Part shown: piece after piece, positions 1-51,142 of the stretch
How positions within the stretch are numbered: the first letter of the stretch is position 1
How the letters are laid out: each line of letters opens with the position of its first letter
Assembly (NCBI GenBank): GCA_003281795.1
Contig: QCAW01000008.1
Coordinates: forward strand, 1-51,142
DNA length: 51,142 bases
Direction of reading: 5' to 3'
Source of the DNA: Pelagibacteraceae bacterium AG-345-F21
GTDB taxonomy: Bacteria; Pseudomonadota; Alphaproteobacteria; Pelagibacterales; Pelagibacteraceae
Translations under genes and position numbers: made by a program
The notes under the pieces: model-generated
The model's database searches: none
Told to the model about the DNA's origin: nothing
Seen by the model: only the letters and a program-made list of their open reading frames with translations

Positions 1-89
1 TTTTTAATTTTTTATTCTATAAAATTATTAGGTCTACTAATATATTTTTTCCAAGATGGATTACTTAAAATCACATTAATTTTAATCAT
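1..89 (-). pseudogene. ybeY: 5' start of ybeY-like rRNA maturation RNase gene, interrupted by a stop
   Basis: Reading down from an ATG at 89-87, overlapping the 3' end of phoH by 8 nt, gives 25 residues beginning MIKINVILSNPSWKKYI, then an in-frame TAA at 14-12. The frame stays lysine-rich after the stop (K-I-K). The N-terminus resembles rickettsial and SAR11 YbeY openings, and ybeY normally follows phoH directly. YbeY is a metal-dependent endoribonuclease used in 16S rRNA 3'-end maturation and ribosome quality control; its catalytic histidines would lie beyond the window. The stop could be a true nonsense change (AAA to TAA), an indel in the A/T run near the sequence edge, or a sign that this is only a short unrelated ORF. 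The identity rests mainly on gene order. Confidence 0.4.
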
Positions 90-1077
90 TAATGTATTTT
101 TGATATGCTCTTATAATTTTTGAGACTAGTGGATGCCTTGCTACATCTTTGTGATCAAATTCAATTATTTTAATTTCATTTAAATTTTTTAAAATTTCTA
201 TTGATTTCAAAAGACCAGATTGTGATTTATTAATTAAATCAATTTGTGAAGGATCTCCGTTGACTACTATTTTGGAATTTTCTCCTATTCTTGTTAAAAA
301 CATTTTTATCTGAGTTTCTGTAGCATTTTGTGCCTCATCTAGAATTGCAAAACTGTTTTTCAGAGTTCTGCCTCTCATGAACGCTAAAGGAGCAATTTCT
401 ATTTCTCCGTTTTCAATTTTTTTGTCTACTTTATCCGCTCCAAACAATTCATATAAAGCGTCATAAAGAGGTCTTAAATAAGGATCTACTTTTTCTTTCA
501 TATCTCCTGGTAAAAATCCTAGTTTCTCTCCCGCCTCTACTGCTGGTCTTGACAAAATTACTTTTTCTACTTTTTTTTCCATAAGTAAAGTTACTGCAAC
601 TGATACGGCTAGAAAACTTTTTCCAGTTCCTGCCGGACCAATGGACATAATTATATCTTTTTCTTTCAAAGCTTTTATGTACTCGGATTGTTTTTCGGAC
701 CTGGCAATAACAGATTTTCTAGGCGTTTTAATTAATTGTTGAAAAGATTTTATATTGGATTTTTTTGGTTCCATATCTTTTTTTACTGATAACATTATAT
801 CGCTTTTTTCTATTACATTAGTCAAAAGATATTTATTTAATAAAAATTTAATAGCATTTAAAAATTCCTTTAAATTCTGCTCTTTACCTTTGCAAGTAAT
901 TGAATTTCCCCTAAAAAATATATCAGTCTCAGTCAATTTTTCTAAATCTTTTAGATTTTGATTAAATTGGCCAACCATAGACATTAACATCTCATTATCA
1001 GTAATTTGAATATTAATTGTATTAGAGTCTATTTTTTTGATTATATAGTTTTGATCCAATTTACTAATTTCAGACAT
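82..1077 (-). CDS. phoH: PhoH family P-loop ATPase
   Basis: A 331-residue PhoH-family protein. Walker A is GPAGTGKS at residues 147-154, Walker B is AILDEAQN at about 244-251, and NGDPSQ follows at 273-278; all are typical of the PhoH ATPase core, which resembles superfamily 1 helicases. The first 120 residues form the usual N-terminal extension. The cellular role of PhoH is poorly defined; linkage to YbeY and MiaB suggests a role in RNA metabolism. It has an ATG start and lies 5 nt downstream of miaB, so it is very likely co-transcribed in a miaB-phoH-ybeY operon. Length is normal for the family. Confidence 0.93.
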   Translation of the reverse strand: MSEISKLDQNYIIKKIDSNTINIQITDNEMLMSMVGQFNQNLKDLEKLTETDIFFRGNSITCKGKEQNLKEFLNAIKFLLNKYLLTNVIEKSDIMLSVKKDMEPKKSNIKSFQQLIKTPRKSVIARSEKQSEYIKALKEKDIIMSIGPAGTGKSFLAVSVAVTLLMEKKVEKVILSRPAVEAGEKLGFLPGDMKEKVDPYLRPLYDALYELFGADKVDKKIENGEIEIAPLAFMRGRTLKNSFAILDEAQNATETQIKMFLTRIGENSKIVVNGDPSQIDLINKSQSGLLKSIEILKNLNEIKIIEFDHKDVARHPLVSKIIRAYQKYIND

Positions 1078-1082
1078 GATTT

Positions 1083-2423
1083 TCAGGCCGCGGCTACTTC
1101 TTTCTTGTTAAATTTAATAATCTTTTCGCCAAATAAAGTATTTTGATTGCATTTATTAATTTTGATATTTTCAATTTTACCAACTAAATTTTCATTGCAG
1201 CTTACAACTACTGAATTAAAATATTCGTCCCTACCAAAATATTTATTTTTCTCATTTTTAATTTTATTTTCAAATAATACTTTTGCTGTAGTTCCACTTA
1301 ATGAATTTCTATAGTTATTTTTAATTTGGTTTGATAAGTTTTGAAAAATTAACAAACGTTCTTTAGCAATTTTTTCATTTACAGTTTTCATTTTTGAAGC
1401 TGGAGTGCCTGGTCTTGCGCTAAATATGAATGAATAAGAATTAATAAATTTGACTTTCTTCATTAATTCGATAGTTTCATTAAATTCTTTTTCTGTTTCT
1501 CCCGGATAAGCAATTATAAAATCACTAGTAAATTTAATCGATGGTTTTTTCTCTTTAAATTTTTTAATTATATTTAAATATTGTAAAATTGTATGATTTC
1601 TATTCATTTTCTCTAAAATTTTATCTGAGCCACTCTGTACCGGCAAATGTAGAACTGGCATTAATTTTTTACACTGTTGATGAGCTTCAATCAAGTATGG
1701 TGTAACATCGTTAGGATGAGAGGTTGTATATCTAATTCTTTCTAAATTTTTTATTTTGTCAAGTTCAAATATTAAATCAGCAAGTTTTTTATTTTCATTT
1801 AAATATGCGTTCACATTTTGACCTAATAAAGTTATCTCCTTTGATCCATTTTCAACAAGTTGGTTTGCCTCTTCTAATATTTGATTAAATGGTCTAGAAT
1901 ATTCTGGTCCTCGAGTATATGGAACAACGCAAAATTTACAAAATTTATCACATCCCTCCTGAATTGTTAAAAATGAAGAGATCTTGCTATTAAAGTTTTT
2001 AATCAAATTTAATTTGTCGAATTTTTCTATAACTTCGAACTCAGTTGAATTTAATTTATTTTTACCCTCTTCAGTAGTTATTAAAATATTATTAATTTCA
2101 TGATAAGATTGGGGTCCTATGACTGCATCAATATATTTTTCTTTTTTGAGTAAAATTTCACCTTCAGCTTGAGCCACACACCCGGCTATAATTGTGATTG
2201 GTTTTTTTTTATCTCTAAACTTTTTCTTCACTCTGCCTATTTCATGGTAGACTTTGTCTGTTGCTTTTTCCCTAATGTGGCAAGTGTTTAAAACATAACA
2301 GTCTGCCTCTTCAACATTTTTTGTTGGAAAATAATTTATACTTTTGACTAAATCAAAAATACGATTACTATCGTATTCATTCATTTGGCAACCAAGTGTT
2401 TTGATAAATATTTTTTTTGACAA
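1083..2423 (-). CDS. miaB: tRNA-2-methylthio-N6-dimethylallyladenosine synthase MiaB
   Basis: A 446-residue radical-SAM methylthiotransferase that adds a methylthio group at C2 of i6A37 in tRNAs reading UNN codons. The N-terminal UPF0004 domain carries three cysteines (C12, C48, C82) for the auxiliary 4Fe-4S cluster. The radical-SAM CxxxCxxC motif is at C158, C162 and C165. A TRAM RNA-binding domain fits the last 65 residues or so. The chosen start is TTG at 2423, because the N-terminus MSKKIFIKTLGCQMN matches the family opening. It follows the Fur gene by a single base and precedes phoH by 5 nt. Confidence 0.95.
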   Translation of the reverse strand: MSKKIFIKTLGCQMNEYDSNRIFDLVKSINYFPTKNVEEADCYVLNTCHIREKATDKVYHEIGRVKKKFRDKKKPITIIAGCVAQAEGEILLKKEKYIDAVIGPQSYHEINNILITTEEGKNKLNSTEFEVIEKFDKLNLIKNFNSKISSFLTIQEGCDKFCKFCVVPYTRGPEYSRPFNQILEEANQLVENGSKEITLLGQNVNAYLNENKKLADLIFELDKIKNLERIRYTTSHPNDVTPYLIEAHQQCKKLMPVLHLPVQSGSDKILEKMNRNHTILQYLNIIKKFKEKKPSIKFTSDFIIAYPGETEKEFNETIELMKKVKFINSYSFIFSARPGTPASKMKTVNEKIAKERLLIFQNLSNQIKNNYRNSLSGTTAKVLFENKIKNEKNKYFGRDEYFNSVVVSCNENLVGKIENIKINKCNQNTLFGEKIIKFNKKEVAAA

Positions 2424-2424
2424 T

Positions 2425-2844
2425 TTATTTTTTTATTTTTGATCCGTATAACTCTAATTTATGATCAACAAGTTTATAACCTAACTTGTTGGCAATTTTT
2501 ATTTGAAGTGCTTCAATGTCTTTATCTACAAATTCTACTATTTCTCCACTATTTATATCGATAAGATGATTGTGATCATCGTTTATTTCATATCTAGCTT
2601 TTCCAGCTTTAAAATCGTGTTTTATTAAAATTCCCGCTTCTTCAAAAAGTTTAACTGTTCTATAAACTGTTGCTATACTTATTTTGTCGTCAATAGTTGA
2701 AACTCGCTTGTGTAGTTCATCCACATCAGGATGATCTTTAGATCCATAGATCTCTTTTGACTCAGAAAGTACTTTTGCTATTACTTTTCGCTGGTCGGTA
2801 AGTCTCACGCCTTTTTCTTTACATTTTTCTTCAATAGAACTCAT
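2425..2844 (-). CDS. fur: Fur/Irr-family metal-responsive transcriptional regulator
   Basis: A 139-residue Fur-superfamily protein. The N-terminal winged helix (about 1-85) holds the characteristic ISIATVYRTVKLFEEAGI helix. The DHNHLIDINSGEIVEF segment contributes metal-binding His and Glu residues to the dimerisation domain. The CxxC zinc motif of gamma-proteobacterial Fur is absent, with the first cysteine position occupied by D-I, as in alphaproteobacterial Fur/Mur proteins. It probably controls iron or manganese homeostasis. The sequence alone does not separate Fur, Mur and Irr. It lies between tsaB (8 nt upstream) and miaB (1 nt downstream), apparently in one transcription unit. Confidence 0.88.
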   Translation of the reverse strand: MSSIEEKCKEKGVRLTDQRKVIAKVLSESKEIYGSKDHPDVDELHKRVSTIDDKISIATVYRTVKLFEEAGILIKHDFKAGKARYEINDDHNHLIDINSGEIVEFVDKDIEALQIKIANKLGYKLVDHKLELYGSKIKK

Positions 2845-2852
2845 ATTTTAAT

Positions 2853-3236
2853 TTAACTTAAATATAATGGTTTAATCAAATTTTTTTCTATTAATTTTTT
2901 ATTAATTAAAAGCTCAACATTTTCAAGGTTAAATTGATGAAGATCTTCATTTTTAAAGCCAAACAACTGAACTCCTTTAGAAATCGCTATTCCTCTTGCT
3001 ACTGAAAGTGCAACTCGAATAGTTGAAAAACTGCCTGGACCGTTGTTTACTATAATTGAAAAACTATTATCCATTTTTACTTTGTGCTTATTGATAAAAT
3101 TTAATATTGTTGATACTAACAAATCGTTATTTGCAACTTTATTATGAAAATTTTGAATAAAAAAATCGTTATTTATTTTTAAACCAATTTTATCACTTTT
3201 GCCTGTGCAATTTATTATTAAAAAATTATCTATCAT
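2853..3236 (-). CDS. tsaB: TsaB-like tRNA threonylcarbamoyladenosine biosynthesis protein, much shortened
   Basis: A 127-residue protein, against about 200-230 for typical TsaB. Residues 66-84 (NGPGSFSTIRVALSVARGI) match the TsaB GPGSFTGLRI signature, and the C-terminus PLYLS resembles the usual TsaB tail. It appears to keep the first ASKHA-like lobe and the extreme C-terminus while most of the second lobe is missing. TsaB is the non-catalytic partner of TsaD in making t6A37 in tRNA, and dimerises with TsaD through its first lobe. There is no frameshift remnant in the short gap to fur, and no rimI gene, which often follows tsaB. Its start overlaps the start of the divergent deacetylase gene. 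Confidence 0.75.
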   Translation of the reverse strand: MIDNFLIINCTGKSDKIGLKINNDFFIQNFHNKVANNDLLVSTILNFINKHKVKMDNSFSIIVNNGPGSFSTIRVALSVARGIAISKGVQLFGFKNEDLHQFNLENVELLINKKLIEKNLIKPLYLS

Positions 3237-4260
3237 TTTTACGTTAATATTTATTTTATTTTACGAAAATCAATCATATTCTTCGTCTCATTTAAAAAAT
3301 ATTAATGATTATGGAATTATATCATTAATGTACCACAGGTTTGAAGAAAATAAATATCCTTCAACTAATATAAAGATAAAAGATTTTAAAAAGCATTTAG
3401 AAACTATAGAAAAAGAAGGTATTAACTTTATTAATCCTAAAAATTTTAAAAATGCTCTCACGTCTAATAAAAAAGAAAGGAAGATACTTTTAACAGTTGA
3501 TGATGCGTTTTCTTCATTTTATGAAAATGCTTGGCCAATTTTGAAAAAAAAAAGAATTCCTTTCATATTGTTTGTCAGCACAAGAGAGGTTGGGAAATTT
3601 AACTATATGAGCTGGGATCAAATTAGAGAACTTTATAAAGAAGATTTTGTTGAAATAGGTAACCATAGTCATTCCCACGAATATCTTGTTGATGAAAGAA
3701 AATCTGTAATTATAAATGATATCAAGACTTCAATTCAAATTTTTGAAAAAGAATTAGGAATAAATTCAATTTATTTTTCCTACCCTTTTGGTGAATATAG
3801 CCTAGAATTTAAAGATCTAATAAAATCATTGGGTTTTGAGTTTGCTTTTGGTCAACACTCTGGAGTCATTGATGAAACAAAAGATTTTTTTGAACTTCCA
3901 AGATTTCCAATTAACGAAAAATATGGAGAGATTAAAAGATTTAGAACATTAATTAAAACTCTTCCATTCAAGTATAAAAATATTCAACCATTTGAAAAAT
4001 ATTTAATATCCTCTAATAATCCACCGAAAGTAAAAGTAGAGTTTCTTGAAGATCATGAAAATATTAGTCAAATAAGCTGTTTCTCAAACGAAGGGGATGT
4101 TTGGAGAAATTCAAAAATAATATTTATAGACAAAAAAAATATTGAAATTAAATTAGTTGAAAAATTTATTGGCGAACGCGGCCGTATTAATTGTTCATTG
4201 AGACACGATAGTGGTTTTTGGAGATGGCTTGGTATTCAATTTGTTATAGCTGAAAAATAG
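3205..4260 (+). CDS. Secreted polysaccharide deacetylase (NodB-homology) family protein
   Basis: About 351 residues. A hydrophobic signal segment (IIKKLSIIFTLIFILFY) opens the protein, so it is probably exported to the periplasm. The carbohydrate esterase 4 pattern follows: LMYHRF near residue 43, the metal-site motif TVDDAF near 98, the HSHSH motif (H-x3-H) near 154, and SYPFGEY further on. About 110 residues after the NodB domain have no fold I recognise. Substrate is unknown; peptidoglycan, poly-N-acetylglucosamine or another N-acetylated glycan are possible. The start is uncertain: no ATG is available, only TTG at 3199 or GTG at 3205, and both overlap the 5' end of tsaB on the other strand. 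Confidence 0.8.
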   Translation: MQFIIKKLSIIFTLIFILFYENQSYSSSHLKNINDYGIISLMYHRFEENKYPSTNIKIKDFKKHLETIEKEGINFINPKNFKNALTSNKKERKILLTVDDAFSSFYENAWPILKKKRIPFILFVSTREVGKFNYMSWDQIRELYKEDFVEIGNHSHSHEYLVDERKSVIINDIKTSIQIFEKELGINSIYFSYPFGEYSLEFKDLIKSLGFEFAFGQHSGVIDETKDFFELPRFPINEKYGEIKRFRTLIKTLPFKYKNIQPFEKYLISSNNPPKVKVEFLEDHENISQISCFSNEGDVWRNSKIIFIDKKNIEIKLVEKFIGERGRINCSLRHDSGFWRWLGIQFVIAEK

Positions 4261-4262
4261 TT

Positions 4263-5759
4263 TTACAGATCTAATTGACGTTTTTTGCCTGAATTAGTAA
4301 GAGTAACTAATTCAAAGTCCATCAGTCTATTTTGATTAATTATTTGAGCTAAAATTTTAGTGTATTCACTCCCAGTTTCAGCATAATTATCCAATGTTTT
4401 AGTTAGTTCTAATCCACTTATCTTTTTGTTTTTTTGTCTTAACTCTTTTCTTTTATTTCTGAATTTCACATAACTTTTATGTGTATTTAAATTATTTTTA
4501 TATGCTTTTACAGAAGCTCTTAGTATTGGAAATTTAAGAATCTTGTGATTTTTTGTCTTATCTCTATCTAGAGGAGCTATACCTCTTCCAGTCCAAGTCC
4601 ACTGGCCAAATATAGCATTTCCCTCTAAAGCAAAACGCGAGGTACCCCAACCACTTTCCTTTGCTGCTTGAGCCAAAGCTATTGAAGTTGGAATAATATC
4701 CATTCTATTCCCCAGCTCCTCTACATCACTTTTTTTAACTTTGTATTCTAAGAATTTTTGCCGAAGCCATTGTTTTTCTTCGTCAGATGTAATTCTTCTA
4801 GAGGTAATCTTTTTTAGTTTAGATCTGTCTGCTAAAATTTTTTCATTTTCGGCGACTATTAAAGGTAAAACAATTTTTATAAACGTTTCCTTTTTAAGCT
4901 TTACACTTTGAATTTCGTCTAAATCTCTTGGAAATTGAGTAAAATATATTGGTTTGACTTTTTTTTCATATCTTACAGTATTTAAGTCATAGTCAACATC
5001 TTTGAATAAATTAAGGACGGTTTCTGTCTTTAAATTTAAATTTGGTAAAATAACTTCTGCAACTTTTTCTTCTTTCTTTTTAGGTTCTACTTTTTGTAAT
5101 TCTTGTTTGAGTTTGGGCTCAGGTTTTTTTGCTTTTTTTTGAGTCTGAGAATCTAATTTTTTTATTTTATCCTCAGTTTTAATAGTCTTGTTTCTCTCAA
5201 AGAATTTTTCAGAATTTTTATACACATTTACACCTGAAACAATAATAGTTCCAACGCCTATAATGATAAAAAAGCCAATAATAGCTTTATTTGCCTTTCC
5301 TACATTTATTTTTTGATTATAAATTTCATTAAATAATTCAACAAAAGAGCTAGAAATAAAATTTGAGATAGCTTTTCCTGCTCTAGGTAATACATCTAAA
5401 AAACCTAAACCAACTCTACCTACAAGTTTCCAAATATTGTATATAAAGTTCTTAAATGATATTTTGCTGTCTTCTTTGAAATAATTTACCTGTCTAGAAA
5501 ATCTATTTACTGATTTTATACTATCTTCTTTTAAATTCTCAATTTGCCTAGAAACTTTTGATAAAGGTTTGGTAACATTTTCCTTATAGAAATTTGTTTG
5601 AAAATCTTTAGGAATGATTATTTTATTTTTTCTTAAAATTAGTTCGATTTGACCTGAAGTTAAACTTTTTTTACTTTTTATATAATCTTGAATTTCTTTT
5701 ACATTATATATTTTAGCAAGTTCTAATAACTTATCTCTATAGGTTAATTTTTTTTTCAT
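4263..5759 (-). CDS. Membrane-anchored glucosaminidase-domain (Bax-like) protein
   Basis: A 498-residue protein. The last 150 residues or so form a glucosaminidase domain of the Bax/FlgJ type: IALAQAAKESGWGTSRF (about 360-376) holds the likely catalytic Glu, followed by GNAIFGQWTW and a Y-A-E-T-G-x-x-Y segment. A single membrane helix lies near 160-180. The region before it (1-155) is charged and helical, and a Lys/Glu/Pro-rich linker follows it. It probably cleaves peptidoglycan from the membrane. The long cytoplasmic N-terminal part is unusual compared with E. coli Bax, which is shorter. It sits directly upstream of nfuA on the same strand with no gap. Confidence 0.8.
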   Translation of the reverse strand: MKKKLTYRDKLLELAKIYNVKEIQDYIKSKKSLTSGQIELILRKNKIIIPKDFQTNFYKENVTKPLSKVSRQIENLKEDSIKSVNRFSRQVNYFKEDSKISFKNFIYNIWKLVGRVGLGFLDVLPRAGKAISNFISSSFVELFNEIYNQKINVGKANKAIIGFFIIIGVGTIIVSGVNVYKNSEKFFERNKTIKTEDKIKKLDSQTQKKAKKPEPKLKQELQKVEPKKKEEKVAEVILPNLNLKTETVLNLFKDVDYDLNTVRYEKKVKPIYFTQFPRDLDEIQSVKLKKETFIKIVLPLIVAENEKILADRSKLKKITSRRITSDEEKQWLRQKFLEYKVKKSDVEELGNRMDIIPTSIALAQAAKESGWGTSRFALEGNAIFGQWTWTGRGIAPLDRDKTKNHKILKFPILRASVKAYKNNLNTHKSYVKFRNKRKELRQKNKKISGLELTKTLDNYAETGSEYTKILAQIINQNRLMDFELVTLTNSGKKRQLDL

Positions 5760-6314
5760 TTAATCTGCCTCTACCGAGTTAACTTCTTTTACATAATGTT
5801 TAAGAAGGTTTTGAACACCTTGTTTTAAAGTCATTAAGGAGCTCGGACATCCTGAACAGCTTCCTTGTAGTTCTACTTTTACAATTCCTTTCTCAAAAGA
5901 TTTAAATTTTATATCACCCCCATCTCTAGCCACTGCCGGTCTAATCTTTGTATCTAAAACATCAATAATTTTCTTAATTGTCTCACTTACTTCTTTGTTC
6001 TCATTAATATCTTCTAACTTCTCTTTTTTCTTAAGAATTGGTTCCTTATTGTTTTCAAAGTAATGATTTAAATGAGAAATAACCATTGGTTTTAATTCAT
6101 TCCACGACATTGCTTTTGTTTTTTTAACCGAAAGAAAATTATCAGAAAGCAAAACAAGCTCTACACCTTTGAAGCCTAAAATTTCTCTTATAAAAGGATT
6201 GGTTGTTTTATTAATATCGTTTTTTTGAAATTCTACTGTTCCCGAGGCTGAGATTTTATTCTCAGATATAAATTTTAGCGACTCTGGATTTGGTGTTGCT
6301 TCAGTCTGTATCAT
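5760..6314 (-). CDS. nfuA: NfuA/NifU-type iron-sulfur cluster carrier protein
   Basis: A 184-residue protein with two domains. An N-terminal Nfu_N domain (1-90, opening MIQTEATPNPESLKFI) is followed by a NifU C-terminal domain (about 105-180) with GSCSGCPSS near 152-160. The CxxC binds a 4Fe-4S cluster at the dimer interface for delivery to apo-proteins. This architecture is the usual alphaproteobacterial and mitochondrial Nfu1 type. The two-cysteine motif is intact. It lies 12 nt downstream of trpS and abuts the glucosaminidase gene. Confidence 0.93.
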   Translation of the reverse strand: MIQTEATPNPESLKFISENKISASGTVEFQKNDINKTTNPFIREILGFKGVELVLLSDNFLSVKKTKAMSWNELKPMVISHLNHYFENNKEPILKKKEKLEDINENKEVSETIKKIIDVLDTKIRPAVARDGGDIKFKSFEKGIVKVELQGSCSGCPSSLMTLKQGVQNLLKHYVKEVNSVEAD

Positions 6315-6326
6315 TAAAGTTTTATA

Positions 6327-7331
6327 TTATATCAAACCAACTTTTTCACGTATAATTTTAAGGTTTTCCTCAGCCTTTATGTTGGCTTTTTCACTGCCTT
6401 TTTTGAGAATTTGAAGCAAATATGTCTCATCCTTCATCAATTTATTTATTTCTTTGCCCACTGGACAAATTTCGCTGACTAAAATATCGGCAAGTTTTTT
6501 TTTAATGTCTGAATATTCCTTTCCAGCCATTTCATTTAAAACTTTTTCCAAACTTGTTTTAGATATTTCAGAATAAATGTTTAACAAATTCATTGCCTCT
6601 GGTTTTTGCTCTAACATTTTTAAATTGTCAGGTATAGGTTCTGAGTCTGATTTTGCTTTTTTGATTTTTTTTATTATATCCTCTGCATTATCTTTTAAGT
6701 TTATTCTTGAATAATCAGACTCTTCTGACTTGCTCATTTTTTTTAATCCATCTCTTAAACTCATTACTCTTGAAATATTTTTTGGAATTAATGGTTCTGG
6801 AATAGGAAAGAATCCTGCGCAATTAAAATCATTGTTAAACTTTTGAGCAATATCTCTTGATAGCTCAAGATGTTGTTTTTGATCAGCACCCACAGGAACA
6901 TGTGTTGACTTGTATAGTAAAATATCTGCGGCCATAAGATTGGGGTAAATATAAAGACCAACACTTGCTTTTTCTTTATCTTTGCCAGCTTTATCTTTAA
7001 ATTGTGTCATTCGATTTAACCAACCAATTCTAGAAACACAATTAAGAATCCATGCTAGTTCAGCATGGCCTGAAACTGAAGATTGATTAAAAATTATACT
7101 CTTGTTAGGATCAATACCCGTGGCTAAAAAACTTGCGGTTGTCTCTAAAATATTATTTTTTAATTCCTTGGGATTTTGAAAAATTGTGATTGCGTGTAAA
7201 TCAACTACACAATAAATACAATCTGTCTCTTTTTGAAGAGCTAAAAAATTTTTAAGTGCTCCAAGATAATTGCCAAGATGTAAATTGCCTGTGGGTTGAA
7301 CTCCAGAAAAAACCAACTTTTTATTTTTCAT
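6327..7331 (-). CDS. trpS: Tryptophanyl-tRNA synthetase
   Basis: A 334-residue class I aminoacyl-tRNA synthetase of normal length that charges tRNA-Trp. The HIGH-equivalent is [14 protein letters not shown] at 13-26 and the KMSKS loop is KKMSKSEES near 196-203. The GADQKQH motif for tryptophan binding is present. It lies one gene below murJ with no intergenic space (murJ stop at 7332, trpS start at 7331), an order common in alphaproteobacteria. Confidence 0.97.
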
Positions 7332-8858
7332 TTAATTTGTTTTATAGTTTTTTGCTTTTAATAATCCTGTTAAATAACATGATATCAAATAAATAACTGC
7401 AACAAAACCAACAATTAATAAAAGATAAACAGATTTATATTTATAGTAATAGTCTAAATATGATGAAAAATGATTTAATGCATATACTAAAAGAAAAGAC
7501 ATTAAAAAGGTGCTTGAGATAATTTTAAATATATTTTTGGGAAGATATCCTCGTATTAATAGAAAATCTTTCTTTTGTAATAGGTAGATATATACCAAAA
7601 CTCCAATCCATGTAGAAAAAGAGGTAGCTATAGGAATAATTACAAAACCGACCTTATTAAAAAAAGACAAACTTAAAGATGTATTTAAAAATACAACAAA
7701 TGCTGAAATATAAAATGGAGTCTTGGTATTGTTTCTTGCAAAAAAGAAATTAGATAAAATTTTTATCATTGCAAAAGCTGGAACACCGTAACCAAAATAT
7801 TTTAAAGCGGTAGCAGTCATTTTTACATTTTCTTGAGAAAAAGAACCATATCCAAACAAAGCATTTATAATTTGATCTGAAGCTAAAATTAAACCTGCTC
7901 CAGCCGGTATAGAAAGTAAAAGAGATAATTCTATTGATCTATTTTGGATATTTGAAATTTTTAAGGCATTTTTTTGCTTAAAAGCTTTAGACAAAACTGG
8001 GAGAGAAACTGTACCTACTGCAATTCCTGCTAAAGCAAGATTAATTTGATAAACACGATCAGCATAATAAAGATAGGATACTGCGCCTGTCTCAAATGAA
8101 GCTATGATAGTTCCGACTAAAATATTTATTTGAGTTACTCCTGAAGATAAGATGCTTGGAACAAGTTTCTTAAAAAAAAAATTTACTTTGTTGCTTAATT
8201 TGCTTTTAAAGTTGAATGAGAGTCTATAATAACTTTTCGTAAAATAAGTTAAAAATATTAATTGAATTATTCCAGATAAAGTAACACCGTAGGATAATTG
8301 TTTTGCAAAATCTAAATCTAAAAAATAAGAAGTTAACAAACTTATAATTAATATAATATTTAGTATAATTGGAGCAGCTGCGGCTGCAGCAAATTTATTA
8401 TTGGAATTTAAAATTCCTGAAAAAAATGATGAAAGACTTATAAAAAATAAAAAAGGAAATGTAATTCTTGTAAATTCTACTGCTAGATTAAATTTTGCAC
8501 TTGAATCTAAAAAACCAGGTGCAATTAAAAAGATTAATTGAGGAGTAAATATTTCAGCTAAAATAACTATAAACAAAAGTATCAAAATTAATAAGGACGC
8601 AACCTGATCAGCAAATTTCTTTCCCATTTTTGCGCTATTAATTTTTGCAGCTGTATAACTTGGAATAAAAGCAGCATTAAAAGTTCCTTCTGCAAATAAT
8701 CTTCTAAATGTATTAGGTAATCTAAAAGCGACAAAAAATGCATCAGCAAATATTGATGCTCCTAAGAAAATTGCTATTAAAATATCTCTTAAGTAACCTA
8801 GTATTCTACTTAGCAAAGTAAATATGCTAAAAACAGTTGTAGAAGATAATAGGTTCAT
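7332..8858 (-). CDS. murJ: Lipid II flippase MurJ
   Basis: A 508-residue polytopic inner-membrane protein of the MOP superfamily, with about 14 predicted membrane helices. It opens with the family pattern (SRILGYLRDILIAIFLGAS, then ADAFFVAFRLPNTFRRLFAEG). It flips lipid II to the periplasmic face for peptidoglycan synthesis. Conserved arginines of the central cavity appear in the RLPNTFRRLFAEGTF segment. It is the first gene of a murJ-trpS-nfuA-glucosaminidase run and is divergent from maeB across a 75-bp gap. Confidence 0.95.
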   Translation of the reverse strand: MNLLSSTTVFSIFTLLSRILGYLRDILIAIFLGASIFADAFFVAFRLPNTFRRLFAEGTFNAAFIPSYTAAKINSAKMGKKFADQVASLLILILLFIVILAEIFTPQLIFLIAPGFLDSSAKFNLAVEFTRITFPFLFFISLSSFFSGILNSNNKFAAAAAAPIILNIILIISLLTSYFLDLDFAKQLSYGVTLSGIIQLIFLTYFTKSYYRLSFNFKSKLSNKVNFFFKKLVPSILSSGVTQINILVGTIIASFETGAVSYLYYADRVYQINLALAGIAVGTVSLPVLSKAFKQKNALKISNIQNRSIELSLLLSIPAGAGLILASDQIINALFGYGSFSQENVKMTATALKYFGYGVPAFAMIKILSNFFFARNNTKTPFYISAFVVFLNTSLSLSFFNKVGFVIIPIATSFSTWIGVLVYIYLLQKKDFLLIRGYLPKNIFKIISSTFLMSFLLVYALNHFSSYLDYYYKYKSVYLLLIVGFVAVIYLISCYLTGLLKAKNYKTN

Positions 8859-8933
8859 ATAATTTCTTAATTAAGCCACAAAATAAAATTAATAGTGAAA
8901 TAATATAATTTATATTACATACTCATAATTAAA

Positions 8934-11216
8934 ATGACAAAAAAATCTAAAATTGATCATTATTCAGATAAAGAAGCATTAGATTTTCATATAGAGGGAA
9001 AGTCTGGCAAAATTGAGATCCATTCTTCAAAACCATTAACAACTAAAAGAGATTTATCTTTAGCTTATTCTCCAGGTGTTGCGGCCCCGGTGAAAGAAAT
9101 AGCTAAGAATCCAGATTTGGCATATGAATATACTAGTAAGGGTAATTTAGTAGCAGTTATTAGTAACGGATCAGCAATACTAGGGCTGGGCAACCTTGGA
9201 TCTATAGCATCTAAGCCGGTTATGGAAGGTAAATCAGTTTTATTTAAAAGGTTTGCAGACATAGACTCGATAGACATTGAAATTAATAGTAATGACCCAA
9301 ATTCTATAATTGAAACAATTAAAAATATAAGTGGTACTTTTGGCGGGATTAATCTTGAAGACATAGCTGCTCCGGATTGTTTTATTATTGAACAAAAATT
9401 AAAAGAAGTTTTAGACATTCCTATATTTCATGATGATCAACATGGGACTGCTATCATCACATTAGCCGCTTTAATAAATGCTTTGGATATTTCCCAAAAA
9501 AAAATGGAAGACGTTAAAATAGTTGTTAACGGAGCAGGCGCTTCAGCTCAAGCATGTACAAATCTTTTTAAAAGTTCTGGAGTTAAAAATGAAAATATAA
9601 TTATGTGTGATAGTAAGGGAATAATTTATAAAGGTAGAAAAAATATTGATCAGTTTAAATCAACTTTTGCAAGAGAAACTAAACTAAGAACTCTAGCAGA
9701 AGCAATGAAGGGCTCTGATGTTTTTTTAGGCTTGTCGGCTAAAGATGTTGTTTCAAAAGATATGGTAAAGTCTATGGCTAATAATCCAATAATATTTGCA
9801 TGCGCAAACCCCGATCCAGAAATTAAGCCTGAAAGCATAAGTGAAGTAAGATCTGATGCCATAATTGCAACGGGAAGATCAGATTATCCAAATCAAGTAA
9901 ATAATTTGATTGGATTTCCTTATATTTTTAGAGGAGCATTAGACGTAAGAGCAAAAGAAATAAACGAAAAAATGAAAGTTGCTGCTGCTGAAGCTATAGC
10001 ATTACTTGCTAGAGAAGACGTTCCTGATGAAGTTGTTTCAGCTTACGGCGGAGATAGACCTAAATATGGAAAAGATTATATTATTCCTTCAACATTTGAT
10101 CCTAGATTAATAAGTGTAATCCCATCTGCGGTTGCTAAAGCAGCTATGGAAAGTGGAGTAGCAAGAAAAAAAATAAAAGATTTAGATATATATAAAGATC
10201 AATTATCAAATCGTTTGGATCCTTCTATGTCAGTAATGCAAGGTATTAACGCTAAAGTAAGAAAAAGACCAAAAAAAGTTATATTTGCTGAAGGTGAAGA
10301 TGAAAATATGCTTAAAGCAGCAATTGAATTTGGAAAAAATAAGCTAGGCATTCCAGTGTTAATTGGAACAGAAAAAAGAATTAAAGAACAATTAAAAAAA
10401 ATTGGGTTGGATGAAAATCACAAGATCGAAATAGTTAATTCCACGGATAAGATTAGAAGAGAGAAATATGTTAAACATTTATATAAAAAATTACAAAGAG
10501 AAGGTCAGTTAGAAAGAGATGTAGATCGTTTAGTAAGAAATGATCGTATTGCATGGGGCGCTTCGATGATTGCATGCAAAGATGCTGACGCAATGGTAAC
10601 TGGTAACATAAGACACTATGCTGCCTCTATAGAAAAATTAAAAAAAGTAGTGAGTTCAAGACCCGGAGAAGAAATTTTTGGTATGACAATGATTAATGCT
10701 AAAGGTAAAACTATCCTAGTGGCAGATACAAATGTTCAAGATTTTCCATCTGCTCAAAGATTAGTTAAAGTTTCTAAATCTTGTGTTCGTGTTGCTAAAT
10801 TATTTGGATTTGACCCTAAAGTTGCATTTTTATCTCATTCAACTTTTGGTAAACCTGTATCTAAAAATACTAAACACGTGAGAGATGCCATCGAATTATT
10901 AAAAAATGAAAAGGTAGACTTTGATTTCGACGGAGAAATGCAGCCTGATGTGGCTTTAAATCCAATTTATCAAGAAATTTATCCTTTTTCAAAAATTGTT
11001 GGCAAAGCTAATATATTAATTATGCCTGCGTTACACAGTGCTGCAATCTCAACAAAACTTATGAAAACTTACGGTGGAGCAAAACTAATTGGTCCTCTTT
11101 TAATAGGTTTAGGACTTCCTATTGAAGTTGCTCCTTTGAGATCAAGTACATCCGATATTTTAAATTTAGCCTCTATTGCTGCCTATTCATCTGATGTAAT
11201 TGACTATAAAAACTAA
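8934..11216 (+). CDS. maeB: NADP-dependent malic enzyme with phosphotransacetylase-like C-terminal domain
   Basis: A 760-residue MaeB-type protein. Residues 1-420 are the malic enzyme part, with SLAYSPGVAAP and FHDDQHGTA motifs and a nucleotide-binding GAGASAQAC segment. Residues 430-760 are the phosphotransacetylase-like domain (VIFAEGEDENMLKAA), which in MaeB is regulatory rather than catalytic. It decarboxylates malate to pyruvate, supplying NADPH. Length is normal. The 75-bp upstream gap to murJ contains TATAAT at 8904-8909, a plausible -10 element, without a clear -35. The 3' end overlaps the BON gene by 4 nt, convergently. Confidence 0.96.
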   Translation: MTKKSKIDHYSDKEALDFHIEGKSGKIEIHSSKPLTTKRDLSLAYSPGVAAPVKEIAKNPDLAYEYTSKGNLVAVISNGSAILGLGNLGSIASKPVMEGKSVLFKRFADIDSIDIEINSNDPNSIIETIKNISGTFGGINLEDIAAPDCFIIEQKLKEVLDIPIFHDDQHGTAIITLAALINALDISQKKMEDVKIVVNGAGASAQACTNLFKSSGVKNENIIMCDSKGIIYKGRKNIDQFKSTFARETKLRTLAEAMKGSDVFLGLSAKDVVSKDMVKSMANNPIIFACANPDPEIKPESISEVRSDAIIATGRSDYPNQVNNLIGFPYIFRGALDVRAKEINEKMKVAAAEAIALLAREDVPDEVVSAYGGDRPKYGKDYIIPSTFDPRLISVIPSAVAKAAMESGVARKKIKDLDIYKDQLSNRLDPSMSVMQGINAKVRKRPKKVIFAEGEDENMLKAAIEFGKNKLGIPVLIGTEKRIKEQLKKIGLDENHKIEIVNSTDKIRREKYVKHLYKKLQREGQLERDVDRLVRNDRIAWGASMIACKDADAMVTGNIRHYAASIEKLKKVVSSRPGEEIFGMTMINAKGKTILVADTNVQDFPSAQRLVKVSKSCVRVAKLFGFDPKVAFLSHSTFGKPVSKNTKHVRDAIELLKNEKVDFDFDGEMQPDVALNPIYQEIYPFSKIVGKANILIMPALHSAAISTKLMKTYGGAKLIGPLLIGLGLPIEVAPLRSSTSDILNLASIAAYSSDVIDYKN

Positions 11217-11791
11217 AGTTTATTACGACTTAAATCTTCAGTTAGGTATATGGAAGGTATTATTTTTTCAACATCATATATTTTATTAGCTTCTTTCATT
11301 ACTTCTTTTTTTTCTTCTTTATCCATAGCGATACCAAAGATATAAATATTTCTGTTTATTGTTTCCAAGGTATAATTTCTTGATTTAGTTTTTTTATTGA
11401 ATATTAAAGCAGATCTTAACTGGCTTGTAATCAAAATATCTTTAGCGGTACTTTTAAAATTACTTTGACCTTTAATGCTTATAGCGTTTTTAACTGATCT
11501 AACGCCTTTTGTCTCCCATGCCATTTTAGTAATTTTAATTTTTTCTTCAGGCTCATCGACTTTTCCAGATAAAAATATTCTACCATCAATTACTTCTGAT
11601 TGTATTGTCAAAAAATATTTTTTTTCGGTTAGTGCGAGTCTAGCTGATAAATTTTTTTGCATTATAGTGTCATCTATTTGCATCCCTATGGTTCTAGGAT
11701 CAAACGTAATATCAACACCTGTTCCAAATCTTCCTACCGATGTACAAGAAACTACTAAGCATATTAATAATAAACTAGTAATTTTTTTCAT
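11213..11791 (-). CDS. Dual BON-domain lipoprotein (DolP/YraP-like)
   Basis: A 192-residue protein with a lipoprotein signal (LLLICLVVSC, with Cys at residue 16). Two BON domains follow, near 55-105 and 115-185, each with the characteristic hydrophobic-Gly pattern (DGRIFLSGKVDEPEEK; RNIYIFGIAMDKEEKK). DolP-type proteins sit in the outer membrane and support envelope integrity. The placement fits: in E. coli dolP belongs to the rsmI/lpoA/yraN/diaA/dolP locus, and here it lies directly downstream of rsmI, overlapping it by 17 nt. Confidence 0.82.
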   Translation of the reverse strand: MKKITSLLLICLVVSCTSVGRFGTGVDITFDPRTIGMQIDDTIMQKNLSARLALTEKKYFLTIQSEVIDGRIFLSGKVDEPEEKIKITKMAWETKGVRSVKNAISIKGQSNFKSTAKDILITSQLRSALIFNKKTKSRNYTLETINRNIYIFGIAMDKEEKKEVMKEANKIYDVEKIIPSIYLTEDLSRNKL

Positions 11792-12617
11792 TTTTTTTTA
11801 TATTTAAACATATTTGATAAATTTTCTTTTTATTAATTTTTTCAGTCTCAAATAACAATTCAACTACATCCTTCAAACTATATTTCTTTAAATATAATTT
11901 TGCTTTATTAATCATTTTCATTTCATCAAAGGTTTTATCTTTAATATTTTTTTCCGATATTACAATAGTTAACTCACCTTTAATCGGAGTTTTAAACATA
12001 ATAATTTTATCAATTTCATCTCTATAAAAAAACTCATGTAATTTTGTTAATTCTTTAGCAATTAAAATTTTTCTACCGGAAAAAAATTTCTTAAATTTTT
12101 TTAAGTAAAAATTTATTTTTATTGCTGGCACAAAAAATACCTGGGAAAAACTTAAGTGACAAAGAGATGATAATGTTTTATCCAACTTTTCCTCTGTCTT
12201 AGGTAAAAAACCAAAAAAAAGAAATTGGTCTTTAAAACCTGAGACGCTCATAGACGCAGTAATAGAAGATACCCCTGGTATTGGCACAATTTTTATATTT
12301 TTTTCTATACATGTTTCGATAATTACACGTCCTGGATCGGACAGAGTTGGGGTACCTGCATCGCAAATAAGAGACAAAATTTTGCCTTCATTTAAATATT
12401 TTATAGCTTTCTCAAGTTCTTTTTTTTCACTGAATTTGTGATAAGAGATTAATTTTTTTTTAATTTTTAAATGATTTAACAACTTTAAAGAGTGTCTTGT
12501 GTCCTCGCATAAAATTACATCAGATTTTTTCAAAACTTCGATAGCTCTCAGAGTAATATCATCAAGATTTCCAATAGGCGTGGAAACAATATATAAACTA
12601 GAAGTAAATAATTTCAT
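11775..12617 (-). CDS. rsmI: 16S rRNA (cytidine1402-2'-O)-methyltransferase RsmI
   Basis: A 280-residue SAM-dependent methyltransferase of the tetrapyrrole-methylase fold. The opening LYIVSTPIGNLDDITLRA and the CEDTRHSLKLL and CDAGTPTLSDPG segments are diagnostic of RsmI, which methylates the ribose of C1402 in the decoding centre. Its start is separated from the divergent LpoA-like gene by only 3 nt (cat-att-atg at 12615-12623), so promoters for one or both must lie inside coding sequence. Confidence 0.95.
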   Translation of the reverse strand: MKLFTSSLYIVSTPIGNLDDITLRAIEVLKKSDVILCEDTRHSLKLLNHLKIKKKLISYHKFSEKKELEKAIKYLNEGKILSLICDAGTPTLSDPGRVIIETCIEKNIKIVPIPGVSSITASMSVSGFKDQFLFFGFLPKTEEKLDKTLSSLCHLSFSQVFFVPAIKINFYLKKFKKFFSGRKILIAKELTKLHEFFYRDEIDKIIMFKTPIKGELTIVISEKNIKDKTFDEMKMINKAKLYLKKYSLKDVVELLFETEKINKKKIYQICLNIKKNEKNY

Positions 12618-12620
12618 ATT

Positions 12621-13775
12621 ATGAAAAAAAGAATCACAGTAATAATAGCTTATATATTAATTTTTTTTAATTCTAATCTGTTAAGTAATGAAAATAATAA
12701 TATTCTTAAAATAGGGTTATTAGCCCCATTAAGTGGTGAGTATAAAGAACTTGGTGACTCTCTTCTGTATTCTTTGCAATTAGCTTTAAAAGAAATTGAT
12801 GATAAAAACGTTTTCATAATTCCAAGAGACTCTGGTTATGGGGATAAAGAAAAATTGAATAATGCTATTAAAGAAATCAAATCTCAAGGAGCAAATATTA
12901 TTATTGGCCCAATTAACTATGAAGATTTTGACGAAGTTAAAAAATTTAGTGATATTATTTTTATTTCATTGTCAAATATTAATCCTGAGTTCCAGAACAA
13001 TATAATAAGTATTGGTGTGAGTTTAGAGTCTCAAATAATTTCGTTAATGAAATTTATAGAAAAAAGAAAAAAAAATAAAACTGTAATACTAATACCTGAA
13101 AACCAATACGCAGATTTTGTTGAAAAAAAACTTAATAAGTTTGATCTTAAAAATTATAAAATTTTTAAATTTGACCCCGATCCAAAGATTTTGACTGGAG
13201 AAATCGAAATTTTAACCAACTATTCTCAAAGAAAAAGAAATTTAGAATTAAGAAAAAAAATGTTTGAGGACAAAGAGGATGAAGAATCTAAACGTCAACT
13301 TGAAAGATTGGAACAAAAATATACCTTGGGAAAAGTGAATTTTGACTCAGTTTTAATAATAGATTTTGGTAATAGTTTAAAAAGTGTATTGACGTCTTTA
13401 GTTTTTACAGATGTAGATCAAAATGACGTTTTATTTACAACGGTAAACCAGTGGTTCGATGAAAGTATTTTTTACGAGAATACTGTCAAAAACTTATATT
13501 ATCCTTCTGTAAATTATAAAGAATTTAAAAAATACAAGGATAAATATTTTAAAACGTTTAAAAATTATCCAAATGAAATTACTATTTTAGCATATGACGC
13601 CATAGGGTTGATTTATTATGCGTGGAAAAAGAAAGGTAAAATAAATTCGGTGAACGATTTTTCTTTTAAAGGAAAAATAAAAGGAAAAATTGGAACCTTT
13701 AGTTTTAAAAATAAAAAAACAATTCAAGACCTGTCAATATATAAAACTCAGAATAATAAATTTATAAAGTTTTAA
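12621..13775 (+). CDS. Periplasmic LpoA-like penicillin-binding protein activator (periplasmic-binding fold)
   Basis: A 384-residue protein with a signal peptide (KKRITVIIAYILIFFNSNLLS). A periplasmic-binding-protein type I fold follows, with LKIGLLAPLSGEYKELG near 30 and AYDAIGLIYYAW near 330. This is the C-terminal domain type of LpoA, which in E. coli activates PBP1A; the N-terminal TPR domain of LpoA is missing, as in other alphaproteobacterial members. Adjacency to rsmI mirrors the E. coli rsmI/lpoA pair and supports the reading. A branched-chain amino-acid-binding role is the alternative but less likely, since no ABC transporter genes are nearby. The 3' end overlaps rdgB by 14 nt. Confidence 0.75.
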   Translation: MKKRITVIIAYILIFFNSNLLSNENNNILKIGLLAPLSGEYKELGDSLLYSLQLALKEIDDKNVFIIPRDSGYGDKEKLNNAIKEIKSQGANIIIGPINYEDFDEVKKFSDIIFISLSNINPEFQNNIISIGVSLESQIISLMKFIEKRKKNKTVILIPENQYADFVEKKLNKFDLKNYKIFKFDPDPKILTGEIEILTNYSQRKRNLELRKKMFEDKEDEESKRQLERLEQKYTLGKVNFDSVLIIDFGNSLKSVLTSLVFTDVDQNDVLFTTVNQWFDESIFYENTVKNLYYPSVNYKEFKKYKDKYFKTFKNYPNEITILAYDAIGLIYYAWKKKGKINSVNDFSFKGKIKGKIGTFSFKNKKTIQDLSIYKTQNNKFIKF

Positions 13776-14340
13776 TTATTTTTTTTAATTTTTTAAAAGC
13801 TATGTATCTGTGGTCGAGCCTAATTTTTTTTTTCTTTAACATTTGTCCAAAAGTAATTGATTTCGAATTCGGAACAAAAATAGGGTCATAGCCAAAACCA
13901 TTAACTCCTTTTATTTTTTTTGATATAGACCCTTTTATTTTACCAGAAACGGTAACTATTTTTTTTTCATGGGAGACAAAAGATAAGCTACATACAAAAA
14001 AAGCTGATCTATTTTTTTTGTTTTCCATTTTTTTTAATATAAACTTCATTGCTTTGTTAAAACTTCCATATTTTTTGGCATACCTTGCTGAATAAATTCC
14101 AGGTTTTCCCTTTAACGCTTTAATGCATAAGCCTGAGTCATCAGAAATTACCGGTAAATTTGTGAATTTAGAAAAATATTTTGCTTTTAACTTTGCATTT
14201 GCCGTGAAGGTTTTTCCTGTTTCTTTTGGGCTGCTAATATTAAGTGATATGGGTGAAATTTTTTTAATCTTTCTTGATATCAAAAAGCTTAATTCCTTAA
14301 ATTTTCCAGTATTATGTGTTCCTACTAATATTTTTTTCAT
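13762..14340 (-). CDS. rdgB: RdgB/HAM1 non-canonical purine NTP pyrophosphatase
   Basis: A 192-residue Ham1-family enzyme. It opens ILVGTHNTGKFKEL (residues 4-17), has SDDSGLCIKAL with the metal-binding aspartates, GKPGIYSARYA, and the C-terminal substrate loop GFGYDPIF, with HR near the end. It hydrolyses dITP, ITP and XTP to keep damaged purines out of DNA and RNA. In alphaproteobacteria rdgB often sits near hrcA-grpE; here grpE is immediately divergent with a 44-bp gap and hrcA is absent from this window. Confidence 0.95.
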   Translation of the reverse strand: MKKILVGTHNTGKFKELSFLISRKIKKISPISLNISSPKETGKTFTANAKLKAKYFSKFTNLPVISDDSGLCIKALKGKPGIYSARYAKKYGSFNKAMKFILKKMENKKNRSAFFVCSLSFVSHEKKIVTVSGKIKGSISKKIKGVNGFGYDPIFVPNSKSITFGQMLKKKKIRLDHRYIAFKKLKKIIKTL

Positions 14341-14384
14341 ACAAACCTAGTAATTTAAATTTTAAGCACTATATAGCAAGTATT

Positions 14385-14966
14385 ATGGATTTAGATAACC
14401 AAAAAAAATCAGAGAAAAACAAAGATGAAGCTGAAAGTCAAAAACCGGAAAGCTCAAAAGTAAAGACTGTAGAAGATAAACTCAAAGAGTCTGAAGATAA
14501 ATTACTTAGGTCATTAGCTGAGATTGAAAATCAAAGACGTAGATTTGAGAAAGAGATAAAAGATGCTTTTGAATTTGGGTCTTTTAATTTTGCAAAAGAA
14601 AGTTTAGCAATTTTAGATAATTTACATAGAGCAAAAGAAGCCATTATAAATGATAGTGTTTTAAAGAATAATAAGGATTTAGATAAATTTATAGAAAATA
14701 TAACAATTATAGAAAAAGATTTAATATCAATATTTGAAAAAAATAGAATTAAAAAAATCGAAACAAAAAGCAAAAAATTTGATCCAAATTTACATCAGGC
14801 AATGTCAGAAGTTGAAAACACAGAAGTTAATCCAGGAACTATAATCCAAGAAATACAAGCGGGATATATGTTGGGAGAAAGACTTTTAAGGCCAGCGTTG
14901 GTTAGTGTAGCAAAGAGAAAAGAGGACAAAATGACTGAAAAAGAGGAAAAAAAAGTGAACAAATAA
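14385..14966 (+). CDS. grpE: GrpE nucleotide-exchange factor
   Basis: 193 residues from the ATG at 14385 (MDLDNQKKSEKN), preferred over an upstream frame opening that would overlap rdgB. A charged N-terminal tail leads to the long dimerisation helix (LLRSLAEIENQRRRFEKEI, about 50-70) and the C-terminal beta domain (NPGTIIQEIQAGYMLGERLLRPALVSVA). It exchanges ADP for ATP on DnaK. It is the first gene of grpE-dnaK-dnaJ. The 44-bp gap to rdgB has an AT-rich tatata stretch but no convincing heat-shock promoter. Confidence 0.95.
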   Translation: MDLDNQKKSEKNKDEAESQKPESSKVKTVEDKLKESEDKLLRSLAEIENQRRRFEKEIKDAFEFGSFNFAKESLAILDNLHRAKEAIINDSVLKNNKDLDKFIENITIIEKDLISIFEKNRIKKIETKSKKFDPNLHQAMSEVENTEVNPGTIIQEIQAGYMLGERLLRPALVSVAKRKEDKMTEKEEKKVNK

Positions 14967-14995
14967 CCTTGTAGAGAGAGAAAAAACACCCATAT
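14967..14995 (+). promoter_or_regulatory. RpoH (sigma-32)-like promoter upstream of dnaK
   Basis: In the 55-bp gap between grpE and dnaK, CCTTGTAG (14967-14974) is followed by CACCCATAT (14987-14995). Aligned with the heat-shock consensus CTTGAA-N13/15-CCCCATnT, this matches most -35 and -10 bases, with about 14 bases between CTTGTA and ACCCAT. It would give dnaK its own heat-shock transcript with a leader of roughly 20 nt, ending in the AAAGGA ribosome site before the ATG at 15022. This is inferred from sequence only. Confidence 0.55.
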
Positions 14996-15021
14996 ACAAG
15001 TAATAATAAAAGGAAAAATTT

Positions 15022-16950
15022 ATGAGCAAAGTAATAGGAATAGACCTGGGAACTACAAATTCATGTGTAGCTATTATGGATGGTTCGCAGGCTAAAGTTT
15101 TAGAAAATGCAGAAGGGGCAAGAACTACGCCTTCTGTAGTTGCTTTTTTAGAAAAAGAGGAAAAACTTGTTGGACAACCTGCAAAAAGACAAGCAGTTAC
15201 AAACGCCGGTGACACTATTTTTGCAGTAAAAAGGTTGGTAGGCAGAAAATTTGATGGTCCCTCTGTGCAGAAAGACATTTCAAAAGTTCCATACAAAATT
15301 ATTAAATCTGAAAATGGTGATGCTTGGGTAGAAGGTAAAGGTAAAAAATATTCACCTTCTCAAATTTCAGCTTTTGTTTTGCAAAAAATGAAAGAAACTG
15401 CTGAAAAATATTTAGGCCAGGCTGTAACAAAAGCTGTAATAACTGTTCCAGCCTATTTTAATGACTCTCAAAGACAAGCAACTAAAGATGCAGGTAAAAT
15501 TGCTGGTCTGGAAGTTTTAAGAATTATCAATGAACCTACTGCTGCTTCACTGGCGTATGGTTTAGATAAAAAAGGTGGACAAAAAATTGCTGTTTATGAT
15601 TTAGGTGGAGGAACTTTTGATATATCTATTTTAGAAATTGGTGATGGTGTTTTCGAAGTTAAGTCTACAAACGGAGATACTTTTTTAGGTGGTGAAGATT
15701 TTGATGACGCAATTGTAGAATATTTGGCAGCGGAATTTAAAAAAGATAACGGAATAGATTTAAAATCAGACAAATTGGCTTTACAAAGATTAAAAGAAGC
15801 TGCTGAGAAAGCAAAAATTGAGCTTTCTGCTGCTGCGCAAACAGAAATTAATCTTCCTTTTATAACAGCTGATAAATCTGGACCAAAACATTTAAATCTC
15901 AAATTTACTAGAGCAAAATTAGAGGCTTTGGTTCAAACTCTAGTTGATAGAACTTTAGAGCCATGCAAGACAGCTTTAAAAGACTCTGGTTTTTCAGCAG
16001 CAGAAATAAATGAAGTAGTTTTAGTTGGTGGTATGACAAGAATGCCAAAAATTATGGAAACTGTAAAAAATTTTTTTGGCAAAGAACCAAATAAAAGTGT
16101 TAATCCTGATGAAGTAGTTGCTATGGGTGCTGCTATACAAGGAGGTGTTTTACAAGGAGATGTCAAAGATGTGTTGTTGTTAGATGTTACTCCATTATCT
16201 TTAGGAATCGAAACACTAGGCGGTGTTTCAACTAAGTTAATTGAAAAAAACACCACAATACCTACTAAAAAAAGCCAAGTATTTTCTACTGCAGAAGATA
16301 ATCAGCCAGCGGTATCGATAAGAGTATTACAAGGCGAAAGAGAGATGGCAGCAGATAACAAAATTTTAGGAAATTTTGAATTGGTTGGAATAGCGCCTGC
16401 TCCAAGGGGTACGCCACAAATTGAAGTTACTTTTGATATTGATGCTAACGGTATAGTAAACGTTTCAGCAAAGGATAAAGGCACAGGCAAAGAACAAAAA
16501 ATTCAAATACAAGCTTCTGGCGGTTTATCAGACGAAGAAATACAGAAAATGGTAAAAGATGCAGAAGCCAACAAAGAAGCTGACAAGAAAAAAAGAGAGT
16601 CTGTCGATGCTAGAAATCAAGCTGATAGTTTAGTTTTTTCAACAGAAAAAAGTTTGAAAGACCATGGAGATAAGGTTTCTGCAGAAGAAAAAAAAGCTAT
16701 AGAAGATGGCATAAAAGATCTTAAAAAATCTCTCGAAGGAACAGATATTGAAGATATTAAGAAAAAAACTCAGAACTTAGTTCAAGCCTCTATGAAATTA
16801 GGGGAAGCAGTTTATAAAAGTCAGCAAAAACCTGAAGCAAAAGCGCAGGATAAAAACAAAAATAAACCTGATAATAAAGATAATGTTGTAGATGCAGATT
16901 TTGAAGACGTAAAAGAAAAAAAAGAAGAAGACAAAGAAAAAAGCGCCTAA
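15022..16950 (+). CDS. dnaK: Hsp70 chaperone DnaK
   Basis: A 642-residue Hsp70. The ATPase domain opens with [16 protein letters not shown] (4-19), with [10 protein letters not shown] near 194 and the [10 protein letters not shown] segment near 335. The substrate-binding beta domain follows the linker [15 protein letters not shown] (about 388-402). A helical lid and an acidic, lysine-rich tail complete it. It has a good ribosome site (AAAGGA) before the ATG. It works with GrpE and DnaJ, whose genes flank it. Confidence 0.98.
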
Positions 16951-16972
16951 GCAATTATAAAGGAGACGTCTT

Positions 16973-18094
16973 GTGGCAAAAAGAGATTATTATGATGTCT
17001 TAGGTGTAAGCAAATCAGCATCTAAAGATGAAATCAAGAAAGCTTACCGCAAATTAGCTCTTAAGTACCATCCAGATAAAACCAAAGGTGATAAATCTTC
17101 CGAAGAGAAGTTTAAGGAGGCATCTGAAGCATATCATGTGCTTTCAGATGAAAAAAGAAAAAATAATTATGATCAATTCGGCCATGCGGCTTTCGAGGGA
17201 GCAGGTGGAGGTGGACAAGGTTTTGGGGGTTTTGATACCTCATCATTCTCAGATATTTTTGAAGATTTTTTTGGTGATTTTGGTGGAGGTGGTTCTTCAA
17301 GAAGATCAAGCAATAGAGGAAATGATTTAAGATATGATGTAAATATTAGTTTGGAAGAAGCTTACAAAGGTTTAGAAAAGAATGTTCAATACACAACTTA
17401 TAAGAGATGTAATTCATGTTCTGGAAGTGGTGCAGCAAAAGGTTCAAAACCTATAAAATGTAATTATTGTGCTGGTAGAGGCAAAGTTAGAACTAACCAA
17501 GGTTTTTTTACAATTCAACAAACTTGTCCCCAATGTAGTGGGTATGGAGAAACTATTGGAAGTCCTTGTAAGAATTGTAATGGAAATGGAAAAACTCAAG
17601 GAAGTGAAAATGTAACTGTTAAGATTCCTAAAGGTGTTGATGATGGAACTAGAATAAGATTATCAGGTAAGGGAGAAGCAGGTACAAAGGGAGGGACTAG
17701 TGGTGATTTATATTTGTTTATATCTGTTGATAATCATAATATTTTTAAAAGATCGGAAGAAAATTTGTTTTATGAATTACCAATATCTTTCTCTGACGCT
17801 GCTTTAGGAACAACAGTCGAAGTTCCATCGATAGATGGTGGAAAATCAAAAATAAAAATTCCTTCAGGCACTCAACATGGTAAACAATTTAGATTGAGAG
17901 GAAAAGGAATGCCAATTCTTAGAAGAAGTTTATTTGGAGATCTTTATATTCGAGTGGATACACAAGTGCCAACCTCTCTATCAAAAAGACAGAAGGAAAT
18001 ATTGGAAGAATTTAATGAAATTGAGACTAATAAACCAGATCCAGCAATAAAAAGTTTTTTTGAAAAAGCTAAAAAATTCTGGAAAAAATCATAA
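16973..18094 (+). CDS. dnaJ: DnaJ (Hsp40) co-chaperone
   Basis: A 373-residue type I DnaJ. The J domain (1-70) has HPD at 33-35, followed by a Gly/Phe-rich stretch (about 75-110). The zinc domain has four CxxCxGxG repeats ([32 protein letters not shown]) and a C-terminal substrate domain follows. It stimulates DnaK ATPase and delivers clients. The start is GTG at 16973, chosen because AAGGAG at 16959-16964 is well placed and the product begins [12 protein letters not shown]. It is 22 nt downstream of dnaK. Confidence 0.98.
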
Positions 18095-18098
18095 TTTA

Positions 18099-18266
18099 AT
18101 GGAAACTCATCAAGTAATGTCTGCAGTTTTTTTAATTGCGGTTTTGGCATTGGTCTTGCCGGGTTTTTTATCTACAAATAGTAAGATAAAACAGTTTATG
18201 AATAATTTATCAATCTGGGCTGTAATTGTGCTTATTATTGTTGTAATTATTTACTTAATTAAATAA
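18099..18266 (+). CDS. Small two-helix membrane protein, function unknown
   Basis: 55 residues from the ATG at 18099 (METHQVMSAVFL); an upstream in-frame opening inside dnaJ is less likely. Two hydrophobic stretches, about residues 7-23 and 36-53, are separated by a short basic loop (STNSKIKQFMNN) and the chain ends IYLIK, so it is probably an inner-membrane hairpin. I do not recognise a family with confidence. The layout resembles the membrane N-terminus found on some alphaproteobacterial TIGR02281-type aspartic proteases, but no protease domain is present. It fits tightly between dnaJ (4 nt) and dapB (stop and start share one base), which supports it being a real gene. Confidence 0.65.
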   Translation: METHQVMSAVFLIAVLALVLPGFLSTNSKIKQFMNNLSIWAVIVLIIVVIIYLIK

Positions 18267-19042
18267 TGAAAAAAATCAATTTAACTATTACAGGATGTAT
18301 GGGTAGAATGGGAAATCAGCTCATTAAATCTGCTAAAAATAATAAAAATTTCAAAATTGTTTCTTTAACAGAAGATAAAATAATTAACAGAAAGCTAGTT
18401 GGAATTAAGCCAGAATTAAATACATCTAATGCTTTTAAAAAAACAAACGTGATAATTGATTTTACAATTCCTAAATGTACATTGGAAGTTCTTAAAATTG
18501 CTAGCAGACTTAAAAAAAGAGTTGTAATAGGAACAACTGGTTTTACAAAAGCTCAAGAAAAAATTATTAAAAATTATTCTAGAAAGATTCCAATTTTGAA
18601 AGCTGGAAATATGAGTTTAGGAGTAAATTTATTGATGTATTTAACTGAGATTGCTTCAAAATCACTAGGTAATAATTTTTTGACTAAAATTTATGAAGTT
18701 CATCATAAAAACAAGATAGATCACCCATCTGGCACTGCATTAATGTTAGGAAAAGGAATTGCAGACGGTAAAAATAAAAAATTGCAAAGTTTAATTGGAA
18801 AAAAATACTTAAATAAAAGATCTTTTCCATATTCAAAAAAAATTAATTTTAATTCTATGAGGAAAGGTGAAGTAATCGGTGAACATGAGGTAAGATTTTC
18901 TAGTGGAAAAGAAATAGTAACTCTCAACCATGAGTCTTTCGATAGAGCATTATATTCGGAGGGTGCTTTAACTGCAGCAAAATGGTTAAAAAATAAAAAA
19001 CCTGGACTGTACTCCATGAGAGATCTTTTGGATTTTAAGTGA
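18266..19042 (+). CDS. dapB: 4-hydroxy-tetrahydrodipicolinate reductase DapB
   Basis: A 258-residue enzyme of the lysine and meso-diaminopimelate pathway, reducing the DapA product with NAD(P)H. The nucleotide-binding motif is TGCMGRMGNQLI (9-20), GTTGF lies near 90, and the catalytic segment is EVHHKNKIDHPSGTA. Conserved GEVIGEHEVRF follows. It begins one base inside the stop of the small membrane gene and its stop overlaps the GTG start of nth, so translation is probably coupled. Confidence 0.96.
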   Translation: MKKINLTITGCMGRMGNQLIKSAKNNKNFKIVSLTEDKIINRKLVGIKPELNTSNAFKKTNVIIDFTIPKCTLEVLKIASRLKKRVVIGTTGFTKAQEKIIKNYSRKIPILKAGNMSLGVNLLMYLTEIASKSLGNNFLTKIYEVHHKNKIDHPSGTALMLGKGIADGKNKKLQSLIGKKYLNKRSFPYSKKINFNSMRKGEVIGEHEVRFSSGKEIVTLNHESFDRALYSEGALTAAKWLKNKKPGLYSMRDLLDFK

Positions 19043-19692
19043 ACAATGAGGAAAAATCCAAGATCATTTTAAAGATCTTAAATAAAACTTACCCTAAAGT
19101 TCCAATACCTTTAAACTATAAGAATATATTTACCCTATTAATATCAGTTTTGCTTTCTGCCCAATGCACTGATGTAAATGTAAATAATGTTACAAAAGAT
19201 ATTTATCCAAAATACAATAAACCTAAACATTTCGTAAAACTTGGAAGAAAAAAAATTGAGCGATTAATAAAAAGAATTGGAATATTTAGGGTCAAAGCAA
19301 AAAGTATATTTTATCTATCAAAAACTTTAGTTGAAAAATACAAAGGTAAAGTGCCCAACACTTATGAGGAATTAGAACAATTGCCTGGAGTTGGTCATAA
19401 AACGGCTAGTGTTGTGATGTCTCAAGGATTTGGATTTCCAGCTTTTCCAGTGGACACGCATATTCATAGACTTGCTCAAAGATGGGGCTTAACAAATGGA
19501 AAAAATGTTGTGCAAACAGAAAATGATTTAAAAGAAATCTTCCCAAAAAAGTACTGGAATAGGCTTCATTTGCAAATAATCTGGTATGGTAGAGAATATT
19601 GTAAAGCTAGAGACTGCTATGGAATAACTTGTAAAATTTGTAAAAGCTGTTATCCAAATAGGAAAAAACCTTTTAAGACAAAAAAAGCATAA
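19039..19692 (+). CDS. nth: Endonuclease III (Nth), bifunctional DNA glycosylase/AP lyase
   Basis: A 217-residue HhH-GPD protein that removes oxidised pyrimidines. LLSAQCTDVNVN near 35-46, the hairpin LPGVGHKTASVV (catalytic Lys in GHKTA) and the VDTHIHRLAQRWG segment with catalytic Asp are intact. The C-terminal iron-sulfur loop has five cysteines spaced C-x4-C-x4-C-x2-C-x2-C instead of the E. coli C-x6-C-x2-C-x5-C. The start is GTG at 19039, overlapping the dapB stop. Confidence 0.94.
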   Translation: MNNEEKSKIILKILNKTYPKVPIPLNYKNIFTLLISVLLSAQCTDVNVNNVTKDIYPKYNKPKHFVKLGRKKIERLIKRIGIFRVKAKSIFYLSKTLVEKYKGKVPNTYEELEQLPGVGHKTASVVMSQGFGFPAFPVDTHIHRLAQRWGLTNGKNVVQTENDLKEIFPKKYWNRLHLQIIWYGREYCKARDCYGITCKICKSCYPNRKKPFKTKKA

Positions 19693-19699
19693 TCTCAAA

Positions 19700-20632
19700 A
19701 TGAAAGTTATAGGTATCGGAAACGCTATAGTGGATGTTATTTGTAAAGTTGAAGAAACTTTTTTGACAAATAATAAATTAACCAAGAGCACTATGAAACT
19801 TGTTGATGAAAATGAATTTAAAAGATTGCTATCCAGCCTTAAAATTGAAACCACTATATCTGGCGGTTCTATAGCAAATTCTATAGTTGGTCTCTCTCAA
19901 TTAGGAAATGAAGTTGGTTTCATTGGTAAAGTTAGTGACGATGAACTTGGCGCTAAATACGAAGAAGGCTTAAAAAAAGAGAATGTAAAATATTTTTACT
20001 CAAAGAAAAAAGAAGTAATACCTACCGGTACTTGCCTTATTTTAATAACTCCTGATTCTGAAAGAACCATGATCACTTTTCTAGGAACTGCTGGAAAAAT
20101 TAGTGACAAAGACATAGATATTAATGCTATAAAAAAAAGTGAAATTTTATTTCTTGAAGGCTACCTTTGGGATGAAGGTGAACCAAAAAAAGCTTTTGAA
20201 AAAGCTATTCTTAATTCTAATAAAGTGGCGATGTCTTTGTCTGACTTATTTTGCGTAGAAAGACATAAACCTCATTTTTTAGATTTAGTAAAAAATAAAT
20301 TAGATATAACTTTTGCAAATGAACAAGAAATTATTTCATTAATTGATGCAAAAAAATTTGAAGAAGTAGTTGATTTTTCAAAAAAAATTAAAAAATTAGT
20401 AATTATTACGCGTGGAGAAAAAGGAGCAATAGCAGTGAATGGAGATGAAATTGTTGAATGTTCAGCTAAAAAAGATCTTGAGATTAAAGACTTAACAGGA
20501 GCAGGGGATTTATTTGCTGGTGGTTTTCTTCATGGAAATATTAATGGCAAAACATTAAAAGAAAGTTTAGAAAAAGGCACTGAGATGTCCTCAAAAATTA
20601 TTCAAACAATTGGAGCAAGACTAAATCTATGA
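19700..20632 (+). CDS. PfkB-family carbohydrate/nucleoside kinase (adenosine kinase-like)
   Basis: A 310-residue ribokinase-fold kinase. It opens VIGIGNAIVDVICKVEE, with SGGSIANSIVGLSQLG near 55-70, and the C-terminal PfkB signature DLTGAGDLFAGGFLHG (about 262-277) contains the catalytic Asp and anion hole. The overall pattern is closest to the alphaproteobacterial adenosine-kinase-like group, so purine nucleoside salvage is the best guess; a sugar substrate cannot be excluded. It is the last gene of the plus-strand run and faces the ArfA-like gene across 10 nt. Confidence 0.85.
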   Translation: MKVIGIGNAIVDVICKVEETFLTNNKLTKSTMKLVDENEFKRLLSSLKIETTISGGSIANSIVGLSQLGNEVGFIGKVSDDELGAKYEEGLKKENVKYFYSKKKEVIPTGTCLILITPDSERTMITFLGTAGKISDKDIDINAIKKSEILFLEGYLWDEGEPKKAFEKAILNSNKVAMSLSDLFCVERHKPHFLDLVKNKLDITFANEQEIISLIDAKKFEEVVDFSKKIKKLVIITRGEKGAIAVNGDEIVECSAKKDLEIKDLTGAGDLFAGGFLHGNINGKTLKESLEKGTEMSSKIIQTIGARLNL

Positions 20633-20642
20633 TTAGATTTTT

Positions 20643-20765
20643 TTAAAGATAATTTAAACTAGATTTTTTTCTTTTAAAACTACCTTTTCCTTTTTTAGGT
20701 TTTATAACACGTTTTCGATATTTTTTAGTAAAAAGATCTAAAGCTATTTTATTCCTTTTTTTCAA
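20643..20765 (-). CDS. ArfA-like alternative ribosome-rescue small protein
   Basis: A 40-residue, strongly basic protein. The chain contains KRNKIALDLFTKKYRKRV followed by IKPKKGKGSFKRKKSS, matching the conserved core of the ArfA family (N-x-x-A-x-x-L-x-x-x-x-F/Y-R-x-R-V...K-K-G-K-G-S-Y/F-x-R-K). ArfA rescues ribosomes stalled on mRNAs lacking a stop codon by recruiting RF2. The only usable start in frame is TTG at 20765-20763, which overlaps the TGA of the upstream regulator gene (TTGA), a typical translational coupling arrangement. E. coli ArfA is longer; short alphaproteobacterial relatives are common. Identity rests on the motif alone. Confidence 0.65.
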   Translation of the reverse strand: MKKRNKIALDLFTKKYRKRVIKPKKGKGSFKRKKSSLNYL

Positions 20766-21391
20766 AACGAATATCCTGATTTATTGTTCAAAATAAAGTC
20801 TTCATCTTTAAATTTGGAATTTATTTTTTTTCTTAATCTGTAAATATGTGTTTCTACAGTGTGAGTATCCGCATCAGCTGAATATTTCCAAACATCTTCT
20901 AAAATTTTTTTTTTAGTTATAGATTTTTTATTACCTAAAAGTAACTCCAAAAGTTGAATTTCTTTTTCTGTTAATATTATAAACTTTTCATTTTTTAAAA
21001 GTTTTTTTTCATTTTTATCTAAAATGTAATTTTTTATTTTTATTGAAGAATTAAAATTAAAATTTTGTTTAGCGACTGAATTTTCAATTATTTGATTTAA
21101 ATCTTTAACACAAGTTGGCAGAGACAATTTTTCTGAAAAAAAACTGTAATTATTTTCCTTTAAATGGGAAGCTAAAATTTTTATTTTTTTTATTTTTTTT
21201 AAAAATACACTATATGAAGAATCATTTTTGAGTAGATCATGATGAATAAATAGGACATCAAAATTTTCAAAATGTTGTGCTTTAAAATCAGTATTAACTG
21301 TAATTAGATTAAAATTTAAATAATCTTTAAGTTCCTCTAATGAAATGTTAAAGTTTTTTGAACCAAAAGATAGAACATTTATTTTATGCAT
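20762..21391 (-). CDS. OmpR-type winged-helix regulator with degenerate receiver domain
   Basis: A 209-residue protein. The last 95 residues form a Trans_reg_C winged helix (ILTEKEIQLLELLLGNKKSITKKKILEDVWKY, then DTHTVETHIYRLRKKI, ending SGYSF). The first 110 residues have receiver-like hydrophobic strands but lack the acidic pair after strand 1 (NVLSFGSKN), and the usual phospho-Asp strand reads VLFIHHDLL. It is therefore unlikely to be phosphorylated in the normal way. No histidine kinase gene is nearby. Targets are unknown. Its ATG overlaps the ATG of the divergent transpeptidase gene, and its stop overlaps the ArfA-like start. Confidence 0.8.
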   Translation of the reverse strand: MHKINVLSFGSKNFNISLEELKDYLNFNLITVNTDFKAQHFENFDVLFIHHDLLKNDSSYSVFLKKIKKIKILASHLKENNYSFFSEKLSLPTCVKDLNQIIENSVAKQNFNFNSSIKIKNYILDKNEKKLLKNEKFIILTEKEIQLLELLLGNKKSITKKKILEDVWKYSADADTHTVETHIYRLRKKINSKFKDEDFILNNKSGYSF

Positions 21392-21877
21392 ATTTTAATT
21401 AAAAATAAAAATTTATACATTGGTCACTATAAAGTAAAATGTGCTGTTGGTAAAAGGGGAATTGGAGTCAAAAAAAAAGAAGGCGATAAAATTACACCAA
21501 AAGGAAAATTCAAGATAAAATATATTCTATATAGAAAAGATCGGGTAAAACGACTTAAGACTAATATTAAAAAGAAAATTATTAAGAGATCAATGGGTTG
21601 GTGTAACGATCCTAAATCAATTAACTATAATAGATTGATTAAATTTCCCAGCAATTTTGGAGCAGAGAAGCTTTTTAGAACCAATAATATTTATGACATT
21701 ATTTTAGTTTTAAATTTTAATTTCAATCCGACAATAAAAGGTAAAGGAAGTGCTATTTTCATACATGTGGCCAAAAATAAATATAACAGCACAGAAGGGT
21801 GTGTTGCTGTAAATAAAAAAAACATGAGAAATATATTAAAACTTATAAATAAAAAAACTTATGTTAAAATTAATTAA
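21386..21877 (+). CDS. YkuD-family L,D-transpeptidase
   Basis: A 163-residue protein that is essentially one YkuD domain. GRRG-like openings (VGKRGIGVKKKEGDKITPKGKFKI) lead to the active-site region GSAIFIHVAKNKYNSTEGCVAV, with the conserved His and catalytic Cys of the H-x13-T-x-G-C pattern. Such enzymes form 3-3 cross-links or attach proteins to peptidoglycan. There is no obvious signal peptide, as in the short YkuD proteins (YkuD/ErfK-like, DUF-type) of alphaproteobacteria. The start (ATG at 21386) is shared in the palindrome ATGCAT with the start of the regulator on the other strand. Confidence 0.85.
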   Translation: MHILIKNKNLYIGHYKVKCAVGKRGIGVKKKEGDKITPKGKFKIKYILYRKDRVKRLKTNIKKKIIKRSMGWCNDPKSINYNRLIKFPSNFGAEKLFRTNNIYDIILVLNFNFNPTIKGKGSAIFIHVAKNKYNSTEGCVAVNKKNMRNILKLINKKTYVKIN

Positions 21878-22524
21878 TTTCTTTTCCCAAATATAGAACT
21901 TCCGATTCTTACGTGAGTTGCTTTATAATTAATTGCTTCAATATAATCTGCTGACATCCCTATGCTTAAATTTTCCAGACCTAAAGAAGAATTTAGTTCA
22001 GAAATGCTTTTAAAGTATTTTTCTACTTTATCATCATTAGGAGGGATAGCCATCAAACCCACTACATTTAAATTTTTTTCCTTAGTACAATAATTAAAAA
22101 ATGCATCAACTTCATTATATGGAATTCCAGACTTTTGTTCTTCATTTCCAATATTAACTTGTATAAAATATTTTAAAGATTTTTTAATTGAATTTTGACT
22201 CTTTGATAAAACATCAGCGAGTTTTTGATTATCAACAGAATGAATGTAATCAAATATTTCTACGGCTTTTTTGACTTTGTTACTTTGTAATTTTCCGATC
22301 ATATGAAGTTTGATTTCAGGTTTTTGTTTTTTTATTTCTCTCCACTTTATTTCTGCTTCCTGAACTTTATTTTCTCCAAAGTGAATGTGATCATAATCGA
22401 TCAAAGGTCTAATATGTTCGATAGAAAAGGTTTTGCTTACTGCTATTATTTTGACCTTATTACCATTATTAATTTTTTCGATATTGGATTTTATTTTCTT
22501 AAATCTTTCAATTATGATGTTCAT
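21874..22524 (-). CDS. YggS-family pyridoxal phosphate homeostasis protein
   Basis: A 216-residue single-domain PLP-binding TIM barrel. KIIAVSKTFSIEHIRPLI near 24-41 has the PLP lysine, then HFGENKVQEAEIKW, LHMIGKLQSNKVKK, VNIGNEEQKSG and LSIGMSADYIEAI complete the family signature. YggS/PROSC proteins buffer free PLP and influence amino-acid metabolism. It converges with the transpeptidase gene (4-nt overlap) and its ATG abuts that of the divergent ThiE-like gene (CATATG at 22522-22527). Confidence 0.94.
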   Translation of the reverse strand: MNIIIERFKKIKSNIEKINNGNKVKIIAVSKTFSIEHIRPLIDYDHIHFGENKVQEAEIKWREIKKQKPEIKLHMIGKLQSNKVKKAVEIFDYIHSVDNQKLADVLSKSQNSIKKSLKYFIQVNIGNEEQKSGIPYNEVDAFFNYCTKEKNLNVVGLMAIPPNDDKVEKYFKSISELNSSLGLENLSIGMSADYIEAINYKATHVRIGSSIFGKRN

Positions 22525-23097
22525 ATGTTTATTCTTAAAAAAAAATATTTTCTTATAATAGAAAGTATCAAAGATATTGATTTAAGTAATATAAAAAAAA
22601 TCAATAAATTTAATATTATTTATAGAAATAAATACCTAAAGGACAATCTAAATGAAATTGTAAGATTTAGAAAGATGTGTAATAGCAAAAAAATAGGCTT
22701 TTTTATTTCTAACAGAATCAAATTAGCTCACACATTAAAAGCAGATGGAGTTTATATCTCAGCAAATAATAATAATCTTGGCTTAGTTCATTTAAAATAC
22801 ACAAATTTTAAAGTTATTGGAGCAGCACATAATTTAAAAGAGTTAAAAATAAAAATATTACAAGGGTGCTCTTTTATACTTTATTCGCGTTTATTTAAAA
22901 CGTCCTATAAATTTAAAAAGGGACATTTAGGAATATTAAGATTTAATCAAATTTGTAAATCTTTAAAAAGAAACTTAGTTCCTCTTGGTGGTATTTCACT
23001 TTCAAATTTAAATAAACTAAAACTTATTAATTCAGAATCTTTCGCGATTTTGTCTGCTGTAAAAAAAAAGCCGGCTATAATTAGCCGGCTTTTTTAA
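22525..23097 (+). CDS. ThiE/TenI-family thiamine phosphate synthase-like protein
   Basis: 190 residues from the ATG at 22525 (MFILKKKYFLII); the longer reading frame upstream runs through yggS and is not supported. It has a TIM-barrel pattern with ADGVYISANN, VIGAAHNLKELK, a loop YSRLFKTSYKFKKGHLG aligned to the P-F-T-x-S-x-P-G-x-x-x-LG loop of ThiE, and PLGGISLSNL for phosphate binding. Several active-site residues of true thiamine phosphate synthase are changed, so it may be a TenI-like or altered enzyme. The last codons run through the hairpin of the terminator that follows. Confidence 0.7.
   Translation: MFILKKKYFLIIESIKDIDLSNIKKINKFNIIYRNKYLKDNLNEIVRFRKMCNSKKIGFFISNRIKLAHTLKADGVYISANNNNLGLVHLKYTNFKVIGAAHNLKELKIKILQGCSFILYSRLFKTSYKFKKGHLGILRFNQICKSLKRNLVPLGGISLSNLNKLKLINSESFAILSAVKKKPAIISRLF
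23064..23095. terminator. Bidirectional intrinsic terminator (ThiE-like gene and porin gene)
   Basis: A perfect inverted repeat, GCCGGCTA (23070-23077) and TAGCCGGC (23082-23089), with a TAAT loop. It is flanked by a run of nine A on the left (23061-23069) and six T on the right (23090-23095), so it can terminate transcripts from either side: the ThiE-like gene (+) and the porin gene (-, stop at 23118). It stands out as a GC-rich hairpin in very AT-rich DNA. The stem lies inside the last codons of the ThiE-like gene. Confidence 0.9.
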
Positions 23098-23117
23098 ATA
23101 TTTTAAAAATCTCTTAC

Positions 23118-24161
23118 TTAGAAAGAAATTCCTAAAGATACAACTGTTTGTCTCTCATCTTTTCCAGATGTGTAATCTGCGTTTGTAACATCAGCTGTTG
23201 CAATACCAATAGTAGCACCACCAGTAGTGTATGCTATCTGCCATGATTCTTGCTCCATTTCAGTTAATGTTTTTGTACCAACTGTTGCTCCTACTGCTAC
23301 AGCAACTCTTTGGTTTTTCTCAGATTTGTCCATGTTGTAAGATACTGATACAGCATCATTTACATCATATTGAACAGCCCAGTGTGTATTTTCATAGTAT
23401 GCTAATTCACCAGAAGCTACTGCAGCTTGGTAACCACCTTCTACAAAGCCTAGTGTTATTGCACCCATTGTGTATTTAGCACCTACGTTAGCGCCTACAC
23501 CTGGTTCTACCGAAGCAGCTGCTCCAGTTTCATCTTTAGTTCTTACAGCGTCCGCTTGAAGAGATAATCCGTCAATTGGTGCCATAGTAAGAGCGATTTG
23601 TTCCATAGATCGTCCAGTTGCTTGCGATGCTTCTGCAGCTGATTCTTTAGCTGAGATTTGCGTCGTTGCACTCATGTTTGGTACGTAACCAACTTTAACT
23701 TGTGCGTCTAATGGTAATAAACCTGATGGTGTGTGGTATTGAATGTTTGAGTATGTACTCACGTCCATACCAGCTGAGAAAGCCGATGGTGATATATAGT
23801 CATAACCAGCTCCTAAAGCTCCTACACCGTGTAGTTCTTGTGATAAGCCACCTTCTGTATTGAAAATACCAATTGTTCCTAAGTCACCCATTCCGACAAC
23901 TAGTTTAGTATCATCGTTTGAAGTTGTAGCAGTATCTAATTGAACTTGGTAACTCCAAGTGTAACCATTATCTAGTTCACCACTTGCAGAAAAGTCCAAC
24001 TCGTTAGATATACCAATGTTTCTACCTTGAGAGTCATCATCACCATTCATTGTAAATGTTGCTGTTGCTCCACCAGTTACTGTCATTTCACCTGCGAAAG
24101 ATGGTGACATAACTAGAGCAGAAAATAGAATACCAACGATTAATTTAGATATATTTCTCAT
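23118..24161 (-). CDS. Outer-membrane porin (SAR11 type)
   Basis: A 347-residue beta-barrel protein. A signal peptide (MRNISKLIVGILFSALVMSPSFA, cleaved before G24) is followed by alternating amphipathic strands rich in Gly, Thr, Ala and Ser, and the chain ends VVSLGISF with a terminal Phe, the BAM recognition signature. Base and codon use differ from the neighbours: it is visibly richer in G and C, with few Lys and Asn, as expected for a highly expressed secreted protein. AAAGGAT precedes the ATG. It probably forms the main diffusion pore for small nutrients. Its upstream 217-bp gap is long for this genome. Confidence 0.9.
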   Translation of the reverse strand: MRNISKLIVGILFSALVMSPSFAGEMTVTGGATATFTMNGDDDSQGRNIGISNELDFSASGELDNGYTWSYQVQLDTATTSNDDTKLVVGMGDLGTIGIFNTEGGLSQELHGVGALGAGYDYISPSAFSAGMDVSTYSNIQYHTPSGLLPLDAQVKVGYVPNMSATTQISAKESAAEASQATGRSMEQIALTMAPIDGLSLQADAVRTKDETGAAASVEPGVGANVGAKYTMGAITLGFVEGGYQAAVASGELAYYENTHWAVQYDVNDAVSVSYNMDKSEKNQRVAVAVGATVGTKTLTEMEQESWQIAYTTGGATIGIATADVTNADYTSGKDERQTVVSLGISF

Positions 24162-24186
24162 TGTTTATCCTTTTGTTATTATTAAT

Positions 24187-24204
24187 AATTTGTAATTACA
24201 AATT
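24187..24204. promoter_or_regulatory. 18-bp perfect palindrome upstream of the porin gene
   Basis: AATTTGTAATTACAAATT is identical to its reverse complement and lies 26-43 bases upstream of the porin ATG. On the porin strand, TTTACA at about 24208-24213 is followed 17 bases later by AATTAT, so the palindrome would lie within a possible promoter. It may be an operator for a dimeric regulator or part of the mRNA leader. The binding protein is unknown. Confidence 0.4.
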
Positions 24205-24378
24205 GGCTGTAAATTACTCCTTAAGCAGGTATTTTCACCTAAAATTCATGATTTCAGGCTATTTTTATCATTATGTTGCATAAATATCACATTTTCATGG
24301 AGTTTTATTGCATTTAAAATACTGTTATTAATAAATATAAGTAACTGATAATTGTGTTTAAACCTCCAAGTTTTATTT

Positions 24379-24930
24379 ATGAATGTCTCTAAATATTTAA
24401 AAAGCGTTAAAAACTTTATAGCTAATATCTTTATTCTAATTTTTATCAGCAGTTTGATACTTACCACTTCTTGTAATAAAAACAAAAGCGAACTTGAAAG
24501 AGACAGACCTCTATCAGCAGAAGATAAAAGAAAAAGAAATATAAAAGAAGGTAGAGGGGCATCTTTAGGTGGTTTGATGGATGGAATGAAGGGTACAAAC
24601 TTTGAATTTAGTACTTCTAATCCAATGTGGAGAGCTTCTTTAGAAACTTTAGATTTTCTCCCTCTATTAACTGTAGACTATTCTGGTGGAGTAATAATTT
24701 CAGATTGGTATTCAGAAAGTTCCAATAATAACGAGTCCTTAAAAATAACAATCAGATTTTTATCTAATGAAATTAGAAGCGATAGCTTAAAAATAATTGT
24801 ACATAAAAAAACATGTACAACTCAATCTAATTGTAAAACAAGCTTATTAAAGAATACAATTATTAAAGAAGAATTGCGCTCTACTATTTTAAGAGAAGCA
24901 GCTTTATTGAAAAAAAAGAAAAAAAAATAG
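24379..24930 (+). CDS. DUF3576 domain lipoprotein
   Basis: 183 residues from the ATG at 24379 (MNVSKYLKSVKNF). A lipoprotein signal (FILIFISSLILTTSC) precedes a basic segment and the DUF3576 core: LDFLPLLTVDYSGGVIISDWYSES, then SLKITIRFLSNEIRSDSLKI. DUF3576 proteins are alphaproteobacterial envelope proteins of unknown function that usually precede leuS, exactly as here (6 nt gap). An N-terminally longer start at 24352 is possible but would place extra residues before the signal. The chain ends in a polylysine tail. Confidence 0.85.
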   Translation: MNVSKYLKSVKNFIANIFILIFISSLILTTSCNKNKSELERDRPLSAEDKRKRNIKEGRGASLGGLMDGMKGTNFEFSTSNPMWRASLETLDFLPLLTVDYSGGVIISDWYSESSNNNESLKITIRFLSNEIRSDSLKIIVHKKTCTTQSNCKTSLLKNTIIKEELRSTILREAALLKKKKKK

Positions 24931-24936
24931 TTCGGC

Positions 24937-27456
24937 ATGGAAAGATTCAATTTTCAAGTAATTGAAAAGAAGTGGCAAAAAGAATTTAATAAATCAAATT
25001 TAAATAGAAAAGATGGTGAAAAATTTTATTGCCTTGAAATGTTCCCCTATCCGTCAGGAAAAATACATATGGGTCATGTGAGAAACTATACTATAGGTGA
25101 TGTCATCGCCAGATATAAGTTCCTAAATGGTTATAACGTTTTGCATCCAATGGGTTGGGACGCGTTTGGTCTGCCAGCTGAAAATGCAGCAAAAAGTAAT
25201 AATTTAAATCCTATTGAGTGGACAAAAAAAAATATAGAAGCCATGAAAAATCAACTTAAAATGCTTGGTCTTTCTATAGATTGGAATTTAGAAATATCAA
25301 CATGCGATAAATCTTACTACAAACATCAACAAGAATTATTCATTGATTTTTATAATCATGGTTTAGTTTCTAGAAAAGAAACTTATGTAAATTGGGATCC
25401 AGTTGAAAAAACAGTTTTAGCTAATGAACAAGTGATAAATGGTAAAGGTTGGAGATCAAATGCAACGGTCGAAAGAAAAAAATTGTCTCAATGGTTTTTT
25501 AATACCACAAAATTTTCTAACCAGCTTTTAAATGATTTAGACAAACTTGAAGGTTGGCCAGAAAAAGTAAAACTGATGCAAAAAAACTGGATTGGAAAAT
25601 CTTACGGCTGCGAGCTAAACTTTAAAATTCAAAGTAAAAAGGAAAATATCAAGGTATTTACTACAAGACCAGATACTATATTTGGTGCCAGTTTTATTGC
25701 AATATCAGTTGATCATCCTCTGAGCAAAGATTTTTTACATAATAAAGAATTTCAATCTTTTAAAGAGCAATGTAACAAAATGGGTACTACAGAAGAAGCT
25801 TTGGCGAATGCTGAAAAATTAGGCTTTAATACAAATCTACTAGTTGAACATCCTTTTATAAAAAATAAGAAGATTCCAGTTTACATAGCTAATTTTGTAT
25901 TAATGGACTATGGAACTGGCGCTATATTTGGTTGTCCTGCTCATGATCAAAGAGATTTTGATTTTGCAAAAAAATATAATCTTGAAATTCTAAAAGTTGT
26001 TTCAGATGGAAATGAAGACAAAATATTATCTGAAGCTTACACGGGAACAGGAAACTTAATTAATTCAGATTTTTTAAATAATTTAAATGTAGAGGCTGCA
26101 AAGGAAAAAATAATTAATGAAATAGAAGAGAAAAATTTAGGAAAAAGAAAAACTCTTTTTCGTTTAAAAGATTGGGGTATATCTCGTCAACGTTATTGGG
26201 GTTGTCCTATTCCTATGATTTATTTAGAGGACGGTAGCGTAGTGCCGGTCGAAAAAAGTGAATTACCTATTGAGTTACCGATAGATATAGATCTCAAATC
26301 ATCTGGTAATCCACTTGATAATCACATTAAGTGGAAAAAAACAATCCATAAAGCCAGCGGAAAACCGGCTGTTCGAGAAACTGATACTTTGGATACTTTT
26401 GTAGATTCTTCCTGGTATTTTTTAAGATTTTGCTCCCCTAATCATAAATCCTCTCCGTTTGATGATAAAAATGTAAATTACTGGATGCCTGTCGATCAAT
26501 ATATTGGAGGGGTAGAACATGCAATTTTACACTTACTTTACTCACGTTTTTTCATGAAAAGTATAAATCTATGTAACAAAAAAATAAAATTGTCTGAACC
26601 TTTTAAAAATTTATTTACTCAAGGGATGGTTTGTCACGAAACGTATAAAGATAAAAATGACAAGTGGTTATCACCGGAAGAAATTGAAAAAACAGACTCA
26701 AAAAATATAATAAAAAAAAGTGATAAATCTAAAGTAATAGTTGGTCCTTCAGAATCAATGTCGAAATCTAAAAAAAACACAATAGACCCTGAAACGATGA
26801 TAAAACAATATGGAGCAGACGCAGTAAGGTGGTTTATTTTATCTGACAGCCCTCCGGAAAAAGATGTTCAATGGTCTGATGTAGGAGTAGCATCAGCTAA
26901 TAAATTTTTACAAAAAATTTGGAATTTGAATCAATTAATTCTTAATAAAAAAGATGTAAAAAATATTTCTACAGAGCAAACAGAATTTGAAATTCGGATA
27001 GAGACTTTTGTTTTTAAAATAGATAAATTGATAAATAATTTTCAATTAAACGTTGCTATTGCTCAATTCTATGAATCTTATAAATTTTTCAACGACTCCC
27101 TAAATTTAAATATTAATAAAGAAGTTTTAAAGAACAATCTCATAAAAATAATGAAATTAATGATACCTTTTGTGCCTCATTTAGCTCATGAATGTTTAGT
27201 GGATTTAAAATGTAAAAACGTTAATGAATGGCCAAAAATTAATCAAAAACTACTGAAAGATTTAAAAATCAATTTAGTTGTTCAGATAAATGGTAAAACT
27301 AGAGATGTTATAAATATAACTAAGGACCTAAATGAAGTGGAACTTAATAAAATTATAACAAAATCTTCTAAAGCAAATAAGTATTTAGAAAACAAAAAAA
27401 TTATTAAAACTATCTTTGTAAAAAATAAAATAATAAATTATTTAATTAAAAACTAA
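24937..27456 (+). CDS. leuS: Leucyl-tRNA synthetase
   Basis: An 839-residue class I synthetase that charges tRNA-Leu. The HIGH motif is [16 protein letters not shown] (about 37-52), the editing CP1 domain has [10 protein letters not shown] and [15 protein letters not shown], and the KMSKS loop reads [13 protein letters not shown] near 607. The C-terminal anticodon-binding and tail domains are complete, ending [12 protein letters not shown] and onward. The stop shares a base with the lptE start (TAATG). Confidence 0.98.
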
Positions 27457-27932
27457 TGAAACAGATATTTTTCATATTATTATTTATGGTTATTTTTGCA
27501 GTCACTTCACAGTGTGGGTTTAAAAAATTAAACAAAAGTGAAAATCAGAACTTTATAATTTCAGAAATAGATTTAAACGGTAACAAAAAAATAAATTACA
27601 AATTAAAAAATAAACTTTTAGTAAATAATCCTAATGACAGTGAAAATCTATTAAAAATAAATATTGAAACAAATAAAAAGAAAGAAATTAAAGAAAAAAA
27701 TATAAGAAATGAAATTACTAAATATCTTATTATTTTAGATACGAACATTAAAGTCAAAGTAGCAGGCAAAGAAAAAATTGATGAATTTAAACTTTCTGTA
27801 AGGGGTGATTATGTTGTTGTAGATAGCTATTCTACAACACTCAATAACGAGAAAAATTTATTGGATAAACTAATAGAAAATTTGTCAGAAAAAATTTTAG
27901 CAGAAATTTATTATATAATTGATGATTTATAA
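27456..27932 (+). CDS. lptE: LPS-assembly lipoprotein LptE
   Basis: A 158-residue protein with an N-terminal hydrophobic signal and a single cysteine at residue 20 in TSQCGFKKL. The residues before it do not match a strong lipobox, but C-G-F is the usual LptE opening after processing. The remainder has the short beta strands expected of LptE (VSVRGDY-like KLSVRGDYVVVD, then KNLLDKLIENLSEKILAEI). LptE plugs LptD in the outer membrane for LPS insertion. Its position between leuS and holA is the standard one and supports the call. Confidence 0.85.
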   Translation: MKQIFFILLFMVIFAVTSQCGFKKLNKSENQNFIISEIDLNGNKKINYKLKNKLLVNNPNDSENLLKINIETNKKKEIKEKNIRNEITKYLIILDTNIKVKVAGKEKIDEFKLSVRGDYVVVDSYSTTLNNEKNLLDKLIENLSEKILAEIYYIIDDL

Positions 27933-28920
27933 GAGTTACATATTAGAGCAAAACATTAAAACTGCCTTTGATAAAAAAATGTTTTTATTCTACGGAGAAA
28001 ATCAAGGCTTAAAAAATGATTTTAAAAATCAAATTAAAGAAAATAAAAAAGATTACGAAATTATAAGATTGTACCAAGAGGATCTTTTAAAAAATGAGGA
28101 ATTGTTTTTTAATGAAATAAATAATAAATCTTTATTTAATGAAAATAAGATTATTTTGATCAATGAAGCTACTGATAAAATTTTTCCTCAAATTGAAAAA
28201 ATGGAAAATATGATTTCTAATGAAAAAGTTTTTATTTTTTCAGATATTCTTGATAAAAAATCAAAACTTAGGAATTGCTTTGAAAAATCCAATAACTTAG
28301 GTGTAGTAGCTTGTTATGAGGATAATGAAGTGCAAATGAGGAAGATTATCTCAACAAAGTTGAGAGAATATCAAAAAGTTACTCCTGAATTAATAAATCG
28401 GCTAATTCAGACTTCAGGGCTTAATAGAAGCAAGACAAATAATGAAATAGAAAAAATTAAATCTTTTTTTACGAATAAAATTATAGACGAAACCAAAATT
28501 GACTCTTTACTCAATATTAGAACTAATGAGGATTTTAATAAACTAAAAGATGCTGCGTTGAATGGAAATAAAGAGAATACTAATAAGCTTTTGGCAGATA
28601 CTCAATTTAGCTTAGAAAATAATGTTCTTTACTTGAGCTTAATAAATCAAAGAATAATGTTACTTGAAAAAATAAACATTTTAAAGAGTGACAAAAAAAA
28701 TATTGAAAATATAATTCAAAATTTAAGACCACCTATATTTTGGAAAGATAAGCCAATGATAATTAGTCAATCAACAAAATGGAACAGCTATAAAATAAAA
28801 GAAGCTATGAGAAAAACCTATGATGCAGAATTACAATTAAAATCTAACTCCAGTATTAATAAGGAAGTTATAATTAAGAACTTGATTGTTGAGCTTTGCT
28901 CAACAGCTACTGCCGCTTAA
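27922..28920 (+). CDS. holA: DNA polymerase III delta subunit (HolA)
   Basis: 332 residues from the ATG at 27922; a TTG three bases earlier is also open, but ATG is preferred. It is a clamp-loader AAA+-like protein without a working P-loop, as expected for delta. MFLFYGENQGLKNDF near 17, LFNENKIILINEA near 68 and the helical C-terminal collar (FSLENNVLYLSLINQRIMLLEKI) fit HolA. It opens the beta clamp. The gene overlaps lptE by 11 nt and its 3' end overlaps parB by 14 nt on the other strand. Confidence 0.9.
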   Translation: MIYKSYILEQNIKTAFDKKMFLFYGENQGLKNDFKNQIKENKKDYEIIRLYQEDLLKNEELFFNEINNKSLFNENKIILINEATDKIFPQIEKMENMISNEKVFIFSDILDKKSKLRNCFEKSNNLGVVACYEDNEVQMRKIISTKLREYQKVTPELINRLIQTSGLNRSKTNNEIEKIKSFFTNKIIDETKIDSLLNIRTNEDFNKLKDAALNGNKENTNKLLADTQFSLENNVLYLSLINQRIMLLEKINILKSDKKNIENIIQNLRPPIFWKDKPMIISQSTKWNSYKIKEAMRKTYDAELQLKSNSSINKEVIIKNLIVELCSTATAA

Positions 28921-29767
28921 GTAAATTTAAAATAAGATCAAATTGATCTAGATTTTTATATTCTACTATAATTTTTCCTGAATTATTTTTTTTATTTAAA
29001 ATATTTACGTTTAATCCCAAATTTTCTTGAATTTTATTTTGCACGCTAATAATGTTGGCATCAATTTTATACCTAGGACTTTTTTGTGGTCCTTTTTTAC
29101 TTCTAACAATTAATTCAACACTTCGTGCACTAAGTTTTTTTGCAACAATTTCTTCTGCTATATATGATGCATTAGCAATTCCTATCAAAGGTCTAGCTTG
29201 TCCAGCTGTAAGACTTCCTTCCTCAATTAAAGCTACCACATCTTTTGGAAGCGATAGTAATCGCAACGTATTACTAACGTGGCTTCTGCTTTTAGACATA
29301 AACTGCGCAATTTTTTCATGGTCATATCCAAATTCCTCAGAAAGTCTTTGATAACCCTTTGCTTCTTCAATAGCGTTTAGGTCATCACGTTGTATATTTT
29401 CTACAATAGCAATTTCTAATGCTTCGTTATCACTAATATCTAAAATAATTATAGGTACTTCGTGCAAGCCTGCTTTTTGAGCAGCTATCCATCTTCTTTC
29501 GCCGGCAATTATCTCAAATCTTCCTGGATCTACTTTGTCTTCTCTAACAGCGATTGGTTGAATAATGCCGTTTTTTTTAATAGAGTTTGCTAACTCTGAA
29601 AGCTTTTTTTCATCAAAATTTATACGTGGTTGGTATTTATTAGGAACTAGATCGCCAATATTTGCTTTAAATTTATTCGGAAGAGTTTTGTTTTTTGGCT
29701 CAACAACAGTTTTTTGATCCCCAAATAATGCTGTTAAACCTCGTCCTAAACCTTTTTTTTTTATCAT
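28907..29767 (-). CDS. parB: Chromosome-partitioning protein ParB
   Basis: A 286-residue ParB/Spo0J protein. The N-terminus KKKGLGRGLTALFGD is the ParA-interacting segment. The CTPase/ParB-Srx domain (about 30-130) has PRINFDEKKLSELANSI, IIQPIAVR and the GERRWIAAQKAG box. A helix-turn-helix domain for parS binding (SHVSNTLRLLSLPKDV, then GSLTAGQARPLIG) and a C-terminal dimerisation region follow. ParB spreads from parS and is segregated by ParA. Two parS-like sites lie about 1 kb away in rsmG. Start ATG overlaps the parA stop. Confidence 0.97.
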   Translation of the reverse strand: MIKKKGLGRGLTALFGDQKTVVEPKNKTLPNKFKANIGDLVPNKYQPRINFDEKKLSELANSIKKNGIIQPIAVREDKVDPGRFEIIAGERRWIAAQKAGLHEVPIIILDISDNEALEIAIVENIQRDDLNAIEEAKGYQRLSEEFGYDHEKIAQFMSKSRSHVSNTLRLLSLPKDVVALIEEGSLTAGQARPLIGIANASYIAEEIVAKKLSARSVELIVRSKKGPQKSPRYKIDANIISVQNKIQENLGLNVNILNKKNNSGKIIVEYKNLDQFDLILNLLKRQ

Positions 29768-30576
29768 GCTGCGCTTTCAACACTGTGATTTTTTTCTAAA
29801 AATTCTTCTGCTAATTTATTATAAGATTTGCTACCCAAACAAGTTTTGTCATATATTACACATGGTAGTCCATGTGATGGCGCTTCTGATAGTCTAACAT
29901 TTCTTGGAATTACAGTTTTAAAAACTTTTTCTTTAAAATAATTTCTTGCTTCTTTATCAACTTGAGTAGATAGCTTATTTCGTTTATCGAACATTGTAAG
30001 TAAAATCCCGTTAACTTTTAACTCAGGATTTAAATTGTCTTTTATTCTGTCGATAGTTTTTACTAGTTGAGTAATTCCCTCTAAAGCGAAGAATTCGGTT
30101 TGTAGTGGTACCAATAATTCATCTGAAGCCACCAATGCCATTATAGTTAATAAGCTTAATGAGGGTGGGCAATCTATAAAAATGTTATCATATTTGCCTA
30201 GAACATTTTTCTTATTTTCATCCAGTAATTTTTTTAATGTAAATGCTCTACCCGAGTCATTAGCTGTTTCTACCTCTAAACCAGATAAATTTACATGAGA
30301 TCCTATTATATTCAAATTTTTTATCGTTGTTTGTTGGATAACGTCGTTTAAATTAATCTTTTTTATGAGCAGGTTGTAAATATTTTTTTCTTCATCGTTG
30401 TTTGATTTTCCTAATCCCGTAGTAGCATTACCTTGAGGATCAAGATCAATAATTAGAATATTTTGACCCAATATGGACAGCGATGAAGCCAGATTGATGA
30501 CCGTTGTTGTTTTACCTACTCCTCCTTTTTGATTTATTACAGCAATAATTTTTTTGTGATTATTTTTTTTTTGCAT
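29764..30576 (-). CDS. parA: Chromosome-partitioning ATPase ParA (Soj)
   Basis: A 270-residue Walker-type cytoskeletal ATPase. The deviant Walker A is INQKGGVGKTTT (about 14-25), Walker A' is LIIDLDPQGNAT, and Walker B is NIFIDCPPSL. It forms ATP-dependent DNA-bound dimers whose gradient pulls ParB-parS to the cell pole. Overlaps with rsmG (17 nt) and parB (4 nt) indicate one operon with mnmE-mnmG-rsmG. Confidence 0.97.
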   Translation of the reverse strand: MQKKNNHKKIIAVINQKGGVGKTTTVINLASSLSILGQNILIIDLDPQGNATTGLGKSNNDEEKNIYNLLIKKINLNDVIQQTTIKNLNIIGSHVNLSGLEVETANDSGRAFTLKKLLDENKKNVLGKYDNIFIDCPPSLSLLTIMALVASDELLVPLQTEFFALEGITQLVKTIDRIKDNLNPELKVNGILLTMFDKRNKLSTQVDKEARNYFKEKVFKTVIPRNVRLSEAPSHGLPCVIYDKTCLGSKSYNKLAEEFLEKNHSVESAA

Positions 30577-31177
30577 TAATTAGAATTATTTTCGAATCAT
30601 TACTTGTTATGCTATTGAGTAGTTTATAGCTGTATTTTTTTCCTAAAGATACTTCATTTATCTCTTTTTTTGCATTTTTACCTTTCAATATGAGTAAATT
30701 GTGCGGATTAATACAATTTTCACGTGAAATTTTAATAATTTCACCTAATTTTTTAAAAGCTCTTATTACTATTAAATCAGCAATTATTGGGCTGTCATAT
30801 ACGTTGCTTTTTATCTCAGCATTTACGCTCAATTCTTTACATATATTTTTCAAAAATTTCCTTTTTACAGGTGATTTCTCATACAATTTCACGTGAAACT
30901 TGTTTTTTGTATCGTAAATAGAAATTATTATCCCAGGAAAACCAGCTCCTGACCCAAAATCGGCAATATTTTGAGTATTTCGAGGAAAGTATTTAATTAA
31001 TTGAGCTGAATCAAGTATATGCCTATGCCAGATTTCATTCTCAGTAAATTTAGATATAAAATTATACTTTTGATTAGCTAACAACAAAAGATTAGAGAAC
31101 ATCTTTAGCTTTTTTAGTGCTATTAGATCAAAATTAAGATCATTTTCTAAGATTTTAATTACTTCGCTCTCCTGCAT
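30560..31177 (-). CDS. rsmG: 16S rRNA (guanine527-N7)-methyltransferase RsmG
   Basis: 205 residues from the ATG at 31177, whose first base is the last base of the mnmG stop (TGATG); the TTG three bases earlier is less likely. The SAM-binding motif NIADFGSGAGFPGI is near 70-83 and the RAFKKLGEIIK segment is typical of RsmG/GidB. It methylates G527 in the 530 loop of 16S rRNA. Two perfect parS cores lie inside the gene, so the coding sequence is also under a DNA-binding constraint. Confidence 0.95.
   Translation of the reverse strand: MQESEVIKILENDLNFDLIALKKLKMFSNLLLLANQKYNFISKFTENEIWHRHILDSAQLIKYFPRNTQNIADFGSGAGFPGIIISIYDTKNKFHVKLYEKSPVKRKFLKNICKELSVNAEIKSNVYDSPIIADLIVIRAFKKLGEIIKISRENCINPHNLLILKGKNAKKEINEVSLGKKYSYKLLNSITSNDSKIILINAKKK
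30718..30729. promoter_or_regulatory. parS-like site 1 (inside rsmG)
   Basis: The 12-bp palindrome TTTCACGTGAAA is the exact core of the conserved chromosomal parS 16-mer (TGTTTCACGTGAAACA). Flanks are AT on the left and TT on the right, so 12 of 16 consensus positions match. It sits near the 3' end of rsmG, about 140 bp upstream of the parA start. Confidence 0.8.
30887..30898. promoter_or_regulatory. parS-like site 2 (inside rsmG)
   Basis: A second exact copy of TTTCACGTGAAA, 169 bp from the first. Flanks are AA on the left and CT on the right; the C matches the consensus, giving 13 of 16. Two copies of a GC-containing 12-mer this close together in such AT-rich DNA are very unlikely by chance and lie where parS is expected. 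Confidence 0.82.
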
Positions 31178-33045
31178 CAAGCAGATTTCTTATATCTAAG
31201 TTTTTTTATATGAGAAAGAAGAATTATTATTGATGCTGGGGTAACCCCATCGATACGAATAGCCTGACCAAGGGTTTTAGGTCGTACCTGAATTAATTTT
31301 GACTTAATTTCGTTTGATAGGCCGCTAAGAGAAGTGTAGTTAATGCCAGAAGGTATAGTTACTAATTCATCTTTTTTGAAAGAGTCGATGTCTTTTGCCT
31401 GTCTTGAAAGATAACCAGCATAGTGAGCGTTGATTTCAACTTGTTTTTCAATTGCACTAGTAAAATGGGGTATTTCACTAAATATCTGCCTTATTTTTGC
31501 CACATTTACATCTCGCTGTCTTATTACTTCAATACAAGATCTTTTTACACCGTCCATAGTTATTTTTATATTATGTTTTTTGGCTTCGTTAGGTGTTAAG
31601 TAATTATTTTCTAAATATTTAGTTAAGCTAGAAATACATTTTTTCTTTTCTAAAAATACTTTTTTCCTTTCGTCGCTGATTAAATTTAGCTTAACACCAT
31701 ACTGTGTCAATCTTTGGTCAGCATTGTCAGCTCTTAATGTTAATCTGTATTCAGCTCGAGAGGTAAACATTCTATAAGGCTCTGAAACACCTTTGGTAAT
31801 TAAATCATCAATCATTACCCCAATGTAAGAAGTGGACCTGTCTAATGTAAACTCACTCAAATTTTTAACTTTTAATGCCGCGTTAATACCAGCCATCAAA
31901 CCCTGAGCAGCGGCTTCTTCATACCCTGTAGTTCCGTTAATTTGACCTGCAAGAAATAGAGATTTAATTTTTTTTGTTTCCAGCGTTGATTTAAGTTCTC
32001 TAGGATCTACATAATCGTACTCTATTGCGTAACCTGCCCTTTTCATCTTAACTTGCTCTAAACCCTTTATTTTACATAAGATTTTGAGTTGGATATCCTC
32101 TGGCAAGGAGGTAGAAATACCATTTGGGTAAATAGTATTGTCCTTTAATCCTTCCGGCTCTAAAAAAATCTGATGCTTTTCTTTATCTTTAAACTTAACT
32201 ATTTTGTCTTCTATTGATGGGCAATAACGTGGTCCTACTCCTTTAATGTTTCCTGAATACATCGCGCTTCTAGAAATATTGTCACTTATAATTTTATGAA
32301 CTTTATTATTTGTATAAGTCATGCCACATTTTATTTGTTTATTATTAATTTTATTCGTTAAGAAAGAAAAATAATAGTGATCATCATCTGCCGGCTGCAT
32401 TTCTAATTCATCATAATTAATTGTGTCGCCATCTAATCTCGGTGGTGTTCCTGTTTTCAGTCTGCCAATTTTCATTTTAAATTTTTTCAATTGTTCGCTT
32501 AAACCGGTCGAAGGTTTTTCATCATATCGACCTGCTGGTATTTGTGTTTCACCTATATGTATTAAACCGTTTAAAAAAGTTCCTGTAGTAAGAATTAATT
32601 CTTTAGTTCTTATCTCTTTACCGCTTTGACAGACAAAACCTATAACTCTGTTCTCTTCAAATAAGAATTTTACAACTGGATCTGCTATAACTTCTAGATT
32701 TTTGTAGTTAAGTAAAATTTTTTGCATATAATTCTTATAAAGCGCTCTATCTGACTGAGTTCTGGGTCCTTGCACTGCTGGGCCTCTACTTCTATTTAAT
32801 AATCTAAATTGAATTCCAGATTTGTCCGCTACAACACCCATCACACCGTCCAGAGCGTCAATTTCTCTTACAAGATGTCCTTTGCCAAGACCTCCGATGG
32901 CTGGATTGCAAGACATTTCGCCAATTGTCTCTTTTTTATGTGTAAAAAGAGCAGTATTTACGCCCATTCTAGCGGATGCTGCCGCAGCCTCGCACCCTGC
33001 ATGTCCGCCCCCTATAACAACTACATCATAGATTAATTTCTTCAT
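31177..33045 (-). CDS. mnmG: tRNA uridine-5-carboxymethylaminomethyl modification enzyme MnmG (GidA)
   Basis: A 622-residue FAD-dependent enzyme. The FAD-binding motif [14 protein letters not shown] is at residues 7-20. Family signatures are [44 protein letters not shown] and [19 protein letters not shown] near the C-terminus. With MnmE it installs the cmnm5 group on U34 of several tRNAs. It is 42 nt downstream of mnmE and translationally coupled to rsmG. Confidence 0.98.
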
Positions 33046-33087
33046 GAAAAGAATGTAACTGTCTAAATTTAGATTACAAGAAGTATT

Positions 33088-34416
33088 TTATTTACCTATG
33101 CAGAAATCTTTAAATATAGATCCAAGTATTTCTTCTACGTCCACTTTTCCAACTATACTTCCAAGGTGTCTAGTAGCCATTCTTAAGTCTTCGGCAGCCA
33201 ATTCAATATCTTTACTTTGATCTTTTTTAAAAAATTTATCTATTTCCGTTAAACATTCTTTAAGTTTAATCCTGTGTCTTTCTCTAGTAATCAGAACACT
33301 GTTATTCGAGAAGAATTTTTTGCTCAGCTTTTCTTTAATCTTATTAATTAATTTATCAATGTTTTTGTTTTTTTTGACAGATGCTAAGATTGTGTCAACT
33401 TCAAACTTATGATTATGTTTATCGTTAACATCTGATTTATTTAAAAGAACAATAGTATCATTATTAATCATTTTTATAATTTCGCTATTTATATTTTCAG
33501 AAGAATTATCAATGACAACTATATTTAGATCTGATTCCCTAAATTTTCCCAAAGCTAAAGAAATTCCTTTTTTTTCAACTTCATTTTTTGAGTCTCTAAT
33601 ACCGGCTGTATCAGCAAGAATTACAGGGTATCCATCTAAATTTAAATAAGTTTCAATAACATCTCTTGTAGTTCCAGCTTCATCTGAAACTATCGCAACT
33701 TCTCTTTTAGATAACAAATTTAATAAAGAAGATTTTCCTGCATTTACCTCACCTGTTATTGAAATACGAAAGCCATCTCTTATTTTCTCTCCAATTTTAC
33801 TATCTTCCATAATTTTTTTAATATCTTGATGGATTATTTTAATAGATTTGTGAGCTTCTTTAAGTACTTTTTCAGGTAAATCATCTTCGTCGAAATCAAT
33901 TTTTGCTTCAATGTGTGCTAATGATTTAATAATTTTTTCCCTAAGATCATTATAATAATTAGAAGCATTTCCTTGAATTATTTTCACTGCTTGTTGTCTT
34001 TGAAGTTCAGTTTCAGAATGAATTAAGTCTCCAATACTTTCTGCTTTCAATAAATCAATTTTGTTATTTAAAAATGCCAATTTTGTAAACTCACCTGGCT
34101 CTGCTAACCTACAGTTTTCTTGTTCTGATAGGATTTTTAATAAAGAATTTATAACTGCATTGCTTCCATGAATTTGCAATTCAGCAAGATCTTCGCCTGT
34201 GTAGCTTCCTGGGCCTGGAAACCATAACAATAAAGCCTCAGGATCAATTATATTATTGTTTTTTGGATCATAAAATTTACATAGGTTAATTTCATTGGTT
34301 TTTATATTCTCAATTTTAGTTAACTTTTTGCAAATATTTAAAGTTTCTTTACCTGATATTCTAATAATAGCAATACCCGAAGGGCCTCTTCCTGAAGATA
34401 GGGCATAAATATTCAT
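33088..34416 (-). CDS. mnmE: tRNA modification GTPase MnmE (TrmE)
   Basis: A 442-residue GTPase, partner of MnmG. The N-terminal formyl-THF-binding domain opens IYALSSGRGPSGIAIIRISG. The G domain, embedded in a helical domain, has GEVNAGKSSLLN, DEAGTTRDVIE, DTAGIRDS and NKSD. The C-terminus FCIGK is the conserved C-x-G-K tail with the functional cysteine. It is the first gene of mnmE-mnmG-rsmG-parA-parB, and 33 bp separate it from the divergent methyltransferase gene. Confidence 0.98.
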   Translation of the reverse strand: MNIYALSSGRGPSGIAIIRISGKETLNICKKLTKIENIKTNEINLCKFYDPKNNNIIDPEALLLWFPGPGSYTGEDLAELQIHGSNAVINSLLKILSEQENCRLAEPGEFTKLAFLNNKIDLLKAESIGDLIHSETELQRQQAVKIIQGNASNYYNDLREKIIKSLAHIEAKIDFDEDDLPEKVLKEAHKSIKIIHQDIKKIMEDSKIGEKIRDGFRISITGEVNAGKSSLLNLLSKREVAIVSDEAGTTRDVIETYLNLDGYPVILADTAGIRDSKNEVEKKGISLALGKFRESDLNIVVIDNSSENINSEIIKMINNDTIVLLNKSDVNDKHNHKFEVDTILASVKKNKNIDKLINKIKEKLSKKFFSNNSVLITRERHRIKLKECLTEIDKFFKKDQSKDIELAAEDLRMATRHLGSIVGKVDVEEILGSIFKDFCIGK

Positions 34417-34449
34417 ATCAAAATTATCTTAATTAATTTATATTTTTTC

Positions 34450-35301
34450 ATGTTTCAAATTAACTGGAAATTAAAAGCATTACTATACAAAGTTTTTGGT
34501 TTTTTTAACTTAAAACATACTTTTTACTTAATACAAAAATACGTCACTAGAAGATCAAAAGTTAACATTGATGTTTTAAGTATACACTGGAAAAGGCATG
34601 GCAAGACCATAGAAAAATATAATTGTAAAAATATTTTAGAAATAGGAGCGGGTAAATCTTTAGAACAAAATATTTTTTTATCTTATAATTTTAAAAACAA
34701 AGTGAAACAAACAACCATAGATATAAATCCTATGCTCGATTTTCAATTATTTAACCAAGCTAGCAAACAAATTTCTAGTTTAATGAATGAGGAATTCAAA
34801 GGCTCTGCAAGAAACTATGACGACTTAAAAAATATATATAACATTGAATATTTTGCACCTCACAGTATGGATAAATTAATTGAGACAGATACAAAGTTTG
34901 ATTTATGCATCTCTACAACGACATTAGAACATTTTTCTATTGATGACTTAAAAGATTTTTTAAAAAAAATAAACTTAATATTAAAAGAGAAACAATTAAT
35001 TTCTTCTATCATCGATTATAGTGATCATTATGCTCACACTGATAACAAGATTACTTATCTAAATTATTTAAAGTTTAGTAGCAAAGATTGGAAAAAATAT
35101 AACAATAAATACTTATTCCAAAATCGTTTAAGACATCAAAATTATAGGGAGCTTTTTGTAAAAAATAATTTTAGAATATTAGAGGAAGATAAAGGAAAAA
35201 TGTTAGAGAAAATCCAAGGTATATCAGGTGAATTTGATGAAAAGAATGAAGAAACTTTTTTATCATGGGGTTATTATCTAATTTCAGCAAAAACTAATTA
35301 A
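34450..35301 (+). CDS. Orphan class I SAM-dependent methyltransferase
   Basis: A 283-residue protein. Motif I is NILEIGAGKSLEQN near 60, followed by TTIDINP (motif II acidic residue), FDLCISTTTLEHFSIDDLKDFL (motif IV/post-motif, a common pattern in small-molecule and sugar methyltransferases) and a C-terminal WGYYLISAK strand. A short N-terminal region with basic residues and YVTRR precedes the fold. The substrate is unknown; I do not recognise a specific family. It interrupts the otherwise conserved run of housekeeping genes and converges with the UbiH-like gene (8-nt overlap), so it may be an accessory gene. Confidence 0.75.
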   Translation: MFQINWKLKALLYKVFGFFNLKHTFYLIQKYVTRRSKVNIDVLSIHWKRHGKTIEKYNCKNILEIGAGKSLEQNIFLSYNFKNKVKQTTIDINPMLDFQLFNQASKQISSLMNEEFKGSARNYDDLKNIYNIEYFAPHSMDKLIETDTKFDLCISTTTLEHFSIDDLKDFLKKINLILKEKQLISSIIDYSDHYAHTDNKITYLNYLKFSSKDWKKYNNKYLFQNRLRHQNYRELFVKNNFRILEEDKGKMLEKIQGISGEFDEKNEETFLSWGYYLISAKTN

Positions 35302-36406
35302 AGTTTAAACCAGTATCAGATATTTTTAAGCTAATTTTTTTTAGATAAGGTATTCTATTTAAATTTTTTAAGAATATTTTTTTAACTGGATCTAAATAAT
35401 TATTTTTTTTAAAAAAAGATCTAGTTACGTCTATACCTAAACCTAGTAAAATATTTTCAGGTTTTCTATTCTTAGTAAATTCATTAAGTATTTGAGAATT
35501 ATCAAATTGAATTCCTAACACTGAATAATAATTAATAATTTCTTTCAATTGTTTTATATCACGCAGAACTAAATTAAAGCCTTGGCCTGCTACTGGATGA
35601 ACTCTGTGCAGGCCATCTCCTAACACCAATGCATTATCATTGAAATACTTTGTTTCTAAGTTCAATTTTATTGGATAAGATTTTAAATGTTTAATTTTGA
35701 TATTTTCATTTATCTTTAAGATATTTTTAATTTTTTTTTCTATAAAATTTTTAATATTCTTGGACTTAGACTGAAATAAATCTTTTGATATTGTCCAAAC
35801 AAAGGAAAATTTATTTTTGGAGAAAGGAAGGATCGCTAACGGGCCATCTTTCAGAAAATACTGGCCTGCTTTCATAAATTTTAAATTTTTTTCAATTTGA
35901 CCTGTTAAAGCTAATTCTTTGTAGTCTTTACCTATAGTCCTGCCATTGGTTACTTTATTATATAGAGGTGATTTTGTTCCTAAACACATAATTATAAGAT
36001 CGTAATTCTTCAGAGCATTTAAATTACTTACTTTTTTTTTTAAAATTTTTATTTTTTTTAATTTAATTTCTCTTAAAAGAAGAGATTTAAATTTTTTGTT
36101 TTCACAAACATACATCAAATTTTTTTCTCCTTCTTCGAAATTTAAAAAATTGATTTGCTCTTTAGAAGTTTCAAAAAAAAGTTCAATATTTTTAGAAGGC
36201 CAAAATAACTTAGAGTTAAAATTTTTTATAATGGTTTTCAAAAACTGGAAATTACTCTCAGATATTGCAGTAGTTCTTGTGTCACCTATTTTTTTTTTTT
36301 CATTTAAAATTAGATCTAACTCAATATTTTGAAGATTTTTTAAAGCTAAAGCAGAGGTTAGTCCCGAAAGTCCATCTCCTATAATGCAAATTCTTTGTTT
36401 TTTCAT
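35294..36406 (-). CDS. UbiH/UbiF-type FAD-dependent monooxygenase
   Basis: A 370-residue flavoprotein hydroxylase of the ubiquinone-biosynthesis family. The FAD-binding motif ICIIGDGLSGLTSALAL is at residues 6-22, TRTTAISESN lies near 43, and the second FAD motif GDGLHRVHPVAGQGFNLVLRD near 263 is the UbiH/COQ6 signature. It probably hydroxylates the ubiquinone ring; which carbon cannot be told, as alphaproteobacteria use UbiL/UbiM-type variants. It is a single minus-strand gene divergent from ftsK with a 57-bp gap. Confidence 0.85.
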   Translation of the reverse strand: MKKQRICIIGDGLSGLTSALALKNLQNIELDLILNEKKKIGDTRTTAISESNFQFLKTIIKNFNSKLFWPSKNIELFFETSKEQINFLNFEEGEKNLMYVCENKKFKSLLLREIKLKKIKILKKKVSNLNALKNYDLIIMCLGTKSPLYNKVTNGRTIGKDYKELALTGQIEKNLKFMKAGQYFLKDGPLAILPFSKNKFSFVWTISKDLFQSKSKNIKNFIEKKIKNILKINENIKIKHLKSYPIKLNLETKYFNDNALVLGDGLHRVHPVAGQGFNLVLRDIKQLKEIINYYSVLGIQFDNSQILNEFTKNRKPENILLGLGIDVTRSFFKKNNYLDPVKKIFLKNLNRIPYLKKISLKISDTGLNFN

Positions 36407-36463
36407 GTTATAAAATTTTTAACAGTTTCATAAAAATGATAAAAAGTAAGTAAACGATTCGTT

Positions 36464-38563
36464 ATGAATACAGACTTTTTAAATAGTTTAACAAATTTTA
36501 TAAAAAAGCGAACCTTTGAATTAATAGGGCTATTACTTATTTTAACCAGTATTGGCTTAACTATATCATTTATTACTTATACTCCAGAAGATCCGTCCTT
36601 CATATACGGAGATAGCACTATCGAAGTAAAAAATTTTCTAGGTATTTATGGAAGTAGCGCTGCGGATTTTCTCCTTCAAAGTTTTGGATTAGCATCTTTT
36701 TTATTGTTGGTAAATTTTTTATTTTGGGGAGTCAATCTTCTAATAAATAAAGAAATTAAAAAATTAGTATTAAAGCTATTTTTTGTTATATCCTATTTAA
36801 CTTTAGGCTCAATTTTTATTTATTTAACTTTCAATAATTCATTTTGGCTTATTGATAATGGTAATTCTGGGTTTGTGGGTGAAATATGTTTTACTTTTAT
36901 AAATAATTTATATCCTGGAATAAGTAATGAATATTTGCTTTTTTTATTATTTCTATTAACTCTAATTTCTTTTTTATTTTCATCAGATTTAAATATTAAA
37001 AATATATTTTTAAAAACTATAAATTTATTTTTTTCTTTATTTAAAAGAAAAAAAGAAGTGGTTTCTTTAAAAAAGAGTGATGAAAACTTGATAGTAAAAG
37101 AAGAAAGTTTAATTGCTGAAGATCAACAACAATCTCTACTATTCTCAAGTAAGCCTAAAGATTCAAAAGAATCTCTTCATCCAAAAAGTATCTATAAATT
37201 ACCTGTAATTGATTATTTAGAAAAAAATAAATCTAGACCTTCTTTATTAGATATTAATAATAATCGACCCGGAGCTGAATTCATGGAAAAAATTTTGTTA
37301 GACTTTGGAATAGACGGCAAAATAAAAGCTATCAATAGCGGGCCAGTGGTAAGTTTGTATGAATTTGAGCCCGCTCCAGGTGTAAAGGTTTCAAAAATAA
37401 TGAATTTATCAGAAGATTTAGCCAGAAACACTAGTTCCACATCTGCAAGAGTTTCCGTAATACCTGGCAAAAATACTGTTGGTATAGAAATTCCTAATGA
37501 GACAAGAGAAGGTGTTTCGTTAAGAGAAATAATTTCTAATGAGAAATTTCAAAGGAAGGATATTAAACTACCAATAGCTTTAGGTAAAAGTATCTCGGGG
37601 TTACCTATTGTAGGTGATTTAACATCTATGCCTCATTTGTTAATTGCAGGAACAACTGGTTCGGGAAAATCGGTTTGTATAAATACAATTATTGTTTCTT
37701 TGCTTTATAAATTAAATCCAAACTTGTGCAAATTTATTTTGATAGATCCTAAAATGTTAGAACTTTCGACATATGAAGGAATACCTCATTTGCTTACTCC
37801 GGTTATTACTGACGCAAAAAAAGCTACGTCTGCCTTAGCTTGGACAGTTAGAGAAATGAATAACCGATACAAATTAATGAGCAAAGGTAATGTAAGAAAT
37901 ATTGACGGATATAATTCAAAACATAAACTTAAAATGCCCTACATAGTAGTAGTTGTAGATGAAATGTCAGACTTAATGTTGGTCGCAGGTAAAGAAATTG
38001 AAAATTATATTCAAAAATTGTCTCAAATGGCTAGAGCTGCTGGTATTCACATCATAATGGCTACTCAAAGACCGAGTGTGGATGTTATTACTGGAACAAT
38101 TAAAGCTAATTTTCCTACAAGAATATCTTTTCAAGTAAGCTCTAAGATAGACAGTAGAACAATTTTAGGAGAGCAGGGATCTGAACAGCTTTTAGGAAAA
38201 GGAGATATGTTGTTTATGTCATCTGCTAATAGAATTATAAGAATTCATGGACCATATGTTTCCGAACAGGAGATAGAAAAAATTACAAATTCACTAAGAG
38301 CTCAAGGAGAACCTGATTATATAGAGGACATAACGACACAAGAAACAAATGAAAACTCATTAAATCAAGAAAATAATGGTGACGAAGATGAGTTGTTTAA
38401 TCAAGCAGTTGAAATTATCAAAACAGAAAGAAAGGCGTCTACCAGCTTCTTGCAAAGAAAATTACAAATCGGATATAATAGAGCTGCTAGGATTATCGAT
38501 ATGATGGAAGAAAAAGGTATTGTTAGCAAAGCAAATCATGTTGGCAAACGTGAAGTTCTTTAA
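36464..38563 (+). CDS. ftsK: DNA translocase FtsK
   Basis: A 699-residue FtsK/SpoIIIE protein, on the short side for the family because the linker is brief. Four hydrophobic segments lie in the first 175 residues, a charged linker spans about 190-260, and the motor has Walker A GTTGSGKSVCIN near 395 and Walker B VVVVDEMSDLM. The C-terminal gamma winged helix (about 635-699: STSFLQRKLQIGYNRAARIID) would read KOPS-type polar sequences. It is membrane-anchored at the septum and clears chromosome dimers from it. lolA starts inside its 3' end. Confidence 0.97.
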   Translation: MNTDFLNSLTNFIKKRTFELIGLLLILTSIGLTISFITYTPEDPSFIYGDSTIEVKNFLGIYGSSAADFLLQSFGLASFLLLVNFLFWGVNLLINKEIKKLVLKLFFVISYLTLGSIFIYLTFNNSFWLIDNGNSGFVGEICFTFINNLYPGISNEYLLFLLFLLTLISFLFSSDLNIKNIFLKTINLFFSLFKRKKEVVSLKKSDENLIVKEESLIAEDQQQSLLFSSKPKDSKESLHPKSIYKLPVIDYLEKNKSRPSLLDINNNRPGAEFMEKILLDFGIDGKIKAINSGPVVSLYEFEPAPGVKVSKIMNLSEDLARNTSSTSARVSVIPGKNTVGIEIPNETREGVSLREIISNEKFQRKDIKLPIALGKSISGLPIVGDLTSMPHLLIAGTTGSGKSVCINTIIVSLLYKLNPNLCKFILIDPKMLELSTYEGIPHLLTPVITDAKKATSALAWTVREMNNRYKLMSKGNVRNIDGYNSKHKLKMPYIVVVVDEMSDLMLVAGKEIENYIQKLSQMARAAGIHIIMATQRPSVDVITGTIKANFPTRISFQVSSKIDSRTILGEQGSEQLLGKGDMLFMSSANRIIRIHGPYVSEQEIEKITNSLRAQGEPDYIEDITTQETNENSLNQENNGDEDELFNQAVEIIKTERKASTSFLQRKLQIGYNRAARIIDMMEEKGIVSKANHVGKREVL

Positions 38564-39119
38564 GCAGCAACACTTAATAAAATTTTTATTTGTTGGATTG
38601 TTTTTAATAACATGTAATCTTTTGGCTGATGAAAAAGATCTAATTGCTGCAAAATTAAATAATTTAAATTCTTTAGAGTTTACTTTTGATCAATTAATTA
38701 ATGAAAAATCTGAAAAGGGTAGTTGCCTTTTAGAGTTTCCTGGAAAATTAAAATGTAATTACTTTGATGATAAACAAAAAGAGTTAGTTATAAATAATAA
38801 AAAGTTAGCAATAACGCAGAAAAGATATAATAAAACTTATTATTACCCAATTTCAAAATCACCTTTTATAAATATTTTATATAAAGATAAACTTTTAGAA
38901 ATTGTACGGTCAGGAAAATTAGAATTAACAGATCAAATAATTAAACTTATCTATCTAAGTGAAAATGAGATAACAATTTTTTTCGATAGACAAAGTTTAG
39001 ACCTCAAAGGCTGGCAAATTAGAGATCAATACAACAATAATATAAACTTTTCCCTTAACATTGTTGCTAAAAATGATGTTTTTAAGAAAGGCACCTTTGA
39101 ATTGCCTAAAATTAATTAA
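38538..39119 (+). CDS. lolA: LolA-like periplasmic lipoprotein carrier
   Basis: 193 residues from the ATG at 38538, overlapping ftsK by 26 nt; GTG at 38547 is an alternative start. A signal peptide (HLIKFLFVGLFLITCNLLA) precedes a LolA fold: LNNLNSLEFTFDQLI, GSCLLEFPGKLKCNYF (the usual G-x-L-x-F-x-x-P-x-K-x-R/K pattern) and a C-terminal LKGWQIRDQYNN segment. LolA shuttles lipoproteins from LolCDE to the outer membrane. ftsK-lolA adjacency is common in proteobacteria and supports the call. Confidence 0.88.
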   Translation: MLANVKFFKQQHLIKFLFVGLFLITCNLLADEKDLIAAKLNNLNSLEFTFDQLINEKSEKGSCLLEFPGKLKCNYFDDKQKELVINNKKLAITQKRYNKTYYYPISKSPFINILYKDKLLEIVRSGKLELTDQIIKLIYLSENEITIFFDRQSLDLKGWQIRDQYNNNINFSLNIVAKNDVFKKGTFELPKIN

Positions 39120-39622
39120 GCTACAAAATCAATCTCTTCTTCTTTAAAAATTTCAAAACCTTTCGATTTATAATTTTGTAGTGCATGCTTATGATCTAAG
39201 CTACAAGTGTGAACCCACATTCTTTTAGGGTTTTTTCTAGACGCACTGGCAATAGCGTGATTTACAAGTGTAGAGCCAAGTTTTAAACCTCTAAACTCTT
39301 TCAATACCCCTAGATTAATAAGTTCTACTTCGTTTGAGCCAGGATGATATTCTTGCTCATAATATCCAACTAGGTCTTCACCTTTTTTGAGAATATGCGT
39401 CTCTAAATTTTCATTTGTAAGATATTTTACCCATTCACTATCTGACCATAGCAATCTATCTCTCCAAAAGTGATCTAGGCCTATTTGCTTATAAAAAAAT
39501 TTATTTAAATAAAAATTATCTTTATTATCTAAAATAATTTTATAATTTTCAGGAAGATTTAAATCAATTGTATTTGAAAAATCTTTTATCTCTAAAAAAT
39601 ATCTTTTAACTCTTGAAACCAT
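39116..39622 (-). CDS. GNAT-family N-acetyltransferase
   Basis: A 168-residue GNAT protein. The acetyl-CoA site is LGVLKEFRGLKLGSTLVNHAI (R/Q-x-x-G-x-G/A pattern, about 106-126), and the C-terminal part reads TCSLDHKHALQNYKSKGFEIFKEE, with the N-Y-x-x-x-G-F motif of the family. The substrate is unknown. It is the distal gene of the his run, overlapping the HIT gene by one base, and converges with lolA (4-nt overlap). The usual rimI position beside tsaB is empty, but this protein is longer and does not look like RimI. Confidence 0.82.
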   Translation of the reverse strand: MVSRVKRYFLEIKDFSNTIDLNLPENYKIILDNKDNFYLNKFFYKQIGLDHFWRDRLLWSDSEWVKYLTNENLETHILKKGEDLVGYYEQEYHPGSNEVELINLGVLKEFRGLKLGSTLVNHAIASASRKNPKRMWVHTCSLDHKHALQNYKSKGFEIFKEEEIDFVA

Positions 39623-39978
39623 TAGCTCACCATTTTTCCAATTTGTTCACCTGCAAAAATATGAAAATGTAAATGAGGAACTTCTTGCCCACCATCACTA
39701 CCAATATTAGTTAAAGCTCGATAACCTCTTTCTTTTGAACCCATTAAATTTGCTACATGCGTTAATGCTTTATTTAACTCTACAATTTCTTTATCTGAAG
39801 CTTTGTTGTTGAAGTCATCAAGATCTACATACTCGCCTTTAGGAATAACCAAAACATGTACTTTCTTTTGAGGATTAATATCATGAAAAGCCAAAACATA
39901 ATCATTTTCATATACTTTCTTACAAGGGATTTCTCCTCTAAGAATTTTGGCAAATATATTATTTTTATCGTAACTCAT
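39622..39978 (-). CDS. HIT-family nucleotide-binding hydrolase (HinT-like)
   Basis: A 118-residue histidine-triad protein. IFAKILRGEIPCKKVYEND opens it and the triad VPHLHFHIFAG (H-x-H-x-H, about 101-111) carries the catalytic histidine. HinT proteins hydrolyse adenosine phosphoramidates. A HIT gene next to hisE is a frequent alphaproteobacterial arrangement. It overlaps hisE by 4 nt. Confidence 0.93.
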   Translation of the reverse strand: MSYDKNNIFAKILRGEIPCKKVYENDYVLAFHDINPQKKVHVLVIPKGEYVDLDDFNNKASDKEIVELNKALTHVANLMGSKERGYRALTNIGSDGGQEVPHLHFHIFAGEQIGKMVS

Positions 39979-40247
39979 TTTTGTCTTTTTTTAAGTTCAC
40001 TCATTACATCTTCTATCTTGATGTTATTAGCCTCAAGAAAAACCATCAAATGATAAATTACATCTGCCGCTTCATGAATTTTATTAGAATCTTTTTCTAC
40101 TGCCTCGATTAATTCCCCTATTTCTTCCTTAACTTTTGCAATAATTAAACTTTTATCATTAAGAAGTTTGTTCGTATAGGATTTACTAGAAGAGGAATTT
40201 TTTTTCTCCCTAATTATTTTGATTAACTGATCTAGGTTTTCAAACAT
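39975..40247 (-). CDS. hisE: Phosphoribosyl-ATP pyrophosphatase HisE
   Basis: A 90-residue MazG-fold enzyme for the second step of histidine synthesis. SYTNKLLNDKSLIIAKVKEEIGELIEAVEKD has the metal-binding E-E-x-x-E pattern, then HEAADVIYHLMVFLEAN with E-x-x-D. Here it is a separate gene from hisI, which is not in the window. It follows hisF by one base. Confidence 0.95.
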   Translation of the reverse strand: MFENLDQLIKIIREKKNSSSSKSYTNKLLNDKSLIIAKVKEEIGELIEAVEKDSNKIHEAADVIYHLMVFLEANNIKIEDVMSELKKRQK

Positions 40248-40248
40248 T

Positions 40249-41007
40249 TTATAACCTTACCGATACATTTTTAGAATTCAAATATTCTTTAGCGTCTTTT
40301 ATTTGATATTCACCATAGTGAAAAATAGAAGCAGCCAAAACTGCGCTTGCTCCACCTTTAACTATTCCATCATACAAGTGATCTAAATTTCCAACTCCAC
40401 CCGATGCTATAATTGGAATATTGGTACTTTTTGTAATTGTTTTTAACAAATCAACATCATAACCTGATTTAGTACCATCTTTATCCATTGAGGTTAACAA
40501 AATTTCACCAGCACCATTTGCTTCTACTTGTTGAGCAAACTCTCCAGCATCAATACCAGTTTTATTTCTTCCACCGTGAGTAAATACTTCCCATTTATTA
40601 CCTGAAATTTTTTTAGCATCAATAGCCACAACAATGCATTGAGACCCAAATTTTTTTGATGCTTCTTTAACAAAATCAACACTTTTTACTGCTGCTGTGT
40701 TTATTGAAACTTTATCTGCTCCAGCTAGCAATAAATCAGTAATATTTTGAATAGTTCTTACACCACCGCCAACAGTTAAAGGAACAAAACATTCTTTTGC
40801 AGTTTTTCTAACAATATCAATAATTGTATTTCTATTTTCATTAGATGCGGTTATATCTAAAAAGCAAATCTCATCAGCGCCACCATCACTATAAATCTTA
40901 GCTTGCTCAACTGGATCCCCGGCATCTTTTAACTCGACAAAATTAATACCTTTAACCACTCTTCCATTTTTAACATCTAGACAAGGTATAATTCTATTTT
41001 TAAGCAT
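40249..41007 (-). CDS. hisF: Imidazole glycerol phosphate synthase cyclase subunit HisF
   Basis: A 252-residue TIM barrel. [19 protein letters not shown] (catalytic Asp near 11), [19 protein letters not shown] (second catalytic Asp near 130) and [11 protein letters not shown] are all present. It combines PRFAR with ammonia from HisH to give IGP and AICAR. It overlaps hisA by 8 nt. Confidence 0.98.
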
Positions 41008-41725
41008 CTATCTCCTTTGCTAACTCATCAAGTTTAATATCACCATCATATATAGCTTTACCAACGATAATGCCTTCAATTTTTTCATTATTTAAATTTT
41101 TCGCTCTCTTGATATCCTTAATTGAGGAAACTCCACCTGAAATAACAACTGGGCAATTAGAGATTTCAGCTATTTTGACTGTCTCTTCATAGTTGGGGCT
41201 ACTTTTCATTCCGTCTCTGTTTATATCTGTAAAAATAATTCTGCTAACACCAAAATTATTCACCTCTTTAAGATAGTCTGTTGTTTTAACATTTAAATTT
41301 TCTTTCCAACCAGATACTGAGAGGTTTCCATCTTTTGCGTCTAGCCCTAAGGCAATTTTATTTTTAAATTTTTCACATGCTTCTTTTAAAAATTCTTTAT
41401 TTTTAATTGCGCCACTACCTAAAATCACTTTCTCTGCTCCTGCTTCAATATATTGATTAATACTTTCAATATTTCTCACACCACCGCCTATCTCAATTTT
41501 TAAATCATATTTACTCACTATTCCCTTGATAATATCCAAGTTAACTGTTTTGCCTGTCAAAGCGCCATCTAAATCAACAATGTGTAAATTCTTAAAACCA
41601 TAATCTTTGTATTTAGCCGCTTGATCAACAGGTGAAGTTTCATACTCAGTTTTATTTTTAAAATCTCCTTTTATTAATCTCACACATCTCTTGTCCTTTA
41701 TGTCTATAGCAGGAAATATCTTCAT
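41000..41725 (-). CDS. hisA: ProFAR isomerase HisA
   Basis: A 241-residue TIM barrel related to His[21 protein letters not shown] (catalytic Asp near 8), [24 protein letters not shown] and [11 protein letters not shown] complete the signature. It isomerises ProFAR to PRFAR. The start codon shares a base with the hisH stop. Confidence 0.98.
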
Positions 41726-42351
41726 TATAGTTTTAAAAAGTTATCGATTAATTTTAATCCTGTTTTATCACTTTTTTCAGGGTGGAACTGAGTTCCAAAT
41801 AGGTTTTCTTTTTCAACAGAACAAACAATTTTTGATGAGTAGTTTGTTGTTGCTGAAATTACAGACTTGTCTTTAGGGATAAACTCATAACTGTGCACGA
41901 AATACATGTGAGATTTATTTTTTATATGCTGAAATATTTTACTTTCCTTTTGTATTTCAATTTCATTCCATCCAATGTGTGGAAGCTTAAATTTTCCATT
42001 TTGATTATCAATTTTAGAAACTTTACCCGAAATCCATCCTAAGCCTTTAGTTTCTGCCTCTTCGTACCCAACATCAGCAAACATCTGTAAACCTACACAA
42101 ATTCCTAATAATGGTTTCTTGTTTATGATCGCAAATTCTTTTAGCGTATCAGCTAACTCGTTGACTTTATTTAAAGAGTCTACACAGCTCTTAAAAGATC
42201 CTTGGCCCGGTAACACAACCTTGTCACTGGATTTAATTTTCTTAATATCGGAAGTTACCTCTAGATTGATTTTGCCTTTAGCTACCTCTGTAAAAGAGTT
42301 AATTACAGAGCTTATATTGCCCGATTGGTAGTCAACGATTGTGACGTTCAT
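41725..42351 (-). CDS. hisH: Imidazole glycerol phosphate synthase glutaminase subunit HisH
   Basis: 208 residues from the ATG at 42351 (MNVTIVDYQSGN); a TTG one codon earlier is also in frame. It is a class I glutamine amidotransferase with the nucleophile in GICVGLQMF and the His/Glu pair in FGTQFHPEKS. It supplies ammonia to HisF. It lies 5 nt below hisB. Confidence 0.97.
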   Translation of the reverse strand: MNVTIVDYQSGNISSVINSFTEVAKGKINLEVTSDIKKIKSSDKVVLPGQGSFKSCVDSLNKVNELADTLKEFAIINKKPLLGICVGLQMFADVGYEEAETKGLGWISGKVSKIDNQNGKFKLPHIGWNEIEIQKESKIFQHIKNKSHMYFVHSYEFIPKDKSVISATTNYSSKIVCSVEKENLFGTQFHPEKSDKTGLKLIDNFLKL

Positions 42352-42356
42352 CAAAT

Positions 42357-42947
42357 TTAAATAGAGCCTTTTGTCGAAGGTATTGAGTTTTTAATTCTTT
42401 TATCAATAGTTAAAGCATCTTTTAATGATCTAGCTAACCCTTTATAACAAGACTCAATCTTGTGATGGCTGTTCTCACCATAAATATTTTCAATGTGTAA
42501 AGTAACACCAGCTGACTGTGAAAAGGCTTGGAACCATTCTTTAAATAGTTCTGTTTCCATTTCTCCAAGTTTTTCAACTGGTAAATTTACTTTCCAAATT
42601 AAATAGGGCCTATTTGATACATCTATTGAAACACGGCTAAGAGTTTCATCCATTGGGATCATAGTTGAAGCATATCTCGTAATTCCCTTTCGATTTCCAG
42701 CAGCTTTTTTTATTGCTTCACCGATAGCGATACCTGTGTCTTCAGTAGTGTGGTGCAAATCAATATGGGTATCGCCTTTGGCTTTAACCTCTAGATCTAT
42801 CAAGGAATGCTTAGAAAGTTGCTCTAGCATGTGATCTAAAAAACCAATACCTGTTTTAACTTTATATTTTCCTTTTCCATCTAAATTAACTGCGACTGAA
42901 ATACTGGTTTCTTTTGTTTTTCTAGTAATTTTTGCTTTTCTTTTCAT
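42357..42947 (-). CDS. hisB: Imidazoleglycerol-phosphate dehydratase HisB
   Basis: A 196-residue monofunctional IGP dehydratase. The manganese-binding motifs are [28 protein letters not shown] and [14 protein letters not shown]. It opens [12 protein letters not shown], the usual start. There is no phosphatase domain, as is normal outside gamma-proteobacteria. First gene of hisB-hisH-hisA-hisF-hisE; divergent from hslV. Confidence 0.98.
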
Positions 42948-43046
42948 AATCTACGCTGATTTATCTTTGATATATATATAATTAAGCATTTTATCAATAA
43001 ATCAGATTTCACTATTGAAGATCTTAAATTAATCTCCACATATAAC
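42948..43046. promoter_or_regulatory. Divergent promoter region between hisB and hslV
   Basis: A 99-bp AT-rich gap that must drive the his operon leftwards and hslVU rightwards. For the plus strand TATAAT is at 42977-42982 inside an alternating AT run, about 65 bp before hslV, but no good -35 is visible. TTGAAG at 43015-43020 and CTCCACAT at 43034-43041 vaguely resemble a heat-shock promoter. No attenuator or histidine leader peptide is seen. Confidence 0.3.
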
Positions 43047-43589
43047 ATGATGAATACAGCTGAAAAATGGCATGGAACAACGATTGTGTTACTTAGAAAA
43101 AGTGGTGAAACTGTTGTAGCAGGTGATGGGCAAGTGAGTTTAGGAAACACCGTTCTAAAAAGTAAGGCAAAAAAAGTAAGAAAAATACAAAGCCGAGGGG
43201 TAATAGCTGGTTTTGCGGGATCCACTGCTGACGCTTTAACTTTGTTTGAAAGATTAGAGGCAAAACTAGAAAAGCATGCTGGAAATTTGCAAAGAGCTGC
43301 CGTTGAATTAGCAAAAGATTGGAGAAGTGATAAATATTTGAGAAGATTGGAAGCATTGATGGCGGTAGCCGACAAAACACACAGCTTCATAATTTCTGGA
43401 ACTGGAGACGTGCTAGAGCCGGAAGATGGAATTATAGGAATTGGTTCAGGAGGAAACTATGCTTTAGCAGCAGCAAAAGTTTTAGTTGAAACAGATTTGA
43501 AAGCTGAAGAAATTGCTAGAAAAGCTATTAAAGTAGCTTCCGACATTTGTGTGTTTACAAATAATAACATAACTGTAGAAAAAGTATAA
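43047..43589 (+). CDS. hslV: ATP-dependent protease subunit HslV (ClpQ)
   Basis: A 180-residue proteasome-like peptidase. [13 protein letters not shown] contains the catalytic N-terminal threonine exposed after removal of the leader, [12 protein letters not shown] follows, and [18 protein letters not shown] is the conserved second half. Two ATGs (43047, 43050) are adjacent and either may be used. It forms a double hexamer with HslU, whose gene starts 1 nt after. Confidence 0.97.
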
Positions 43590-43590
43590 A

Positions 43591-44967
43591 ATGGTAAGTT
43601 CTAAAAAAATTACAAATTTAAATTTGGTTAAAAATTTAAACAAAGAAAATTATAAAGTGAGTGCGCTATCACCAAGAGAAATAGTTTCGGAACTAGATAG
43701 ATATGTAATAGGTCAAAAAGAGGCAAAAAAAGCAGTGGCAGTTGCGCTTCGAAATAGATGGAGAAGACAAGCTCTTTCAGATGAAATGAGGGATGAGGTT
43801 CTTCCAAAAAATATTTTAATGATAGGTCCAACCGGTGTTGGAAAAACCGAAATCTCAAGAAGACTCTCTAGGTTAGCAGAAGCTCCATTTATAAAAGTTG
43901 AAGCAACCAGATTTACTGAGGTAGGTTACGTAGGAAGAGATGTAGAACAAATTGTCAGAGACTTAATTGAAATAGCTATTGCTATGGAGAGAGAGAAAAA
44001 AAGAAAAGAAGTAAAAGCAAAAGCTGAACTTAAAGCTGAAGACAAAGTATTAGATGCTCTGGTTGGCAATAAAGCTAGTGTTGCTACAAGAGAAAGCTTT
44101 AGAAAAAGACTTAGAAACGGCGATTTAGATAATAATGCAATAGAAATTGAAGTTCAGGATAATACTTCTGGATTGCAAAGCTTTGAAATTCCTGGGATGC
44201 CAGGGGGAAATGTTGGGATGGTAAATATTGGTGATATTCTTGGAAAATCCATGGGAAACAAAAAAGGGAAAAAGAAAAAGATGACAGTAAAGGAGTCTCA
44301 TGAAATTTTAGTTGCTCAAGAATCTGATAAAATGATCGAAGAGGATAAAATTATTAAAGAAGCAAAAAAAACAACTGAGGAAAATGGAATTGTCTTTTTA
44401 GATGAAATAGACAAAGTTTCAGCGAGGAGTGATAGGGTTGGAGGAGATGTTTCTAGAGAAGGTGTCCAGAGAGACTTGCTTCCACTTATAGAAGGAACAA
44501 GTGTGAGTACTAAACATGGCCCTATTAAAACTGATCATATTTTATTTATTGCGTCTGGAGCTTTTCAACTATCAAAACCATCGGACTTATTGCCTGAGTT
44601 ACAAGGACGATTGCCGATAAGAGTTGAACTAAACGCTTTGAACGAAGAAGATTTTAAAAGAATTTTAAAAGAACCAGACAACAGTTTAATCAAACAATAT
44701 AAAGAGTTGTTAAAAACAGAAAACGTCAACTTGATATTTACTGATGACGGAATAAACAAACTTGCACAGATATCAGCTGAAGTAAATTCCTCTGTTGAGA
44801 ACATTGGCGCAAGGAGATTGCACACAATAATTGAAAAAGTTTTAGACGATATTAGTTTTAACGCAACAGATAGGGCTGGTGAAACTGTGACCGTTGACAA
44901 AAAATATGTTAACGATAATCTAGGTACTTTAGTAAAAGATACTGATCTTTCTAAATTTATTTTATAA
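43591..44967 (+). CDS. hslU: HslU (ClpY) ATPase subunit of the HslUV protease
   Basis: A 458-residue AAA+ unfoldase. [23 protein letters not shown] opens it, Walker A is [14 protein letters not shown] near 78, [19 protein letters not shown] holds the pore loop (GYVG), the intermediate domain spans about 110-240, and Walker B is [11 protein letters not shown]. The C-terminal tail DLSKFIL inserts into HslV. It converges with the Smr gene by a 6-nt overlap. Confidence 0.98.
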
Positions 44968-45378
44968 ACGTTTTAATTTAATAATAATTGCACCTTCGCC
45001 ACCATCCTTTTTTTCAGCTGTAGAAATTGATTTAATATACCTAGAAAGATCTGGATCTGAATTAATAAACTCTTGAACAGAATATTTTATTTTTCCAAAA
45101 TCTTTGGATGAATATATGTCTTTATTATTAGAATGAATGCCTTTTCCAGTTATTAGTAGGAGTTCTTGGTAATTATTTTCAACACAAGACTCGATTATTT
45201 CTTTAACTTTTTTATTAGCAGAAATTAATGTATAACCATGCAAGTCAAATTTAAACCTAACTTTTTTAAAATTATTAACTTGTAAACTTTGATCTTTATC
45301 AAAAATTCCTGTAGGATTTTTTACGTATTCATCCCAAATCTCTTCGTCTTTTTCAGAAATCTTTTTTTTATCGATCAC
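44962..45378 (-). CDS. Smr-domain protein (predicted nicking/RNA endonuclease)
   Basis: A 138-residue protein with a C-terminal Smr domain: [19 protein letters not shown] (the D-L-H-G motif near 44), [11 protein letters not shown] near 77 (T-G-x-G), and the closing [13 protein letters not shown]. Smr proteins are DNA nickases or RNA endonucleases acting on collided ribosomes. The start is GTG at 45378, overlapping the Tim44-like stop (GTGA). In other alphaproteobacteria mltA usually lies between the Tim44-like gene and this one; here it is missing. Confidence 0.88.
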
Positions 45379-45977
45379 TTAGTAACGATTTCAGATAAAT
45401 ACCAATTAGGACTTGTGTTAGATAAGTTTCTTGTAAATTTCCAATGATCAGTCACTTGTTTAATTTTATTTGGGTTACCTTCGATAATTTTATCATCTTT
45501 ATCTTTTTTCACTGAAATAACTTCGGACACAAACTTAACTGAAGCAAACAAATCATCTTTAATTTTTTCATACTTTTGAACACTAGACTCTTTAACTCCT
45601 ATAAACGTAAATTCAGATGTGATTTTTTCTTTATTCCTTGAGTCAATAGCTTCATTAAAATTGGTTGCCATAACTGGTGTAAGTAAATTTTTTAATTTTT
45701 TAGCATCACCATTTGCAAATGAAGTAAGAATAGTTTCATAAGCTATCTCTGCTCCTTTGAGAAACTCTTTTTTCTCATTTCCTTCAAGAACATTATGATT
45801 TGGTTTTGAAGCTTTAATATTATTTTTTGGGATATTAAATTTTCTATCTTCAAAATCTGTATAAAGCTTCGTTTCATGACCAGTTTTTCTACCCAAAATA
45901 TTTCTTAGCCGCAGAATTATAAAACCTGCGATCATTCCTAACAAAATAATATCTATATAGCCAAAATTATTACTCAT
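45375..45977 (-). CDS. Tim44-like domain membrane-associated protein
   Basis: 200 residues from the second ATG at 45977 (MSNNFGYIDIILL), chosen because the family opens this way; an ATG six codons earlier at 45995 is possible. One N-terminal membrane helix (IDIILLGMIAGFIILRL) is followed by RNILGRKTGHE, then a Tim44/MBA1-like domain (about 75-195) with AYETILTSFANGDAKKLKNLL. Alphaproteobacterial relatives (TimA) are inner-membrane proteins of uncertain role, related to mitochondrial Tim44. It is divergent from fxsA-secB. Confidence 0.87.
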   Translation of the reverse strand: MSNNFGYIDIILLGMIAGFIILRLRNILGRKTGHETKLYTDFEDRKFNIPKNNIKASKPNHNVLEGNEKKEFLKGAEIAYETILTSFANGDAKKLKNLLTPVMATNFNEAIDSRNKEKITSEFTFIGVKESSVQKYEKIKDDLFASVKFVSEVISVKKDKDDKIIEGNPNKIKQVTDHWKFTRNLSNTSPNWYLSEIVTK

Positions 45978-46021
45978 TGTTTGATAAATATACATTAATA
46001 ATATAATTTTGTATCAGACAA

Positions 46022-46441
46022 ATGAACTCATTTTTTTTACTATTTATCGGCATACCAGCTATAGAAATTTTCTTGCTAATAAAAATTGGAGGAGTAATTG
46101 GGGCATTAAGTACAATATCTCTCATATTTTTAACAGCAATTATTGGTTTATATTTTGCTAAACAACAAGGAATTAAAACTTTACGGGATGGCGCTTTAAA
46201 TCTTTATCAAAATCAAGCGCCCATATACGAAATAATTTCAGGTGCTTCGATTGCTGTGGCTGCATTCCTTCTAATTATTCCTGGTTTTTTTACTGATACA
46301 TTGGGCTTCTTGCTCTTAATACCTATTTCAAGAAAGTTTTTAATAAAAACATTTATCAAAAAAAATAAAATAAATGAAAACAAATCAAACAAAAATATTT
46401 TAGATGGTGAAATAATTGAAGATAAAAAAGATGAGCTTTAA
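46022..46441 (+). CDS. fxsA: FxsA family membrane protein
   Basis: A 139-residue protein with hydrophobic segments at about 3-20, 24-43 and 73-100. The opening FLLFIGIPAIEIFLLIKIGGVIG and the GFFTDTLGFLLLIP motif are the FxsA signature. In E. coli FxsA dampens F-plasmid exclusion of phage T7, but the general role of this inner-membrane family is unclear. Its stop lies inside secB by 11 nt. Confidence 0.93.
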   Translation: MNSFFLLFIGIPAIEIFLLIKIGGVIGALSTISLIFLTAIIGLYFAKQQGIKTLRDGALNLYQNQAPIYEIISGASIAVAAFLLIIPGFFTDTLGFLLLIPISRKFLIKTFIKKNKINENKSNKNILDGEIIEDKKDEL

Positions 46442-46850
46442 AATAATAGGAAAATATATCAAAGATTTAAATTTTAACATACCAAATCCAAAAACATTTT
46501 TTTTATTGTCAAAAAATATATCCAATTATAAAATAAATATTGACATTAAAGGAGATCAAATAAAAGAAAAAATAATTGAAGTCAAAACAACTTTAAATCT
46601 TCAACCAACATCAGAAAGCTTTGAAAAAATAAACACAACGATTGTTTTTGCAACTATAATTGAATTGTCAGAAAAGTTAAAAAACAAAAAAGAAATAGAA
46701 GAAATAATATTAATAAAAGTTCCGTCTTTAATTTATCCAGAACTTAGAAAAATATTTGTTTTCATATTTGAAAGCTCAGGCTTCAAAGATGTTAAAATAA
46801 GTGAAAATGTTGATTTTGAGAAATTGTACGAATTAAAAAAAGTTCAATAA
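46431..46850 (+). CDS. secB: Protein-export chaperone SecB
   Basis: 139 residues from the ATG at 46431 (MSFKIIGKYIKDLNFNIPNP); a TTG five codons earlier is not needed. YIKDLNFNIPNPKTF is the conserved SecB strand, and VPSLIYPELRKIFVFIFESSGF matches the family A-P-x-x-L-F-P-Y-x-R-x-x-I segment. The sequence is divergent and lysine-rich but of normal size. SecB keeps preproteins such as porins unfolded for SecA. It converges with dnaQ (7-nt overlap). Confidence 0.88.
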   Translation: MSFKIIGKYIKDLNFNIPNPKTFFLLSKNISNYKINIDIKGDQIKEKIIEVKTTLNLQPTSESFEKINTTIVFATIIELSEKLKNKKEIEEIILIKVPSLIYPELRKIFVFIFESSGFKDVKISENVDFEKLYELKKVQ

Positions 46851-47515
46851 AAGTTTTTTTTTATTTCACTTTTTAAAAAGGATTTATGATTTTCCGACTC
46901 TACGTCCGAAATAGTTAGAATTTTCTTATTATAAGTTTCTTTACCATTTATCAAATTAGAGCCATTTAAATTAGGGGAGGTAGAAGAAAGATTAAATTTT
47001 GGTTCTTTTGCTCCTAATAAATTAATATAAACTTCTCTCAATAATTCACAATCTAACAACGCGTTATGTTTGCTTCTTCGAGTAAGATCAATATTAAATC
47101 TTTTACACAAAGCATCTAGAGAATTTGATGTACCAGGGAATTTATTCCTTGCAACTTCTAATGAATCAACAACTTCTGAATTTTTCATTGTTGTTTTATT
47201 AATTTTTGATAACTCTCCATTTAAAAAACCTAAATCAAAACTTGCATTATGAATTATAATTTTTTTATTTTTAATAAAATCTATAAATTCATCTGAGATT
47301 TGCTCAAAAGTTTCTTTGGTGCTTAAAAATTCTTCATTATACCCATGGACTTTGAAAGCCTCTTCAGGAACATCTCTTAAAGGGTTGATTAATTTATGAA
47401 AAATTTTATTTGTCGGAATAAGATCTTCGGTTTCTATGCAAGCTATTTCTACAATCTTATGGCCCTCTTTAAAAGAAAGACCAGTTGTTTCGGTATCTAA
47501 AAAAATTTCACTCAT
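46844..47515 (-). CDS. dnaQ: DNA polymerase III epsilon subunit (3'-5' exonuclease DnaQ)
   Basis: A 223-residue DEDDh exonuclease. FLDTETTGLS (Asp7, Glu9) is ExoI, HNASFDLGFLNGEL is ExoII, and RRSKHNALLDCELL with the H-x4-D is ExoIIIepsilon. It provides proofreading for the replicative polymerase. The C-terminus after about 180 is the alpha-binding tail. It overlaps coaE by 8 nt. Confidence 0.96.
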   Translation of the reverse strand: MSEIFLDTETTGLSFKEGHKIVEIACIETEDLIPTNKIFHKLINPLRDVPEEAFKVHGYNEEFLSTKETFEQISDEFIDFIKNKKIIIHNASFDLGFLNGELSKINKTTMKNSEVVDSLEVARNKFPGTSNSLDALCKRFNIDLTRRSKHNALLDCELLREVYINLLGAKEPKFNLSSTSPNLNGSNLINGKETYNKKILTISDVESENHKSFLKSEIKKNFY

Positions 47516-48077
47516 AATTTTTAATTATATTATATAGTTTTTTCTTTAAAATGGTCAAAGAATTATTATTAACAATGACGTAGTCACAATATTTAATTTT
47601 TTTTATATCTTTAAGCTGTTTAGCGTCTAATAGCTTGAAAAGCTTACTTGTTCCACCTTTTGCCAAATATCTTTTCATCCTTATTTTTTTATTCGACTTA
47701 ACAAATATAATTCTATCAAAATATTTGGTGAGTTTGCTCTCTATCAGTAAAGGAATCTCTAAAAATAAAAACTTACGGTTTTTATTTTTTTTAATAAATT
47801 TAAACATTTCTTTACGAACTAAAGGGTGAATGATTTTTTCTAATCTTAAAAGATTAGTTTTTCCTTGTAATATTTTTTTGGTAAGTTCTTTTTTAAAATT
47901 TGCTTTGGACTTGATGTTAAATCTATCTGAAATCATTTTTTTAAAGCCATATTTTCTGTATAGCTTTTTAACCACTAAATCCGCACTAAAAATAGGACCT
48001 TTATTTTTTGATATGATTTTTCCAGCAGTAGTTTTTCCAGAGGCAAGTGATCCTGTTAAACCAAATTTTATTGTCAT
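47508..48077 (-). CDS. coaE: Dephospho-CoA kinase CoaE
   Basis: A 189-residue P-loop kinase for the last step of coenzyme A synthesis. Walker A is GLTGSLASGKTTAGK (6-20), D-x-x-V appears as SADLVVKKLY, and FLEIPLLIESKL is the family motif. The C-terminus ends early and basic but with no missing motif. The expected CoaE opening is intact. It overlaps aroE by 4 nt. Confidence 0.95.
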   Translation of the reverse strand: MTIKFGLTGSLASGKTTAGKIISKNKGPIFSADLVVKKLYRKYGFKKMISDRFNIKSKANFKKELTKKILQGKTNLLRLEKIIHPLVRKEMFKFIKKNKNRKFLFLEIPLLIESKLTKYFDRIIFVKSNKKIRMKRYLAKGGTSKLFKLLDAKQLKDIKKIKYCDYVIVNNNSLTILKKKLYNIIKNYE

Positions 48078-48892
48078 AACTTTGATTTGATTTTATTAAT
48101 TAATTCATCATCTATTTCTGGATTTATTTTATTCCATAAATAAAAAGATTTTTGGCCTTGATAAATAAACATTTCCAATCCATTAAAAGTTTTAATCTTT
48201 TTTTCTTTTAAAAATTTCAATGTCTTTGTTTCTAAAGGATTATAAATAGTATCAATAAAAATTAAATCCGGTTTAATATCTTCAAAATTAAATTCAAAAT
48301 CTTTCCCGTTCTTTAAGCCCAAGCTTGTAGCGTTAATTATAATATCAAACTTACTAATTTCTTTCTCTAAATTTTTCCAACTCAGAACGTTTAAATATTT
48401 AAATTTATTTTTTAAAAAAAGTGACTTTTCGTGAGTTCTATTCACTATAGAAATATTCCTAACTTTTGATTTTTGTAGAGAAAAAATTACAGAAGGGGAC
48501 ACTCCTCCTGCGCCTATTACAAGAGCTTTTTTATTTTCCGCATTTATTATTTCTTTTAAATAAGCTGCCTGTAATCCAAACACATCGGTGTTTTCGCCTA
48601 CTAAAGAGTTGGATTCGTCTAAAAAAATAGTATTAACTGAATTTGTTAATTGAGCATCATTAACTAGTTTGTCAATAAAAGGAATAACTTTTTGCTTATA
48701 TGGCAGAGTAACATTAAGACCGCTCAATTCTTTATGTCTAATTTTTTCTAAGGTTTTATTTAAATCGTTTTCATCTATATTTAACAGTGAATAGTTTGCA
48801 TTTACATTATATTTTTCAAACCAATGATTATGTAATAATGGCGAAAGCGAATGTGTTATTGGTGAACCTATTATTGCGTATAATTTTTTCAT
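48074..48892 (-). CDS. aroE: Shikimate dehydrogenase AroE
   Basis: A 272-residue NADPH enzyme of the aromatic amino-acid pathway. IGSPITHSLSPLLHN (substrate site), GLNVTLPYKQKVIPFID with the catalytic Lys, GENTDVFGL with the catalytic Asp, and the nucleotide motif VIGAGGVSPSVIF are all visible, as is GLEMFIYQGQKSFYLW near the end. It overlaps maf and coaE by 4 nt each. Confidence 0.96.
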   Translation of the reverse strand: MKKLYAIIGSPITHSLSPLLHNHWFEKYNVNANYSLLNIDENDLNKTLEKIRHKELSGLNVTLPYKQKVIPFIDKLVNDAQLTNSVNTIFLDESNSLVGENTDVFGLQAAYLKEIINAENKKALVIGAGGVSPSVIFSLQKSKVRNISIVNRTHEKSLFLKNKFKYLNVLSWKNLEKEISKFDIIINATSLGLKNGKDFEFNFEDIKPDLIFIDTIYNPLETKTLKFLKEKKIKTFNGLEMFIYQGQKSFYLWNKINPEIDDELINKIKSKL

Positions 48893-49473
48893 TTCCCGAG
48901 CATATTAATATAGTTGATAATTTGTTTCATAGGCAAACCCATAATTGAGTCTACATCTCCCTTTATGTATTCAAATAACCCTAGACCATCTGCTTCAACT
49001 TGATAAACCCCATAAGACAGCAGTGTTTCAGTTTTGACTTTGCTTAAATATTGCTTTAACTCCATTTCAGAAAATTTTTTCATTTTTAATTCAGATTTAT
49101 CTGATTGATTCCAAATCATAGCCCCATTTTTTGAAATACAAACAGAACTAATTAAATAATGTTTTAAACCATTTAACCTTTTTAATATATCGAGCGCTTC
49201 TTCTCTAGACTTTGGTTTATTTATTAAATTATCATCTAAAGAAATTACGCTATCTGCTCCTAAGACCAGTCTATCAGGATTTTTGTTGCTTACTTTAATA
49301 GATTTAAGTTCTGCTAAATTCTTAGAAATAATTAATGGGTTAGCTCCTTCAGACAAAAGGGCTATTTTTACCTCCTCCTCATCAACGTTTGAAACGATTA
49401 CTTCAGACTCGATATTGTGTTTATCGAGTATTTGTTTTCTTACTCCACTGGCTGAAGCTAAAATAATTTTCAT
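48889..49473 (-). CDS. Maf-family nucleotide pyrophosphatase
   Basis: A 194-residue Maf protein. It opens IILASASGVRKQILDKHNIE (S-x-S-x-x-R), has LVLGADSVISLDDNLINKPKS with the catalytic Asp, and SYGVYQVEADGLGLFEYIKGD near the C-terminus. Maf enzymes hydrolyse non-canonical or excess nucleoside triphosphates (dTTP, UTP). The Maf-AroE-CoaE-DnaQ order beside the origin is conserved in alphaproteobacteria. Confidence 0.94.
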   Translation of the reverse strand: MKIILASASGVRKQILDKHNIESEVIVSNVDEEEVKIALLSEGANPLIISKNLAELKSIKVSNKNPDRLVLGADSVISLDDNLINKPKSREEALDILKRLNGLKHYLISSVCISKNGAMIWNQSDKSELKMKKFSEMELKQYLSKVKTETLLSYGVYQVEADGLGLFEYIKGDVDSIMGLPMKQIINYINMLGK

Positions 49474-50291
49474 TTAATTTTTTTTATCTCATAAATCTTT
49501 AAAATTGAGGCAGCCGTCTCTTCAACTGATTTCCTGGTCACATCAATTGTAGGCCAATTATATTTTTTAAATAACTTTTTTGAATTTTGTAATTCTTCAT
49601 TTATAAAATTCAGATCTGTATATTCTTTAATATTGTTATCATTCATTATTGCTATTCGATTTCTTCTTATATCTGCTAGCCTATCTGGGTCTGCTACTAA
49701 TCCAATAACACATATTTTATTTTCTGAGGATTTTAAAATTTCTGGAATTTTTTGATCCATAACCAATGGAATGTTTGCTGTTTTAAAGCCTCGATTGGCC
49801 AGATAAATTGAAGTTGGTGTTTTGCTAGTTCTGCTTACTCCTAAAAGTACTATGTCGGAGTTTTTTATATCATTAATTTTTTTTCCATCGTCATGGGACA
49901 TTGTAAACTGTATTGCTTCAATTCTTTTATAATAATCATCATCTAAAACATGTTGAGCGCTAGGTTTGTGAATTGCTTTTTGATTAAGTAATTTTGAGAA
50001 ACTTAATATCAAGTTACCCAACACCCCGAAACAAGGAACATTATTTTTGTCACTTAACTGAGTAATGTATTTGGCCAATTTTGTTTCAACAATAGTGTAT
50101 AATATTATTACATTTTCCTTTTTCTTGCACTCATTTATAATTTTATCAATTTGTTGTTGGGTTCTTATAAAAGCAAACTCTTTCTTTATATACTCAAAGC
50201 TAGAAAATTGAGATTTTAAAGATAAAAAAATTCTATCAAGGGTTTCCCCTGTGGAGTCTGAAACAAGATATACATTGTATTTTCCGTTCAT
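49470..50291 (-). CDS. DUF299 pyruvate,phosphate dikinase/PEP synthase regulatory protein (RP001-type)
   Basis: A 273-residue bifunctional kinase/pyrophosphorylase of the PPDK/PEPS regulatory family. YLVSDSTGETLDRI opens it and the P-loop-like LLGVSRTSKTPTSIYLANRG is near 150-170; IGLVADPDRLADIRRNR follows. It phosphorylates and dephosphorylates a threonine on PPDK or PEP synthase to switch gluconeogenesis. As Rickettsia RP001 and its Caulobacter relative, this gene borders oriC opposite hemE. It is first of the maf-aroE-coaE-dnaQ run. Confidence 0.93.
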   Translation of the reverse strand: MNGKYNVYLVSDSTGETLDRIFLSLKSQFSSFEYIKKEFAFIRTQQQIDKIINECKKKENVIILYTIVETKLAKYITQLSDKNNVPCFGVLGNLILSFSKLLNQKAIHKPSAQHVLDDDYYKRIEAIQFTMSHDDGKKINDIKNSDIVLLGVSRTSKTPTSIYLANRGFKTANIPLVMDQKIPEILKSSENKICVIGLVADPDRLADIRRNRIAIMNDNNIKEYTDLNFINEELQNSKKLFKKYNWPTIDVTRKSVEETAASILKIYEIKKIK

Positions 50292-50562
50292 ATATTTGTT
50301 AATAATTTCTTAACAAGTTATGTTTTTACATTATTTTTACTTTTTTTAAAAAAGAGCTGACAATAGTTAACATTATTTAAACATTTTATTCGATGTTAAT
50401 AATGTTGTTTTACTAATGTTTATAAGATTAATAAAGTCAGTAAATTAAGTATTTTTTAAAAAAGTTATTATCTAAAACATGTATAAAATATGTATAAAAA
50501 GTTATATAAGCTTTTCACAGACCCTATAGGTAAAACAATACTTCTAAAAAAAATTTATTTAT
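50292..50562. other. Predicted chromosomal replication origin (oriC) between DUF299 and hemE
   Basis: A 271-bp non-coding, extremely AT-rich gap, the longest in the window, with both flanking genes transcribed away from it. Four 9-mers match the DnaA-box consensus TTWTNCACA at 8 of 9 positions: TGTTAATAA at 50297-50305 and 50394-50402, TGTTTATAA at 50417-50425 (all minus-strand boxes) and CTTTTCACA at 50511-50519. TTAA-N7-TTAA, the CtrA pattern, is at 50299-50313 and overlaps the first box. A/T runs (around 50336-50352) could serve as an unwinding element. In Caulobacter and Rickettsia oriC lies in exactly this interval. The hemE promoter must also be here. Confidence 0.7.
50479..50499. repeat. 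Tandem 10-mer ATGTATAAAA repeated twice in the predicted origin
   Basis: ATGTATAAAA occurs at 50479-50488 and again at 50490-50499, an 11-base period close to one helical turn. It lies between the DnaA-box-like elements at 50417 and 50511. It may be a protein-binding pair or part of the hemE promoter (TATAAA). Confidence 0.5.
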
Positions 50563-51142
50563 ATGAGTAATCTTAAAAAAGTTCTTATTAATAAAGTTTC
50601 TTGTAAATCTATCTGGTTTATGAGACAAGCAGGTCGCTACTTGCCAGAATTTAGAAAAATAAGATCTCAAAATACAAATTTCATAAAACTTTGCCTTAAT
50701 AGTCAATTAAGTTCTGAAATAACTTTACAGCCTATCAAAAGATTTGAAATGGACTCTGCAATTATCTTTTCGGACATCTTAATGACACCATATGCTTTAG
50801 GACAGGATGTAAAATTTATAAAAAACAAAGGCCCCGAGCTTAGTGATTTTAATATTGAAAAATTTTTAGATAAAACCAAAGACAACTTTAATCATACACT
50901 AAATCCTATTTATAAAGCTATCGAAATAACAAAGAAAAATTTAGATAAAAATAAATCTCTCATAGGTTTTGTCGGAGCTCCTTGGACTTTATTAGTTTAT
51001 ATGTTCAATATTAAAAAAAATAAAACGCAAATAGACTTAGATAAATTTAATAATATAAATAAAAAAGTAAATATAGTTTTAAATAAATTAATAGATTTTT
51101 TATGCGTCCATATAGAAAATCAAATTGATGCTGGGGCGGATG
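50563..51142 (+). CDS. hemE: Uroporphyrinogen decarboxylase HemE (5' part, runs off the window)
   Basis: The first 193 codons of hemE from the ATG at 50563; the frame is open to the window end. SIWFMRQAGRYLPEFRKIR near 17-35 is the substrate-binding signature with the catalytic-site Arg residues, SDILMTPYALGQDVKF near 68-83 has the catalytic Asp, and IGFVGAPWTLLVYMF matches the family G-F-x-G-x-P-W-T. It decarboxylates uroporphyrinogen III in haem synthesis. About 150 residues are missing beyond the edge. Confidence 0.95.
   Translation, partial: MSNLKKVLINKVSCKSIWFMRQAGRYLPEFRKIRSQNTNFIKLCLNSQLSSEITLQPIKRFEMDSAIIFSDILMTPYALGQDVKFIKNKGPELSDFNIEKFLDKTKDNFNHTLNPIYKAIEITKKNLDKNKSLIGFVGAPWTLLVYMFNIKKNKTQIDLDKFNNINKKVNIVLNKLIDFLCVHIENQIDAGAD

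Follow-up and report, generated by a model that had tools for sequence, protein, structure and literature searches.

A predicted chromosomal replication origin with A/T-shifted DnaA-like boxes between the DUF299 and hemE genes of SAR11 bacteria

Background

SAR11 is among the most abundant groups of marine bacteria, and a defined origin of replication in this group would make its growth readable from coverage slopes with the correct peak. The sequence analyzed here (the window) is one entire contig of 51,142 bp from a 975-kb genome that consists of 31 unordered contigs, is 85% complete and has, in a scan of named genomes, Pelagibacteraceae (SAR11) as its closest named relatives. At positions 50292-50562 it contains a gap bordered by genes of the COG1806 (DUF299) and hemE families, which, according to excerpts of PMC1914354, border both the Caulobacter origin Cori and the predicted origin of Rickettsia. 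Does this gap, then, serve as the oriC of a SAR11 chromosome? Among the matches listed from the open-licence literature, none described a SAR11 oriC sequence in its title, the opening of its abstract or the excerpts consulted. We argue that the gap very probably is this origin, as predicted from sequence, because its neighbors are conserved, its length is near-constant, its DnaA-like boxes are conserved and phased, and the strand skew of some related single-contig genomes points to it.

Gene neighborhood and conservation of the gap

The left border is formed by a DUF299/Kinase-PPPase gene of the RP001 type (49470-50291, minus strand; PF03618, 1.8e-89) and the right border by the 5' part of hemE (50563-51142, plus strand; URO-D, PF01208, 2.2e-47), which is truncated by the contig end at 51142. 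These Pfam matches bear out the arrangement and boundaries given in the original prediction, namely divergent genes flanking a gap of 271 bp (GC 0.17), and the ORFs across the window confirm that this gap is its longest non-coding stretch. A 425-bp stretch at 21878-22302 was considered as a longer non-coding region and ruled out, since it lies inside a 216-aa ORF (21874-22524, minus strand); in 24 of 31 same-genus genomes, counting the window's own, at least 398 bases of the stretch find a match. The same ORF overlaps by 222 nt with a second long ORF on the opposite strand (22303-23097, plus strand). Beyond DUF299 lie maf, aroE, coaE and a gene for a dnaQ-type exonuclease, followed by secB, fxsA, Tim44-like and Smr genes. 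In part, this gene order is that of Caulobacter. The whole window is devoid of tRNA genes, and a comparison of positions 50200-50700 with a plasmid collection returned no match.

DUF299 was found in 46 of 61 same-genus genomes searched, and in all of the best 30 loci taken from these, the window's included, hemE lies across a gap of 268-275 bp; hemE of the other 29 loci is 61-75% identical to that of the window. Among named genomes, a scan turned up 135 relatives, and the 80 best loci were retained. In 79 of them DUF299 and hemE are both present, separated by 263-285 bp; the remaining locus (L057) was left out, its contig breaking off 57 bases from DUF299. The window and the 79 named loci together make up the 80-locus set used below. 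Some of the 79 perhaps come from a sister genus, and there is at least some overlap in genomes with the same-genus set. The length of 271 bp, very small for an origin according to the original prediction, is small yet usual for this group. Seven other genera contributed 20 loci, and 18 of these share the order DUF299-gap-hemE; in the remaining pair, both from one genus (g6), rho stands beside the gap in place of hemE, 353 bp from DUF299. In these two genomes (L123 and L124) hemE, with a lower score, is found at 412 or 718 kb. A further oddity is the hemE of a single-contig relative (G070:C1:358209-359176), which is split over two frames in a frameshift-like manner, with stops in the second piece.

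An array of A/T-shifted DnaA-like boxes

The original prediction had counted four 9-mers matching TTWTNCACA at 8 of 9 positions. Such matches are indeed present, but their number is seven at 8/9 or better, against a mean of 1.50 in 2000 dinucleotide shuffles (P = 0.0005). Over the window as a whole they occur at the level of chance (204 versus 214 expected), and hence the non-random part is their clustering in the gap. Full 9/9 matches to canonical TTWTNCACA, which are usual but not required for an alphaproteobacterial hemE/COG1806 oriC, number zero in the window's gap and 9 in total over the 80 gaps. The working consensus of the putative boxes is instead TTATNAACA, an A/T-shifted form in which C at position 6 is replaced by A. 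Compared with the expectation from about 0.94 Mb of flanking sequence, the 80 gaps contain TTATNAACA at 1.99 per gap (0.030 expected), TTWTNNACA at 3.42 (0.23 expected) and canonical TTATNCACA at 0.07 (0.006 expected). Within the 451 kb of the window's own genome that were examined, the gap holds five TTWTNNACA and any other 271-bp stretch at most three; with the narrower TTATNNACA the gap holds three and is tied by two other places, and for canonical TTWTNCACA the gap has none, as against two apiece at three other 271-bp places. All 20 other-genus loci contain TTATNAACA, and 7 of them TTATNCACA, in the 290 nt that follow the DUF299 start; the box shift is thus family-wide. GANTC (CcrM) sites number zero in the window's gap and 0.06 per gap over the 80 gaps, and there is therefore no methylation cluster.

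Reading from left to right, the predicted array begins with TTATTAACA at the left edge (50297-50305, minus strand), whose ACA core is kept in 80/80 loci. It continues with three direct boxes on the plus strand: the degenerate GAGCTGACA (50354-50362; ACA in 75/80), TAGTTAACA (50364-50372; 80/80) and ATTTAAACA (50375-50383; 79/80). These three are phased, the first two being 10 bp apart in 76 loci and 11 bp in four, and the second and third 11 bp apart in all 80. Opposed to them on the minus strand is a further copy of TTATTAACA (50394-50402; ACA in 79/80), followed on the same strand by TTATAAACA (50417-50425; ACA in 57/80, TTATAAACA itself in 50, an indel in 5 rows) and by a tandem pair of TTTTATACA at 50480-50488 (ACA in 57/80; an indel in 21 rows) and 50491-50499 (ACA in 64/80). 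The last box, CTTTTCACA (50511-50519, plus strand), retains ACA in all 80 loci and is the anchor of a putative unwinding module.

The original prediction had staked itself on conservation of its 9-mers in relatives and left to an alignment across SAR11 which of them are conserved; over the 80 loci the boxes prove to be conserved well above the rest of the gap. Pairwise identity is 0.795 in the boxes, 0.533 in the remaining gap and 0.515-0.525 at third codon positions, a contrast between boxes and rest that is partly circular because the boxes were picked after the alignment had been viewed. In the same set the box register ranks first among 271 circular shifts.

A box, spacer and trio-like tract on the hemE side

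The anchor box is followed in the window by a 4-nt spacer, GACC (50520-50523, plus strand), a DnaA-trio-like tract in eroded form (50524-50538, plus strand; CTA TAG GTA AAA CAA) and an A/T-rich stretch of GC 0.08 (50539-50562) that is likely to be part of the unwinding element. The tract belongs to a family-wide 3-base period. In the 20 other-genus loci, with box ends set from motifs judged by eye, T occupies positions 6, 9, 12, 15 and 18 after the last box in 85, 70, 70, 65 and 85% of cases and the remaining positions from 5 to 19 in 0-15%, and A is found at positions 10, 16 and 19 in 20/20. This periodicity of T and A appears to be the DnaA-trio pattern as read on the box strand. For the 80-locus set, whose register comes from the alignment alone, the figures for T at the same five positions are 90, 70, 38, 35 and 62%; in trios three and four it has mostly been lost.

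A basal unwinding system (BUS) is defined by a DnaA box within 16 bp of at least three trios (3'-NAN-5'). The trio runs of the 80 loci are of length 0 in 8 loci, 1 in 22, 2 in 33, 3 in 9, 4 in 3, 5 in 3 and 7 in 2; thus 63 loci have a run of two or fewer, and that of the window is a single trio. Runs of at least three behind a 4-nt spacer, the only spacer length scored, are present in 7/20 other-genus loci and 17/80 of the main set; one relative, L116, has six trios. As stated in parts of PMC8287927, the trio search reported there demanded three trios, and trios lacking the middle adenine were suspected to exist. The candidate module of box, 4-nt spacer and trio-like tract on the hemE side is thus family-wide, eroded near the window and weak in the window itself.

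Strand skew and the position of dnaA

Skew was sampled every 58-65 kb in single-contig relatives, and 80 trial origins were compared for strand-adjusted GC3 skew and gene co-orientation. In the genome G188 the cumulative minimum lies at the 360-kb sample and the maximum at 949 kb, the candidate gap being at 335.5 kb; the two arms differ in plain skew (p = 0.0091), contrast is highest when the origin is placed at 310-360 kb, and the gap ranks 9 of 80 by strand-adjusted skew (p = 0.033) and 1 of 80 by co-orientation. For G065 the arms likewise differ in plain skew (p = 0.031; best trial origins at 1030-1059 kb, candidate at 1090 kb), and the gap is at rank 1 of 80 by strand-adjusted GC3 skew (p = 3.1e-06) and at rank 13 by co-orientation. 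The corresponding ranks are 1 (p = 0.26) and 5 in G070, and 10 (p = 0.045) and 41 in G068, the plain skew of which gives no difference between arms (p = 0.62). Sampled skew accordingly supports the gap in G188 and G065, weakly in G070 and barely in G068. The near relatives of the window are less accommodating: plain skew and gene co-orientation (about 60%) have the expected sign in the long contigs of G199, G200 and G202, but once adjusted for gene strand the skew changes sign in G199 (p = 0.015) and G200 (p = 0.058), and it is flat in G202 (p = 0.16). This genuinely weakens the argument from skew for the group to which the window belongs. The skew minimum that the original prediction expected at the gap is found there, within about one sampling step, in G188 and G065; in G068, with its minimum at the last sample, and in the near relatives, with that of G199 at 431 kb (candidate at 286.6 kb), skew gives mixed signals on the place.

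The main competing explanation is that the gap is a mere divergent promoter or leader region of DUF299 and hemE, its repeats being bound by a transcription factor, with the origin lying elsewhere, for instance near dnaA. The border genes do diverge, and the gap has 7 promoter-like matches compared with 3.4 (sd 1.8) in shuffles. Moreover, in 13 genomes with both placed on one contig, the gap and dnaA are 61-87 kb apart. This is about one sampling step, so that sampled skew separates the two loosely and gives the gap no more than a mild preference. For G188 the cumulative minimum falls between the gap (335.5 kb) and dnaA (400 kb), with equal strand-adjusted contrast for both; the plain contrast in G188 (0.128 for the gap, 0.117 for dnaA) and the strand-adjusted contrast in G065 (0.127 and 0.105) are slightly better at the gap. 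It speaks against this explanation that the box array is present where hemE is not: in G068 and G069, which have rho at this place, the gap contains 3 TTWTNNACA each, and the anchor box is 226 nt from DUF299, as compared with 220-242 nt in the other 18 other-genus loci. Upstream of the window genome's own dnaA, no comparable box array was seen by eye. Rfam returned no match for positions 49900-50900 (up to E = 1), which also counts against it, and none for the whole window (at the gathering score). We consider this explanation very unlikely. The position has a practical side, in that GRiD, as described in parts of PMC7852909, puts dnaA at the origin; should the gap be the origin, that placement would miss it by 61-87 kb in the 13 SAR11 genomes measured.

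DnaA and the question of CtrA

The DnaA of the window's genome retains the helix-turn-helix motifs RRSR and RDHTT, and the DNA-contact motifs of the protein look conserved despite the shifted boxes. It keeps the residues matching Ile190, Ile193, Lys222 and Glu228 of Bacillus subtilis DnaA and differs from it in Lys for Arg202 and Tyr for Asn187; the roles of these domain III residues are treated in sections of PMC10721633. The latter substitution was discarded as a DnaA change behind the box shift: Tyr is present at this position in 16/16 SAR11 DnaA proteins compared and, being common to all, cannot account for trios having been lost in a single group. Among the SAR11 DnaA proteins compared, the Asn preceding RDHTT showed no correlation with box type.

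The combination of boxes lacking C at position 6 with seemingly unchanged RRSR and RDHTT motifs could also mean that the origin depends on an additional protein and not on DnaA alone. The boxes nevertheless remain DnaA-box-like (TTAT..ACA), and canonical TTATNCACA also occurs in 7 of the 20 other-genus origins, making such a dependence very improbable in our estimate.

The original prediction further read a TTAA-N7-TTAA motif (50299-50313) as a CtrA-type site overlapping a DnaA box. The motif and its overlap are real, its left half being part of the conserved left box, and a second copy at 50445-50459 brings the number in the gap to two, against 0.33 expected (P = 0.047); the window as a whole has 23 against 17 expected. 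A CtrA role, by contrast, was dropped, and the motif is not taken as a CtrA site: it is kept at its place in 33/80 loci (with any such motif in 45/80 gaps), 0/11 SAR11 genomes have a protein over the cut-off of the NCBIfam CtrA model (Rhodobacter-type; best score 148 of 350 bits), as against 1/14 control genomes, all six OmpR-type regulators scanned in three genomes score higher with non-CtrA models, and the text of PMC2877005, as excerpted, states that no ctrA ortholog was found in Pelagibacter. A Caulobacter-like origin at which CtrA and DnaA compete for this motif is therefore extremely improbable. At 20762-21391 (minus strand), about 28 kb away from DUF299, the window does encode a protein of 209 aa whose C-terminus is a DNA-binding domain of the OmpR type (PF00486 only) and which has no Pfam receiver domain; frames of 199-244 aa with weak OmpR-type matches lie 19-28 kb from DUF299 in G188, G075, G070, G068, G065, G035, G015 and G012, and one such match lies 42 kb away in G063.

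Predicted mechanism and relation to known origins

The place of the SAR11 origin in the DUF299-hemE gap is well supported, and for its mechanism we infer DnaA binding, a melting site and initiation at the gap. ATP-DnaA would load on the A/T-shifted boxes (consensus TTATNAACA), and an oligomer could form on the three direct boxes, which follow one another at roughly one helical turn and face inverted boxes, with the tandem inverted pair further right. The last box (50511-50519), the spacer and the trio-like tract may then steer DnaA onto one strand, such that melting would start in the A/T-rich stretch just ahead of hemE, where the helicase would be loaded.

The gap is thus predicted to be an oriC of the established hemE/COG1806 type, from which it appears to depart in its shifted box alphabet, in the lack of a detected CtrA and in its eroding trio tract. 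Border genes, an A/T-rich region and DnaA boxes are shared with Cori of Caulobacter crescentus (hemE-CC_0001/COG1806), as described in excerpts of PMC1914354, whereas the window's gap has no canonical boxes and no CtrA was found. The same excerpts give identical borders (hemE-COG1806) and a high A/T content (82% in two species) for the predicted Rickettsia origin; its length is 383-395 bp in three table rows, compared with 271 bp in the window, and the SAR11 gap is also shorter than the >400 bp given there for Caulobacter and R. prowazekii. At its right end the gap resembles the basal unwinding system of B. subtilis, with a box, a short spacer and a 3-base-periodic tract of equal polarity; the GC-rich part of BUS spacers is 4 bp on average in the passages of PMC8287927 consulted. 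It differs from B. subtilis in the sequence of the anchor box and in the partial loss of trios in the loci nearest the window.

Taken further, these departures might mean that a non-canonical box alphabet (TTATNAACA, C to A at position 6) has been adopted throughout the SAR11 origins with no matching change in the DNA-contact motifs of DnaA, and that replication is gated by an array of mostly weak sites of the ATP-DnaA type without CtrA, while in the loci nearest the window the trio tract is eroding as well, trios three and four having A for T on the box strand (that is, T for the central adenine on the trio strand). We put this forward tentatively, as a proposal that falls somewhat short of an even chance. 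The SAR11 gap would nonetheless be a naturally occurring origin that lacks both canonical boxes and CtrA, and the graded series of DnaA-trio loss among the relatives of the window is a test bed for the unwinding model.
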